In this document: in pieces, positions 1-37,470 of the stretch
Layout of the letters: the number at the start of each line of letters is the position of its first letter
Position numbering within the stretch: the stretch's first letter is position 1
Assembly (NCBI GenBank): GCA_035063765.1
Contig: JAPSFT010000032.1
Coordinates: 1 to 37,470, forward strand
DNA length: 37,470 bases
Source: Deltaproteobacteria bacterium
GTDB lineage: Bacteria > Myxococcota_A > UBA9160 > PR03
Reading direction: 5' to 3'
Made by a program: the position numbers and the translations under genes
The notes under the pieces: model-generated
The model's database searches: none
Told to the model about the DNA's origin: nothing
What the model saw: only the letters and a program-made list of their open reading frames with translations

Positions 1-2323
1 GGCGCACGACCAGGTCGAAGCGCCGGTCGCCCTCGAAGACCTGCCCCGCCACCTCGCCGCCGATCGCGATGCGCGCCACCTCCTGCACCTCGTCGAGCGA
101 GAGGCCGAAGCGCGCCAGCGCGGCGCGGTCGAAGCGGATCTCGAGGAAGGGGAGCCCGGCGCCCTGCTCGGCCTTCACGTCGGCCGCCCCCCGGATCCCC
201 TCGAGGACTCCGGCGACCTCCTCGCCGAGGTGCTGCAGCGTCGCGAAGTCGTCGCCGAAGATCTTGACCGCGACGTCGCTGCGCACGCCGGCGATCAGCT
301 CGTTGAAGCGCAGCTCGATCGGCTGGCTGATCTCGTAGCTGTTGCCGGGCTGGGTTGCGAGCCGCTCCTCGATTTCCGTCACGAGGCGCGCCTTCGGCTT
401 CTCGGGATCCGGCCAGGCGCTCCGCGGCTTCAGCATGACGTAGCCGTCCGCGATGCTCGGCGGCATCGGGTCGGTGGCGATCTCCGCGGTGCCGATCCGG
501 GCCATCGTGTGCGAGACCTCGGGCAGCGCGAGCAGCGCCCGCTCCACGCCCTTCTGCATCGCGATCGACTGCGTGAGGCTGGTGCCGGGGATGCGCAGCG
601 CCTGCACCGCGACGTCCCCCTCGTCGAGGGTCGGGATGAACTCGCGGCCCATGCCCGACGCCAGCCCGAGCGCACCGGCGGCCAGGGCCGCGGCGGCGGC
701 GAGCACGGGCAGCGGCCGCGCGAGCGCGTGCTCGAGGACCCAGGCGTAGCCGCGCCGCGCCCCGCCCATCAACGCGTTCTCGCGCTCGCGCACCCGGCCG
801 CCGAGGAAGACGGCCACCGCGGCCGGCACGAAGGTCACCGAGAGCAGCAGCGCCGCGAGCAGCGCCAGGATCACGGTGATCGCCATCGGCTGGAACATCT
901 TCCCCTCGACGCCCGCGAGCGCGAGGATCGGCACGTAGACGATCAGGATGATCGTCACGCCGAAGACGCTCGGCCGGACCACCTGCCGGGTCGCCTCCGC
1001 CACCGTGTCGAGGCGCTCCGCCAGGGGAAGCGGGCCGCCGCGCTCGGCCTGCGCCTCCGCCAGGCGCCGGATGCAGTTCTCGACGATGATCACCGCGCCG
1101 TCCACGATCAGGCCGAAGTCGAGCGCGCCGAGGCTCATCAGGTTGCCGCTGATCCGCCCGCGGGCCATGCCCGCGAAGGTGAGCAGCATCGAGAGCGGGA
1201 TCACCAGTGCGGTCAGGAAGGCTGCCCGCACGTTGCCGAGCAGCAGGAAGAGCACGACCACGACCAGCAGCGCGCCCTCGACGAGGTTGCGCTCGACCGT
1301 CGCGATCGTCCGCTCGACGAGCTCGCTGCGGTCGTAGACGGTTCGCGTGACGACGCCCTCCGGCAGGGTCTCGTTCACCTCGGCGAGCTTCGCGGCCACG
1401 CGCTGCGACACCGAGCGGCTGTTCTCGCCGAGCAGCATGATGACCGTGCCGAGCACCACCTCCTCGCCGTCCAGGGTGGCGGCTCCCGTCCGCAGCTCGC
1501 GCCCCGGCCCGACCTCGGCGACCTCCGCGACGCGCACCGGCACGCCCTCGTGCAGGCCGACCACGATCCGCTCGACGTCCTCCGGACCCGCCACCTGGCC
1601 GGGCGCGCGGACCAGCACCTGCTCGCCGTTCTTCTCGATGTAGCCCGCGCCGACGTTCGCGTTGTTGCGCGCGATGGCGTCGAGCAGGTCGCGGAACGAG
1701 AGCCCGTAGGCGACCAGGCGCTCGGGCCGCGGCGTCACGTGGATCTCCTGCGCGAAGCCGCCGATCGTGCTGACCTCCGCGACGCCGGACACCCCGCGCA
1801 GCTGCGGGCGCACGACCCAGTCCTGGAGCGTGCGCAGGCTGGTGGCGTCCCAGGGACGGCCCTGTGGATCGAGGGCGCCGGGCTCGGCCGCCATCGTGAA
1901 CGAGAAGATCTCGCCGAGGCCCGTCGCGATCGGGCCGAGCGTCGGCTCGACGCCAGGCGGCAGCGAGCCCGCCGCCTCGCGCAGCCGCTCGCCGATCAGC
2001 TGGCGCGCGAAGTAGACGTCGGTGCCGTCCTCGAAGACCACCGTCACCTGCGAGAGCCCGTAGCGGGAGAGCGAGCGCGTGTGGTCGAGGCGCGGCAGGC
2101 CGGCCAGCGTGGTCTCGATCGGCACCGTGATCCGCTGCTCGATCTCGAGCGGCGAGAAGCCGGGCGCCTCGGTGTTCACCTGCACCTGCACGTTCGTGAT
2201 GTCGGGCACGGCGTCGATCGGGAGCTGCGTGAAGCTCCAGGCGCCGAACGCGGCGGCGAACGCCGTGGCCGCCAGCACGAGCCAGCGGCGGCGCAACGAG
2301 AAGTGGATCACGGCGTCCAGCAC
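1..2323 (-). CDS. czcA: CzcA-type heavy-metal RND efflux pump, C-terminus cut by window edge
   Basis: Inner-membrane proton/cation antiporter of a tripartite CzcCBA pump that expels divalent metals. About 774 N-terminal codons are present; the family is about 1030-1060 residues long, so the last quarter lies beyond base 1. The N-terminus starts V/M-LDAVIHFSLRRR, typical of CzcA. In TM4 the signature DFGLIVDGAVIIVEN places acidic residues at D402, D408 and E415, the same numbering as the residues known to matter in Cupriavidus metallidurans CzcA. This points to the Zn/Co/Cd/Ni (HME-1/2) class rather than CusA, which lacks that pattern. The start is GTG at 2323-2321: an in-frame TAG lies six codons upstream, no ATG lies between, and a GGAGG sits about 6 bases before the GTG. 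It is the last gene of the czcC-czcB-czcA unit. The metal specificity is inferred. Confidence 0.95.
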   Translation of the reverse strand, partial: MLDAVIHFSLRRRWLVLAATAFAAAFGAWSFTQLPIDAVPDITNVQVQVNTEAPGFSPLEIEQRITVPIETTLAGLPRLDHTRSLSRYGLSQVTVVFEDGTDVYFARQLIGERLREAAGSLPPGVEPTLGPIATGLGEIFSFTMAAEPGALDPQGRPWDATSLRTLQDWVVRPQLRGVSGVAEVSTIGGFAQEIHVTPRPERLVAYGLSFRDLLDAIARNNANVGAGYIEKNGEQVLVRAPGQVAGPEDVERIVVGLHEGVPVRVAEVAEVGPGRELRTGAATLDGEEVVLGTVIMLLGENSRSVSQRVAAKLAEVNETLPEGVVTRTVYDRSELVERTIATVERNLVEGALLVVVVLFLLLGNVRAAFLTALVIPLSMLLTFAGMARGRISGNLMSLGALDFGLIVDGAVIIVENCIRRLAEAQAERGGPLPLAERLDTVAEATRQVVRPSVFGVTIILIVYVPILALAGVEGKMFQPMAITVILALLAALLLSVTFVPAAVAVFLGGRVRERENALMGGARRGYAWVLEHALARPLPVLAAAAALAAGALGLASGMGREFIPTLDEGDVAVQALRIPGTSLTQSIAMQKGVERALLALPEVSHTMARIGTAEIATDPMPPSIADGYVMLKPRSAWPDPEKPKARLVTEIEERLATQPGNSYEISQPIELRFNELIAGVRSDVAVKIFGDDFATLQHLGEEVAGVLEGIRGAADVKAEQGAGLPFLEIRFDRAALARFGLSLDEVQEVARIAIGGEVAGQVFEGDRRFDLVVR

Positions 2324-2340
2324 GGCGCCCTCCTGCTCCT
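2324..2340 (-). promoter_or_regulatory. Ribosome binding site that fixes the czcA start
   Basis: Reading on the minus strand, AGGAGCAGGAGGGCGCC directly precedes the GTG. The in-frame TAG at 2341-2339 excludes any earlier start, and the GGAGG is at good spacing from the GTG at 2323. The rest of the 71-base czcB-czcA spacer holds a 13-codon mini-ORF (2380-2339) ending at that TAG. Confidence 0.6.
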
Positions 2341-2394
2341 AGGCGACCGGCCGAAGCCGCGTCGGGGCGATCCTCTCCATCCCGTGTCGGTCTC

Positions 2395-3354
2395 CTAGTG
2401 CTCGTGGCTCGCGCCGGCCTTGCCGGCCTCGGCCTTCACGACGAAGCTCCCCTGGGCCGCGTAGCGCTGGCCGGCGGCCAGGCCCGCGCGCACCTCGACG
2501 CGCTCCGCGTCGCGGCGCCCGAGCTCGACGGGCTGCGCCACGAAGCCGCCCTCGCGCTCGAGGTAGACGACGTCGCGGTCGCCCAGCCGCTGCACGGCCC
2601 CGGCGGCGACCGCCACCGCCACGTCCTCGGACTCACGCTCGACCTCGGCGGTGACGAACAGGCCCGGGCGCCAGGTGCGATCCGGGTTCGGCAGCACGGC
2701 CCGCGCCAGGAGCGTCTGGGTGTTCGGTGCCCCGACCGGCGAGAGATACGAGATCGTGCTCTCCGCGGGCGGCGTGCCGTCGCCGGCGTCGACGCGTACG
2801 CGCTGGCCGAGCCGCAGCCGGCCGAAGTCGGGGCGGTAGACGTCGAGATCCACCCACACGGTCGAGAGGTCGGCGATCACGAAGATCTCCTGCTCGCTCG
2901 ACACGAACTCGCCGGGTGCGATCTCCTTGGCGATCACGGTGCCCGCGAGGCGCGCGCGCACCTCGTAGGGGTGCAGGCTCTCGTTGCTCTCGATGACCGC
3001 GAGCAGGTCACCGGGCGCGACCCGATCGCCGACGCGCTTGTGGACCGCGAGCACCGCGCCCGGGAAGCGCGGCCGGAGATGGGCGAGCGCGTCCTCGTTG
3101 GCGGTGATGCGGCCCCCCAGCACCACGTGCTCGTGGATCGTCGCGGGGCCGGCGGTGGCAACCTCGATGCCGGCGGCTGCGCGCTGCGCAGCGTCCATCG
3201 GGATCGGCTCCGGCGCGGACGCGTGGTCGTGGCCGTCGCGCTCGGGCCCATGGGCTTCGCTCCCGTCGTCTGCGTGCGGCTCGCCGGCTCCGCAGCCGGC
3301 CAGGGCCCCGGCGATCGCGAGCGCCGCCGCTCGCAGGAGCGTCCCGCGGATCAT
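2395..3354 (-). CDS. czcB: CzcB/CusB-like periplasmic adaptor lipoprotein of the metal RND pump
   Basis: Membrane-fusion adaptor of 319 residues linking the RND pump to the outer-membrane factor. The N-terminus MIRGTLLRAAALAIAGALAGC ends in a lipobox (LAGC, Cys21), so it is probably lipid-anchored. Residues 24-50 are rich in His and Asp (HADDG, HGPERDGHDH) and the tail ends HEH, both plausible metal-binding stretches. A barrel-sandwich/lipoyl-like segment follows (residues about 75-170, with AVHKRVGDRVAPGDLLAVIES), then beta-barrel and membrane-proximal parts. The ATG shares an ATGA with the czcC stop (3351-3354), which implies translational coupling. Adaptor identity is clear; the metal range is inferred. 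Confidence 0.92.
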   Translation of the reverse strand: MIRGTLLRAAALAIAGALAGCGAGEPHADDGSEAHGPERDGHDHASAPEPIPMDAAQRAAAGIEVATAGPATIHEHVVLGGRITANEDALAHLRPRFPGAVLAVHKRVGDRVAPGDLLAVIESNESLHPYEVRARLAGTVIAKEIAPGEFVSSEQEIFVIADLSTVWVDLDVYRPDFGRLRLGQRVRVDAGDGTPPAESTISYLSPVGAPNTQTLLARAVLPNPDRTWRPGLFVTAEVERESEDVAVAVAAGAVQRLGDRDVVYLEREGGFVAQPVELGRRDAERVEVRAGLAAGQRYAAQGSFVVKAEAGKAGASHEH

Positions 3355-4703
3355 CGGGCCGCCCTCCCGAGCGGTGCGCCGGTGAGGCGCTCCAGCCGAT
3401 GCGCGGCGCGCTGCGCCTCGAGCAGGGCGTCGACCCGGCGCAGGGAGGTGGCGATCCGCTCGGCCTCGGCCTCCAGCACCTCGTGCTGGGAGTTGCGGCC
3501 GGCCTCGTAGCCGCGCCGGAGCTCGGCGGCGAGGCGATCGAGCGCAGGGAGCACGCTCGCACCGAGCCGCTCCGCCTCCGCGCTCGAGGCCAGGAGCGCG
3601 GCCCGCGCCGCCGCGAGCTCGGCGTCCGCGCGCTGCTCCGCCGCGCGCTGCTCCTGCTCGACCCGGGCGCGCCGGTAGCGCGCCTCCGCGATCGCCCCGT
3701 CGTTGCGATCCCAGAGCGGAAGCGGGAGCGACGCCCCGAAGACGAGCGTCGCGTCGTCGGAGCCGGCCAGGTAGCGCGGCCCTGCCGCGAGCGTCACGTC
3801 GGGCACGCGCGCGCTGCGGGCGCCCGCGAGCTCGGCGTCGCGGCCCTCGCGCGCCACGGCCCAGCGCGCCCGCTCGGGGCTCCCGGCCGCACGGCTGCGC
3901 AGCTCGTCGAGGGGCGGCGGCTCGGGCGGCACCCCGAGGTCGCCGGCGGCGCGCTCGAAGCGGGCCTCCGTGCCGCCCCACTGCTGGGCGAGCGCCGCAC
4001 GTGCGACCGCCACCGCGCGCTCGGCGCGTTCGCTCGCGAGGGCGGCTTCGGCAACGGTGACGTCGGCGCGGATCCGCTCGGCCGGCGAGGCCAGCCCGGC
4101 CGCGACCCGCTGCCGGGCAGCGCGACCGAGCGCCGCGGCGAGGCGGGCGGCAGCGGCGGCAAGCCGGCTCCTCTCCTGCGCGGCGAGCAGCTCGGCGAAC
4201 GCGTCCGCGGTCGCGGTGAAGACGTCGAGACGGCGCGCCTCGTGGTCCCAGCCGGCCAGCCCGCGCTCGGCCTCGGCGAGACGCACGCGCGCCGCGCGCT
4301 TGCCGCCGAGCTCGACGAGCTGCCCGATCTCGAGCGTCGTCTGCGACTCGCTCGCACCCCCGAGCTCCCCGCTGCCGAGGACGTCCTCGACCTCGAGCGA
4401 GAGGGTCGGGTTCGGGCGCCGGCCGGCCTGGAGCAGCGCCGCCTCGCGCGCGCGCAGCTCGTAGGCCTCGGAGGCGAGCTCGGGGTTCCCGAGCAGCGCG
4501 GCCGCGAGCGCGTCCTCGAGGCCCAGGACGCCCGTGGGATCCACGGCCGCCGGCGCGGCGCTCGCCGCCGGATCCGCGGCAGCGGAGAAGGTGGGGAGCT
4601 CGCGGCCCAGGGGGAGCGGGCCGGGCGGCCCGGGCTGGGCCTGCGCAGGGGCGGCGAGCGCGGCGCACAGCGCCGGCGCCCAGGCCGCGACGGATCGTCG
4701 CAT
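3351..4703 (-). CDS. czcC: CzcC/TolC-type outer-membrane factor of the metal efflux pump
   Basis: Outer-membrane channel of 450 residues in the TolC/OEP family. It has a signal peptide (MRRSVAAWAPALCAALAAPAQAQ, likely cut after AQA) and two OEP repeats of long Ala/Glu/Arg-rich helices (for example LEDALAAALLGNPELASEAY near residue 60). The motif RRPNPTLSLEVED is typical of CzcC relatives. The ATG at 4703 is preferred because a Sec signal follows at once and GAGGA lies upstream; translation open further upstream to 4790 runs through the inverted repeat and has no family likeness. It overlaps czcB by 4 bases. It follows the small His-rich protein across a 96-base spacer full of inverted repeats. 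Confidence 0.93.
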   Translation of the reverse strand: MRRSVAAWAPALCAALAAPAQAQPGPPGPLPLGRELPTFSAAADPAASAAPAAVDPTGVLGLEDALAAALLGNPELASEAYELRAREAALLQAGRRPNPTLSLEVEDVLGSGELGGASESQTTLEIGQLVELGGKRAARVRLAEAERGLAGWDHEARRLDVFTATADAFAELLAAQERSRLAAAAARLAAALGRAARQRVAAGLASPAERIRADVTVAEAALASERAERAVAVARAALAQQWGGTEARFERAAGDLGVPPEPPPLDELRSRAAGSPERARWAVAREGRDAELAGARSARVPDVTLAAGPRYLAGSDDATLVFGASLPLPLWDRNDGAIAEARYRRARVEQEQRAAEQRADAELAAARAALLASSAEAERLGASVLPALDRLAAELRRGYEAGRNSQHEVLEAEAERIATSLRRVDALLEAQRAAHRLERLTGAPLGRAAR

Positions 4704-4723
4704 CGTGTCGTCCTCGCACGGGA

Positions 4724-4800
4724 GACGGAGGCACGCGCGCGGCCTCGAGGCCGCGCACGCGGAACGCGCGCGCCCTCGCGCGCGCAGCACGGCCTCCGTC
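4724..4800 (-). repeat. Compound inverted repeat between the His-rich gene and czcC (three-way-junction-like)
   Basis: Perfect 9-base arms GACGGAGGC (4724-4732) and GCCTCCGTC (4792-4800) enclose two further hairpins. One is a 20-base self-complementary palindrome at 4737-4756. The other has 7-base GCGCGCG/CGCGCGC arms at 4766-4783. The outer arm touches the stop codon of the upstream gene (4802-4800), and the structure ends about 20 bases before the czcC start. There is no T-tract, so it may be an mRNA processing, stability or attenuation structure rather than an intrinsic terminator. Confidence 0.65.
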
Positions 4801-5252
4801 TAGACGCGCAGGACGACGGTGCGCAGGAGCGCCGCGCTGCGTCCCGCGGCACGCAGCCCCCCGTTCCACGGGAGCTCCGCGATCGACGCGGGCGCGAGCG
4901 CGACGCCGGCCGCCAGCCAGGCGGGCGGTGCCGGGAGGCGACGGGCGCCCTCCCGCAGCGGATCGGACGCCACGAGGTGGACGACGTGGTCCCCTTCGTG
5001 GGCTTCGAGGCCCGGGCCGCCGTGATCGTCGTGGCGGTCGTGATGGAGGACCACGTCCAGGTGGCCGGTGTCGGGCTCGAGCGAGAGCCGGTGCCCGCCG
5101 TCCAGGCTCGCTGCGAGCGATCCGACGAGGACGCCCGGGTGCGCCGCGAAGAGGTACGCGAGCGTCGAGGCCAGCAGGGCGGCGCGGACCAGGGGTCGGC
5201 GGGGCGGAACGGACTTCACGGCGGGCCCAGGCTCCCGGAGGCGGATCCGCAT
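4800..5252 (-). CDS. Small His-rich exported/membrane protein leading the czc operon
   Basis: A 150-residue protein I cannot assign to a named family. A basic N-terminus is followed by one hydrophobic segment (about residues 22-46, LVRAALLASTLAYLFA...), which would act as a signal or anchor. The middle (about residues 62-95) is packed with His and Asp, including HHDRHDDHGG and HEGDHVVHL, and would suit metal binding in the periplasm. The C-terminus ends RTVVLRV. It is upstream of and co-oriented with czcCBA, so it may sense, buffer or deliver metal to the pump (inference). The start is uncertain: ATG at 5252, or GTG at 5219, which would still keep the hydrophobic segment. Confidence 0.72.
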   Translation of the reverse strand: MRIRLREPGPAVKSVPPRRPLVRAALLASTLAYLFAAHPGVLVGSLAASLDGGHRLSLEPDTGHLDVVLHHDRHDDHGGPGLEAHEGDHVVHLVASDPLREGARRLPAPPAWLAAGVALAPASIAELPWNGGLRAAGRSAALLRTVVLRV

Positions 5253-5320
5253 GTCAACCGCGCCGGCTCCGCCCGCCCAGCGCGGTAGATTGTGCCTCCC
5301 ACCCGGCTCGCGAGGCCCCG

Positions 5321-5983
5321 ATGCCCGACGCCCCCAAGTCCTTCCACCTCTCGCCCGCCGTCCACGACTACCTGGTCCGGCACGGCACCCCGCCCGACGC
5401 CGTGCAGCAGGAGCTGATCGCGGCGACGAAGCAGCTCGGCGGGATCTCGCTCATGCAGATCGCGCCCGAGCAGGGCGCCTTCCTGACCCTGCTCGCGCGC
5501 GCGATCGGCGCGCGCCAAGCGCTCGAGGTCGGCACCTTCACCGGCTACTCGGCCCTGTGCATCGCGCGCGGGCTCGCGCCCGGGGGCCGGCTGCTCTGCT
5601 GCGACGTCTCCGAGGAGTGGACCGCGATCGCGCGCCGCTTCTGGGCGAAGGCGGGCGTCGCCGAGCGCATCGAGCTGCGCCTCGGCCCGGCGGCCGAGAC
5701 GCTCGCCGCGCTGCCGCGCGAGCCCCGCTTCGACCTCGCCTTCCTCGACGCCGACAAGGGCGGCTACCCGCTCTACTACGAGGAGATCCTGGAGCGGCTG
5801 CGCCCGGGCGGGCTCGTGCTCGTCGACAACGTGCTCTGGTTCGGGCGCGTCGCCGACCCGGCGGCCGACGACGAGGCGACCGGGCAGATCCGGGCCTTCA
5901 ACGCGAAGCTCGCCGCCGATCCGCGCGTCGAGGTCGTCCTGCTCCCGATCGGCGACGGGCTCACGATCGCGCGCAAGCGCTGA
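5321..5983 (+). CDS. SAM-dependent O-methyltransferase, caffeoyl-CoA OMT-like (Methyltransf_3)
   Basis: Class I methyltransferase of 220 residues, the usual size for the cation-dependent O-methyltransferase family, which methylates catechol-type hydroxyls. The SAM-binding motif I is LEVGTFTGYSALCIA (residues 69-82). The family's metal-ligand pattern is visible as D143 in FLDADK and D169-N170 in VLVDNVLW. The C-terminal IGDGLTIARKR is also typical. ATG at 5321 begins MPDAPKSFHLSP, which matches family N-termini. A weak -10-like TAGATT lies at 5286-5291. The 3' end overlaps the convergent GST-like gene by 23 bases. The substrate cannot be told from sequence. Confidence 0.92.
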   Translation: MPDAPKSFHLSPAVHDYLVRHGTPPDAVQQELIAATKQLGGISLMQIAPEQGAFLTLLARAIGARQALEVGTFTGYSALCIARGLAPGGRLLCCDVSEEWTAIARRFWAKAGVAERIELRLGPAAETLAALPREPRFDLAFLDADKGGYPLYYEEILERLRPGGLVLVDNVLWFGRVADPAADDEATGQIRAFNAKLAADPRVEVVLLPIGDGLTIARKR

Positions 5984-6641
5984 GCGCCACGGCGTCGGTC
6001 TCCGGGATGCGCTCGGGCTCCGCGCGGGCCGCGGCCGTCCACTCGCAGAGCGCGGGGAGCGCGCGCACCGCGTCGGCGTAGGCCCGCGCCGCCGGCGGGA
6101 GCGCCACGCCGTAGCTGTGGAAGCGCGTCACCACGGGCGCGTACATCGCGTCGGCGATCGTGAAGGAGCCGAAGAGGAAGGGCCCGGCCAGACCGGAGCG
6201 CGCGCGGCAGCCCTCCCAGATCGCGACGACGCGCTCGACCTCGGCGTGCACCTCGGGTGCCAGCGCGAGGTGCGCGCCCTCCGCGCGCAGGTTCATCGGC
6301 AGGGCGCTGCGCAGCGCGGCGAAGCCCGCGTGCATCTCCGCGCTGATCGCCCGCGCGTGCGCGCGCGCGGCCGCCTCCGCCGGCCACAGGCCCGCCTGCG
6401 GCGCTTGCTCGGCGGCGTACTCGCAGATCGCGAGCGAGTCCCAGACCGTGAGCGCACCGTCGTGCAGGACAGGCACCCAGCCGGCGGGCGAGTGGCGGAG
6501 GATCGCCGCCCGGGTCCCCGCGACCGAGAGGGGGATGCGCTGCTCCTCGAAGGCGAGCCCGGCCATGCGCAACGCGAGCCAGGCGCGCAGCGACCACGAC
6601 GAGTAGTTCTTGTTGCCGATCACGAGGATCCGGGACGCCAA
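5961..6641 (-). CDS. Glutathione S-transferase family protein
   Basis: A cytoplasmic GST-fold protein of 226 residues. The thioredoxin-like N-domain begins RILVIGNKNYSSWSLRAWLAL and continues to the cis-Pro loop (GWVPVLHDGALTVWDSLAICEYAAE), where the DS pair would bind the glutathione gamma-glutamyl group. The all-helical C-domain includes FLFGSFTIADAMYAPVVTRF (about residues 152-171), a typical GST hydrophobic core. It starts with TTG at 6641; GGAGGA lies just upstream on the minus strand and the first residues fit the family. It converges on and overlaps the O-methyltransferase by 23 bases. It could act in detoxification or as a dehalogenase/isomerase; the reaction is unknown. Confidence 0.9.
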   Translation of the reverse strand: MASRILVIGNKNYSSWSLRAWLALRMAGLAFEEQRIPLSVAGTRAAILRHSPAGWVPVLHDGALTVWDSLAICEYAAEQAPQAGLWPAEAAARAHARAISAEMHAGFAALRSALPMNLRAEGAHLALAPEVHAEVERVVAIWEGCRARSGLAGPFLFGSFTIADAMYAPVVTRFHSYGVALPPAARAYADAVRALPALCEWTAAARAEPERIPETDAVALSACARS

Positions 6642-6724
6642 CGCTCCTCCCTGCCGCGCGCCGGGCGCCGGTCGCCGCCCCGCGGCCTGCGGGCGGGCCC
6701 TTGTCGCAAGGCACGCAGTAGGTT

Positions 6725-6738
6725 AGTAAACGCTCACT
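6725..6738. promoter_or_regulatory. Operator-like palindrome directly before tetR
   Basis: AGTAAACGCTCACT is an imperfect palindrome (half-sites AGTrArCG) ending two bases before the tetR ATG. Its form resembles known TetR/AcrR operators with AGTGAGCG / CGCTCACT half-sites, so autorepression of tetR-emrAB is likely. A weak TTGTCG (6701-6706) followed 17 bases later by TAGTAA (6724-6729) could be the promoter; if so the transcript would be nearly leaderless and the operator would cover the -10 box. Confidence 0.5.
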
Positions 6739-6740
6739 CG

Positions 6741-7430
6741 ATGTCCTCCTCGACCCCGCGGCCCCGTCCCCGCCGCCGGCCGGCCGCCGCCACGCGCCCG
6801 GCCCGCCGGGAGCGCCCGCGCGGGGCCGAGCGCCGGCGCCAGATCCTCGACGAGGCGGCGCGCCTGTTCGCGAGCGCCGGCTTCCGCGGCGTCACGACGC
6901 GCGACGTGGCGGCGCGGGTCGGCATCACCGAGGCCGCGCTCTACCGCTACTTCCCGGGCAAGGAGGCGATCTACGCGGCGATCCTCGAGGAGCGCATGGC
7001 CAGCGCCGACCCGCTGGCGGCGCTCGAGGAGGCGGCCGCCGCGGGCCGCGACCGCGAGGTGTTCACGGGCCTCGCGCTGCTCCTCCTGCGGCGGGTCGAG
7101 CAGGACCCCTCGCTGCTGCGCCTGCTGCTCTTCTCCGCGCTCGAGGGCCACGACATGGCGGGCCCCTTCCAGGAGAAGCGCATCCGGCGCCTGCGCAGCT
7201 TCCTCGAGGAGTACGCCAAGCGCCGCCAGCGCGAGGGCGCCTTCCGCGGCATCGACCCGGCCCTGACGGCGCGCGCCTTCATCGGGATGGTCGTGGACCA
7301 CCTGATCGTGCGGCACGTCTTCGGGCAGCGCGACGCCTACCCGCAGCCGCCCGAGGCGGTCGCCGAGGCCTACGTCGCGATCTTCCTCGACGGCGTGCGC
7401 GCCCGGGCCGGGCGGGCCCGCCGTGGCTGA
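6741..7430 (+). CDS. TetR/AcrR-family transcriptional regulator of the emrAB-like pump
   Basis: A 229-residue repressor. The first 30 residues are Arg/Pro-rich and low in complexity. The TetR DNA-binding domain follows: RRRQILDEAARLFASAGFRG, then the helix-turn-helix at residues about 51-72 (VTTRDVAARVGITEAALYRYF) and the closing PGKEAIYAAIL. The C-terminal helical domain (about 90-225) would bind a ligand and form the dimer. ATG at 6741 is chosen because the operator-like palindrome lies immediately upstream. The stop overlaps the emrA start by 8 bases, so regulator and pump are probably co-translated. The likely role is ligand-relieved repression of the downstream pump (inference from context). 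Confidence 0.93.
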   Translation: MSSSTPRPRPRRRPAAATRPARRERPRGAERRRQILDEAARLFASAGFRGVTTRDVAARVGITEAALYRYFPGKEAIYAAILEERMASADPLAALEEAAAAGRDREVFTGLALLLLRRVEQDPSLLRLLLFSALEGHDMAGPFQEKRIRRLRSFLEEYAKRRQREGAFRGIDPALTARAFIGMVVDHLIVRHVFGQRDAYPQPPEAVAEAYVAIFLDGVRARAGRARRG

Positions 7431-8427
7431 GGCCGCCGCCGCCGGCCGCGGGCGCTCGCGCGTGGCGGCACGCCCGCTCCTGCTGGGCGCCGTCGCGCTC
7501 GCCGTGCTGGCCGCCGGCACCGTGTGGCTGCTCGGCCTGCGCGGGGTCGAGAGCACCGACGACGCCTTTGTCGAGGGCCATCTCGTCTTCCTCTCGCCGC
7601 GCGTGGGCGGCCACGTCGTCGAGGTCCTGGTCGACGAGCACCAGCACGTCGAGGCCGGCCAGGTGCTGGTGCGGCTCGACCCGGCCGACTTCGAGGCGCG
7701 CGTGGCGCGCGCGCGCGCCGACCTCGACGCCGCGCGCAACCGCATCGCCCAGGCGAGCGCGGCCGCCGGCGCCGCGGGCGCCCGGGCCGCCGCGGCGGAC
7801 GTGCGCCTGCGCCACGCCGAGCGCGAGCTCGGCCGCGTGCGCGGGCTCCTTGCCGCGGGCGCCGCGAGCCGCACGGCGCTCGACGACGCCCAGGCGCAGC
7901 GCGACGCCGCCGAGGCCGAGCTGCGCGCCGCCCGCGAAGGCGAGCTTGCCGAGCGCGCCGCGCTCGGCAACGAGGCGCCGGTGCGCCAGGCCGAGGCTGC
8001 CCTGCGCGAGGCCGGGCTCGCGCTCGAGCATGCCGTGCTGCGGGCGCCCTTCGCGGGCACGATCGGCCGGCGCAGCGTCGAGGTGGGGGCGAACGTGGCA
8101 CCCGGCCAGGCGCTGCTCGCCCTCACCGCCGACGGCGAGACCTGGGTCACCGCCAACTTCAAGGAGACCCAGATCCGCGCGATGCGGCCCGGCGATCCCG
8201 TCGAGATCCACGTCGACGCCTTCCCGGACCGGCCCGTGCGCGGCCACGTCGAGTCGCTGGCGCCGGCGACCGGCGCCCAGTACGCGCTCTTGCCGCCCGA
8301 CAACGCGACCGGGAACTTCACGAAGGTGGTGCAGCGCGTGCCGGTGCGGATCGCGCTCGAGCAGGAGCCGGGCGCCCCGCCGCTCCCCGTCGGCCTCTCG
8401 GTGACCGCCCGTGTCCGCGTCCGCTGA
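7423..8427 (+). CDS. emrA: EmrA/HlyD-family membrane-fusion protein of a drug-efflux system
   Basis: Periplasmic adaptor of 334 residues anchored by one N-terminal transmembrane helix (about 19-39). The motif ESTDDAFVEGHLVFLSPRVGGHVVEVLVDEHQHVEAGQ is split here as STDDAFVEGH (44-53) and SPRVGGHVVEVLVD (58-71), the EmrA hallmark start of the lipoyl half-domain. A long Ala-rich coiled-coil hairpin spans about 90-200. The second lipoyl half is ALEHAVLRAPFAGTIGRRSV, followed by the EmrA-type WVTANFKETQ and NATGNFTKVVQRVPVRI. It starts with GTG inside the end of tetR and its end overlaps emrB by 17 bases. It should pair with the MFS pump next door and an outer-membrane channel encoded elsewhere. 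Confidence 0.94.
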   Translation: MAEAAAAGRGRSRVAARPLLLGAVALAVLAAGTVWLLGLRGVESTDDAFVEGHLVFLSPRVGGHVVEVLVDEHQHVEAGQVLVRLDPADFEARVARARADLDAARNRIAQASAAAGAAGARAAAADVRLRHAERELGRVRGLLAAGAASRTALDDAQAQRDAAEAELRAAREGELAERAALGNEAPVRQAEAALREAGLALEHAVLRAPFAGTIGRRSVEVGANVAPGQALLALTADGETWVTANFKETQIRAMRPGDPVEIHVDAFPDRPVRGHVESLAPATGAQYALLPPDNATGNFTKVVQRVPVRIALEQEPGAPPLPVGLSVTARVRVR

Positions 8428-9988
8428 GGGCATCCCGCGCGCCGCGCCCGCAGCGGAGGGCCTGTCGCTCGCCCGCTGGCTGATGATCCTCGGCGTGATG
8501 CTGGCGGTGATGCTCGAGATCATCGACGCCAGCATCGTCAACGTCGCGATGCCCGTGATGATGGGCAACCTCGGCGCCACCGTGGACGAGATCTCGTGGG
8601 TGGCGACCAGCTACATCATCGCGAACGTCGTCGTGATCCCGATGACGAGCTGGCTCGCCGGCCGCTTCGGGCGGCGCCGCTACTTCGTCGGCTCGATCCT
8701 GCTCTTCACCGGAGCCTCGTTCCTGTGCGGAACGGCGCAGACCCTGCCGGTGCTGGTCGCCTTCCGCGTGCTGCAGGGGCTCGGCGGGGGCGCGCTGCTC
8801 GCGACCTCGCAGTCGATCCTGGTCGAGACCTTCCCGCCGGAGCAGCAGGGCACCGGGCAGGCGATCTTCGGGATGGGCGCGATGCTCGGCCCGAGCCTCG
8901 GCCCGACGCTCGGCGGCTGGATCACGGACCAGTGGTCGTGGCCCTGGATCTTCTTCGTGAACGTGCCGCTCGGGATCGCCGCGGCGGCGCTGTGCTTCCG
9001 CTACCTGCCGGAGCCGCGCGCCGGCGCCCGGCGCGACACCCGCGTCGACTGGCCCGGGATCGCGCTGCTGGTGGTCGGCGTCGCCGCGCTCCAGACGTTC
9101 CTCGAGCGCGGCAACCGGCTCGACTGGTTCGAGAGCGGCTTCATCGTGGCGCTCGCGCTCGTGGCGGCGGTGGCGCTCGCGTGCTTCGTCTGGCACGAGC
9201 TGCGCACCGAGCACCCGGTCGTGGACCTGCGCGTGTTCCGCCACCGCGCGCTCGCGGTCGGCTGCGCCTGGGGGGCGGCGATCGGGGTCGGCCTCTACGG
9301 CAGCGTGTTCCTGCTGCCCCTCTTCACCCAGAACCTGCTCCACTTCACGAGCTGGCAGTCGGGGCTCGCGATCCTGCCGTCGTCGCTCGCGACGGCGCTC
9401 ATGATGCCGATCGCGGGCCGCCTCGTGTGGCGCCTCGGCCCGGCGCCGCTGCTCGGCGCCGGCCTCCTCGCCTTCGTCCCGGCGGTCTACGCGATGAGCC
9501 ACTGGACCCTGCAGAGCGGCTACTGGGACCTGTTCTGGCCCCAGGTCGGGCGCGGCGTCGCGATGGGGCTCATGTTCGTGCCGCTCTCCACCGCGACCCT
9601 GCGCGCGCTGCCCCCGGCGGAGGTGCTGCAGGGCGCCGGGCTCTACAACCTGTTCCGCCAGCTCGGCGGCAGCATGGGCATCGCGACGCTCGCGACGCTC
9701 GTCGACCACCGCGGCGCGCTGCACCGCGCGCTCCTGGCCGAGCACGTGACGCCGCTCTCGGAGGCCGCCCGCGTGCGCCTCGACCTGTTCACGGCCGGGC
9801 TCGTGGCGCGCGGCCTCGACCCCGAGACCGCCGCCCGGGCCGCCTACGAGGCGCTCGAGCGGATCGTCGCGTCGCAGGCCGCGCTGCTCGCCTTCCGCGA
9901 CTGCTACCTGCTGATCGTCCTGCTGTTCCTGGCGCTCGTGCCGCTCGTGCCGCTGCTGCAGCGCCCGCCGGCCGCGCCGGCGCGCTGA
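8411..9988 (+). CDS. emrB: EmrB/QacA-type MFS multidrug transporter (DHA2, 14 TM)
   Basis: Inner-membrane proton-driven drug exporter of 525 residues, the usual length for the 14-helix DHA2 family. Helix 1 holds MLEIIDASIVNVAMPVM, the EmrB signature (D-x-x-I/V-V-N-VA-P). Motif A appears as WLAGRFGRRRYF between helices 2 and 3. Motif C appears as GAMLGPSLGPTLGGWI in helix 5, typical of MFS antiporters. The Gln/Trp-rich loop HFTSWQSGLAILPSS is also characteristic. The GTG start lies within emrA (17-base overlap), which implies coupled translation. Its stop is one base from the stop of the convergent zinc-ribbon gene. Substrates are unknown. Confidence 0.95.
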   Translation: MSASAEGIPRAAPAAEGLSLARWLMILGVMLAVMLEIIDASIVNVAMPVMMGNLGATVDEISWVATSYIIANVVVIPMTSWLAGRFGRRRYFVGSILLFTGASFLCGTAQTLPVLVAFRVLQGLGGGALLATSQSILVETFPPEQQGTGQAIFGMGAMLGPSLGPTLGGWITDQWSWPWIFFVNVPLGIAAAALCFRYLPEPRAGARRDTRVDWPGIALLVVGVAALQTFLERGNRLDWFESGFIVALALVAAVALACFVWHELRTEHPVVDLRVFRHRALAVGCAWGAAIGVGLYGSVFLLPLFTQNLLHFTSWQSGLAILPSSLATALMMPIAGRLVWRLGPAPLLGAGLLAFVPAVYAMSHWTLQSGYWDLFWPQVGRGVAMGLMFVPLSTATLRALPPAEVLQGAGLYNLFRQLGGSMGIATLATLVDHRGALHRALLAEHVTPLSEAARVRLDLFTAGLVARGLDPETAARAAYEALERIVASQAALLAFRDCYLLIVLLFLALVPLVPLLQRPPAAPAR

Positions 9989-9989
9989 G

Positions 9990-10481
9990 CTACTCGCCGC
10001 CCGCGAAGGCGAGGCCGCACTCGGGACACTCGGCGGCGTCGGCTGCGAGCGGCGCCTCGCAGCCCGGGCAGGCCTCCGCCTCGTCCCAGGCCGACCGGGC
10101 GTCCTCGGGAAGGTCCGGGACCTGGGTGCGCGCGAAGTCGGCGTCGATGCGGGCGGCGGCGGCCACGTCGGCGGGGCGCACGAAGAGCGTGCAGCGGATC
10201 GCGCCCATCCCGGCGCCCTGCACGCGGCGCTCGTCGGCCTCGGTCGGCAGCTCCACCCGGCTCGGCACGCCGGCCTCGGCGAGGGCCGCCGCGAGGCCCT
10301 CGATCCAGCTCACCTCGGCGTGGCGCACGGCCACGAGGTCGGCGGCCGGCGGCAGCTCGAAGCCCGGGTCCGGGGCGCCGGTGGGGCCCTCGAAGCCCAG
10401 CGCGACCCCGCAGTCCACGCAGGTGCTGGCGGTCAGCACGTACTCCTCCCCGCAGCGGGGGCAGACCTTCATCGCGTCCAC
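9990..10481 (-). CDS. Double zinc-ribbon protein with a DUF2007-like middle
   Basis: A 163-residue soluble protein. An N-terminal CxxC...CxxC ribbon (C7, C10, C21, C24) and a C-terminal one (C138, C141, C152, C155) flank a middle domain of about 100 residues. In the middle, LVAVRHAEVSWIEGLAAALAEAGVPSRVEL and CTLFVRPADVAAAARI resemble the small ferredoxin-like fold of DUF2007-type proteins; that assignment is tentative. The GTG at 10481 is preferred over the ATG at 10472 because GGGGGGAG lies 7 bases before the GTG. The function is unknown. Ribbons at both ends suggest protein or nucleic-acid contacts. It converges on emrB with a one-base gap. Confidence 0.85.
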   Translation of the reverse strand: MDAMKVCPRCGEEYVLTASTCVDCGVALGFEGPTGAPDPGFELPPAADLVAVRHAEVSWIEGLAAALAEAGVPSRVELPTEADERRVQGAGMGAIRCTLFVRPADVAAAARIDADFARTQVPDLPEDARSAWDEAEACPGCEAPLAADAAECPECGLAFAGGE

Positions 10482-10577
10482 GGGACGGCTCCCCCCGCCC
10501 CGGACGCCCGGCGGGCCTCGTGCTCACGCGCGCGCGGCGGCCGGTCGAAACGCCGGAGGGACACCCGGGAGGGATCC

Positions 10578-10799
10578 ATGCGCAACGTCTTCATCCTGCT
10601 CCTCATGGTCGTGGCGATCTGGACCGCCGTCGAGGTGATGAACCACGGCATGGGCGGGGCCTTCGACGGCCTGTTCGTCGAGCTCGGGATGGCCGATCCC
10701 GGCGCGGGCCCCGAGGACACGCCGATGGGCCGCGCCGAGGCCGGCGTCGAGCGCGCGTACGAGCGCGCCGAACGGCGCGTGGACGAGGCCGTCCAGTAG
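10578..10799 (+). CDS. Small single-helix membrane protein, 73 residues
   Basis: Unrecognised small protein. Residues 3-21 (NVFILLLMVVAIWTAVEVM) form one transmembrane helix after a short basic start (MRN). The rest is soluble: a Gly/Met-rich stretch, then an amphipathic Glu/Arg-rich C-terminal helix (VERAYERAERRVDEAVQ). A strong GGGAGGGATCC ribosome site precedes the ATG. It stands between two minus-strand genes and faces the flavodoxin gene tail to tail with a 10-base gap. The good ribosome site and the clear membrane-anchor layout support a real gene; its function is unknown. Confidence 0.7.
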   Translation: MRNVFILLLMVVAIWTAVEVMNHGMGGAFDGLFVELGMADPGAGPEDTPMGRAEAGVERAYERAERRVDEAVQ

Positions 10800-10809
10800 G
10801 ACCGCCCGC

Positions 10810-11370
10810 TCACGGCGCCGGCTCGGCGGGCGCGGGCACCGCCCCCGCGCGCCAGCGCATCGTACACTCCGCGACGTAGCGCCCGTGGGCGCGCGCCATC
10901 CGCAGGTGCGCCTCGCTCGGGCCCGCGACCCCCTGGCGCAGGTTCGTCCACGCGATCGGCCCCCAGTGGCAGCCCGCGGCCCCGAAGCCCTCGAGGCGGT
11001 TGTGGACGGTCACCAGCAGCATCCCGTTCTCGGCGAGGAAGGCGAGCAGCGAGAGCAGCGCCAGCTCGCCGCCGCCGCGCGCGCCGAGGCCGGCCGTGGC
11101 GAACGCGGCCCCGATCCGGCCGGTCAGCGCCCCCTGCATCCACAGCGGCGCCGAGCGCTCGAAGAAGGCCCGCATCGACGACTCGACCCCGCCCATGTGC
11201 ACGCCGCTGCCGAGGATCAGCGCGTCGGCGGCCAGCAGGTCGGCGTCGCCGGCCTCGTCGGCGCGACGCACGACCACGTCGGCACCCGCCTCCTTGGCGC
11301 CCGCCGCCACGGCCTCCGCCATGCGCGCTGTGCGCCCGGTCTGCGAGGCGACGACGATCAGGACCCGCAT
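10810..11370 (-). CDS. WrbA-like flavodoxin / NAD(P)H-dependent FMN reductase
   Basis: A 186-residue flavodoxin-fold protein. The FMN phosphate loop is SQTGRTARM (residues 9-17). The segment ALILGSGVHMGGVESSMRAFFE and the following LWMQGALTGRIGAAFATAGLG match the WrbA pattern in which the ribityl and isoalloxazine groups are held. The GGGELALLSLLAFLAENGML stretch is also WrbA-like. It probably reduces quinones or passes electrons using FMN in the cytoplasm. ATG at 11370 is chosen because MRVLIVVASQTG is the standard beginning; a GTG six codons earlier is possible. It lies 49 bases downstream of the pseudouridine synthase gene and could be co-transcribed with it. Confidence 0.88.
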   Translation of the reverse strand: MRVLIVVASQTGRTARMAEAVAAGAKEAGADVVVRRADEAGDADLLAADALILGSGVHMGGVESSMRAFFERSAPLWMQGALTGRIGAAFATAGLGARGGGELALLSLLAFLAENGMLLVTVHNRLEGFGAAGCHWGPIAWTNLRQGVAGPSEAHLRMARAHGRYVAECTMRWRAGAVPAPAEPAP

Positions 11371-11419
11371 CGCCGGCGACGCTACCACGGCGGGGCGGCG
11401 CGCGGACGGCCCCGGGGAT

Positions 11420-12367
11420 TCAGGCAGCCGGCGGGTCGTCGAGACCGGCGGCGGCGAGGGCGCCCGCGAGGTCGGCCGGGTCCGGGCTCTCGGCGCGCAC
11501 CTCCTCGAAGCGCAGCCCCGCCGCGTGCAGGAGCTGGCGCGCCGCGGCGCTCGGGTCGTCGGGCGACCCGTAGCTGCGGTCGCCGCACACGGGATGGCCG
11601 AGCCAGGCGAGGGTGGCCCGGATCTGGTGCAGGAAGCCGGTGCGCGGCCACACCTCGAGGAGCGTGACCCCCGCGCCGCTCGCGAGCGCGCGCCAGCGCA
11701 GCCCGGCGCGCCGCGCGCCCGGGGGCACGGGGCCCTCGCCCTCGCCCACCACCGCGACCCGCGCCGGGCGATGGCGCGTCACCGCAAGATCCACCTCGAC
11801 CGCGCCTTCACCCGCGAGCCGGCCCACCACGAGCGCGCGGTAGCGCTTCTCGACGCGGTGCTCGCGGAACGCGGCCCGCAGGCGCTCCCAGGCGGCCTCG
11901 CCGGTCGCGAGCAGCAGCACGCCCGAGGTGTCGACGTCGAGCCGGTGCACGACGCCGCTGCGCAGGCCGCCCTCGCCGACCCCGTGCAGCTCCGGGTGGC
12001 GCGCGGCGAGCGCGTTCAGGACGGTGCCGCCCTCGTCCTCGCGGAGCGGGTGCACCGGGCGGCCCGCGGGCTTGTCGACGGCGACCCAGCCGGGGCCCGA
12101 CGCGAGCACCACGAGCGGGGCCTCCGGCTCGGGCCGCGCGCGCCGCTCGTCCGGCGCGGCGAAGCCCCCGACCTCGACGCGCGCGCCGGCCGCGACGGCG
12201 CGCGCCTTGTCGCGGTAGCCGAGCGGCTGCCCGCCGAGGCGCACCGCGCCGCGGGCGAGCAGCGCGCGCACCGCCGCGCGCCCCACCCCGAGGCGTGCCG
12301 CCAGCACGACGTCGAGGCGCGCGCCGGCCTCGCCCGCGGAGACCTCGAAGGACCGCTCGCCCACCAC
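11420..12367 (-). CDS. RluA-family pseudouridine synthase
   Basis: RNA-modifying enzyme of 315 residues that isomerises uridine to pseudouridine in rRNA or tRNA. An S4 RNA-binding domain comes first (about 14-70, GARLDVVLAARLGVGRAAVRALLARGAV). The RluA catalytic domain follows, with DKPAGRPVHP at 99-107 and the active-site motif HRLDVDTSGVLL at 141-152; Asp144 is the catalytic aspartate. The RTGFLHQIRATLAWLGHPVCGD segment near the end is the conserved substrate-binding block. It starts with GTG at 12367, with a second GTG next to it. It is divergent from the leuA-like gene with only 50 bases between. Which position it modifies cannot be told. Confidence 0.93.
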   Translation of the reverse strand: MVGERSFEVSAGEAGARLDVVLAARLGVGRAAVRALLARGAVRLGGQPLGYRDKARAVAAGARVEVGGFAAPDERRARPEPEAPLVVLASGPGWVAVDKPAGRPVHPLREDEGGTVLNALAARHPELHGVGEGGLRSGVVHRLDVDTSGVLLLATGEAAWERLRAAFREHRVEKRYRALVVGRLAGEGAVEVDLAVTRHRPARVAVVGEGEGPVPPGARRAGLRWRALASGAGVTLLEVWPRTGFLHQIRATLAWLGHPVCGDRSYGSPDDPSAAARQLLHAAGLRFEEVRAESPDPADLAGALAAAGLDDPPAA

Positions 12368-12417
12368 GCGCCGAGGGTAGCTTGCGCGCCCGACGTCGTT
12401 TGCGAGCCTCCCCCTCC

Positions 12418-13968
12418 GTGCCGGCCCCGAATCCCCCCGATCGCGTCCAGGTGATGGACACGACCCTGCGCGACGGCGAGCAGACGCCCGACGTCTCCTA
12501 CACGCCGGTCGAGAAGCTCCAGCTCGCCCGCATGCTGCTCACCGAGGTGCGCGTCGACCGGATCGAGATCGCCCAGACGCGCGTCTCCGAGGGCGAGCGG
12601 CTGGCCGCGCGGCGCATCGCGGGCTGGGCGAAGCGCGAGGGCCTCGCCGAGCGCGTCGAGATCATGGGCTACTGCGACGGCGAGCTCTCGGTGCGCTGGA
12701 TCAAGGGCGTGGGCGGCCGCGTCATGAACCTGCTCACCAAGGGCAGCGAGCGGCACTGCCGCGAGCAGCTCCGCCAGACCCCCGAGCAGCACCGCCAGAA
12801 CGTGGCGGCGACGATCCGCCACGCCCACAAGGCGCGCGTCGCGGTGAACGTCTACCTCGAGGACTGGTCGAGCGGCGTGCGCGAGTCCTTCGACTACGTG
12901 TTCGCGATGGTGCAGGCGCTGCGCGCGCTGCCGGTCGGGCGCCTCTACCTGCCCGACACGCTCGGGATCCTCGGACCCGAGGACACGGCCCGCTACGTGG
13001 CGCTGATGACGGCCACCTGGCCCGACCTCCACTTCGAGTTCCACGGCCACAACGACTACGGGCTCGCCACCGCCAACTGCCTGGCCGCCGTGCGCGCCGG
13101 CGCGCGCGGCGTCCACACCAGCGTGAACGGGATGGGCGAGCGCGCCGGCAACACACGGCTCGCCGAGGTGGTGGCCGCCCTCCACGACCAGACCCCCTTC
13201 CGCACCCAGGTGGACGAGACCCGCCTCGTCACCGCGTCGCGCCTGGTCGAGACCTTCAGCGGCAAGCTGGTGTCGGCCAACGCGCCGATCGTGGGCACCG
13301 ACGTCTTCACCCACTCGGGCGGCATCCACGCCGACGGCGACGCCAAGGGCGAGCTCTACACGACGGCGCTGGCACCGGCGCGCTTCGGGCGCGAGCGCCA
13401 CTACGCGCTCGGGAAGCTCTCGGGCAAGGCCTCGCTCGCGCACAACCTGCGCACGCTCGGCATCGAGCTCTCCGACGAGGAGCGCACCCGCGTGCTCGGC
13501 CGGATCGTCGAGCTCGGCGACCGGAAGCACGCGGTCGGCCCCGCGGACCTGCCCTACCTCATCGCCGACGTGCTCGGGCGCCCCGAGCAGCGGCCCGTGC
13601 GGATCGAGTCGTACCGCGTGCTGGTGTCGTCTTCGGGCCTGCCGGAGGCCGAGGTCGAGGTGTCGATGCGCGGCCAGCGCCAAGCCGCCAAGGCCCACGG
13701 CGACGGCGGCTACGACGCCTTCATGCGCGCGCTAGCGAAGGCGCTGAAGCCCTTCGCCCTGGCCCTGCCGCGCCTGGCCGACTACCGGGTGCGGATCCCG
13801 CCGGGCGGCCACACGAGCGCGCTCGTCCAGACGGTGATCACCTGGCAGGGCGAGGGCGGGGAGGAGGGCACCTACTCGACGCTCGCCGTGGACTCCGACC
13901 AGCTCGCCGCCGCCGTGCTCGCCACCGAGAAGATGCTGAACGCGCTGGTGATGCGGACGGGGAAGTGA
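12418..13968 (+). CDS. 2-Isopropylmalate / citramalate / homocitrate synthase-family enzyme
   Basis: Acyl-CoA Claisen condensation enzyme of 516 residues in the DRE-TIM metallolyase family. The TIM barrel has MDTTLRDGEQT (13-23; R18 and D19 catalytic/metal), the divalent-metal motif HGHND (209-213), NGMGERAGN (237-245) and FTHSGGIHADG (298-308). The C-terminal region, about 390-510, is a LeuA-dimer-like regulatory domain (GGYDAFMRALAK, DYRVRIPPGG, TYSTLAVDSDQL). The reaction could be leucine synthesis (2-isopropylmalate), the citramalate route to isoleucine, or homocitrate; sequence alone does not decide. GTG at 12418 is preferred because it places DTTLRDG near residue 14. It shares a GTGA with the lipoprotein gene that follows, an unusual pairing. 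Confidence 0.9.
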   Translation: MPAPNPPDRVQVMDTTLRDGEQTPDVSYTPVEKLQLARMLLTEVRVDRIEIAQTRVSEGERLAARRIAGWAKREGLAERVEIMGYCDGELSVRWIKGVGGRVMNLLTKGSERHCREQLRQTPEQHRQNVAATIRHAHKARVAVNVYLEDWSSGVRESFDYVFAMVQALRALPVGRLYLPDTLGILGPEDTARYVALMTATWPDLHFEFHGHNDYGLATANCLAAVRAGARGVHTSVNGMGERAGNTRLAEVVAALHDQTPFRTQVDETRLVTASRLVETFSGKLVSANAPIVGTDVFTHSGGIHADGDAKGELYTTALAPARFGRERHYALGKLSGKASLAHNLRTLGIELSDEERTRVLGRIVELGDRKHAVGPADLPYLIADVLGRPEQRPVRIESYRVLVSSSGLPEAEVEVSMRGQRQAAKAHGDGGYDAFMRALAKALKPFALALPRLADYRVRIPPGGHTSALVQTVITWQGEGGEEGTYSTLAVDSDQLAAAVLATEKMLNALVMRTGK

Positions 13969-14939
13969 GGCGGGCGGGCGTCCTGCTCGTCGCGGGGATC
14001 GCGGCCTCCGTGCTCGGCGCCTGCGCCGGCCGCGCGCCCGCGCCCGCCGACCCGAAGTACCAGCCGACCGGCGACGTGCTCGAGGTCGTGGCCCTGCTGC
14101 GCCGCCACGTGCCGGACGACACCTACCGCTTCGAGCCGGCCCGCGACTTCACGGGCCGCAACGTGTACCGCGCCTCGCTGATCCGGCTCGAGAGCCTCGA
14201 GCGCGTGCACGCCGACGCGCTGCGCGCCGGCCACCTCGACGACGTGATCGCGTTCGCGAAGGGCCGCGCCCTCGAGCGCCTGCGCGCCTACGACCTGGCC
14301 GCCGCGCAGTACCGGCGCGCGGCGGAACGCGAAGGCGAGCTCCACGACGACGCGCTCCACAGCGCGGCGCTCTGCGACGCGCTCGCCGAGGCGATCGCGC
14401 TCGGCTACGAGCCCGACCGGCCGCTCCCGGAGGGCGCGGAGCGGGTCCCGCCGCCGGCGAGCGCCGAGGCCGCGATCGCCGGCTTCGACCGCCGCGTGGC
14501 CCTGCTCGAGGCCGTCGAGCACGAAGCTGCGGGCGGGCACCAGGTCTCCATCGCGCGCGAGGAGATCGAGCGGGCCGACCGCGCTCGCGCGCGCTGGTTC
14601 GTGGCGCGGCGCAAGATCGCGCCCGACGGTGACGTGCGCGCGATCGCCGAGCTGCAGCGGCTGGTGGCGCGCCACCGCGAGAGCCGCAACGCGAACCGCA
14701 ACCTGCTCGAGCTCGCGGACCTCTACGCGCAGCTCGCCGAGGAGTACGTGGAGTCGCACCCGCCCGAGAGCCTGTGGTTCGACCCCGCCGTGTTCCAGGA
14801 TCTGGTCGACGCCGCCTCGCGGCTCTTCGAGGCCGTGGCGAACCAGGACGGCGCCCCCGAGAAGCTCGAGGCCGGGCGCCGGCTCGAGGCCTTCATCGCC
14901 TTCACGCTGCGGGTCGACCGCGACCGCTTCAGCCCCTGA
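13965..14939 (+). CDS. Lipoprotein of unknown function, helical
   Basis: A 324-residue protein with a lipoprotein signal (MRRAGVLLVAGIAASVLGAC, lipobox LGAC, Cys20). The rest is strongly helical, with TPR-like pieces such as GRALERLRAYDLAAAQYRRAAEREGELHDDALHSAALC and RNLLELADLYAQLAEEYVESHPP, although no clean repeat set is visible. There is no catalytic motif. It starts with GTG in a GTGA overlap with the stop of the leuA-like gene, so it is translated with that enzyme. Another, larger lipoprotein follows after 35 bases; the two probably work together in the envelope. I do not recognise the family. Confidence 0.85.
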   Translation: MRRAGVLLVAGIAASVLGACAGRAPAPADPKYQPTGDVLEVVALLRRHVPDDTYRFEPARDFTGRNVYRASLIRLESLERVHADALRAGHLDDVIAFAKGRALERLRAYDLAAAQYRRAAEREGELHDDALHSAALCDALAEAIALGYEPDRPLPEGAERVPPPASAEAAIAGFDRRVALLEAVEHEAAGGHQVSIAREEIERADRARARWFVARRKIAPDGDVRAIAELQRLVARHRESRNANRNLLELADLYAQLAEEYVESHPPESLWFDPAVFQDLVDAASRLFEAVANQDGAPEKLEAGRRLEAFIAFTLRVDRDRFSP

Positions 14940-14974
14940 GCCGCGGCGCCGGCGCCGCCCGAGGAGGGTCCGAC

Positions 14975-17320
14975 ATGAGCGATCGGCAGCGGAAGGCGCG
15001 GCGACCCCGCGCGGGCGCGCGGGTCGGGCTCCTCGCGGTCGCCGCGCTCGCGGCCGCATCCTGCGCGAGCCTGCGGGGCGGCGGCGACGAGCTCGCGCCG
15101 CCGCCCGCGCTCGCGGCGCCCGGCACGCCCGACCCGCTCGCCGCGCTCCCCACGCGCGGGACCCCGCTCCCCGACGCACCCGACTTCGCGGCCCACGACC
15201 TCGCGGCGGCCACGCTCGCCGGCACGCCCGAGGCCGCGCTCGGCGCGCAGCGGCGGCTCGAGGAGCTGGAGCGCGAGCGGGCGCGGGCGGGCGCGCCCCC
15301 GAGCGGGCTCGCAGCGCGGGGCCGCTACCTCCTCGACGCCACCGAGCCGGACCCGATCGCGCGCCGCCGCGCCAGCGCCGCGCTGCTGCGCCGCGACGAC
15401 GTCGACCCGGCCCTGCGCCGCCGCCTGGAGCTCGAGGTGGCGGACGACCCGCTCGAGCTCGCCGACGCGCGCATCGACGACGCGCGCCGCGCGCGCGTGG
15501 CGCGCGGCGTGAACGCGCTCTCCGAGGCCGCCGGCCGCTCGCTCACCTCCACCGTCTTCGCGCCGATCCGGATCGCGCAGGCGCTGGTCGGTGTCGCGGT
15601 CGCCGAGCACATGGACGACCCGATCAGCGTCCAGGAGCGCCAGGCGCTGGCGCACTGGAAGCAGTACGTCGAGACCAACCCGGGCTCGCCCGAGACGCCG
15701 GCGCTGCTCGGCCGCATCGAGAAGATGCAGCGCCGCTGGCTCGAGTCGAAGCGCGAGCGCGGCGTGCGCACGGCGCGGCTCGCGCTCGAGCGCGGGCAGG
15801 ACGAGGCGGCGCTGGTGCTGGCCTCGCGCGCGCTCCTCTACGCGCCCGAGGATCCCGAGGCGGCGGCGCTGCGCAACGAGGCGGAGCGCCGCGTCGAGGC
15901 GTGGCGCCGGGCGCGCGCGAACAGCCTCGAGGCGGCGCCCGCCCTGCCCCCCGGAGCGACGGGCCCGCCGGCCGCGGCCCTGGCCCGGGCGCTCCTCGAT
16001 CCCGAGGGCGACGTGCCGGGCGCGGCCGCCGCGCTGCTCGCGAGCGGCGGCAGCGAGGGCCCCCTCGCCGACGAAGCGCGCTTCGCCGAGGCGCTCGCGG
16101 CCGGCGAGCGCGGGGAGGAGTCGCGCGGCTGGGAGCTGCTCGGCCGGGTCTCGGGCGAGCGCGGCCCGGACCGCGAGATGGCCCGCCATGCGGCCTGGCT
16201 GATCGCGAGCCCCGAGACGAACCCCTTCGCGGCCTTCCAGGCCGCGCGCGTCGATCACGCCGGCGAGCGTGCGAACTTCGTGCTGCTCGGGCCGCTCGCG
16301 CGCGGCGCGCGCGACCGGGACCTGCCGCGGCCGGTCGAGTACCTGCTCGAGGGGCCGTCGCTGCTCGGCACGATCGGGGGGATCCCCTCGCGCCTGCTCC
16401 AGGCGCTGGTCGTCACCAAGCCGGCGCGCGCACCCGCGATCCACGCGCGCCGCTACCTGGCGCGCCACCCCGACGGTGCGCGCAGCGACGAGGTGCGCGA
16501 GTGGCTGATCGGCTACTCCCAGGACAGCGGCAACGCGCTCGCCGCCTGGGAGCTCGCGCGCGACGGCGGCGAGGCCGACCCCGAGCGCCTGGCCGAGCTC
16601 GAGCGCGAGGCCGCCCGGCAGATGCTCGAGACCGCGCAGAAGCAGAAGCGCCAGGACCTGCGGCTCACGATGCTCGGCATGATCGCGAAGGACCACCCCG
16701 ACACCGAGGCCGGTCGCCGCGCCGGCGAGCTGGCGCACCAGGAGCTGACCCAGGCCACCGTCCAGAGCATCCGGATCACGCGCGGCTTCCTGCTCGAGAA
16801 CCCGGAGATCGCCGGGCCGAACGGCGTGGGGCTGCGCCCGGAGCTGCTCGACGGCCGGGCCTACGGCGGCGAGCTGCACCCCGACGGCGTGCGTCTCGTC
16901 GGCGGCCGCGTGCTCGAGTTCTCGCTCGTGGCGCCCGGCGGCGACGAGGACGACCCGCCGGAGCTGCTCCGCCGGGAGGTCTCGAGAGAGCGGCTCGCGC
17001 GGCTCGTGGCGCTGCTCGAGGAGACCACGATCCACAACGCACTCCTCGACCCGCTCGACGAGACCGCGCCCGACGCGCGCCGCGACCACTTCTTCGAGCG
17101 CGCCAAGCTCGGCGTCGCGGACGCCCCGGACACGCGGCCCTCGGCGACCTCGACCTACACCTTCGTGGGCGTGCGCGAGAAGTACGGGATGGTGCGCAGC
17201 CGCGAGTCGATCCTGCCCGTCGAGCTCGTCGTGCAGGGGTCGTTCCCGGACCTCGGGCTCGGCGCGTTTCCGCGCCTGCGGATGCCGAAGAAGACGCCGG
17301 ATGCGGTGTTGTACCAATAG
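14975..17320 (+). CDS. Large lipoprotein of unknown function, TPR/HEAT-like helical
   Basis: A 781-residue protein with a basic N-terminus, a hydrophobic segment and a lipobox-like AASC (Cys30). A Pro/Ala linker follows, then helical repeats to about residue 600 (for example RTARLALERGQDEAALVLASRALLYAPEDPEAAALRNEAERRVEAW reads as TPR-like pairs). A central hydrophobic stretch (RSLTSTVFAPIRIAQALVGVAV, about 190-211) may contact the membrane. The last 150 residues look beta-rich and end ...LGAFPRLRMPKKTPDAVLYQ. A GAGGAGGG ribosome site precedes the ATG. It follows the smaller lipoprotein in the same unit. No enzyme motif is visible; an envelope scaffold or assembly role is a guess. Confidence 0.85.
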   Translation: MSDRQRKARRPRAGARVGLLAVAALAAASCASLRGGGDELAPPPALAAPGTPDPLAALPTRGTPLPDAPDFAAHDLAAATLAGTPEAALGAQRRLEELERERARAGAPPSGLAARGRYLLDATEPDPIARRRASAALLRRDDVDPALRRRLELEVADDPLELADARIDDARRARVARGVNALSEAAGRSLTSTVFAPIRIAQALVGVAVAEHMDDPISVQERQALAHWKQYVETNPGSPETPALLGRIEKMQRRWLESKRERGVRTARLALERGQDEAALVLASRALLYAPEDPEAAALRNEAERRVEAWRRARANSLEAAPALPPGATGPPAAALARALLDPEGDVPGAAAALLASGGSEGPLADEARFAEALAAGERGEESRGWELLGRVSGERGPDREMARHAAWLIASPETNPFAAFQAARVDHAGERANFVLLGPLARGARDRDLPRPVEYLLEGPSLLGTIGGIPSRLLQALVVTKPARAPAIHARRYLARHPDGARSDEVREWLIGYSQDSGNALAAWELARDGGEADPERLAELEREAARQMLETAQKQKRQDLRLTMLGMIAKDHPDTEAGRRAGELAHQELTQATVQSIRITRGFLLENPEIAGPNGVGLRPELLDGRAYGGELHPDGVRLVGGRVLEFSLVAPGGDEDDPPELLRREVSRERLARLVALLEETTIHNALLDPLDETAPDARRDHFFERAKLGVADAPDTRPSATSTYTFVGVREKYGMVRSRESILPVELVVQGSFPDLGLGAFPRLRMPKKTPDAVLYQ

Positions 17321-17356
17321 GTGGGCAAGGCTGGCGATCGCGGCTCGTTGCCCTGC

Positions 17357-17393
17357 GGCTGCAGCTGGCCGCCCTGCGGGCGGCAGCTGAGCC
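17357..17393. repeat. Strong GC-rich hairpin downstream of the lipoprotein operon
   Basis: Arms at 17357-17374 and 17378-17393 pair with a TGC loop: CCGCCC/GGGCGG next to the loop, then CAGCTG/CAGCTG, then GGCT/AGCC, with two single-G bulges. It lies 37 bases after the lipoprotein stop and could end or stabilise that transcript; it has no T-tract. The 224-base spacer 17321-17544 holds no gene I can support. Confidence 0.6.
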
Positions 17394-17477
17394 GCTTGGC
17401 GGGGGGAGAGGAGCAGCTCGGCGGTGCGCTCTGCGCGCGACGGTCGGATCGCGGCCGCGGGTATTGCGCACCATGCG

Positions 17478-17505
17478 GCAGCGGCCGCCCTTCGGGCGGG
17501 GCTGC
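17478..17505. repeat. Hairpin in the 17.4-kb convergent spacer
   Basis: GCAGC...CCGCCC (17478-17490) pairs with GGGCGG...GCTGC (17494-17505) around a TTC loop, with a small internal loop. It has the same CCGCCC/GGGCGG core as the hairpin at 17357-17393. Confidence 0.5.
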
Positions 17506-17517
17506 GCGGCTGGCTGT

Positions 17518-17532
17518 GCCTGCGAAGCAGGC
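17518..17532. repeat. Short perfect hairpin near the 3' end of the small membrane protein gene
   Basis: GCCTGC-GAA-GCAGGC is a 6-bp perfect stem. On the minus strand it begins 12 bases after the stop of the gene at 17545, so it may act as its transcript end together with the two hairpins beyond it. Confidence 0.45.
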
Positions 17533-17544
17533 TGGAGCGGGCGG

Positions 17545-17817
17545 TCAGCCGGCGTCGGCGGTCGCGCCGAGCACCTCTTCGGCGCCAGGGGTCCGGGCGC
17601 GGGCGCCGCTGCCGGCGAGGCTCCAGTCGGCCGGGTTCCAGCCGCCGACCCACTTGTAGGAGGCGCGAACGACGAGGCCGAGGGTCACGTGCTCGGCGAG
17701 GTGCAGCGGCGTCGGCCAGGTGCCCGTGCCGAGCACCGTGACGAGGGCGCTGATCACGGCGACCACGCCGACGAACAGGAACAGCGCATAGGCAGCAAAG
17801 GCCTTGTCGTTGTCCAT
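17545..17817 (-). CDS. Small membrane protein, 90 residues, unknown
   Basis: Unrecognised. It begins MDNDKAFAAYALFLFVGVVAVISALVTVLGTG, giving one clear transmembrane helix (about 8-30). A second, weaker hydrophobic segment is at HVTLGLVVRASYKWVGGW (about 44-62), and the tail is Ala/Gly-rich. The ATG at 17817 is chosen because AGAGGAG precedes it; reading further upstream gives no plausible protein. It may be a two-helix inner-membrane protein. The 295 bases upstream (17818-18112) are noticeably less GC-rich than the surroundings; I see no gene, tRNA or clear promoter in them. Confidence 0.65.
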   Translation of the reverse strand: MDNDKAFAAYALFLFVGVVAVISALVTVLGTGTWPTPLHLAEHVTLGLVVRASYKWVGGWNPADWSLAGSGARARTPGAEEVLGATADAG

Positions 17818-18112
17818 GACTCCTCTTCCGCAGATCCCTCTTCCGAGGCGCAGTGGGTCTTTGTGTCGCACGATGATTCTGCACGGCGCATGCCAAATGC
17901 TGGAAGGAGGAGCGGGGACCGAGAGTCACACGAGGTCGGTCGAGAGACGCTCGTGTGCGTCGGCTCGCAGACCTTCGACGATCCTGGAGCCTGGTGTCTG
18001 TGGCGAAACGAGACAGGACGATGGGACAGAGGGGCGAAAGATCACGCGGCCGGAGCTCTGCTTCGGTGGCGGGCGCCGAGAATCGGAGGCCCGGGTACGG
18101 CAGGGGAGCGGG

Positions 18113-18391
18113 TCAGTCGCCGCTGCTCCACAGGATCCACGCGCCGATCACGATGAAGCCGACCCCGGCGATCCATTGCAGGACGCGCGGGCTCACGTGC
18201 TGGGAGACCCAGCCGCCCGCCAGCACGCCGATCGCGGAGGTCAGCACGAGCGCAGAGGCCGAGGCGAGGAAGACGGTGAGCCGCGGGTTCTCCGCCTGGG
18301 CGGAGTAGAGCAGCGTCGCGAGCTGGGTCTTGTCGCCGAGCTCGGCGACGAAGACCGAGGCGAAGACGGTCGCGAACAGGCGCAGGTCCAT
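18113..18391 (-). CDS. Gdt1/UPF0016 (TMEM165-type) cation transporter, single-domain form
   Basis: A 92-residue membrane protein carrying the family motif E-x-G-D-K-T once, as ELGDKTQ at residues 17-23, with three hydrophobic helices. UPF0016 members move Mn2+ or Ca2+, often out of the cytosol; two-domain versions hold two such motifs facing each other. The single-domain length implies that it must pair with itself or with another half elsewhere. AAGGAG lies upstream within the end of glcF, and only 5 bases separate the two genes, so it is probably the last cistron of the glcDEF unit. The link between manganese or calcium and glycolate oxidation is unexplained. No Mn riboswitch is visible. 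Confidence 0.9.
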   Translation of the reverse strand: MDLRLFATVFASVFVAELGDKTQLATLLYSAQAENPRLTVFLASASALVLTSAIGVLAGGWVSQHVSPRVLQWIAGVGFIVIGAWILWSSGD

Positions 18392-18396
18392 CGGGG

Positions 18397-19719
18397 TCAG
18401 ACTCCTTTCGCCCGCGAAGCCCTCTCCTCCTGGAGATAGGCGCGGTCGAGCAACGTGATCGGGTGCAGGATCTCGGCGCGCAGCCCGGAGCGGGCCGCGC
18501 CGGCGCGCAGCTGCATGATGCAGCCGGGGTTGCCGGTGGCGACGACGTCGGGTCGGGCGGCGGCGAGCGCACGGAGCTTGCGCTCGAGGACGGCGCCCGC
18601 CATCTCGGGGTGCGTCAGGTTGTAGATGCCGGCGGCGCCGCAGCAGCCGGTCGGGTCGTCGTGCGCGACGAGCTCGAGGCCGGGGATCTGGCGCAGGATC
18701 CGGCGCGGCGCCTCGCGCACGCGCTGGCCGTGGACGAGGTGGCAGGGGTCGTCGTAGCAGACGCGCAGCGCGAGCCGGCCCTCGGGCGGGCGCAGGCCGG
18801 CCTCGTCGAGGAGCTCGAGCGGGTCGCGCACGAGGCGCGCGAGCGCCTCGCCCTCGCCGGGGAGCCAGTCGCCGGCCTCGCGCAGCGCGGCGCCGCAGCC
18901 GGCAGAGTTCACGACGATCGCATCGACGCGCAGGCCGGCGAAGGCGGCGAGGTTCGCACGCAGCAGCGTGTGGGCGGAGGCCGCGTCGCCGGCGTGGGCG
19001 TGGAGCGCGCCGCAGCAGCGCTGGGTGCGCGGCACCAGCACCTCGAAGCCGTTGCGCGCGAGGACCCGCACGGTCGCGTGGTGCACGTCGCCGAAGAGCT
19101 CCGCCATGACGCAGCCCGTGAAGAGCGCGACGCGGCCGCGCGGGCCCGAGGATCCAGAGGGCTCACGCGGCTGCGCTTCGGTTCGCCACGCCGGCCGCTC
19201 CCGCTCCGCGCGCGGCGGGACGCGCGGCGCCAGCGCAAGCACCTCGGCGAGCCGGCGCGGCAGCAGCGCGCGCGCAGCGCGATCGAGCCCGAGGCGCTGC
19301 GCCAGGGCCAGCAGACCCACCGCCCGGCGCAGGCGCACCGGATCGGGAACCACGTGGCGCAGTGCGAAGCGCTCGAGCCGCTTCGCAGGGCCCGTGCGCA
19401 GGCCGGCCGTCTCCACCGCCGCACGCGTCTGCTCGACGAGACGCCCGAAGCGCACGCCCGACGGGCAGGCCGTCTCGCAGGCGCGGCAGTCGAGGCACAG
19501 GTAGGCCTCCTCGGCGAGCACCTCGTCGAGCGGCAGGCGGCCCTCGGCGACCGCGCGGATCAGGTGGATGCGGCCGCGCGGCGAGCTGCTCTCGCGGCCG
19601 GTCTCGCGATAGGTGGGGCAGACGGGCAGGCACAGGCCGCAGTGCACGCAGTCGAGCGTGCCCTCGTAGAGCGCGGCGAGGGGGCCCTCCGGAGCCCCGG
19701 GGCGAGGCGCTGCGCTCAC
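18397..19719 (-). CDS. glcF: Glycolate oxidase iron-sulfur subunit GlcF
   Basis: Electron-transfer subunit of the membrane-associated glycolate dehydrogenase GlcDEF, 440 residues. Two [4Fe-4S] motifs lie at C24-C27-C30-C34 (CVHCGLCLPVCP) and C75-C78-C81-C85 (CLDCRACETACP). Two cysteine-rich CCG domains follow, with RCCGALHAHAGD and GCCGAAGIYNLTHPEM as their key motifs. GTG at 19719 is chosen because it forms a GTGA overlap with the stop of glcE and starts the protein at the expected distance from the first cluster. Electrons should pass from GlcD/E flavins through these clusters to the quinone pool. A lactate or other 2-hydroxyacid substrate is also possible. Confidence 0.94.
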   Translation of the reverse strand: MSAAPRPGAPEGPLAALYEGTLDCVHCGLCLPVCPTYRETGRESSSPRGRIHLIRAVAEGRLPLDEVLAEEAYLCLDCRACETACPSGVRFGRLVEQTRAAVETAGLRTGPAKRLERFALRHVVPDPVRLRRAVGLLALAQRLGLDRAARALLPRRLAEVLALAPRVPPRAERERPAWRTEAQPREPSGSSGPRGRVALFTGCVMAELFGDVHHATVRVLARNGFEVLVPRTQRCCGALHAHAGDAASAHTLLRANLAAFAGLRVDAIVVNSAGCGAALREAGDWLPGEGEALARLVRDPLELLDEAGLRPPEGRLALRVCYDDPCHLVHGQRVREAPRRILRQIPGLELVAHDDPTGCCGAAGIYNLTHPEMAGAVLERKLRALAAARPDVVATGNPGCIMQLRAGAARSGLRAEILHPITLLDRAYLQEERASRAKGV

Positions 19720-21014
19720 AGGAGCCCCGGGCCGCGGCCGGGGTTCAGGACGCCGGCCGGATCGAAGCGCTGCTTGAGCGCGCGCAGGAGCGGCGCCGTG
19801 CCGGGCGCGTCGCCGAAGACGTCGCGCGCGCCCTTGGCCCAGGCGGGAGCCACCTCGAGCACCGCGATCCCCTCGCCCACCCGCGCCGCCTCGCGCGCCG
19901 CCCGCCAGGCGCGGTCGACGCCCGCGGCGTCCGCCTCGGAGTCGAGCGCGCAGCGCGCGAAGACGAGGCCCGAGCCGGGCAGGACGAGCAGCGCCGCGCC
20001 GGCGCGCCGGAGCCGTTCCGACACCGCGTCGAGTCGGTCCGGCAGGACGGCCAGCCGGAAGCGCAGGCCGACGGGGCCGAAGGTCTCGCCCTGGAGCGCG
20101 CGCAGGCGCCCGATCGCGCCCGGGCTCGCGGGCGCGGCGCCGCAGCGCTCCGCGAGCAGCCGCGCGTCCTGCGCCACGGCCGGCTCGTCGCCGCCAAGCT
20201 CGACGAGCAAGAGCCAGCCCGCGCCGGCGGTCCGGCTCGGCTCGAGCGTCGCGGCGAGGACCGGGTCGACGAGGGCGGCCGCGCGCACCGCGGGGAGCCG
20301 CGCCGCGGCGAGCGCGCGCTCCCAGCGCTCCGCGCCGCCCCCGAGCGCGCCCGAGAGCACGGCGAGCTGCGCGGGCCGGGGGCGCAGCCGCACCCAGGCC
20401 GAGGTGATCACCCCGAGCGTGCCGAGCGCGCCCACCTGGAGGCGGGTCAGGTCGTAGCCCGTGACGTTCTTCACGACGCGGCCGCCCGCGCGCGCGCGCA
20501 GCCCGTCGCCGAGCACCATCTCGATGCCGAGCACGACGTCGCGCGGCTTGCCGTAGCCGCCGTGGCGCGGGCCCATAGCAGCGCTGGCGAGCACGCCGCC
20601 GAGCGTCGCCCCGGCGCCGGGCGGGTCGAAGGGCAGCTCCCAGCCACCGGTCTCGAGCGCGGCGCGCAGGGTGGCGAGCGGCGTGCCCGCACGCGCGCAC
20701 AGGACCCCCTCGGCGGCGTCGAGCTCGACGATGCCGTCGAGCGCGCCGGTGTCGAGCAGCAGGCGCGCGCCGCGCGGGGGGTTGCCGAGCCCGAGCCGGC
20801 TCCCGCCGCCGCGCACCACGGCGCCGAGCCCGCGCTCGGCGAGCACGGCCAGCGCGCGCGCCAGCGCACCGGCGTCGGGCGGCCGCAGGGAGACGGCGAG
20901 CGGACACCCGTCCACCTCGAGGGGCGCGTGCTCGACGAGCGCGCCCTCGCCGGCCGCCTCGTGCAGCGCCTCCTGGTCGGCGGGATCGAGCGGCCGGACC
21001 TCGCCCACGCGCAT
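19716..21014 (-). CDS. glcE: Glycolate oxidase FAD-binding subunit GlcE
   Basis: A 432-residue PCMH-type FAD protein, the smaller flavin subunit of glycolate oxidase. The FAD pyrophosphate loop is VVRGGGSRLGLGNPPRG (about 65-81), and GAGATLGGVLASAAMGPRHGGYGKPRDVVLG (about 132-162) is the matching GlcE signature. KNVTGYDLTRLQVGALGTLGVIT follows, and the C-terminus QRFDPAGVLNPGRG is the family ending. ATG at 21014 is annotated, but GGGAGG touches it directly; the GTG two codons later (21008) has ideal spacing and may be the true start. Its stop overlaps the glcF start. The 98-base spacer to glcD contains a repeated CGGCGATCG. Confidence 0.93.
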   Translation of the reverse strand: MRVGEVRPLDPADQEALHEAAGEGALVEHAPLEVDGCPLAVSLRPPDAGALARALAVLAERGLGAVVRGGGSRLGLGNPPRGARLLLDTGALDGIVELDAAEGVLCARAGTPLATLRAALETGGWELPFDPPGAGATLGGVLASAAMGPRHGGYGKPRDVVLGIEMVLGDGLRARAGGRVVKNVTGYDLTRLQVGALGTLGVITSAWVRLRPRPAQLAVLSGALGGGAERWERALAAARLPAVRAAALVDPVLAATLEPSRTAGAGWLLLVELGGDEPAVAQDARLLAERCGAAPASPGAIGRLRALQGETFGPVGLRFRLAVLPDRLDAVSERLRRAGAALLVLPGSGLVFARCALDSEADAAGVDRAWRAAREAARVGEGIAVLEVAPAWAKGARDVFGDAPGTAPLLRALKQRFDPAGVLNPGRGPGLL

Positions 21015-21112
21015 CCTCCCTTGCCCGCGGTCCGATCGTCGCGCGACCGGCCGGCGATCGGCGCCCGGCGATCGTCCCGGGGGTCCGCGCTCCGGGCCGC
21101 CCGCGCCCGCGT

Positions 21113-22567
21113 TCAGAGCGGAACGCGATCGTAGCCGCGCGCCTTCGGGTTGGCCTCGACGCAGAAGCGCGGGGTCGGCAGGACCTTGCCGGGGTTGCAG
21201 ACGCCGCCCGGGTCGAAGGCGGCGCGCAGCCGGCGCTGCGCCTCGAGGTCGTCCTCGGTGAAGACGAGGCCCATGTAGTCGCGCTTCTCGGTGCCGATGC
21301 CGTGCTCGCCGCTGATCGCCCCGCCGGCCGCGACGCAGGCCTCGAGGATCTCGCGGCCGGCGGCGAGCACCCGCGCCAGCTCGTCGGGGTCGCGGCGGTC
21401 GAAGGAGATGTTCGGGTGGAGGTTCCCGTCGCCGGCGTGGAAGACGTTCGCGAGGCGCAGGCCGCGCCGGTCGCAGATCGCGCCGACCTGCTCGAGCACC
21501 TCGGGGAGCTTCGAGCGCGGCACCACCGCGTCGTGCACGTAGAGGTCGGGCGCGATCCGGCCCATCGCGCCGAAGGCGCCCTTGCGCGCGCGCCAGAAGC
21601 GCTCGCGCTCGGCCTCGTCGCGCGCGCGCTCGACGCGCGCGCCCTCGGCCGCGCAGAGCGCGCGGATCCGCTCGACCTGCGCCGGCAGCGCGACGCCGGG
21701 GCCGTCGAGCTCGACCAGCAGCACGGCGCCGGCGTCGCGCGGGAGCCCGGCGGCGTAGACGCTTGCCTCCACCGCCGCGATCGTGCGGCGGTCGACGATC
21801 TCCATCGCGGCGGGCACGAGCCCGCTCGTGATGACGGCGCCCACCGCGCGGCACGCCGACACGACGTCCTGGAAGATCGCGAGCAGCGTCTCGCTGGCCG
21901 CGGGGACCGGCGTGAGCCGCACCGTCGCCTCGACCACCACCCCGAGCGTCCCCTCGCTGCCGACGACGGCGCCCACCAGGTCCGGGCCCGGCGCGAAGCC
22001 GGTCGGCGAGCCGATTCGCACGAGCTCGCCGTCGGGCAGCACGAGCTCGAGCGCGAGCACGTGGTGCGCGGTGGTGCCGTACTTCAGCGTATGCGGGCCG
22101 CCCGAGCTCTCGGCGACGTTGCCCCCGATCGTGCACGCGAGCTGGCTCGAGGGATCCGGGGCGTAGAAGAGCCCGTGCGGGCGTGCCGCCGCGGAGAGCG
22201 CGGCGTTCACGACCCCCGGCTCCACGACCGCGAGCCGGTTCCCGGCGTCGATCGCGAGGATCCGGTCGAGGCGCGCGCACTCGATCACGACGCCGCCCTC
22301 CTGGGCCGTGGCGCCGCCCGAGAGGCCGGTGCCGGCGCCGCGCGCGACGAAGGGCGTCGCGAAGCGCCGGCAGGCGCGCACGACCCGCACCACCTCGTGC
22401 TTGTCGCGCGGCAGCACGACCGCCGCGGGGCGGCTTCCGTGCAGGGTGAGCGCGTCGCACTCCCAGGCGACCAGCTCGGCCTCGCGCGACAGGCAGCGCT
22501 CGGCGCCCACGATCGCGCGCAGCGCCTCGAGGAGCGCGCCCGGGGCCTCGCGGCTCGGCGGGCTCAC
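21113..22567 (-). CDS. glcD: Glycolate oxidase FAD-linked catalytic subunit GlcD
   Basis: A 484-residue FAD-dependent 2-hydroxyacid dehydrogenase, the catalytic subunit of GlcDEF; family members oxidise glycolate to glyoxylate. The FAD domain has PFVARGAGTGLSGGATAQEGGVVI (about 71-94) and SQLACTIGGNVAESSGGPHTLKYG (about 140-163), both near-identical to the GlcD consensus. The C-terminal cap carries FHAGDGNLHPNISFD and ISGEHGIGTEKRDYM, with the catalytic/metal His residues, and ends DPGGVCNPGKVLP. It starts with GTG in a GTGA overlap with the metallopeptidase stop. A D-lactate dehydrogenase role cannot be excluded, but separate glcE and glcF genes favour glycolate. Confidence 0.95.
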   Translation of the reverse strand: MSPPSREAPGALLEALRAIVGAERCLSREAELVAWECDALTLHGSRPAAVVLPRDKHEVVRVVRACRRFATPFVARGAGTGLSGGATAQEGGVVIECARLDRILAIDAGNRLAVVEPGVVNAALSAAARPHGLFYAPDPSSQLACTIGGNVAESSGGPHTLKYGTTAHHVLALELVLPDGELVRIGSPTGFAPGPDLVGAVVGSEGTLGVVVEATVRLTPVPAASETLLAIFQDVVSACRAVGAVITSGLVPAAMEIVDRRTIAAVEASVYAAGLPRDAGAVLLVELDGPGVALPAQVERIRALCAAEGARVERARDEAERERFWRARKGAFGAMGRIAPDLYVHDAVVPRSKLPEVLEQVGAICDRRGLRLANVFHAGDGNLHPNISFDRRDPDELARVLAAGREILEACVAAGGAISGEHGIGTEKRDYMGLVFTEDDLEAQRRLRAAFDPGGVCNPGKVLPTPRFCVEANPKARGYDRVPL

Positions 22568-23601
22568 GCGAGCCCGAGCCGCTCGAGATCCTCCTCGCTG
22601 AGCCCCAGGTAGTGCCCGAGCTCGTGGCTCACCGTGATCTTGATCTGCTCGAGCAGCTCCTCGCGGTCGCGGCAGGCCTTCTCGAGGTTCTTCTTGAAGA
22701 TCACGATCCGGTCGAGGTCGCGGGGCTGGTCGGTCACCGCCGCCTCGGTGCGCGGCGTGCCGATGAAGATGCCGAGGATCTGGGGCGACTGGTCGAGCTG
22801 CTCGAGCAGCTCCTCGCCCGGCAGGTCCTCGATCAGGACCGGGATGCGCTGGGCCGTCTCGCGCAGCGAGCGGGGCAGGTCCTCGAGCGCCTCGCGCGCG
22901 GTGCGCTCGAAGGTCTCGTCGTCGAGCTCGGCGGGGACCGAGTAGAGCTCGGGATCGAGGGCGTGGGCGCGCTCGAACATGCGGCCCGCCTCGTCGGCGG
23001 CACCGAGCCGCTCGAGCACGAGCCCCAGGTGGTACACGGCGTGGGCCGCGTCCGGGTTCAGGTTGACGGCCCGCTCGAGCTGCCGCCGTGCCTCCTCGAA
23101 GCGCCCCTGCTCGAAGAGGAGCTGGCCCTCGAAGGCGCGGTACACGTCCTGCTCGCCGCCCGTCTTCATGGCCCGCCGCAGCAGGAAGAGCGCCCCGGGC
23201 AGGTCGTTCTGGTAGAAGAGCGCCTTGGCCTTGAGGTAGTAGACCTCCGCCTCGATCCCGCGATCGAGACGCGGCAGCTCGCCGCCGCCGGCGAGCAGGC
23301 GGTCGCAGTGGCCGATCGCGTCCTCGTGCGCCCCGAACTCCTCGACCAGCAGCTCGGCCCGGTTCAGGTGGGCTGCCACGAACTTGGGATCCGCCTTCAC
23401 GGCCAGCTCGAACTCGGCGAGCGCTTCGTCGAACTTGCTCTCGTCCCACAGGATCTCGCCGCGCCCGTTGTGCGCCTCGGCGCCCTCGGGATGCGCCTTC
23501 AGCGCCTCGTCGAGCCACGCGAGCGCCTCGTCGGTACGACCGCCGTGCGAGGCCTCCATGGCCTGGTCGAGGCAGTCCCAGTAGCGGTCCTTGTCCTTCA
23601 T
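22564..23601 (-). CDS. TPR protein with a C-terminal zincin metallopeptidase-like domain
   Basis: A 345-residue protein. Residues about 5-225 are tetratricopeptide repeats (for example AEAHNGRGEILWDESKFDEALAEFELAVKADP and AAHAVYHLGLVLERLGAADEAGRMFERAHALDP). The last 110 residues resemble the small bacterial zincin family (Zincin_1): LPRSLRETAQRIPVLIEDLP, then a short core, then TVSHELGHYLGLSEED with HExxH at His326-Glu327-His330. The zincin domain normally occurs alone at about 115-130 residues, so this is a fusion. ATG at 23601 follows AAGGATCC. It leads the glcDEF unit and its stop overlaps glcD. A role in maturation or turnover of GlcDEF is conceivable but unproven. Confidence 0.88.
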   Translation of the reverse strand: MKDKDRYWDCLDQAMEASHGGRTDEALAWLDEALKAHPEGAEAHNGRGEILWDESKFDEALAEFELAVKADPKFVAAHLNRAELLVEEFGAHEDAIGHCDRLLAGGGELPRLDRGIEAEVYYLKAKALFYQNDLPGALFLLRRAMKTGGEQDVYRAFEGQLLFEQGRFEEARRQLERAVNLNPDAAHAVYHLGLVLERLGAADEAGRMFERAHALDPELYSVPAELDDETFERTAREALEDLPRSLRETAQRIPVLIEDLPGEELLEQLDQSPQILGIFIGTPRTEAAVTDQPRDLDRIVIFKKNLEKACRDREELLEQIKITVSHELGHYLGLSEEDLERLGLA

Positions 23602-23634
23602 GGATCCTTCGCCGGCAGGCGGCCGGGGGGGTGT

Positions 23635-23655
23635 GCCGGCCTTCGGAAAGCCGGC
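23635..23655 (-). repeat. Hairpin at the expected 5' end of the metallopeptidase-glcDEF transcript
   Basis: GCCGGC...GCCGGC arms, with two extra T-A pairs across one mismatch and a CGG loop. On the minus strand it lies between the -10-like box and the start codon, at or near the predicted transcript 5' end, and might protect or regulate the mRNA. Confidence 0.4.
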
Positions 23656-23658
23656 GGC

Positions 23659-23667
23659 ATCTTAGCA
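23659..23667 (-). promoter_or_regulatory. Extended -10-like promoter for the metallopeptidase-glcDEF unit
   Basis: On the minus strand the sequence reads TGCTAAGAT: a TG one base before TAAGAT (four of six matches to TATAAT), the extended -10 form. There is no good -35 box. It predicts a start near 23652 and a leader of about 50 bases before the ATG at 23601. The remaining upstream bases to 23872 hold no gene. Confidence 0.35.
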
Positions 23668-23799
23668 GACGAGCGCCCCGCTTCGCGTGCTCGACGCTCC
23701 TCGGAGGAACCCCGTAAACCCTTGAAAGCATGGATTTTTTTCTACCTCGAACGATGTCTCACGGAAGCGCGAAGGCCGCGATCTGCCAGCGATTTCCGT

Positions 23800-23819
23800 C
23801 CTTCGCCCCAAGGGGAAGG
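23800..23819 (-). terminator. Hairpin downstream of the VanZ-like gene, possible transcript end
   Basis: CCTTC-GC-CCC-AA-GGG-GAAGG forms a stem with a two-base bulge about 54 bases past the VanZ-like stop on the minus strand. It is not followed by a T-tract on that strand, so intrinsic termination is uncertain. Confidence 0.3.
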
Positions 23820-23872
23820 TAGGCGGCGTGCGCTCCGGGACACCGGCCGGCCTGGACCGGGAACGGGGCTCG

Positions 23873-24412
23873 CTAGGAGCGGTCGGTGAGCGACGTCGTG
23901 AGCGCGGCCGCGAGGCACAGGGCGGCCGCGATCGCGAGCCGCCGGCGCAGGCCCTGCTCGTGCGCCGACGGGCGTCCGGCGTAAGCGGCGATCCAGAGCA
24001 CGCCGGCGGCGCCGGCGGCGTCGGTGAGGAAGTCGAGCGGCGAGGCGCTGCGGCCGGCCACGCCGGCCTGGTGGAGCTCGTCGAGGGCCGCCCAGCCCAT
24101 CACGATCGCGAAGGCAGCGACCCGCGCGCGCCGGCCCGGATCCGGCCACGAGCGCGGGAGCGGCCTCGGCGCCAGGGCGACCGCGGCCAGCGCGGCCAGG
24201 AAGCCGAAGACCGGCGCGTGGGCGAGGTTGAAGAAGAAGTCGGAGGCCGGCAGCGGCGGCCGCACCCGGATCCGGCCGCTCGAGAGCCACCAGATGAAGC
24301 CCATCCAGCCCGCGGTCGCGAGCGCGGCCACGGGACGCGGCAGCGCCCCGAGGACGCGCGCGAGCGCAGCCACGAGCCGCGATGCAGAGCCCTGCTGCGG
24401 GCGCTCCCCCAT
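23873..24412 (-). CDS. VanZ-like family membrane protein
   Basis: A 179-residue integral membrane protein with about four helices. The family pattern is visible: WMGFIWWLSSG in the first helix, FFFNLAHAPVFGFLAALAAVAL (about 59-80) with the conserved N-x-x-H-x-P/x-x-F, and DELHQAGVAGRSASPLDFLTDAAGAAGG-like (about 111-136), the conserved VanZ loop with Asp, His and Asp. VanZ in enterococci gives low-level teicoplanin resistance, but most bacterial relatives have no known role. The ATG at 24412 begins MGERPQQGSASR. It is 33 bases downstream of the histone-like gene on the same strand. Confidence 0.85.
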   Translation of the reverse strand: MGERPQQGSASRLVAALARVLGALPRPVAALATAGWMGFIWWLSSGRIRVRPPLPASDFFFNLAHAPVFGFLAALAAVALAPRPLPRSWPDPGRRARVAAFAIVMGWAALDELHQAGVAGRSASPLDFLTDAAGAAGVLWIAAYAGRPSAHEQGLRRRLAIAAALCLAAALTTSLTDRS

Positions 24413-24445
24413 CGGGGCCCGACTCCAGCCGCTCGCTCGCCGGGC

Positions 24446-24883
24446 TCAGTCCGGGGTCGGCTCGATCGCGGCGGCCGTCTCGCGCATCGCCTTCGTCACG
24501 CGCCCGGTCGCCTTGCGCGCCGCCGAGCGGGTGCGCGGGCGCGCGGGCGCCAGCGCCCGCTCGAGCCGGCGCAGCAGGTCGACGAGCTGGCGCCGGTAGG
24601 GCGCAGCGAGGCGCCGCCAGCCGGCCTCCCCCTTCGCCTCGAGCCGCCCGAGCTGCTGGCTCGCCTCGCGCAGCAGCCGTGCCGCGCGCCGCCGCACGTC
24701 GACCGATGCGCGCGCCAGCTCGCGCTCGAGGGCGTCGAGGCGGGGCGCCACCTGTCGGGCGAAGGCGCTCAGCGTGGGAGGGAGCTCCATGCGACCGAGC
24801 GCCGCGCCGATCCCGCGCCGCGTGCCGCGCGAGGCCTTCTTGCGCCCGCTCTTCTTGTGCGACGCCTTCTTGCGAGTCGCCAT
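24446..24883 (-). CDS. Histone-H1-like Lys/Ala/Arg-rich basic protein
   Basis: A 145-residue, very basic protein. The first 25 residues are a Lys/Ser/Arg tail (MATRKKASHKKSGRKKASRG), like the tails of bacterial H1-type and AlgP/HU-extension proteins that bind DNA. The middle (about 38-110) is an amphipathic Arg/Leu/Ala coiled coil (PRLDALERELARASVDVRRRAARLLREASQQLGRLEAK). The C-terminal part has another basic stretch, PRTRSAARKATGRVTKAM. ATG at 24883 follows GAGGAGG. A nucleoid-associated or polyphosphate/RNA-binding role is likely from composition but not shown; a phasin-like coiled-coil protein is an alternative. Confidence 0.72.
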   Translation of the reverse strand: MATRKKASHKKSGRKKASRGTRRGIGAALGRMELPPTLSAFARQVAPRLDALERELARASVDVRRRAARLLREASQQLGRLEAKGEAGWRRLAAPYRRQLVDLLRRLERALAPARPRTRSAARKATGRVTKAMRETAAAIEPTPD

Positions 24884-25056
24884 GTTCCGCCTCCTCGGCA
24901 TCCTGGTGGGGAGCCGGGCCCAGTGTACTCCGGCACGGAGCGCCCGCGCGCGGAGCGCGGGCGCTGCACCATCCGGGGGCTTCTCACACCAGGGCCTCCG
25001 GACACTCCGAGCCGGACCGCTGCCGCCTACAGTACCCCGGCGGGCACGCCGATTGG

Positions 25057-25078
25057 ACGCTGGCCCCGTTGCCAGCGT
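25057..25078. repeat. Perfect 8-bp inverted repeat upstream of the secreted protein gene
   Basis: ACGCTGGC-CCCGTT-GCCAGCGT. It covers the -35-like box, so it is placed like an operator for the promoter of the gene at 25234. The 350-base spacer 24884-25233 holds this repeat, the promoter-like pair and no gene I can support. Confidence 0.5.
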
Positions 25079-25097
25079 GCGAGCCCATGGATAAGGT
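25069..25097 (+). promoter_or_regulatory. Sigma-70-like promoter for the secreted protein gene at 25234
   Basis: TTGCCA (25069-25074, five of six matches to the -35 consensus) and TAAGGT (25092-25097) are spaced by exactly 17 bases. The predicted leader is about 130 bases, ending in AAAGGAG six bases before the GTG start. Confidence 0.4.
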
Positions 25098-25233
25098 GTC
25101 GTATGGGCAGCGAGGTTCCACCCGGGATCGATGGGAGATCGGACGAGGGGGGCACCGAGGGGCGGATGATCCGCCACGGCGCGATCGTCCATCGAGAGAC
25201 CGAGCTGTCACCTAGGGAAAAAAGGAGTGCTCA

Positions 25234-25770
25234 GTGACGCGCGTGATCGGACGTGTTCTGACGATCGCCTTCGCGGCGGTCGGGCTTGCGATGTTGTCGC
25301 CGCAGGTCGTGAGTGCCGACGAGGTGGGCGGTGAGGAGATCGAGGTTCCCCCGCGCGCCGCGGCTCCCACGCCGGAGCCCGTGGTCGTGACCAAGGAGGT
25401 GCCGGTGTCGGCGCCGCCGCCGCCCTTCGTCGAGCTCGAGCGCAAGAGCGTCGGCGCGGGCCTCGGCCTGAGCTGGGGCGAGGGCACGATCTACTGGGAG
25501 GGCCAGGAGCACGCGTTCAGCGTGAAGGGCCTCCGCGTGGGCGACGTCGGTCTCGCCAAGATGATCGGCGAGGGCCACGTGCAGAACCTCGCGAGCCTCG
25601 AGGACTTCGCCGGCACCTACGTGGCCGTCGGCGCGGGCGCGACCGCCGGCAAGGGCGCGTCGGCCGTGACGATGCGCAACGAGAACGGGGTCGTGATCTC
25701 CCTGCGCTCGCAGTCGGAGGGCGTGGCCCTGAACCTGGGCGCCGAGGGCTTCCAGGTCGAGCTCCAGTAG
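25234..25770 (+). CDS. Small secreted protein with a Gly-rich beta domain, unknown
   Basis: A 178-residue protein with a signal peptide (basic MTRVIGR, a hydrophobic core, likely cut after VVSA, residue 28). A Pro-rich linker runs to about residue 65 (PPRAAAPTPEPVV...SAPPPP). The globular domain then runs to the end: SVGAGLGLSWGEGTIYWEG, FSVKGLRVGDVG, VQNLASLEDFAGTYVAVGAGATAGKG, NENGVVISLRSQSEGVALNLGAEG. This repeated beta/Gly pattern resembles small proteobacterial periplasmic proteins usually left as hypothetical; I cannot name the family with confidence. The GTG start at 25234 has AAAGGAG six bases upstream. It stands alone, followed by a strong hairpin. Confidence 0.85.
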   Translation: MTRVIGRVLTIAFAAVGLAMLSPQVVSADEVGGEEIEVPPRAAAPTPEPVVVTKEVPVSAPPPPFVELERKSVGAGLGLSWGEGTIYWEGQEHAFSVKGLRVGDVGLAKMIGEGHVQNLASLEDFAGTYVAVGAGATAGKGASAVTMRNENGVVISLRSQSEGVALNLGAEGFQVELQ

Positions 25771-25787
25771 CTTCGCGGATTCCACGG

Positions 25788-25819
25788 CGCCGGGGGGGCC
25801 CGTCCGGGTCCTCCCGGCG
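25788..25819 (+). terminator. Strong hairpin after the secreted protein gene
   Basis: CGCCGGG (25788-25794) pairs with CCCGGCG (25813-25819), and an inner GGCCC/GGGTCC part extends the stem. It starts 17 bases after the stop. Only a weak T-rich segment follows (CTGCTTTC), so it is a plausible but not ideal intrinsic terminator. A second small hairpin, GCTCC-TTTT-GGAGC, lies at 25850-25863. Confidence 0.5.
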
Positions 25820-25890
25820 TCTGCTTTCGGGGACGCCCGCTCCGGCGCCGCTCCTTTTGGAGCCGGCAGGGCCGGTTATCCTCGGCGGCC

Positions 25891-26604
25891 ATGCGCCTTC
25901 CGCTGCTCCTCGCCTCCGCCGGGATCCTCGTCGTGGCCTTCGGCTGCGCCTCCTCGCCCTCGGGCGGTGGGGGCGCCCGGCAGTTCGACTGGTTCTCCCA
26001 GGGCGGGCTCAACGGCGGGGACGACCTCTGGTACGCGAAGGTCGAGGAGTGGCAGGGCCGGGCCCGCGCCGAGGGCACGCGGCTGCCGAAGACCGAGCGC
26101 AGCCTGCGAAGCGCCGAGTTCTCGGGCCAGCTCCTCTTCTCGATGGCCGCCTTCCGTGACAGCGAGCGCCGCGAGCTCGCCCGGCGCATCACCGACTGGA
26201 CCCAGCGCATCGCCCGCAAGCACTACAAGTTCGACCCGGGCAACAACGACCCGGTCTACGACCGCTGGCCGACGGTCGGCGAGCTGCTCGCGAACAACGG
26301 CGACGACTGCGACGGCCTCGACCTGATCGCCTTCCAGCTCCTGCGCGAGTTCGGCTTCCCGCCCGAGCAGATCTACCGGGGCATCGTGCGCCGCAACAAG
26401 GACGACGCGAACCACATGGTGACGCTCTGGTTCGAGGATCCGCACGATCCGTGGATCCTGGACGCCACGGGGGCCGTGACGGTGCAGTTCCGGCGCGCCT
26501 CCGAGCTGCCCGGGTGGACCCCGACCAAGCTCTTCAACCTCTCCGAGCAGTTCAACGTCGTCGAGAGGCCGGCCGGCGGGCGGCCTCTCGCCGCCGGCGA
26601 ATGA
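25891..26604 (+). CDS. Lipoprotein with a transglutaminase-like Cys/His/Asp triad
   Basis: A 237-residue protein with a lipoprotein signal (MRLPLLLASAGILVVAFGC, Cys19) and a Ser/Gly linker. The globular part has NNGDDCDGLDLIAFQLLREFGF with Cys140, NHMVTLWFEDP with His175 and WILDATGAV with Asp191. This order and spacing is the transglutaminase/papain-like arrangement of the bacterial cysteine proteinase (BTLCP) group, so a periplasmic peptidase or amide-bond enzyme is likely (inference). A TTATCCT box lies just before the ATG, suggesting a very short leader. The exported dikinase-like gene follows after 46 bases on the same strand, which places both in one unit. Confidence 0.85.
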   Translation: MRLPLLLASAGILVVAFGCASSPSGGGGARQFDWFSQGGLNGGDDLWYAKVEEWQGRARAEGTRLPKTERSLRSAEFSGQLLFSMAAFRDSERRELARRITDWTQRIARKHYKFDPGNNDPVYDRWPTVGELLANNGDDCDGLDLIAFQLLREFGFPPEQIYRGIVRRNKDDANHMVTLWFEDPHDPWILDATGAVTVQFRRASELPGWTPTKLFNLSEQFNVVERPAGGRPLAAGE

Positions 26605-26650
26605 GGGCACGGCGATCGCGCAAACCGACGCTCCCACGAGGATCCGCGCC

Positions 26651-29600
26651 ATGCGACACCGAGGCCGCGCCGCCCTGCTCGTGTCCCTGGTCCTGCTCGC
26701 GGCCGGGTCCGCCGCCGCGCAGCCGCTCCCGCCGCCGGACACGCTTCGCAGCTGGATCGTCGGCTTCAAGGAATCCGAGCGCGGTCCCTTCGAGCTGATC
26801 CGCTGGTTCTGCCACGACGGGCGGATCCGCCCGGCGCGCGCCGGCTGCGGCGGCGAGAACATGGGCGTCCAGCACGGCGACTGGAACCCGCAGGCGCGGG
26901 CGATGCGCGCGAACGGCTACGCCGTCGCAAACGTCCTGGTGGCGCTCGAGCCGCAGCGCTTCGTCGGGCCGGATGCCGACCTCGACGCCTGGACCCAGAT
27001 CCTGCTCGAGCGCTTCCTCGTCGGCTTCGACGACGGCTGGATCTTCCGCGGCGCCTACGGCTACCGCGGCGCCTTCCAGATCGAGGACGAGGAGAAGGCG
27101 GCGCGCCAGATCGTCCTGGCGATGCTCGCCGACCGCCGCTGGCGCGATCCCGGCCGCTTCTTCCTGCTGCGCGAGTCGGTGCGCCTGCTGCCGCTCTCGC
27201 TCGACACCGCCTCGGCCGCCGAGGTGCGCGCACGCGCCATGCAGCTCGCCGCGCGCGACCCGGGCTTCGCCTCGCTGCGCGCGAAGATCCACAGCTTCCC
27301 CGACGGCGACGACGCCCTGCGCGTGCGCGAGTACGCCGCGCAGGGGCGCGCCGGGATGCGCGGCGACTACGAGTCGCTGGCCGAGCAGATCGAGCGCCTC
27401 TACGCGCCCGAAGGCGCCGCCAAGGCGGTGCTGGCGCTGGCGCCGATCATCGGGCACGGCGACGTCGCGAAGCAGCTCCGCGAGAAGAGCGACGAGTTCG
27501 CGGCCGAGGTCAACATGGGGCGGCGCTTCGCCGCCGCCGCCAAGCTGCTGCGCCTCCTGCGCGAGTCCTTCCCGGAGATCGACGACCCCGAGGTCGCGCT
27601 GCGCACCCTGATGACGAGCCTCGCGCTCGAGCGCGAGGCCTACGCCGCCGGCGCGGAGGCGCTCACCAGGCTCGCGAGCTCGACGCGGCGCAGCCGGCTG
27701 TGGCTGATGGCGTACGGCGCCGAGGCGCTCTACGGCATCGGCGTCCTCGGCCCGCGCGAGCTCGCCGAGGCCGAGGCCGCCGTGAAGAGCATCGAGTCGC
27801 GCAACCCGACCCTGCGCCAGTACCGCGAGGTGGTGCTCTACCTGTCGCGGATTCCCGAGTGGAGCGGGCTGCGGCTCGACTTCCGCTTCGGCCGCCAGAT
27901 CCAGCGCTGGGCGCCCTTCGAGCCGCTCGTCCGGCAGTACCCCGTCGACCGCCTGCGCGGGAGCCCCCTGCTCTTCTACAGCGGCGTCCTCGACACGATG
28001 GTCGCCGACGCCAACGAGCGGGCCGGCGTGATCCACGAGGTGATGGGCGAGCGGGTGGGGGGCGGCTTGCGCGCGCTCAACCCGGGCCTCGCGCGCGGCG
28101 TGCTGCGCGCCGCCGACGACGGCGCGCACATGGACCGCCTCGACCCGAAGGGCATCTACCTGCTCCCGGAGACCACGCCCGACATCTCTCCGGTGTCGGG
28201 GATCCTGACGCGCGGTGCGGGCAGCTCGGTCTCGCACGTCCAGCTCCTGGCGCGCAACCTCGGCATCCCGAACGTGCTCGTGAACGAGGATCTGGTGGCG
28301 CGGCTGCGCGACGAGGCGGGCGCCCGCGCGGTGCTGGCCGTGAGCCCCGGCGGCGCGGTGCGGCTCGCCGCCGACGGCAGCCAGTGGGACGCCGTCTTCG
28401 GCGTCGAGAGCCAGGCCCCGCGCGACGCGCTGCTCCAGCCCGACATGCTGAAGATCGACCTCGCCACGACCACGCCGATCCCGCTCGCGAACCTGCGCGC
28501 GCTCGACGCCGGCCGCGTGTGCGGCCCGAAGGGCGCGAACCTGGGCGAGCTGCGCTTCCACTTCGGCCGCCAGGTGCCCGACGGCTTCGTGATCCCCTTC
28601 GGCGCCTTCCGGCGCTTCCTCGACGAGCCGATCGAGAAGGGCGGGCCCTCGGCGTGGACCTGGCTCGCGGGCCGTTACGACGAGATCCAGCGCGCCGGTA
28701 TGGGGAGCGCGCGCGGCCGGCGGCTCGCCGAGGAGACCCTCGCGCGGCTGCGCCGCTTCATCGCCGAGGCCCCCTTCGTGCCGGGCTTCGAGACCGATGT
28801 CGAGTGGGCGCTGCGCGAGCAGTTCGGCGCGCCCGGCCGCTACGGCGTGTTCGTGCGCAGCGACACCAACGTCGAGGACCTGCCCGGCTTCACCGGCGCC
28901 GGGCTCAACCAGACGGTGCCGAACGTGGTCGGCAACGAGGCGATCCTCGCGGCCATCCGCACGGTCTGGGCCTCGCCCTTCAGCGAGCGCTCCTTCGCCT
29001 GGCGCCAGTCCCACATGAGCGATCCCGAGAACCTCTTCGCCTCGGTCGTGGTGCAGGAGGCGTTCCCGGCCGAGAAGTCCGGCGTGCTGGTGACGGTGGA
29101 CGTCGAGGACGGGAGCCGGAAGTGGCTCACGATCGCAACCAACGAGGGCGTCGGCGGCGCCGTCGACGGCCAGGCCGCGGAGGTCCTGCTGGTGAACGCC
29201 TCGAGCGGCGTGACCCGGCTGCTCGCGCCGGCGGCCACGCCGATGAAGCGGGTGCTCTCGCCCCGCGGCGGCATCGTCGAGGAGCGGGCCAGCGGCACCG
29301 AGTGGGTGCTCCAGCCCGGTGAGGTGCGCCAGCTCGTGCGGCTCGCGCGCGAGGTGCCGGAGAAGCTCGCGACGATGCGCACCGCCACCGGCGAGCCGAT
29401 CCCGGCCGACGTCGAGTTCGCGTTCGCGGACGGGCGGCTGGCGCTGCTCCAGATCCGGCCCTTCAACGAGAGCAAGCGCGCGCAGCGCAGCCAGTACCTG
29501 GCCCAGCTCGACGCCGAGGCGCGCGGGCGCGACGACGAGCCGGTGTGGATCGGCGGCGTGCCGGGCCGGCCGGATCCGGCGGCCGAGGCCGCGAAGAAGC

Positions 29601-29683
29601 AGGAGGAAGAGCGGGTGGCTGCCGAGGAGGCCGCGCAGAAGGCCGCCGAGCGGCGCGACCGCCAGCGCAGGGGGGTCCGATGA
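26651..29683 (+). CDS. Exported dikinase-like protein: phosphohistidine swivel domain followed by PPDK/PEP-synthase-type ATP-binding domain
   Basis: A 1010-residue protein with a textbook Sec signal (MRHRGRAALLVSLVLLAAGSAAA, cut before Gln24). Residues 30-500 are mostly helical and unassigned, apart from a Cys/His-rich patch (FCHDGRIRP, CGGENMGVQHGDW, 53-78). Residues about 500-575 match the PEP-utiliser mobile domain: SVSHVQLLARNLGIPNV with the phospho-acceptor His529. Residues about 605-940 match the PPDK N-terminal ATP domain: CGPKGANLGEL (Lys627), FVRSDTNVEDLPGFTGAG (Arg736, Glu742, Asp743), SGVLVTVD and LALLQIRP (Gln934, Arg936). The tail from 970 is a charged coil. Swivel-before-ATP is the order of glucan water dikinases; PPDK and rifampin phosphotransferase put the ATP domain first. 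The substrate is unknown. Its stop overlaps the next gene (ATGA). Confidence 0.88.
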   Translation: MRHRGRAALLVSLVLLAAGSAAAQPLPPPDTLRSWIVGFKESERGPFELIRWFCHDGRIRPARAGCGGENMGVQHGDWNPQARAMRANGYAVANVLVALEPQRFVGPDADLDAWTQILLERFLVGFDDGWIFRGAYGYRGAFQIEDEEKAARQIVLAMLADRRWRDPGRFFLLRESVRLLPLSLDTASAAEVRARAMQLAARDPGFASLRAKIHSFPDGDDALRVREYAAQGRAGMRGDYESLAEQIERLYAPEGAAKAVLALAPIIGHGDVAKQLREKSDEFAAEVNMGRRFAAAAKLLRLLRESFPEIDDPEVALRTLMTSLALEREAYAAGAEALTRLASSTRRSRLWLMAYGAEALYGIGVLGPRELAEAEAAVKSIESRNPTLRQYREVVLYLSRIPEWSGLRLDFRFGRQIQRWAPFEPLVRQYPVDRLRGSPLLFYSGVLDTMVADANERAGVIHEVMGERVGGGLRALNPGLARGVLRAADDGAHMDRLDPKGIYLLPETTPDISPVSGILTRGAGSSVSHVQLLARNLGIPNVLVNEDLVARLRDEAGARAVLAVSPGGAVRLAADGSQWDAVFGVESQAPRDALLQPDMLKIDLATTTPIPLANLRALDAGRVCGPKGANLGELRFHFGRQVPDGFVIPFGAFRRFLDEPIEKGGPSAWTWLAGRYDEIQRAGMGSARGRRLAEETLARLRRFIAEAPFVPGFETDVEWALREQFGAPGRYGVFVRSDTNVEDLPGFTGAGLNQTVPNVVGNEAILAAIRTVWASPFSERSFAWRQSHMSDPENLFASVVVQEAFPAEKSGVLVTVDVEDGSRKWLTIATNEGVGGAVDGQAAEVLLVNASSGVTRLLAPAATPMKRVLSPRGGIVEERASGTEWVLQPGEVRQLVRLAREVPEKLATMRTATGEPIPADVEFAFADGRLALLQIRPFNESKRAQRSQYLAQLDAEARGRDDEPVWIGGVPGRPDPAAEAAKKQEEERVAAEEAAQKAAERRDRQRRGVR

Positions 29684-31041
29684 AGTGGAGCGCGGCGTGG
29701 ATCCTGGCGCTGTCCTGCTGGCTCGCACCGGCGGGCGCGCGCGCGTACCCGGTCGACGCCTGGGACGAGACCGGCATCCAGCGGCTGCTCGCCTTCGACC
29801 TCGCGCGCGCCCCGCTGCTCGAGCAGGGCGGCGCCGTGCCGGGCGGCCTGTGGTCGAAGCAGCAGGTGCGGCTGCGCCTGGTCGGCGTCGACTTCCGGAT
29901 GCCGCGCCCGGACCCGGCCTTCAGCGGCGAGATCCGCCGCCTGCTCGGCGGCGACGCCGGCGGCTACGGCGTCGTGGTGCTCGACCTCTCGGACCCGAAG
30001 CGGCCGCTGCTCGCCGAGCACAACGGGGGCTTCACCCAGATCCCGGGCAGCGTCGGCAAGATCATGGTGGCGCTCGCCTGGTTCCAGGCGCTCGCGGACC
30101 TCTATCCGAAGGACGTCCACGCGCGCAACCGGCTGCTCGCGGAGACCGTCGTCACCGCCGACGCCTTCATCCAGAACGACAAGCACGACGTGCCGGTCTG
30201 GCATCCCGGCGACCCGCGCGTGCTGCGCCGCCCGATCGCGCTCGGCGACCAGGCGAACCTGTGGACCTGGATGGACTGGATGATCTCGGCGTCGTCGAAC
30301 GCGGCGGCGAGCCAGATGATGGCGCACCTGGTCCTGCTGAAGCACTACGGCGCCGCCTACGACGGCTCGCCGGCCCAGGCGGCCGCGTTCTGGGCGCGCG
30401 GCAGCGGCGCGGCGGGGATCCTGTCGAACGCGATGGCACGCGCGGCGCGCGGGAGCGGCCTCGACCCGGGCCAGCTCTCCCAGAACAGCCTCTTCACCCG
30501 CACCGGCCGGGCGCGCATCCCGACCAGCGGCAGCACCTCGACCCCGCGCGGGCTCCTCACCTACCTGGTGCGGATGGAGCAGGGCAAGCTCGTCGACCCG
30601 TGGTCGAGCCTCCAGATCAAGCGCCTGCTCTACCTCTCCGACGTGCGGATCCGCTACGCCTCGCAGCCCGCGCTCGCCGACTCGGCCGTCTACTTCAAGT
30701 CCGGCTCGCTCTACGGCTGCCGCACCGAGCCCGGCTTCGACTGCGGCAAGTACCACGGCAACACCAAGAACTACATGAACTCGATCGCCGTCGTGGAGAG
30801 CGAGGAGGACGGCCGGTCGCTGCACTACATCGCGGTGGTGCTCTCGAACGTCCTGCGCAAGGACTCGACCGACGTGCACCGCGAGCTCGCGCTCGGCATC
30901 CACCGCGCGATCGAGGCCCGCCACGGGGTGCGCCCGAAGCCGATGCTCGCGCCCGCCACCGAGCCCTCCCCCGCCACCGCGGACGCACCGGTCCCGAAGA
31001 AGCCCCCCGAGGTCGAGCCCCTTCAGCGCGACGACGAGTGA
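29680..31041 (+). CDS. Exported class-A beta-lactamase-fold serine hydrolase
   Basis: A 453-residue periplasmic protein. The signal peptide is MKWSAAWILALSCWLAPAGARA. All three motifs of the penicillin-recognising fold are present: S124-V-G-K127 in IPGSVGKIMVALAWF, S205-S-N207 in ISASSNAAASQMM (like the SDN loop) and K340-S-G342 in VYFKSGSLYG (like KTG). Two Cys in GCRTEPGFDCGKYHG near 347-355 may form a disulfide beside the active site. The C-terminal 40 residues are Pro-rich and disordered. It is longer than class A beta-lactamases (about 290), so a peptidoglycan or other amide/ester substrate is as likely as beta-lactams. The ATG overlaps the dikinase stop, indicating co-translation. The 3' end overlaps the convergent gene by 19 bases. 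Confidence 0.88.
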   Translation: MKWSAAWILALSCWLAPAGARAYPVDAWDETGIQRLLAFDLARAPLLEQGGAVPGGLWSKQQVRLRLVGVDFRMPRPDPAFSGEIRRLLGGDAGGYGVVVLDLSDPKRPLLAEHNGGFTQIPGSVGKIMVALAWFQALADLYPKDVHARNRLLAETVVTADAFIQNDKHDVPVWHPGDPRVLRRPIALGDQANLWTWMDWMISASSNAAASQMMAHLVLLKHYGAAYDGSPAQAAAFWARGSGAAGILSNAMARAARGSGLDPGQLSQNSLFTRTGRARIPTSGSTSTPRGLLTYLVRMEQGKLVDPWSSLQIKRLLYLSDVRIRYASQPALADSAVYFKSGSLYGCRTEPGFDCGKYHGNTKNYMNSIAVVESEEDGRSLHYIAVVLSNVLRKDSTDVHRELALGIHRAIEARHGVRPKPMLAPATEPSPATADAPVPKKPPEVEPLQRDDE

Positions 31042-32324
31042 GGGGGCGCGAGCCGGTCGCTCCGCCGGAGCTCCGGCGCGGCTTCGTAGACCGCCGCTCC
31101 CACCCGCTCGGGGTAGTCGTCCGGGAAGGTCCAGAGCCCGCGGCCCGGGCCGTGCTCGAGGCCGCGCCAGGCCGGGTCGAAGGGGTAGATCATCGAGAGC
31201 AGCACGTCGGTCGAGATCCACGGGTTCGCGACCCAGTAGCCGTGGCCGCGCATGCCGCCGAGCTCGTGGGGCCCGGGCACGCCCGCGACGTCGATCCCGA
31301 CCAGCCGCTCGTCGGAGGCCAGCGTCTCCAGCTCCTCGCGCTCGAGCTCCTCGAAACGGGGCCGGCCGATCCGCGACGCCCGCGCCAGGAGCGCCGCGAA
31401 CCAGAGCGCTCCGTCGTTCTCCGATAGATACACCTCGGTGCGACGGGAGAGGTCGCGCAGCGCCGGCAGGTGCGAGCGGGCGAAGGTCTGCAGGTCCACG
31501 TCCGCCGCCACGAAGATCGCGTTGGCGATCCGGTAGCGGCGCTGGAGCGCGTCGGGATCCTCGTCCGGGTGGCGCGCGCGCAGCAGGGCGAGCGCCTCGG
31601 CCAGGAGCGGCCCCCCGCAGCTGAACCCGATCAGGTTGAGGCGCCGCGCCTGGCTGCGCGTCGCGACCAGCTCGACGAGATCCGCGATGTCGGGCACGAA
31701 GGCGCGCGCCCGCGGGCAGTCGACCAGGTAGTTCCAGACGGAAGTGCCCGTCGGCCAGCTGAAGGCCATCACCGCCGAGGAGCGGCCGAGGTAGTGGCCC
31801 CACCCGCCCATCAGCACCATGACCTGCTCGAAGGTCACGCGGTAGCCCGGCACGTAGATCACCGCCTCGCCGCTCGGGGAGGACGCGACCTGGCGATCGA
31901 TCGCCGCGACGAAGGCCTGCTCCGCGGTCCCGCCCTCGCCGCGGACCCCGAACTCGGTCACGCGGGTGACGCGCGCCGGGCGCAGCGCGTCCGGCGCGCT
32001 GTCCCGGTCCGACGCAACGAGGTCGTCGAAGCTCCATCCCGGCTCGCCGAGCTGGACCTCGGCGAGCCCGAGCCGCACGGCTTCGTCGGGCCGGCGCGAG
32101 TAGCGCTCGGGAGCACCCTCGGGCGCCGGCGCCCGGGTCGTCGCGTACAGGACGCGGACGTCGGTGTCCCGGTGCTCGGGCGCCACGCGCCGGGTGAGGT
32201 CGAGGCGAGCGTCCTTCCAGAGGACGGGCGCGGGGAAGAGGGTCCAGCGGCGCTCGCTCCCGTCGCCGCAGGCGAGGGCGAGCACGGCGAGGACCAGGAG
32301 CGCCGGCGCCCGTGAGTGCCGCAA
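31023..32324 (-). CDS. Lipoprotein alpha/beta hydrolase, DUF900-like
   Basis: A 433-residue protein with a lipoprotein signal (MRHSRAPALLVLAVLALAC, Cys19). The motif VRVLYATTRAP (57-67) is the DUF900 hallmark. EAVIYVPGYRVTFEQV gives the oxyanion-side strand, and LIGFSCGGPLL holds the nucleophile elbow G-F-S-C-G with Ser235. Conserved acid and His positions would lie near VYLSEND and MRGHGYWVANPWISTD. It is an esterase, lipase or amidase of the envelope with unknown substrate. It starts with TTG at 32324; GGAGGG lies 6-7 bases before it on the minus strand and the signal peptide begins at once. It converges on the beta-lactamase-fold gene. Confidence 0.87.
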   Translation of the reverse strand: MRHSRAPALLVLAVLALACGDGSERRWTLFPAPVLWKDARLDLTRRVAPEHRDTDVRVLYATTRAPAPEGAPERYSRRPDEAVRLGLAEVQLGEPGWSFDDLVASDRDSAPDALRPARVTRVTEFGVRGEGGTAEQAFVAAIDRQVASSPSGEAVIYVPGYRVTFEQVMVLMGGWGHYLGRSSAVMAFSWPTGTSVWNYLVDCPRARAFVPDIADLVELVATRSQARRLNLIGFSCGGPLLAEALALLRARHPDEDPDALQRRYRIANAIFVAADVDLQTFARSHLPALRDLSRRTEVYLSENDGALWFAALLARASRIGRPRFEELEREELETLASDERLVGIDVAGVPGPHELGGMRGHGYWVANPWISTDVLLSMIYPFDPAWRGLEHGPGRGLWTFPDDYPERVGAAVYEAAPELRRSDRLAPPHSSSR

Positions 32325-32565
32325 CGAAGCCCTCCTCGAACTCCGGGGGAGGAAGGGCGCCCCGCATGCGGACCTCCCGCGAAGCGGCGTCCCACCCGGG
32401 CCGGCGGCCCTCCGCTGGGCCGGGGCTCCCCGGAGGCGAACCGCGCATCGTCGCCCAGGTCGGAGCGCCGCGCCGCCCTCGCCCTTCGGCGCGCCCGGCC
32501 CCGCGGATCTATGTTGCGGGCCGCGAGGGGAGCGGGCGCAGAGGCGCCGCGGGGGAGCCGGGACG

Positions 32566-33789
32566 GTGCCGCGTGCAGACCGACGCCGACAGGCCCTCCT
32601 CGCCGCCGCGACCCTGATCGCCTCGACCGCGCTCTCGCTCGCCGCCGCCGAGCTCGTCCTCGACGCCTGGCTGGACCACCAGCGCCAGCAGGCGAAGGCC
32701 GAGCTCGACTACGACGCAACCCATCGCTCCGCGCTCGGCCCCGGCGGCCGTGGCATCCCCGGCTTCTCGGGCCGCGTGCGCGACGGTTTCGGCGGCACGG
32801 TGCCCTGGACGAACGAGGCACACGGCTTCCGCAACGAGCACGACGCCACGCCCGCGCCGGCGCCCGGCGTGCTGCGCGTGCTCTCCCTCGGCGACTCGTT
32901 CACGGCCGGCTATCGCGTCGGGCAGGAGGACACCTACTCGCGGCGCCTCGAGGCATGGGCGAGCGAGCGCTTCGGCCCGACCGAGGTGCTGGTCGCGAAC
33001 ATCGAGAGCCCGCCGCGCGGCGTCGAGTGGCTCGAGCGCTGGGGATGGGGCTGGGCGCCGGATCTCGTGCTGATGGGGGTGACGCTCGGCAACGACGTCG
33101 CCTCGTCGTGGATCGCGCTCCACCCGGGCCCGATCACGCCGGCGCAGGTGGAGGCGATCGAGCTGCCCCGGGACGCGTGGCGCCCGCGGCCCGCCTCCCC
33201 GCTGCGCGCCTGGCTCGCCGATCGCCGCATCGTCCAGCTCCTGCGCGGCGGCCGCGAGGCGATCGGCACCTCGTACAACGACGCGCCGACGCCGCGCCTC
33301 TTCGACGGCATCAACGGCCTCGGGGTCTTCCTGCGCGAGCCGCCGCCCGAGATGGAGCGCGCCTGGGAGCGGCTCTTCGCGGTGCTCGTGCGCTTCGGCG
33401 AGGAGTGCGACGCGCGCGGGATCCCGTGCGCGGTGCTGGTCTTCCCGCAGCGCTTCCAGATCGACGCGCGCGACTGGGAGCTCGCCGTGGCCCGCTACGG
33501 CCTCGTGCCGGGCGCCTTCGACCTGCGGGCGCCGGACCGGCGGATAGCGGCGTTCTGCGCCCGCCACGCGCTGGTCTGCGTCGACCCGACCGGGGCGATG
33601 GCGGCGGCGCACGCACAGCGTGGCGAGGAGCTCTACCTCCCGCGCGGCGACATGCACTGGAACGCGGCGGGGCACCGGGCCTTCCTCGAGGCGGCCGAGC
33701 CCGTGCTCGCCGAGCGCATCGCCGCGGCGCGCGCGCGGCGCGGCCTGGGGCCGGCCGTGCCCTCCGCGGCGGCGCCCCGCTCGCGCTGA
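32566..33789 (+). CDS. Membrane-anchored SGNH/GDSL hydrolase
   Basis: A 407-residue protein. One N-terminal helix (about 9-33) anchors it with the rest outside the cytoplasm. The SGNH blocks are visible: block I LSLGDSFTAGY with Ser111, block III TLGNDV with Asn176, and block V GDMHWNAAGH with Asp362 and His364 as catalytic partners. Such enzymes are de-/trans-acylases or esterases acting on sugars of envelope polymers or on lipids; this one may resemble AlgX/AlgJ-type O-acetyl handling proteins (inference). The GTG start at 32566 follows GGGGGAG. A TATGTT -10-like box lies at 32510-32515. The 241-base spacer to the divergent hydrolase gene shows no other gene. Confidence 0.85.
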   Translation: MPRADRRRQALLAAATLIASTALSLAAAELVLDAWLDHQRQQAKAELDYDATHRSALGPGGRGIPGFSGRVRDGFGGTVPWTNEAHGFRNEHDATPAPAPGVLRVLSLGDSFTAGYRVGQEDTYSRRLEAWASERFGPTEVLVANIESPPRGVEWLERWGWGWAPDLVLMGVTLGNDVASSWIALHPGPITPAQVEAIELPRDAWRPRPASPLRAWLADRRIVQLLRGGREAIGTSYNDAPTPRLFDGINGLGVFLREPPPEMERAWERLFAVLVRFGEECDARGIPCAVLVFPQRFQIDARDWELAVARYGLVPGAFDLRAPDRRIAAFCARHALVCVDPTGAMAAAHAQRGEELYLPRGDMHWNAAGHRAFLEAAEPVLAERIAAARARRGLGPAVPSAAAPRSR

Positions 33790-33815
33790 CGGGCGCCCCC
33801 GGAGTCGAAGCGGAG

Positions 33816-33837
33816 GCGGGCCCTTCCTCGTGCCCGC
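33816..33837. terminator. Hairpin between convergent SGNH and nuclease-helicase genes
   Basis: GCGGGC (33816-33821) and GCCCGC (33832-33837) form a 6-bp stem with a 10-base loop in the 87-base spacer between two stops. It lacks T-tracts on either side. It is a weak candidate for a shared transcript end. Confidence 0.3.
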
Positions 33838-33876
33838 GCTCGCGCGCATCGCGGGCGGCGCTTCCCGGCAACCCTC

Positions 33877-36800
33877 TCAGCACCGCTGCGCGGTCTGGAG
33901 CAGCCTGCACATGCGGTCGACGAGCTTCATCTCGTCCACCGACCGGCACGCCGCCGTCGCCAGGCGCGGCTCGCCGACGACGACGGCGAGGCACTGGGCG
34001 CGCGAGACCGCGACGTTGAGCCGGCTCGGGTCGAAGAGGAAGCGGATCCCGCGCGCGGAGAGCTGCGCCTCGCTCGCGCACATCGAGACCAGCACGACGG
34101 GAGCCTGCTGCCCCTGGAAGCGGTCGACCGTGCCCACCCGCACGCCCGCCGGCAGGGCGGCCTCGAGCTTGCGGACCTGGAGGTTGTAGGGGGCGACCAC
34201 GAGCAGATCGTCCGGCCCGAGCGGTCGGGTGCGGCCGTCGTGGTCCGTGAAGGGCCGGCCGAGGAGCTCGCAGGCGAGCCCGGCCACCACCGCCGCCTCC
34301 TCGTCGCTGCCCTGGGTGTTGCCCTGGTGCGCGACCGGCACGAAGACGAGCCCGCCGCCGACGGCGGCGAGGCGGCCGGCGCGGGCGGCTGGGGGCGGCG
34401 GGCCCAGGCGGCGGCCCGCGTTCCCGGCGTCGGGCTCGAGGCGGCCCGCGTAGAAGGCCTGCGACACGTAGGCGCAGATCTCCGGGCGCAGCCGGTGCGT
34501 GCGCTCGAGGAAGAGCCCGCGCTCGGCCGGCACGATCGTCTCGCCGGCCAGCGCGTAGTCGAGCGCCGAGAGCCCGCTCGCGCCGGGGTGCACGCCGCGG
34601 GTCGGCTGCGAGAGCTGGAGCTGGTCGCCGACCAGCACCAGGTTGCGCGCCGCGCGGCTCATCCCGACCAGGTTCGCGAGCGAGACCTGGCTGGCCTCGT
34701 CCACGAAGAGGTAGTCGAGCCGGCCGGCGAGATCGGCGCGGCTGAAGCACCAGGCCGTAGCGCCGACGAGGGGCGTCGTGGCGAGACTGGCGGCGACGCC
34801 GCTCGAGCTGGCGAGGTGGCGGGCGCCCGCGAAGCGCGGGACGTCGCCGGGGGAGTCGCCGCCGACCTTCAGGCACGCGAGCGCGCCACCGGCCTCGCGG
34901 GCGCAGGCCTCCATCAGGTTCACGATCGCCCGGTGGCTGTGCGAGGTGATGCCGACGGTGCGGCCCGCGTCGAGCAGTGCCAGGATCACGCGCGCGCTCT
35001 CGGTCGTCTTGCCGGAGCCCGGCGGGCCCTGCACGCAGAGGAGCGAGCCGTCGAGGCCGCGGGCCGCACGCAGGAAGGCGCCGGCGAGCGGCTCGCCGGC
35101 GCGGCGGACCGGGGCGCCACACTCGTGGCCGCGGATCTGGGGCGGGCGGCGGAGCAGGAGATCGCGGAGCGCGGGCGGCAGGTCGCCCGACGCGTGGAAG
35201 CGCTCGGCGAGCGTGCCGATCGCCTCCTCGATGACCTCCGTGCCGCGGTAGTCGAAGCGGATCAGGCAGACCCGCTCTGGCAGCGCCGCGAGCCCCGCCT
35301 TCGCGAGCTTGTCGGGCGAGATCTTGAGCACGATGCGGCCCGCGCGCTCGTCGAGCTCGGCCACCGACACCTGGGCGTCGAGGCACTGCGCGAGGCGGCC
35401 GCCGTCGCCGGCGGCGATGCGCGAGTCCTGCGCCGGGTCGAAGGCGTACTCGAAGCCGAGCGACTGCTGGAGCGCGAAGGGCGGGCGCGGCGTGCGCTGC
35501 AGCCCCGCGAGGCACGCGAGCTGCTCGAAGCGCTCGTCCTCGCGCAGCCCGGCCAGCTCGAAGAGCTCCCACCACGCGGGTCGCGCCTCGCGGTGGTGGA
35601 ACTCGAGGAGCTGCGCCAGGAGCTCCTGGACGCCCCAGCGCTCCCCGTCGGCCGCGCGCTCGGCCTCGCTCGCGGGGATCCGCGCCAGCATCCGCTCGGC
35701 CAGCGCGCGGCGCCCGCGGCGCGCCTCGCGCGCCTCGCTCGGGGGCCGCTCGTCCTGCTCGCGGCGCCCGAGCGGCTGGAAGCCGATCCCGGCCGCGCCC
35801 GCCTGCCCGCGCAGCCAGCCCGCGAGCTCGAAGGTCGAGCGGCAGTCCTCCTCGTTGTAGTCGCGGATCCGGCGCAGGAGCGGCGAGGCTCCGGGGTCGG
35901 CCGGCTCGCCGGCCTGGCGCCAGGCGTCGTACACCACCACCGACTCCATCCCGCCCTGGACGGCGCCCGCGCGCGGCGCCCGGTAGAGGCGCTCCACGTT
36001 CTTCAGCGAGTAGCGCGGCTCCCCGATCCGCACGCCGTGACGCACGAGCGCGTAGAGGTCGACGAAGACCTGGCCGCGGAGCAGCTCGTCGAGGGCCTCC
36101 TCGCGGACGGCGTAGCGCCCGGCGAGGCGCCGCAGCACCGCGACCTCGTAGCCGCCGTAGTGGTAGACGCGCAGGTCCGGGAAGCGCCGCCGGCGCTCCA
36201 CCAGCCAGTCGAGGAACGACGCGAAGGCGCGCTGCTCGGCGGCTGCGTCGTGCGCCCACCAGGCGTGGTAGGCGGGCATCCCGTCCTCGCCCCGGTACAC
36301 GACGCCCCACAGGTACTCGAGGCCGTCCTGCTCGAGCGGGTCGCCCTCGAGGTCGAAGGCCACGTCGCCGGGCGAGGCCGGAGGCAGGAGCGCCAGGCCA
36401 CGCCCGGCCTCCCCCTCGCCGGGCGCGAGCACGCGGTGGCGCGGCGGGGGCGGCGCCGCGGCGGAGTCGCGCTGGAGGCGCGCCTGCTCGCGCAGGCGGG
36501 CGAAGGTGCGCTCGTCGATCCCGGGAACACGGGCGCGCGTCGCGCCCGCGAGCCCCGTCAGGGTCTCGATCCCGGCCGCCGCGAGCCGCCGCTGCTGCGC
36601 CGCCGTGCAGCCCGCGACGAGGCTCACGTGGTCGCACGCCGCGAGCCGCCGCTCCGCCTCCTCCTGCCAGCGCCCGTGGTCGGCCGCGGGATCGGGGAGC
36701 GGCGCGCCGTCCGGCGTCCAGCCCGCGAGGAAGGCCTCGAACGAGGCCCGCAGCGCGCGGTAGAAGGCGAACACCTCCTCGCTGCGCAGCGTCTCGTGGC

Positions 36801-37335
36801 TCCCGTCGCCTAGCTCGACCCGGAGCTCCGCCGGCCGCACGCCCTGGACCGCCTCCAGGAGGTCCGCGTAGCAGCAGAGCTGGAGCCAGTGCGAAGGCCG
36901 CGCCCGGCGCGCCAGCTTCGCGTCCCACACCGTGTAGTGGAAGTCGCCGAGCCGAGACGCCCCCGGCACGCGCACCAGGAAGTCCGCGATCCCCGCGAAG
37001 GGCGCGGCCTCGAGATGGGCCTGGTAGATCAGCTCGTAGCCCGCCTGCATCGCCTCGCGCGTGTGCGCAGGCCCCTTCGGGTCGTGCGGCTCGAGCGCGA
37101 GCACCTGCCGGCCCTCGCCGCGCAGCCGCTCGAGCACCCGCGCCTCGTGCTCGAAGCCGCGGCGCTTCAGGAGCTCCCCGTAGCCGGGCAGGGACGCCGG
37201 GTCGCCCGCGTCCGCCGCCGGCCGTGCCTCCGGGTGGTCGAGCGCGTAGCGGCTCATCCAGGTGGCGAAGGGCGAGCGGAGGTACTCGCTCAGGTCGCTC
37301 GGTGAGAAGAAGAGCTGGAAGGCGCGGCGGTGCAT
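33877..37335 (-). CDS. Fused RecB/Cas4-like nuclease, YprB-type exonuclease and Upf1-like SF1 helicase (TM0106 family)
   Basis: A 1152-residue protein. Residues 1-205 are a PD-(D/E)xK nuclease: IADFL (Asp118), YTVWDAK (Asp138, Lys140), LQLCCY (Gln152). A short helix-hairpin-helix-like part follows (about 240-285). Residues 324-510 are an RNase H-fold exonuclease of the YprB type: VAFDLEGDP (Asp328, Glu330), VFVDLYALV (Asp426), YNEEDC (Asp497). Residues 730-1150 are an SF1 helicase: Walker A GPPGSGKTT (770-778), Walker B LFVDEAS (876-882), VLVGDQLQLSQP (900-911), VGTVDRFQGQQ (1067-1077) and SRLNVAVSRAQ (1104-1114). All key residues look intact. The ATG at 37335 follows GGAG. The role is probably DNA or RNA end processing in repair or defence; it has no partner gene here. 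Confidence 0.92.
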   Translation of the reverse strand: MHRRAFQLFFSPSDLSEYLRSPFATWMSRYALDHPEARPAADAGDPASLPGYGELLKRRGFEHEARVLERLRGEGRQVLALEPHDPKGPAHTREAMQAGYELIYQAHLEAAPFAGIADFLVRVPGASRLGDFHYTVWDAKLARRARPSHWLQLCCYADLLEAVQGVRPAELRVELGDGSHETLRSEEVFAFYRALRASFEAFLAGWTPDGAPLPDPAADHGRWQEEAERRLAACDHVSLVAGCTAAQQRRLAAAGIETLTGLAGATRARVPGIDERTFARLREQARLQRDSAAAPPPPRHRVLAPGEGEAGRGLALLPPASPGDVAFDLEGDPLEQDGLEYLWGVVYRGEDGMPAYHAWWAHDAAAEQRAFASFLDWLVERRRRFPDLRVYHYGGYEVAVLRRLAGRYAVREEALDELLRGQVFVDLYALVRHGVRIGEPRYSLKNVERLYRAPRAGAVQGGMESVVVYDAWRQAGEPADPGASPLLRRIRDYNEEDCRSTFELAGWLRGQAGAAGIGFQPLGRREQDERPPSEAREARRGRRALAERMLARIPASEAERAADGERWGVQELLAQLLEFHHREARPAWWELFELAGLREDERFEQLACLAGLQRTPRPPFALQQSLGFEYAFDPAQDSRIAAGDGGRLAQCLDAQVSVAELDERAGRIVLKISPDKLAKAGLAALPERVCLIRFDYRGTEVIEEAIGTLAERFHASGDLPPALRDLLLRRPPQIRGHECGAPVRRAGEPLAGAFLRAARGLDGSLLCVQGPPGSGKTTESARVILALLDAGRTVGITSHSHRAIVNLMEACAREAGGALACLKVGGDSPGDVPRFAGARHLASSSGVAASLATTPLVGATAWCFSRADLAGRLDYLFVDEASQVSLANLVGMSRAARNLVLVGDQLQLSQPTRGVHPGASGLSALDYALAGETIVPAERGLFLERTHRLRPEICAYVSQAFYAGRLEPDAGNAGRRLGPPPPAARAGRLAAVGGGLVFVPVAHQGNTQGSDEEAAVVAGLACELLGRPFTDHDGRTRPLGPDDLLVVAPYNLQVRKLEAALPAGVRVGTVDRFQGQQAPVVLVSMCASEAQLSARGIRFLFDPSRLNVAVSRAQCLAVVVGEPRLATAACRSVDEMKLVDRMCRLLQTAQRC

Positions 37336-37395
37336 GGGGGGACTCCGGGAGGGATACCCCACTGTCGGCTGGGGGTGTGGCGGATCAGGTCATAA

Positions 37396-37450
37396 GCGGG
37401 GACAGACCCGGCGATCCGGCGATTCGCCGGATCGCCCGGTCAGTCCCCGC
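37396..37450. repeat. 55-nt near-perfect palindrome, REP/RAYT-like
   Basis: Two 26-base arms (37396-37421 and 37425-37450) differ at only two positions and enclose a 3-base ATT loop. The outer ends read GCGGGGAC and GTCCCCGC, and the left arm contains GGGGACAGACCC. That motif is common in REP-type repeats tied to Y1 (IS200-like, RAYT) transposases. It lies 60 bases upstream of the nuclease-helicase start codon, so it could also affect that gene's promoter. I see no transposase in the window. Confidence 0.75.
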
Positions 37451-37470
37451 AACCGCCCCACCCCCCGCGC

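Follow-up and report, generated by a model that had tools for sequence, protein, structure and literature searches.

We propose that the mRNA of a czc-type operon in a Deltaproteobacteria bacterium carries a translational switch, in which the end of a leader gene gates czcC and metal most likely acts through a pause of the leader; we put the probability of this reading at roughly 60%. In the outermost helix of the predicted structure, the czcC Shine-Dalgarno (SD) sequence would be paired with the final codons of the upstream His-rich leader, and the inner helices would draw the two distant arms of this helix together. czcC would be poorly translated unless a ribosome sits at the leader end, and a ribosome reaching, pausing, or terminating at the leader C terminus would cover the anti-SD arm and free the SD. 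The leader protein would be small and probably exported, carrying a His cluster 59 to 87 residues before its end and an apparently conserved last motif (LLRTVVLRV). Metal on the emerging leader would most likely lengthen or change the pause, coupling CzcCBA synthesis to periplasmic divalent metal.

The czc locus and its leader gene

The minus strand of the window (i.e., the whole 37,470-nt stretch that was analyzed) encodes, in order, the His-rich leader (positions 4800 to 5252), czcC (3351 to 4703), czcB (2395 to 3363), and czcA (1 to 2323). The product of czcC (ATG at 4703-4701), the gene with the masked SD, matched the outer membrane efflux protein family of Pfam (PF02321). czcB (start inferred) encodes a periplasmic adaptor recognized by Pfam (PF16576) and NCBIfam; its best NCBIfam match, IhpB, scored under its cut-off, and TIGR01730 (RND_mfp) scored over its cut-off. 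czcA (start inferred), truncated at the contig end, was assigned from its sequence to the RND pumps, and its transmembrane segment (ALDFGLIVDGAVIIVENC) carries a DFG...DGAV signature that we take to be typical of divalent-metal pumps. Upstream of the leader (5290-9988), a methyltransferase gene, a glutathione S-transferase-like gene, and a TetR/HlyD/DHA2-type exporter set were recognized by eye.

An in-frame GTG at 4790, which precedes the czcC ATG by 87 bases, has GGAGG two bases before it and, if used as the czcC start, would place the hairpins described below within an extended czcC. The short spacing of this GGAGG and a signal-peptide-like stretch that starts at the czcC ATG argue against such a start.

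The leader open reading frame (ORF) encodes 150 amino acids from ATG 5252 (or 139 from GTG 5219) and closes with TAG. Its N terminus is signal-peptide-like (by eye), and its last residues, LLRTVVLRV (codons at 4803-4829), resemble those encoded by differing codons at other czcC loci. The protein contains 10 His and no Cys, and 8 of the 10 His sit 59 to 87 residues from the end. It matched no Pfam family at an E value of 0.001 and no NCBIfam family. Seven other leaders matched no Pfam family at 0.1, and an NCBIfam scan of five leaders gave one with two weak matches far under the cut-off. Used as a protein query against 60 genomes, the window leader matched solely its own genome and one genome of the same genus.

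Predicted fold between the leader and czcC

The earlier note had described a 9-bp outer stem enclosing two inverted repeats, all placed between the leader stop codon and the czcC ribosome site, and these elements are present where it put them. The stem is exact, with 4800-4792 (GACGGAGGC) complementary to 4732-4724 (GCCTCCGTC); one extra pair (4801/4723) extends its arms to 4792-4801 and 4723-4732. The leader stop codon occupies 4802-4800, so the stem starts inside the TAG, and it ends 8 nt ahead of the czcC SD, GAGGA (4715-4711). The enclosed repeats are a 20-base perfect palindrome, GCGCGGCCTCGAGGCCGCGC (4737-4756), made of two 10-bp arms with no loop, and a GC hairpin with GCGCGCG/CGCGCGC arms (4766-4785).

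Folding of the minus strand bore out the impression of a strong structure: the 121 nt from 4820 to 4700 reached -89.5 kcal/mol, compared with -65.35 ± 3.96 kcal/mol in 200 dinucleotide shuffles (z = -6.1), none of which was as good. The three-way junction envisaged at the outset is foldable (-90.4 kcal/mol when enforced on a slightly longer stretch), but a single long hairpin folds best (-93.5 kcal/mol); the inner GC hairpin is an alternative to it. The junction is 3.1 kcal/mol worse, and therefore, according to the folding model, both folds can exist. The junction description also missed a 13-bp outermost helix of the best fold, formed by 4817-4805 and 4720-4707 with a bulge at 4715. In this helix, leader-end codons (GTC GTC CTG CGC G) are paired with the czcC SD region; the 5' (anti-SD) arm lies within the last leader codons, and the 3' arm contains GAGGA (4711-4715).

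The earlier note had also suggested a metal-sensitive attenuator and had pointed out the lack of a T-tract. Our search of 4600-5450 likewise found no terminator-like site or T-tract. A Rho-independent attenuator was rejected since a GC hairpin followed by a T-run is absent from this region, and transcriptional attenuation in general is unsupported given the missing T-tract and the recurrence of SD pairing in relatives. Translational control is the best reading of the attenuator idea because the czcC SD is masked by the predicted helix, whose other arm falls at the position that a ribosome would occupy on completing the leader.

An Rfam search of 4500-5300 returned just three matches, none of which reached the gathering score, and eight czcC loci returned none. 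A search of the genome itself with the 121 bases gave the locus and 12 short weaker matches, one of which was the palindrome read backwards, and a repeat element such as REP was rejected on this result. The one match inspected among the other 11 lies inside the window, in a stretch that is open in all three minus-strand frames.

Predicted SD pairing at related czcC loci

Of 97 related genomes, 48 contained matches to a CzcC query. A single-protein query of named genomes gave no match; with an alignment of 14 CzcC sequences, the named genomes yielded 505 relatives, and we retained the best 80 of these. We also searched 377 genomes of the phylum for closer relatives (E value, 1e-120) and obtained six new loci, three of which had leaders with the end motif (L153, L155, and L156; L153 is the place of L016). 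No further His-type leader end like that of the window occurred among these six.

Using patterns picked after the sequences had been seen and heuristic czcC starts, we classed 109 of 110 loci (all except L026) according to how the ORF preceding czcC ends. An LR[ST]xVLL[IV]-like end was found in 46 loci (class M) and the motif together with a nearby Pro-Pro in 2 (class MP), 39 loci had a Pro-Pro near the end (class P), 18 had other ends (class O), and 4 had no ORF. The 39 class P loci, which are of the CutF/CruR type, are a pattern-based count that includes some doubtful ORFs (e.g., L019, L020, L084, L034, L037, and L108). Leaders of L029, L031, L073, L075, L076, L121, L122, L128, and other members of class P end in RAPP, RSPP, or LRPPR. 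From their sequences, these ends appear arrest-like, and one gene position would carry two alternative ends.

Record titles of the motif class name Planctomycetota, Verrucomicrobia-type bins, Nitrospirota, Poribacteria, Gamma- and Betaproteobacteria, Desulfobacterales, Lentisphaerales, Hydrogenedentota, and one Acidimicrobiia bin; most of these records are metagenome bins, and single phylum labels may be wrong. In L152, on a Manganitrophus plasmid, a gene annotated as a PII-type nitrogen regulator (5483-5824) lies between the adaptor and CzcA-type pump genes.

Folding covered classes M, MP, and P, leaving aside class O, the loci with no ORF, and L095, L110, and L027, whose gaps exceed 220. Among the folded loci, a median of 107 nt (motif class) or 118.5 nt (Pro-Pro class) separated the leader from czcC. 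We defined SD pairing as the probability of base pairing between the SD region and the leader end up to stop+40, and compared it with shuffles that keep the SD region. SD pairing in the window was 0.92, compared with 0.36 in shuffles, and none of 20 shuffles was as high. The 46 loci of the motif class (44 M and 2 MP) gave 0.52 versus 0.26 (40 over the shuffle mean; p = 9e-8) and the 38 loci of the Pro-Pro class 0.60 versus 0.33 (34 over the shuffle mean; p = 9e-7). Taken singly, 17 of the 46 M/MP loci reached p ≤ 0.05 with 20 shuffles, and 7 had SD pairing of <0.2 (L023, L093, L112, L123, L126, L132, and L149).

For the arm tests, 8 of the 84 loci were removed as near-duplicates, leaving 42 in the motif class and 34 in the Pro-Pro class. 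Own arms of the motif class (-15.7 kcal/mol) were better than shuffled arms (-13.0; own better in 32 of 42, p = 2e-5) and than GC-matched arms from other species (-12.3; 33 of 42, p = 3e-6); for the window itself, only five GC-matched loci entered the swap comparison. The corresponding values for the Pro-Pro class were -14.2 versus -12.4 with shuffled arms (20 of 34, p = 0.009) and, in a weak swap test, -14.2 versus -12.9 (21 of 34, p = 0.06). Among single loci, the same-genus relative L012 was not significant (p = 0.16), and L013 (0.054) and L028 (0.064) were borderline. L013 contains two successive copies of the czcC-SD-pairing sequence (1396-1425), one in the last leader codons and the other right after the stop, which could compete.

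We then covered everything through stop+10, as would a ribosome at the leader stop codon with an assumed footprint. This masking raised SD freedom from 0.10 to 0.51 in the window, from 0.28 to 0.44 in the motif class (shuffles, +0.015; 32 of 42, p = 1e-5), and from 0.25 to 0.41 in the Pro-Pro class (shuffles, +0.027; 26 of 34, p = 3e-4). Ordinary gene pairs with similar gaps (n = 12) gave SD pairing of 0.31 versus 0.25 in shuffles (p = 0.28), and ordinary pairs of this genome (n = 11) gave 0.45 versus 0.34 (p = 0.09); the change of SD freedom upon masking was 0.10 versus 0.03 (p = 0.19) and 0.04 versus 0.02 (p = 0.48), respectively. These controls are few and show some excess themselves, and the motif class exceeded them only at p = 0.017 (n = 12 set) and 0.039 (n = 11 set). 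Computation with folding models supports the predicted helix, its recurrence, and the release of the SD upon masking, and coupling of czcC translation to the leader appears likely.

Stem variation in the Methylomonas family

In the family of Methylomonas sp. SURF-1, 15 of 151 genomes had matches, at 17 loci in all. At 16 of these loci the leader was complete and closed with LRSxVLxx or RRSTVLLI; L183, for which the leader end was not obtained, was left out of the counts. In the best fold of all 16 loci (15 distinct), the 27 nt before the czcC start were paired with the stretch from stop-3 to stop+35 (6 to 17 pairs). When the search was confined to these two stretches, the best duplex began 1 to 5 nt past the stop and finished 1 to 8 nt before the start.

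The letters of the stem differ within the family: CTCCTAGC/GCTACGGAG in one group, CTCTTCATAAA/TTTATGAAGAG in L194, and ATTCCCAAAA/TTTTGGGAAT in L195. The own arms of L194 and L195 reached -15.0 and -12.2, compared with a mean of -7.3 with arms of other types. After exclusion of duplicates and near-duplicates (L187, L190, and L196), own arms beat shuffled 5' arms at p ≤ 0.05 in 10 of 13 loci, the exceptions being L185 (0.076), L191 (0.29), and L193 (0.086). Arms of other types bound about equally in groups B and C and, for the most part, in L192, and the SD arm of L193 bound the arms of L185 and L194 more strongly than its own. These groups and loci add no covariation because foreign arms bind as well or better. 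At a Methylomonas plasmid locus, SD pairing was 0.60 versus 0.34 (p = 0.19), and masking gave no change.

Compensation was judged here by the own-versus-swapped and own-versus-shuffled arm tests. On this basis, the absence of compensatory changes in relatives, which the earlier note had named as a refuting outcome, was not observed: stems are kept with different letters. SD pairing that is kept in relatives with different letters suggests that making the leader, perhaps in metal-bound form, switches the pump on.

Constraint on the leader end

We compared the ends of 51 leaders, to which L072 (really LR-like, although placed in class P by its pattern), L078, and L116 had been added by hand. Counting back from the end, residue -7 was R in 40 leaders, residue -6 was T or S in 45, residue -4 was V or I in 49, and residue -3 was L in 48; these counts are overstated because most of the leaders had been picked by the end motif. 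The codons of the motif vary across loci, and for this reason the constraint on the leader end looks like one acting on the peptide. In 41 of the 51 leaders, we detected a C.D-type site no more than 115 residues from the end, and in 38 of those 41 the distance was 64 to 76 residues. Such a span is about the length of the path from the peptidyl center through the ribosome tunnel to the translocon. The site is absent from 10 leaders, including that of the window and its three nearest relatives, which have 8 to 10 His each; from these four loci, a Cys-to-His swap matched to the pump may be suggested. Under many phylum labels, the leaders share a proline-free C terminus and a near-constant distance from the Cys site. 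We infer translational control in the cell, pausing at the leader C terminus, and metal sensing; sensing of metal by the nascent leader chain is plausible.

A wider claim, which we regard as possible rather than probable, is that the LR[ST][VIT]VLL[IV] end is a new proline-free pausing motif and that these leaders form a large unnamed metal-sensing family heading czc-type operons in many phyla. The window lineage would then have exchanged Cys for His to match a divalent-metal pump and would have placed its SD-masking helix partly in the motif codons. If this is true, czc-type pumps under many phylum labels are subject to translational control by the product of the preceding gene, on top of the two-component control of czc, and a proline-free class joins the few nascent chains described as metal sensors, which are those for copper. 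A literature search (titles and the start of abstracts, with subscription journals mostly outside its scope) found, among the matches listed, no description of the proline-free leader end or of czcC SD masking.

Alternative explanations

Plain translational coupling without sensing would account for the same anatomy and the same masking result, and we consider it unlikely but deserving of serious weight. In this case, the helix would hold czcC off until the leader is translated, thereby balancing the two amounts, and the leader would be an ordinary periplasmic metal-binding protein whose C terminus has an unrelated role. A review describes coupling by RNA unfolding across a spacing of +52 nt (PMC12548453), and CzcI of Cupriavidus metallidurans, encoded at the equivalent gene position, is described as a pump quencher (PMC10127602). 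However, the last motif and the 64- to 76-residue distance from Cys to the end are tighter than a plain periplasmic protein needs, and other czcC loci carry, at the same position, Pro-Pro-ended leaders like CutF and CruR.

The hairpins might instead form an RNase or processing boundary, as the earlier note also considered, protecting or cutting the mRNA such that leader and czcC messages become unequal. The fold is very stable, and in C. metallidurans the mRNA level drops from czcI to czcC, with cleavage within czcI suggested (PMC10127602). This explanation is nevertheless improbable, as the recurring feature is SD pairing across unlike sequences, which a stability element would not need, and the C. 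metallidurans pairs have no significant SD pairing (czcI-czcC, p = 0.20; czcI2-czcC2, p = 0.84). A role in setting different protein levels, the other part of that suggestion, is compatible with our results.

A composition artifact, with a GC-rich genome yielding strong stems everywhere and no function attached, is more doubtful still. Perfect inverted repeats (arms of ≥9, loops of ≤10) number 166 in 437,470 bases of the genome and 21 in the window, so the 20-base palindrome alone is ordinary for this genome, and its 11 ordinary gene pairs also leaned toward SD pairing. However, dinucleotide-keeping shuffles fall far short of the observed fold, own arms beat swapped ones, and the SD-pairing arrangement also occurs at lower GC contents (L081, 36%; L194, 44%). 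A DNA cruciform, raised by the earlier note, or a protein-binding palindrome acting on transcription has a negligible probability despite the perfect 20-base palindrome. By eye, relatives have not retained this palindrome, and their inner hairpins vary in letters and length; such palindromes are common in the genome, and no sigma-70-type promoter matched in 4600-5450.

Comparison with known systems

CzcI of C. metallidurans resembles the window leader in being a small Cys/His protein encoded right before czcC (gaps of 75 nt on pMOL30 and 97 nt for czcI2). Its leaders, in contrast, end in RPQWxRLA (CzcI, L197 724-799; czcI2, L159 2222-2319). SD pairing is significant at neither pair, although the czcI2-czcC2 region folds strongly (z = -4.1), and on the pairing result CzcI was rejected as a direct homologue.

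In the presence of copper, the exported leader CutF of Rhodobacter capsulatus opens a stem by which the cutO SD is shielded; cutF acts only in cis, and mutation of the anti-SD raised CutO activity almost tenfold (PMC9973294). The window system is like it in having a small leader ahead of a metal-homeostasis gene and a stem-loop, here predicted, that shields the next SD; the need for leader translation in cis would be shared as well, as a prediction. Unlike CutF, the window leader has no Pro-Pro within its 15 C-terminal residues (it ends GRSAALLRTVVLRV), carries His in place of CxxxC, and is not matched by DUF2946; the gene that it would control is czcC of a divalent-type pump rather than a multicopper oxidase. 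The window leader is 139 to 150 amino acids long, and by eye its N terminus resembles a signal peptide, as it might in a small Sec protein. The CutF survey accepted leaders with Pro-Pro among the last 15 residues, dropped proteins of >150 amino acids, noted CzcI as having no Pro-Pro, and included two clusters with His motifs only (PMC9973294). Because of the terminal Pro-Pro requirement, the window leader, by its sequence, falls outside the published CutF definition, though the layout is shared.

The CruR (DUF2946) upstream ORFs of Bordetella pertussis carry CXXC and RAPP and, with copper, trigger Rho-dependent termination (PMC9426467). As in CruR, the window leader is probably exported and first in its operon, and the C.D-to-end spacing among the related leaders recalls the fixed spacing from CXXC to RAPP (PMC9426467). 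The window leader differs in having no CXXC, no RAPP, and no match to PF11162. We found in its sequence no arrest motif of the known RAGP/RAPP-like kind (PMC10987492, PMC12992588). SecM-secA, in which a stalled ribosome on an exported leader opens a stem masking the next SD and export is sensed through an arrest motif ending in RAGP, is an older example of the same layout that we propose for the leader and czcC (PMC10987492).

Follow-up and report, generated by a model that had tools for sequence, protein, structure and literature searches.

How could an enzyme whose domains use ATP work outside the inner membrane? The question is raised by a gene in the window (the whole stretch of DNA analyzed, 37,470 nucleotides), whose product an earlier note had read as an exported, glucan-water-dikinase-like protein in a compartment without ATP. 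The gene, its predicted domains and the gene that follows it lie as listed here.

26651..29683, plus strand: predicted exported dikinase gene (ATG start, 1010 aa, ORF call exact)
26651..26719, plus strand: predicted signal peptide, residues 1-23, cut expected between AAA and Q24 (from hydropathy and relatives' N-termini)
26720..28030, plus strand: mostly helical N-terminal domain, residues 24-460 (from the structure model), candidate acceptor-binding domain
28037..28420, plus strand: phosphohistidine swivel domain, residues 463-590 (PF00391, Enzyme I overlay, invariant His)
28235-28237, plus strand: codon of the catalytic His529, aligned to His825 of rifampin phosphotransferase (RPH)
28463..29476, plus strand: ATP-grasp domain, residues 605-942 (PF01326, RPH overlay; K627, R736, T755, E922, Q934, R936)
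29680..31041, plus strand: serine hydrolase 1, 453 aa, predicted exported, PF13354 (beta-lactamase2-like), motifs SVGK/SSN/KSG

Domains and catalytic residues of the dikinase

The protein is a member of the PPDK_N/PEP-utilizing dikinase superfamily, in which it shows both the ATP domain and the swivel His. Pfam and the structure model (whole protein, pLDDT 84.5) gave a layout of signal peptide, helical N-terminal domain, phosphohistidine domain, ATP-grasp (PPDK_N) domain and charged C-terminal helix. PPDK_N (PF01326) matched residues 624-951 (E value = 7e-35, 121 bits against a cut-off of 27), and the PEP-utilizers mobile domain (PF00391) matched residues 504-553 at 22.2 bits, marginally below its cut-off of 23.1. 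In the structure model, residues 605-942 overlaid the ATP domain of RPH (Z = 32.3, rmsd = 2.3, 306 residues), and residues 463-590 overlaid the N-terminal region of Enzyme I (Z = 9.3). Profile search and RPH overlay thus agree with the earlier claim of a swivel His and an intact ATP domain. These two families were the only Pfam matches at E ≤ 1; no carbohydrate-binding module (CBM45/CBM20) was found, in a library that may lack a CBM45 model. The opposite strand is also open (26552-29728), but a spurious-ORF reading was rejected and the ORF taken as real, because the domains and the protein-level conservation fall on the plus strand.

Relatives came from 23 further genomes of the source organism's order and from GTDB representatives, in which an alignment-based scan gave 320 loci; a single-sequence scan of contigs had given none, its patterns being too specific. 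An 80-sequence alignment spanned Myxococcota, Desulfobacterota, Zeta- and Gammaproteobacteria. Aligned to RPH, the dikinase residues K627, R736, T755, E922, Q934, R936 and H529 correspond to K22, R117, T136, E297, Q309, R311 and H825, among which His825, Lys22, Arg117 and Thr136 of RPH-Lm are the counterparts of the catalytic residues (PMC4844700). H529, K627, R736 and T755 were invariant (80 of 80 dikinases), as were E922, Q934 and R936 except for one or two gapped rows, and the catalytic His and the ATP-grasp set were also kept in a diverged clade at 30% identity. Conservation of the ATP-grasp residues had been set beforehand as a check on the dikinase claim, which stands. These results support a dikinase that is, as far as its residues tell, catalytically intact.

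We then compared the protein with known dikinases. It shares with RPH and the small-molecule dikinases (HpeHI, PpsAB) the ATP-grasp domain (Z = 32), the swivel His, the ATP-binding residues and the use of a third domain for the acceptor. RPH acts in the cytoplasm and runs from the ATP domain through the acceptor domain to the His, whereas the window dikinase has its His domain before the ATP domain. The dikinase falls outside the RPH family of NCBIfam (101 against 999 bits, over the ATP domain only), and its acceptor domain gave no match to that of RPH. PEP synthase and pyruvate phosphate dikinase have a homologous ATP domain and swivel His, but the window dikinase is predicted to be exported, has a different order, showed no PEP/pyruvate barrel and lies outside the PEP synthase family (115 against 740 bits, with the best match within the ATP domain). 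In the plant glucan, water dikinase (GWD) and phosphoglucan, water dikinase (PWD), an acceptor region is followed by the His domain and then by the ATP domain at the C terminus, and the window protein has the same order. The likeness to GWD/PWD drawn in the earlier note holds for domain order alone and gained nothing GWD specific, the comparison of this bacterial, putatively exported protein with the plant enzymes being one of domain order and not of GWD sequence.

Export signal and N-terminal domain

The dikinase carries a predicted Sec signal peptide. Its N terminus, MRHRGRAALLVSLVLLAAGSAAA followed by Q, contains a strongly hydrophobic core (hydropathy of 2.82 over a 12-mer), and no second hydrophobic segment was found along the mature sequence. 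Signal peptides were scored by hydropathy and by reading for AxA; a basic n-region and AxA-type cut sites are typical of the family's N termini. A signal-peptide-like N terminus was present in 78 of the 79 relatives with a readable start, a count that is biased because the start-picking script favored hydrophobic starts, and was seen in the diverged clade as well. Relatives without a signal peptide had been named in advance as a sign against export, and nearly all carry one. The evidence from a cysteine pair is independent of the start-picking bias: Cys54 and Cys66, which likely form a disulfide, are invariant (80/80 dikinases) and are the sole conserved Cys of the mature protein, which has exactly two Cys in 63 of 80 sequences.

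The N-terminal domain was modeled with good confidence (model m0deffa4a2578, pLDDT 91.5), and the claim that this part resembles nothing recognized was borne out: its approximately 450 residues had no Pfam or NCBIfam match, and the model had no Foldseek match at E ≤ 0.001 in the PDB or viral libraries. The best structural overlay (Z = 8.6, 111 of 441 residues) was within chance for helical proteins; we make no claim for or against a GWD, carbohydrate-binding or other known fold.

A conserved module with two hydrolases and a carrier

The gene for the exported dikinase is part of a conserved module, together with genes for two SxxK serine hydrolases, also exported, and for a nucleotide carrier of the NTT/TLC family. 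The start of hydrolase 1 overlaps the dikinase stop (ATGA), and its motifs are present in 60 to 65 of 65 relatives. Both hydrolases match the beta-lactamase2 family and have signal peptides. We counted partners at 52 dikinase loci from named genomes whose downstream flank was 4.5 kb or longer: 48 had hydrolase 1, 47 had hydrolase 2 and 39 had the carrier; at some loci (Mariprofundus), no carrier was found near the dikinase. Neither hydrolase 2 nor the carrier lies beside the dikinase in the source genome, where the two are found at the end of another contig, C23 (59-2746). In the diverged clade, the dikinase of all 7 loci adjoins an exported beta-lactamase2 serine hydrolase. Large antisense ORF clusters among the dikinase neighbors were discarded as GC-rich artifacts.

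The carrier also co-occurs with the dikinase across genomes. In the source organism's order, it was found in 22 of 24 genomes with the dikinase versus 0 of 37 others (P value = 1e-14, uncorrected for phylogeny), and in the Gammaproteobacteria it was found in 21 of 25 versus 1 of 249 (P value = 2e-26, likewise phylogeny uncorrected). The module hydrolases share SxxK, SxN and K[ST]G motifs and signal peptides with the class A beta-lactamases and penicillin-binding hydrolases of PF13354; they differ from these in forming two separate families, each of putative activity, that are tied to the dikinase. A literature search, with most subscription papers outside its scope, turned up neither the module nor any account of a dikinase that is exported, of a GWD in the periplasm or of an operon joining an NTT to a dikinase. 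A PEP synthase for water survival in Legionella (PMC10117105) was considered as a related case and set aside, since it appears in that paper as an ordinary ppsA and gave no link to the module. The conserved partners of the dikinase had escaped the earlier sequence-only reading and are now the main finding.

PF03219 scored over its cut-off in 5 of 6 single-domain carriers scanned (44 to 79 bits against 21), and carrier profiles matched the solved ADP,ATP carrier protein 1 (E values = 2.7e-18 and 2.8e-8). The carrier type of the source organism's order scored below that cut-off (14 bits, L057); we placed it in NTT/TLC because its profile matches the solved ADP,ATP carriers (E value = 2.8e-8) and the other carrier group (E value = 1.5e-37). 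These matches assign the module carrier to the NTT/TLC nucleotide carriers, with putative ATP/ADP exchange. Its closest known counterparts are the ATP/ADP carriers from Chlamydia, from Rickettsia and from plastids, and the NTTs of free-living bacteria (Major et al. 2017, PMC5381601), which it resembles in its matches to PF03219 and to the solved ADP,ATP carriers. It differs in that it comes from free-living bacteria, is tied to an exported enzyme and lies far below TIGR00769 (at most 75 bits against a cut-off of 387), and its transport is putative. Its nucleotide substrate is putative, since some NTT homologues outside the characterized clade transport NAD and others show no measurable transport (PMC5381601).

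Periplasmic ATP and the proposed reaction

The idea of a compartment without ATP fails as stated, because measurements in E. coli have shown ATP in the periplasm (PMC7432876) and the dikinase is genomically tied to an ATP/ADP-type carrier. We consider it fairly probable that the dikinase is a periplasmic enzyme in an envelope module with the two hydrolases, a nucleotide-exchanging carrier and an envelope-polymer acceptor. The C-terminal ATP-grasp domain would move the beta-phosphate of ATP onto the swivel His529, and the swivel domain would hand it to an acceptor held by the N-terminal helical domain, in the reaction ATP + acceptor + H2O -> AMP + Pi + phospho-acceptor, as in RPH, PEP synthase and GWD. 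The inner-membrane carrier most probably swaps nucleotides, by ATP export and/or AMP/ADP recovery, and such exchange would allow the reaction to run in the periplasm. As acceptor we think an envelope polymer most likely, either peptidoglycan or a surface glycan, and it may also be the target of the hydrolases. What sequence shows is the export signal across the family, the intact catalytic residues and the conserved, co-occurring module; that ATP is used in the periplasm, which way the carrier works and what the acceptor is are inferences. Plastid ATP is likewise supplied by an NTT carrier, and GWD/PWD working on NTT-supplied ATP are a striking parallel to the dikinase and carrier of the module. 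More tentatively, and at slightly less than even chance in our view, the module may be self-contained in free-living Gram-negatives, the NTT exporting ATP and the exported dikinase phosphorylating an envelope polymer through its undescribed acceptor domain, alongside the two exported hydrolases.

The carrier could instead work inward. The dikinase and hydrolases would then act on nucleotides, glycans or small molecules outside the cell, and the nucleotides so produced would enter through the NTT, with ATP coming from lysed neighbors or the cell itself and none being exported. Sequence gives no transport direction, characterized parasite NTTs import nucleotides (PMC5381601), and E. coli takes extracellular ATP into its periplasm (PMC7432876); nevertheless, at about 2 to 6 Mb, the host genomes have the size expected of free-living bacteria and not of nucleotide-dependent parasites, and the conserved partners are the dikinase and SxxK hydrolases, with no nucleotidases among them, so that we hold such scavenging to be unlikely. 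Given that, among solved structures, RPH comes closest to the ATP domain and that both partners match the beta-lactamase2 family, the dikinase might phosphorylate an antibiotic or xenobiotic in the envelope while its partners hydrolyze others. Such a role in detoxification seems highly improbable, however, as the N-terminal half does not match the RPH rifampin-binding domain, the RPH family cut-off is clearly missed (101 versus 999 bits) and the linkage is kept across sediment bacteria and iron-oxidizing and sulfur-oxidizing lineages.

Two further readings were weighed. The exported protein might turn over no ATP, serving as a nucleotide-binding sensor or using another phosphoryl donor, and periplasmic ATP is indeed degraded by phosphatases and nucleotidases (PMC7432876). 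A pseudo-enzyme is disfavored because the full catalytic set of ATP-grasp and His residues is invariant across the 80 sequences and the 30%-identical clade; the co-occurrence with an ATP/ADP-type carrier also speaks against this reading, to which we give only a slim chance. Alternatively, the N-terminal segment might anchor the enzyme on the cytoplasmic side, with nothing unusual outside. A few relatives do have long hydrophobic segments, and topology was read from sequence alone, but the basic n-region, the AxA-type cut sites, the single hydrophobic segment, the invariant Cys pair and the signal peptides of the partners make an anchor very improbable indeed.

Periplasmic phosphorylation of an envelope polymer, the reading that we prefer, bears on two questions. 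Published work states that it is not known how ATP could pass the Gram-negative inner membrane, no homologue of a translocase having been recognized (PMC7432876), or what NTT carriers do in free-living bacteria (PMC5381601). The fixed genomic partnership of an exported ATP-dependent enzyme with an NTT-family carrier offers a concrete, testable answer to both. If true, it would do away with the view that ATP-driven chemistry has no place in the periplasm. Together, the two hydrolases and an N-terminal domain whose fold is unrecognized suggest an envelope modification not recognized before in iron- and sulfur-oxidizing, sulfate-reducing and myxococcotal bacteria. The presence of an exported dikinase with its cell-wall-type hydrolases and carrier in many environmental bacteria suggests powered phosphorylation outside the cell membrane.

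Catalytic sites and family placement of the dikinase

The genes of the window considered here are listed by position.

Genes of the window (coordinates, strand, description)
13965-14939, +, lipoprotein-like gene, 324 aa; no Pfam match
14975-17320, +, lipoprotein-like gene, 781 aa, adjoining 13965-14939; no Pfam match
25291-25770, +, small upstream gene; no Pfam match
25891-26604, +, small upstream gene, lipoprotein-like; its Cys/His/Asp pattern recalls that of transglutaminase-like peptidases; no Pfam match
26651-29683, +, dikinase, 1010 aa, ATG start
29680-31041, +, hydrolase 1, exported serine hydrolase (PF13354) with SxxK, SSN, and KSG motifs
33877-37362, -, RNase H-like nuclease domain and superfamily 1 helicase (PF13482, PF13087), 1161 aa; unrelated to the module

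Pfam placed PPDK_N, the dikinase ATP domain, at residues 624-951 (E = 7e-35) and a phosphohistidine mobile domain at residues 504-553 (22.2 bits, slightly below its cut-off); no other Pfam family matched the dikinase. In a full-length AlphaFold2 model (28 sequences, pLDDT 84.5, pTM 0.81), residues 605-942 superposed on the ATP domain of rifampin phosphotransferase (RPH; Z 32.3, rmsd 2.3, 306 residues), and residues 463-590 superposed on the N-terminal region of Enzyme I (Z 9.3). A phmmer alignment paired K627, R736, T755, E922, Q934, R936, and H529 with RPH K22, R117, T136, E297, Q309, R311, and H825, respectively. RPH uses Arg117 and Thr136 to contact the alpha-phosphate and Lys22 to contact the triphosphate; its phosphate carrier is His825 (PMC4844700). 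Profile search, overlays, and residue pairing thus agree with the swivel His529 and intact ATP domain claimed in the earlier note.

We searched 61 genomes, the window's own and 60 relatives, and found a dikinase orthologue in 24 of them (full-length copies 46-78% identical), along with another full-length clade that has diverged further (30-34% identity). A profile scan of GTDB representatives returned 320 relatives, and the best 80 came from Myxococcota/"Deltaproteobacteria," Desulfobacterota, Zetaproteobacteria (including Mariprofundus ferrooxydans PV-1), and Gammaproteobacteria (Guyparkeria, Halothiobacillus, Thioalkalivibrio, Sinimarinibacterium, and Aestuariicella). His529 and all six ATP-site residues were invariant in the 80-sequence alignment save for one or two gapped rows, and the catalytic residues checked in the diverged clade were also invariant. 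This conservation, on which the earlier reading of the ATP-grasp site depended, looks like the pattern left by selection on a working ATP-to-histidine enzyme.

One relative, in a gammaproteobacterial MAG (L121), has an in-frame stop near the mature protein's N-terminus, which reflects either gene decay or an error in the sequence. The diverged clade (loci L021, L022, L023, L024, L025, L026, and L050:7797-10871; about 30% identity) differs in its N-terminal cysteine pattern (CxC...C...FC), and genomes that carry it often also have the first type.

The dikinase is a member of the PPDK_N/PEP-utilizing dikinase superfamily. NCBIfam models for PEP synthase and RPH matched best in the ATP domain, far under the family cut-offs, and both identities were rejected on cut-off and architecture. 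As for the proposed likeness to glucan, water dikinase (GWD), the shared domain order stood, with the likeness limited to that order. The protein is best treated as an exported dikinase family of its own.

Export signal and the N-terminal half

The window dikinase begins with MRHRGRAALLVSLVLLAAGSAAA ahead of the predicted cut, then QPLPPP, with a 12-mer hydropathy of 2.82 and no further hydrophobic stretch after the signal peptide. Of the 80 named-genome relatives, 79 had a start that could be read, and 78 of these carried a hydrophobic core close to the N-terminus, a count somewhat biased because the start-codon picker preferred hydrophobic starts. A basic n-region and a small-residue cut site were typical of these N-termini, with sequence hardly shared between relatives, and the diverged clade has hydrophobic N-termini too. 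Independently of start-codon picking, 63 of the 80 aligned proteins contained just two cysteines in their mature part; Cys54 and Cys66 were invariant, and no other column was cysteine-rich. A single kept pair with cysteines otherwise depleted is what disulfide-bearing exported proteins typically show, consistent with the export signal claimed for the window protein and with its presence in relatives.

When residues 30-470 were modelled separately, from 56 sequences, the result was a confident, mostly helical structure (pLDDT 91.5) in which the two cysteines are predicted to sit on a small beta element. Foldseek returned no match at E <= 0.001 among PDB and viral models, and no Pfam family fell in this region, in keeping with the earlier remark that the first ~500 residues resemble nothing recognizable. 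The best structural overlay (Z 8.6 over 111 residues) was rejected as fold identity, being no better than helical proteins commonly score. Near-invariant polar residues in this half are D56, R86, E120, R139, Q143, E145, E147, R174, R193, K212, H214, D221, R304, E327, and R346. By its position, the N-terminal half is the candidate that should hold the acceptor.

Partner hydrolases and the NTT-family carrier

The start of hydrolase 1 overlaps the dikinase stop codon (ATGA). Clustering of all ORFs around 80 named-genome dikinase loci revealed two further recurrent neighbors: hydrolase 2, another exported serine hydrolase of the PF13354 family and in most cases convergent with hydrolase 1, and a TLC/NTT ATP/ADP-carrier-family membrane protein. 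Where at least 4.5 kb lay downstream (52 loci), hydrolase 1 was present in 48, hydrolase 2 in 47, the carrier in 39, and all three in 37. An exported PF13354 (beta-lactamase2-type) hydrolase lay alongside the diverged dikinase in 7/7 loci, and the only NTT in these seven stretches was the main module's own in L050. Both small upstream genes stay next to the dikinase within the same family, and 8 of the 80 named-genome loci have them there too.

Five of six single-domain carriers scanned exceeded the PF03219 cut-off of 21, at 44-79 bits. The gamma/zeta/desulfo carrier profile matched the solved "ADP,ATP carrier protein 1" (E = 2.7e-18) and a chloroplast protein (E = 4.6e-13). The myxococcotal group, which is that of the window organism, was weaker in Pfam (14 bits for locus L057), matched the same solved carriers at E = 2.8e-8, and aligned with the gamma/zeta/desulfo carriers over nearly the full length (hhalign E = 1.5e-37). 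On this profile evidence, the module carrier is an NTT relative. Some loci have longer carrier relatives instead, such as L115:4597-6756 (-), a TLC match with weak HEAT similarity. Cyclic-nucleotide-domain proteins of ~1050 aa, which resemble the NTT-HEAT-cNBD fusions of Major et al. (PMC5381601), are found close to the dikinase at about 11 loci, including these two:

L057:2735-5893, -, large cyclic-nucleotide-domain protein, itself without a TLC match
L104:11294-14437, +, large cyclic-nucleotide-domain protein, itself without a TLC match

In the window's order, the module's carrier type (>650 bits) occurred in 22 of 61 genomes, comprising 22/24 with the dikinase versus 0/37 without; 16 of the 22 carriers were on the dikinase's contig within ~6 kb, the others mostly at contig breaks. 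Among 274 gammaproteobacterial genomes, 25 had the dikinase and 22 the strong carrier type; 21 of these 22 had the dikinase, and 17 carriers lay within ~8 kb of it. The co-occurrence was significant in both groups (one-sided Fisher test ignoring shared ancestry, P = 1e-14 and 2e-26, respectively). The same link recurs across several phyla, involves two subtypes of the carrier, and comes with a gene order that varies, all of which argues against mere inheritance as a block.

In the congener genome G001, hydrolase 2 and the carrier directly follow hydrolase 1. In the window, DUF900 hydrolase, SGNH hydrolase, and RNase H/helicase genes follow it, and the genome's own hydrolase 2 and carrier, 76-80% identical to those of G001, stand at the very start of another contig, C23 (59-2746). 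An inverted repeat of ~37 bp is common to the window's right end (37400-37446) and the C23 start (G000:C23:1-52, L137); these two ends may therefore adjoin, which would put the carrier several kilobases downstream.

Proposed phosphotransfer in the periplasm

The evidence is comparative throughout, and the location, donor, acceptor, and transport named below are proposals. The beta-phosphate of ATP would pass to His529 in the periplasm, and swivelling would deliver it to an acceptor held by the N-terminal domain, with release of AMP and Pi. Homology and invariant sites support this ATP-to-His529-to-acceptor chemistry as the likely one. Since the partner hydrolases are of the penicillin-recognizing type, their presence suggests a cell-envelope polymer as acceptor.

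The earlier premise of a compartment without ATP did not hold as stated: ATP has been measured in the E. coli periplasm, according to a review (PMC7432876), and the dikinase is genomically linked to an NTT relative. The review calls the route of ATP across the inner membrane unknown, with no translocase homologue known in Gram-negative bacteria (PMC7432876). NTTs occur in many free-living bacteria, where their role is not known (Major et al., PMC5381601), and outward use has a precedent as a proposal for Azoamicus and its host (PMC7969357). We found no paper in the open-access literature on an NTT linked to an exported dikinase.

In the plastid, an NTT carrier brings ATP into the compartment where GWD phosphorylates starch, a useful parallel to the carrier and dikinase described here. 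The neighboring carrier might export ATP or recover the AMP/ADP formed, and either role would imply nucleotide chemistry in the periplasm.
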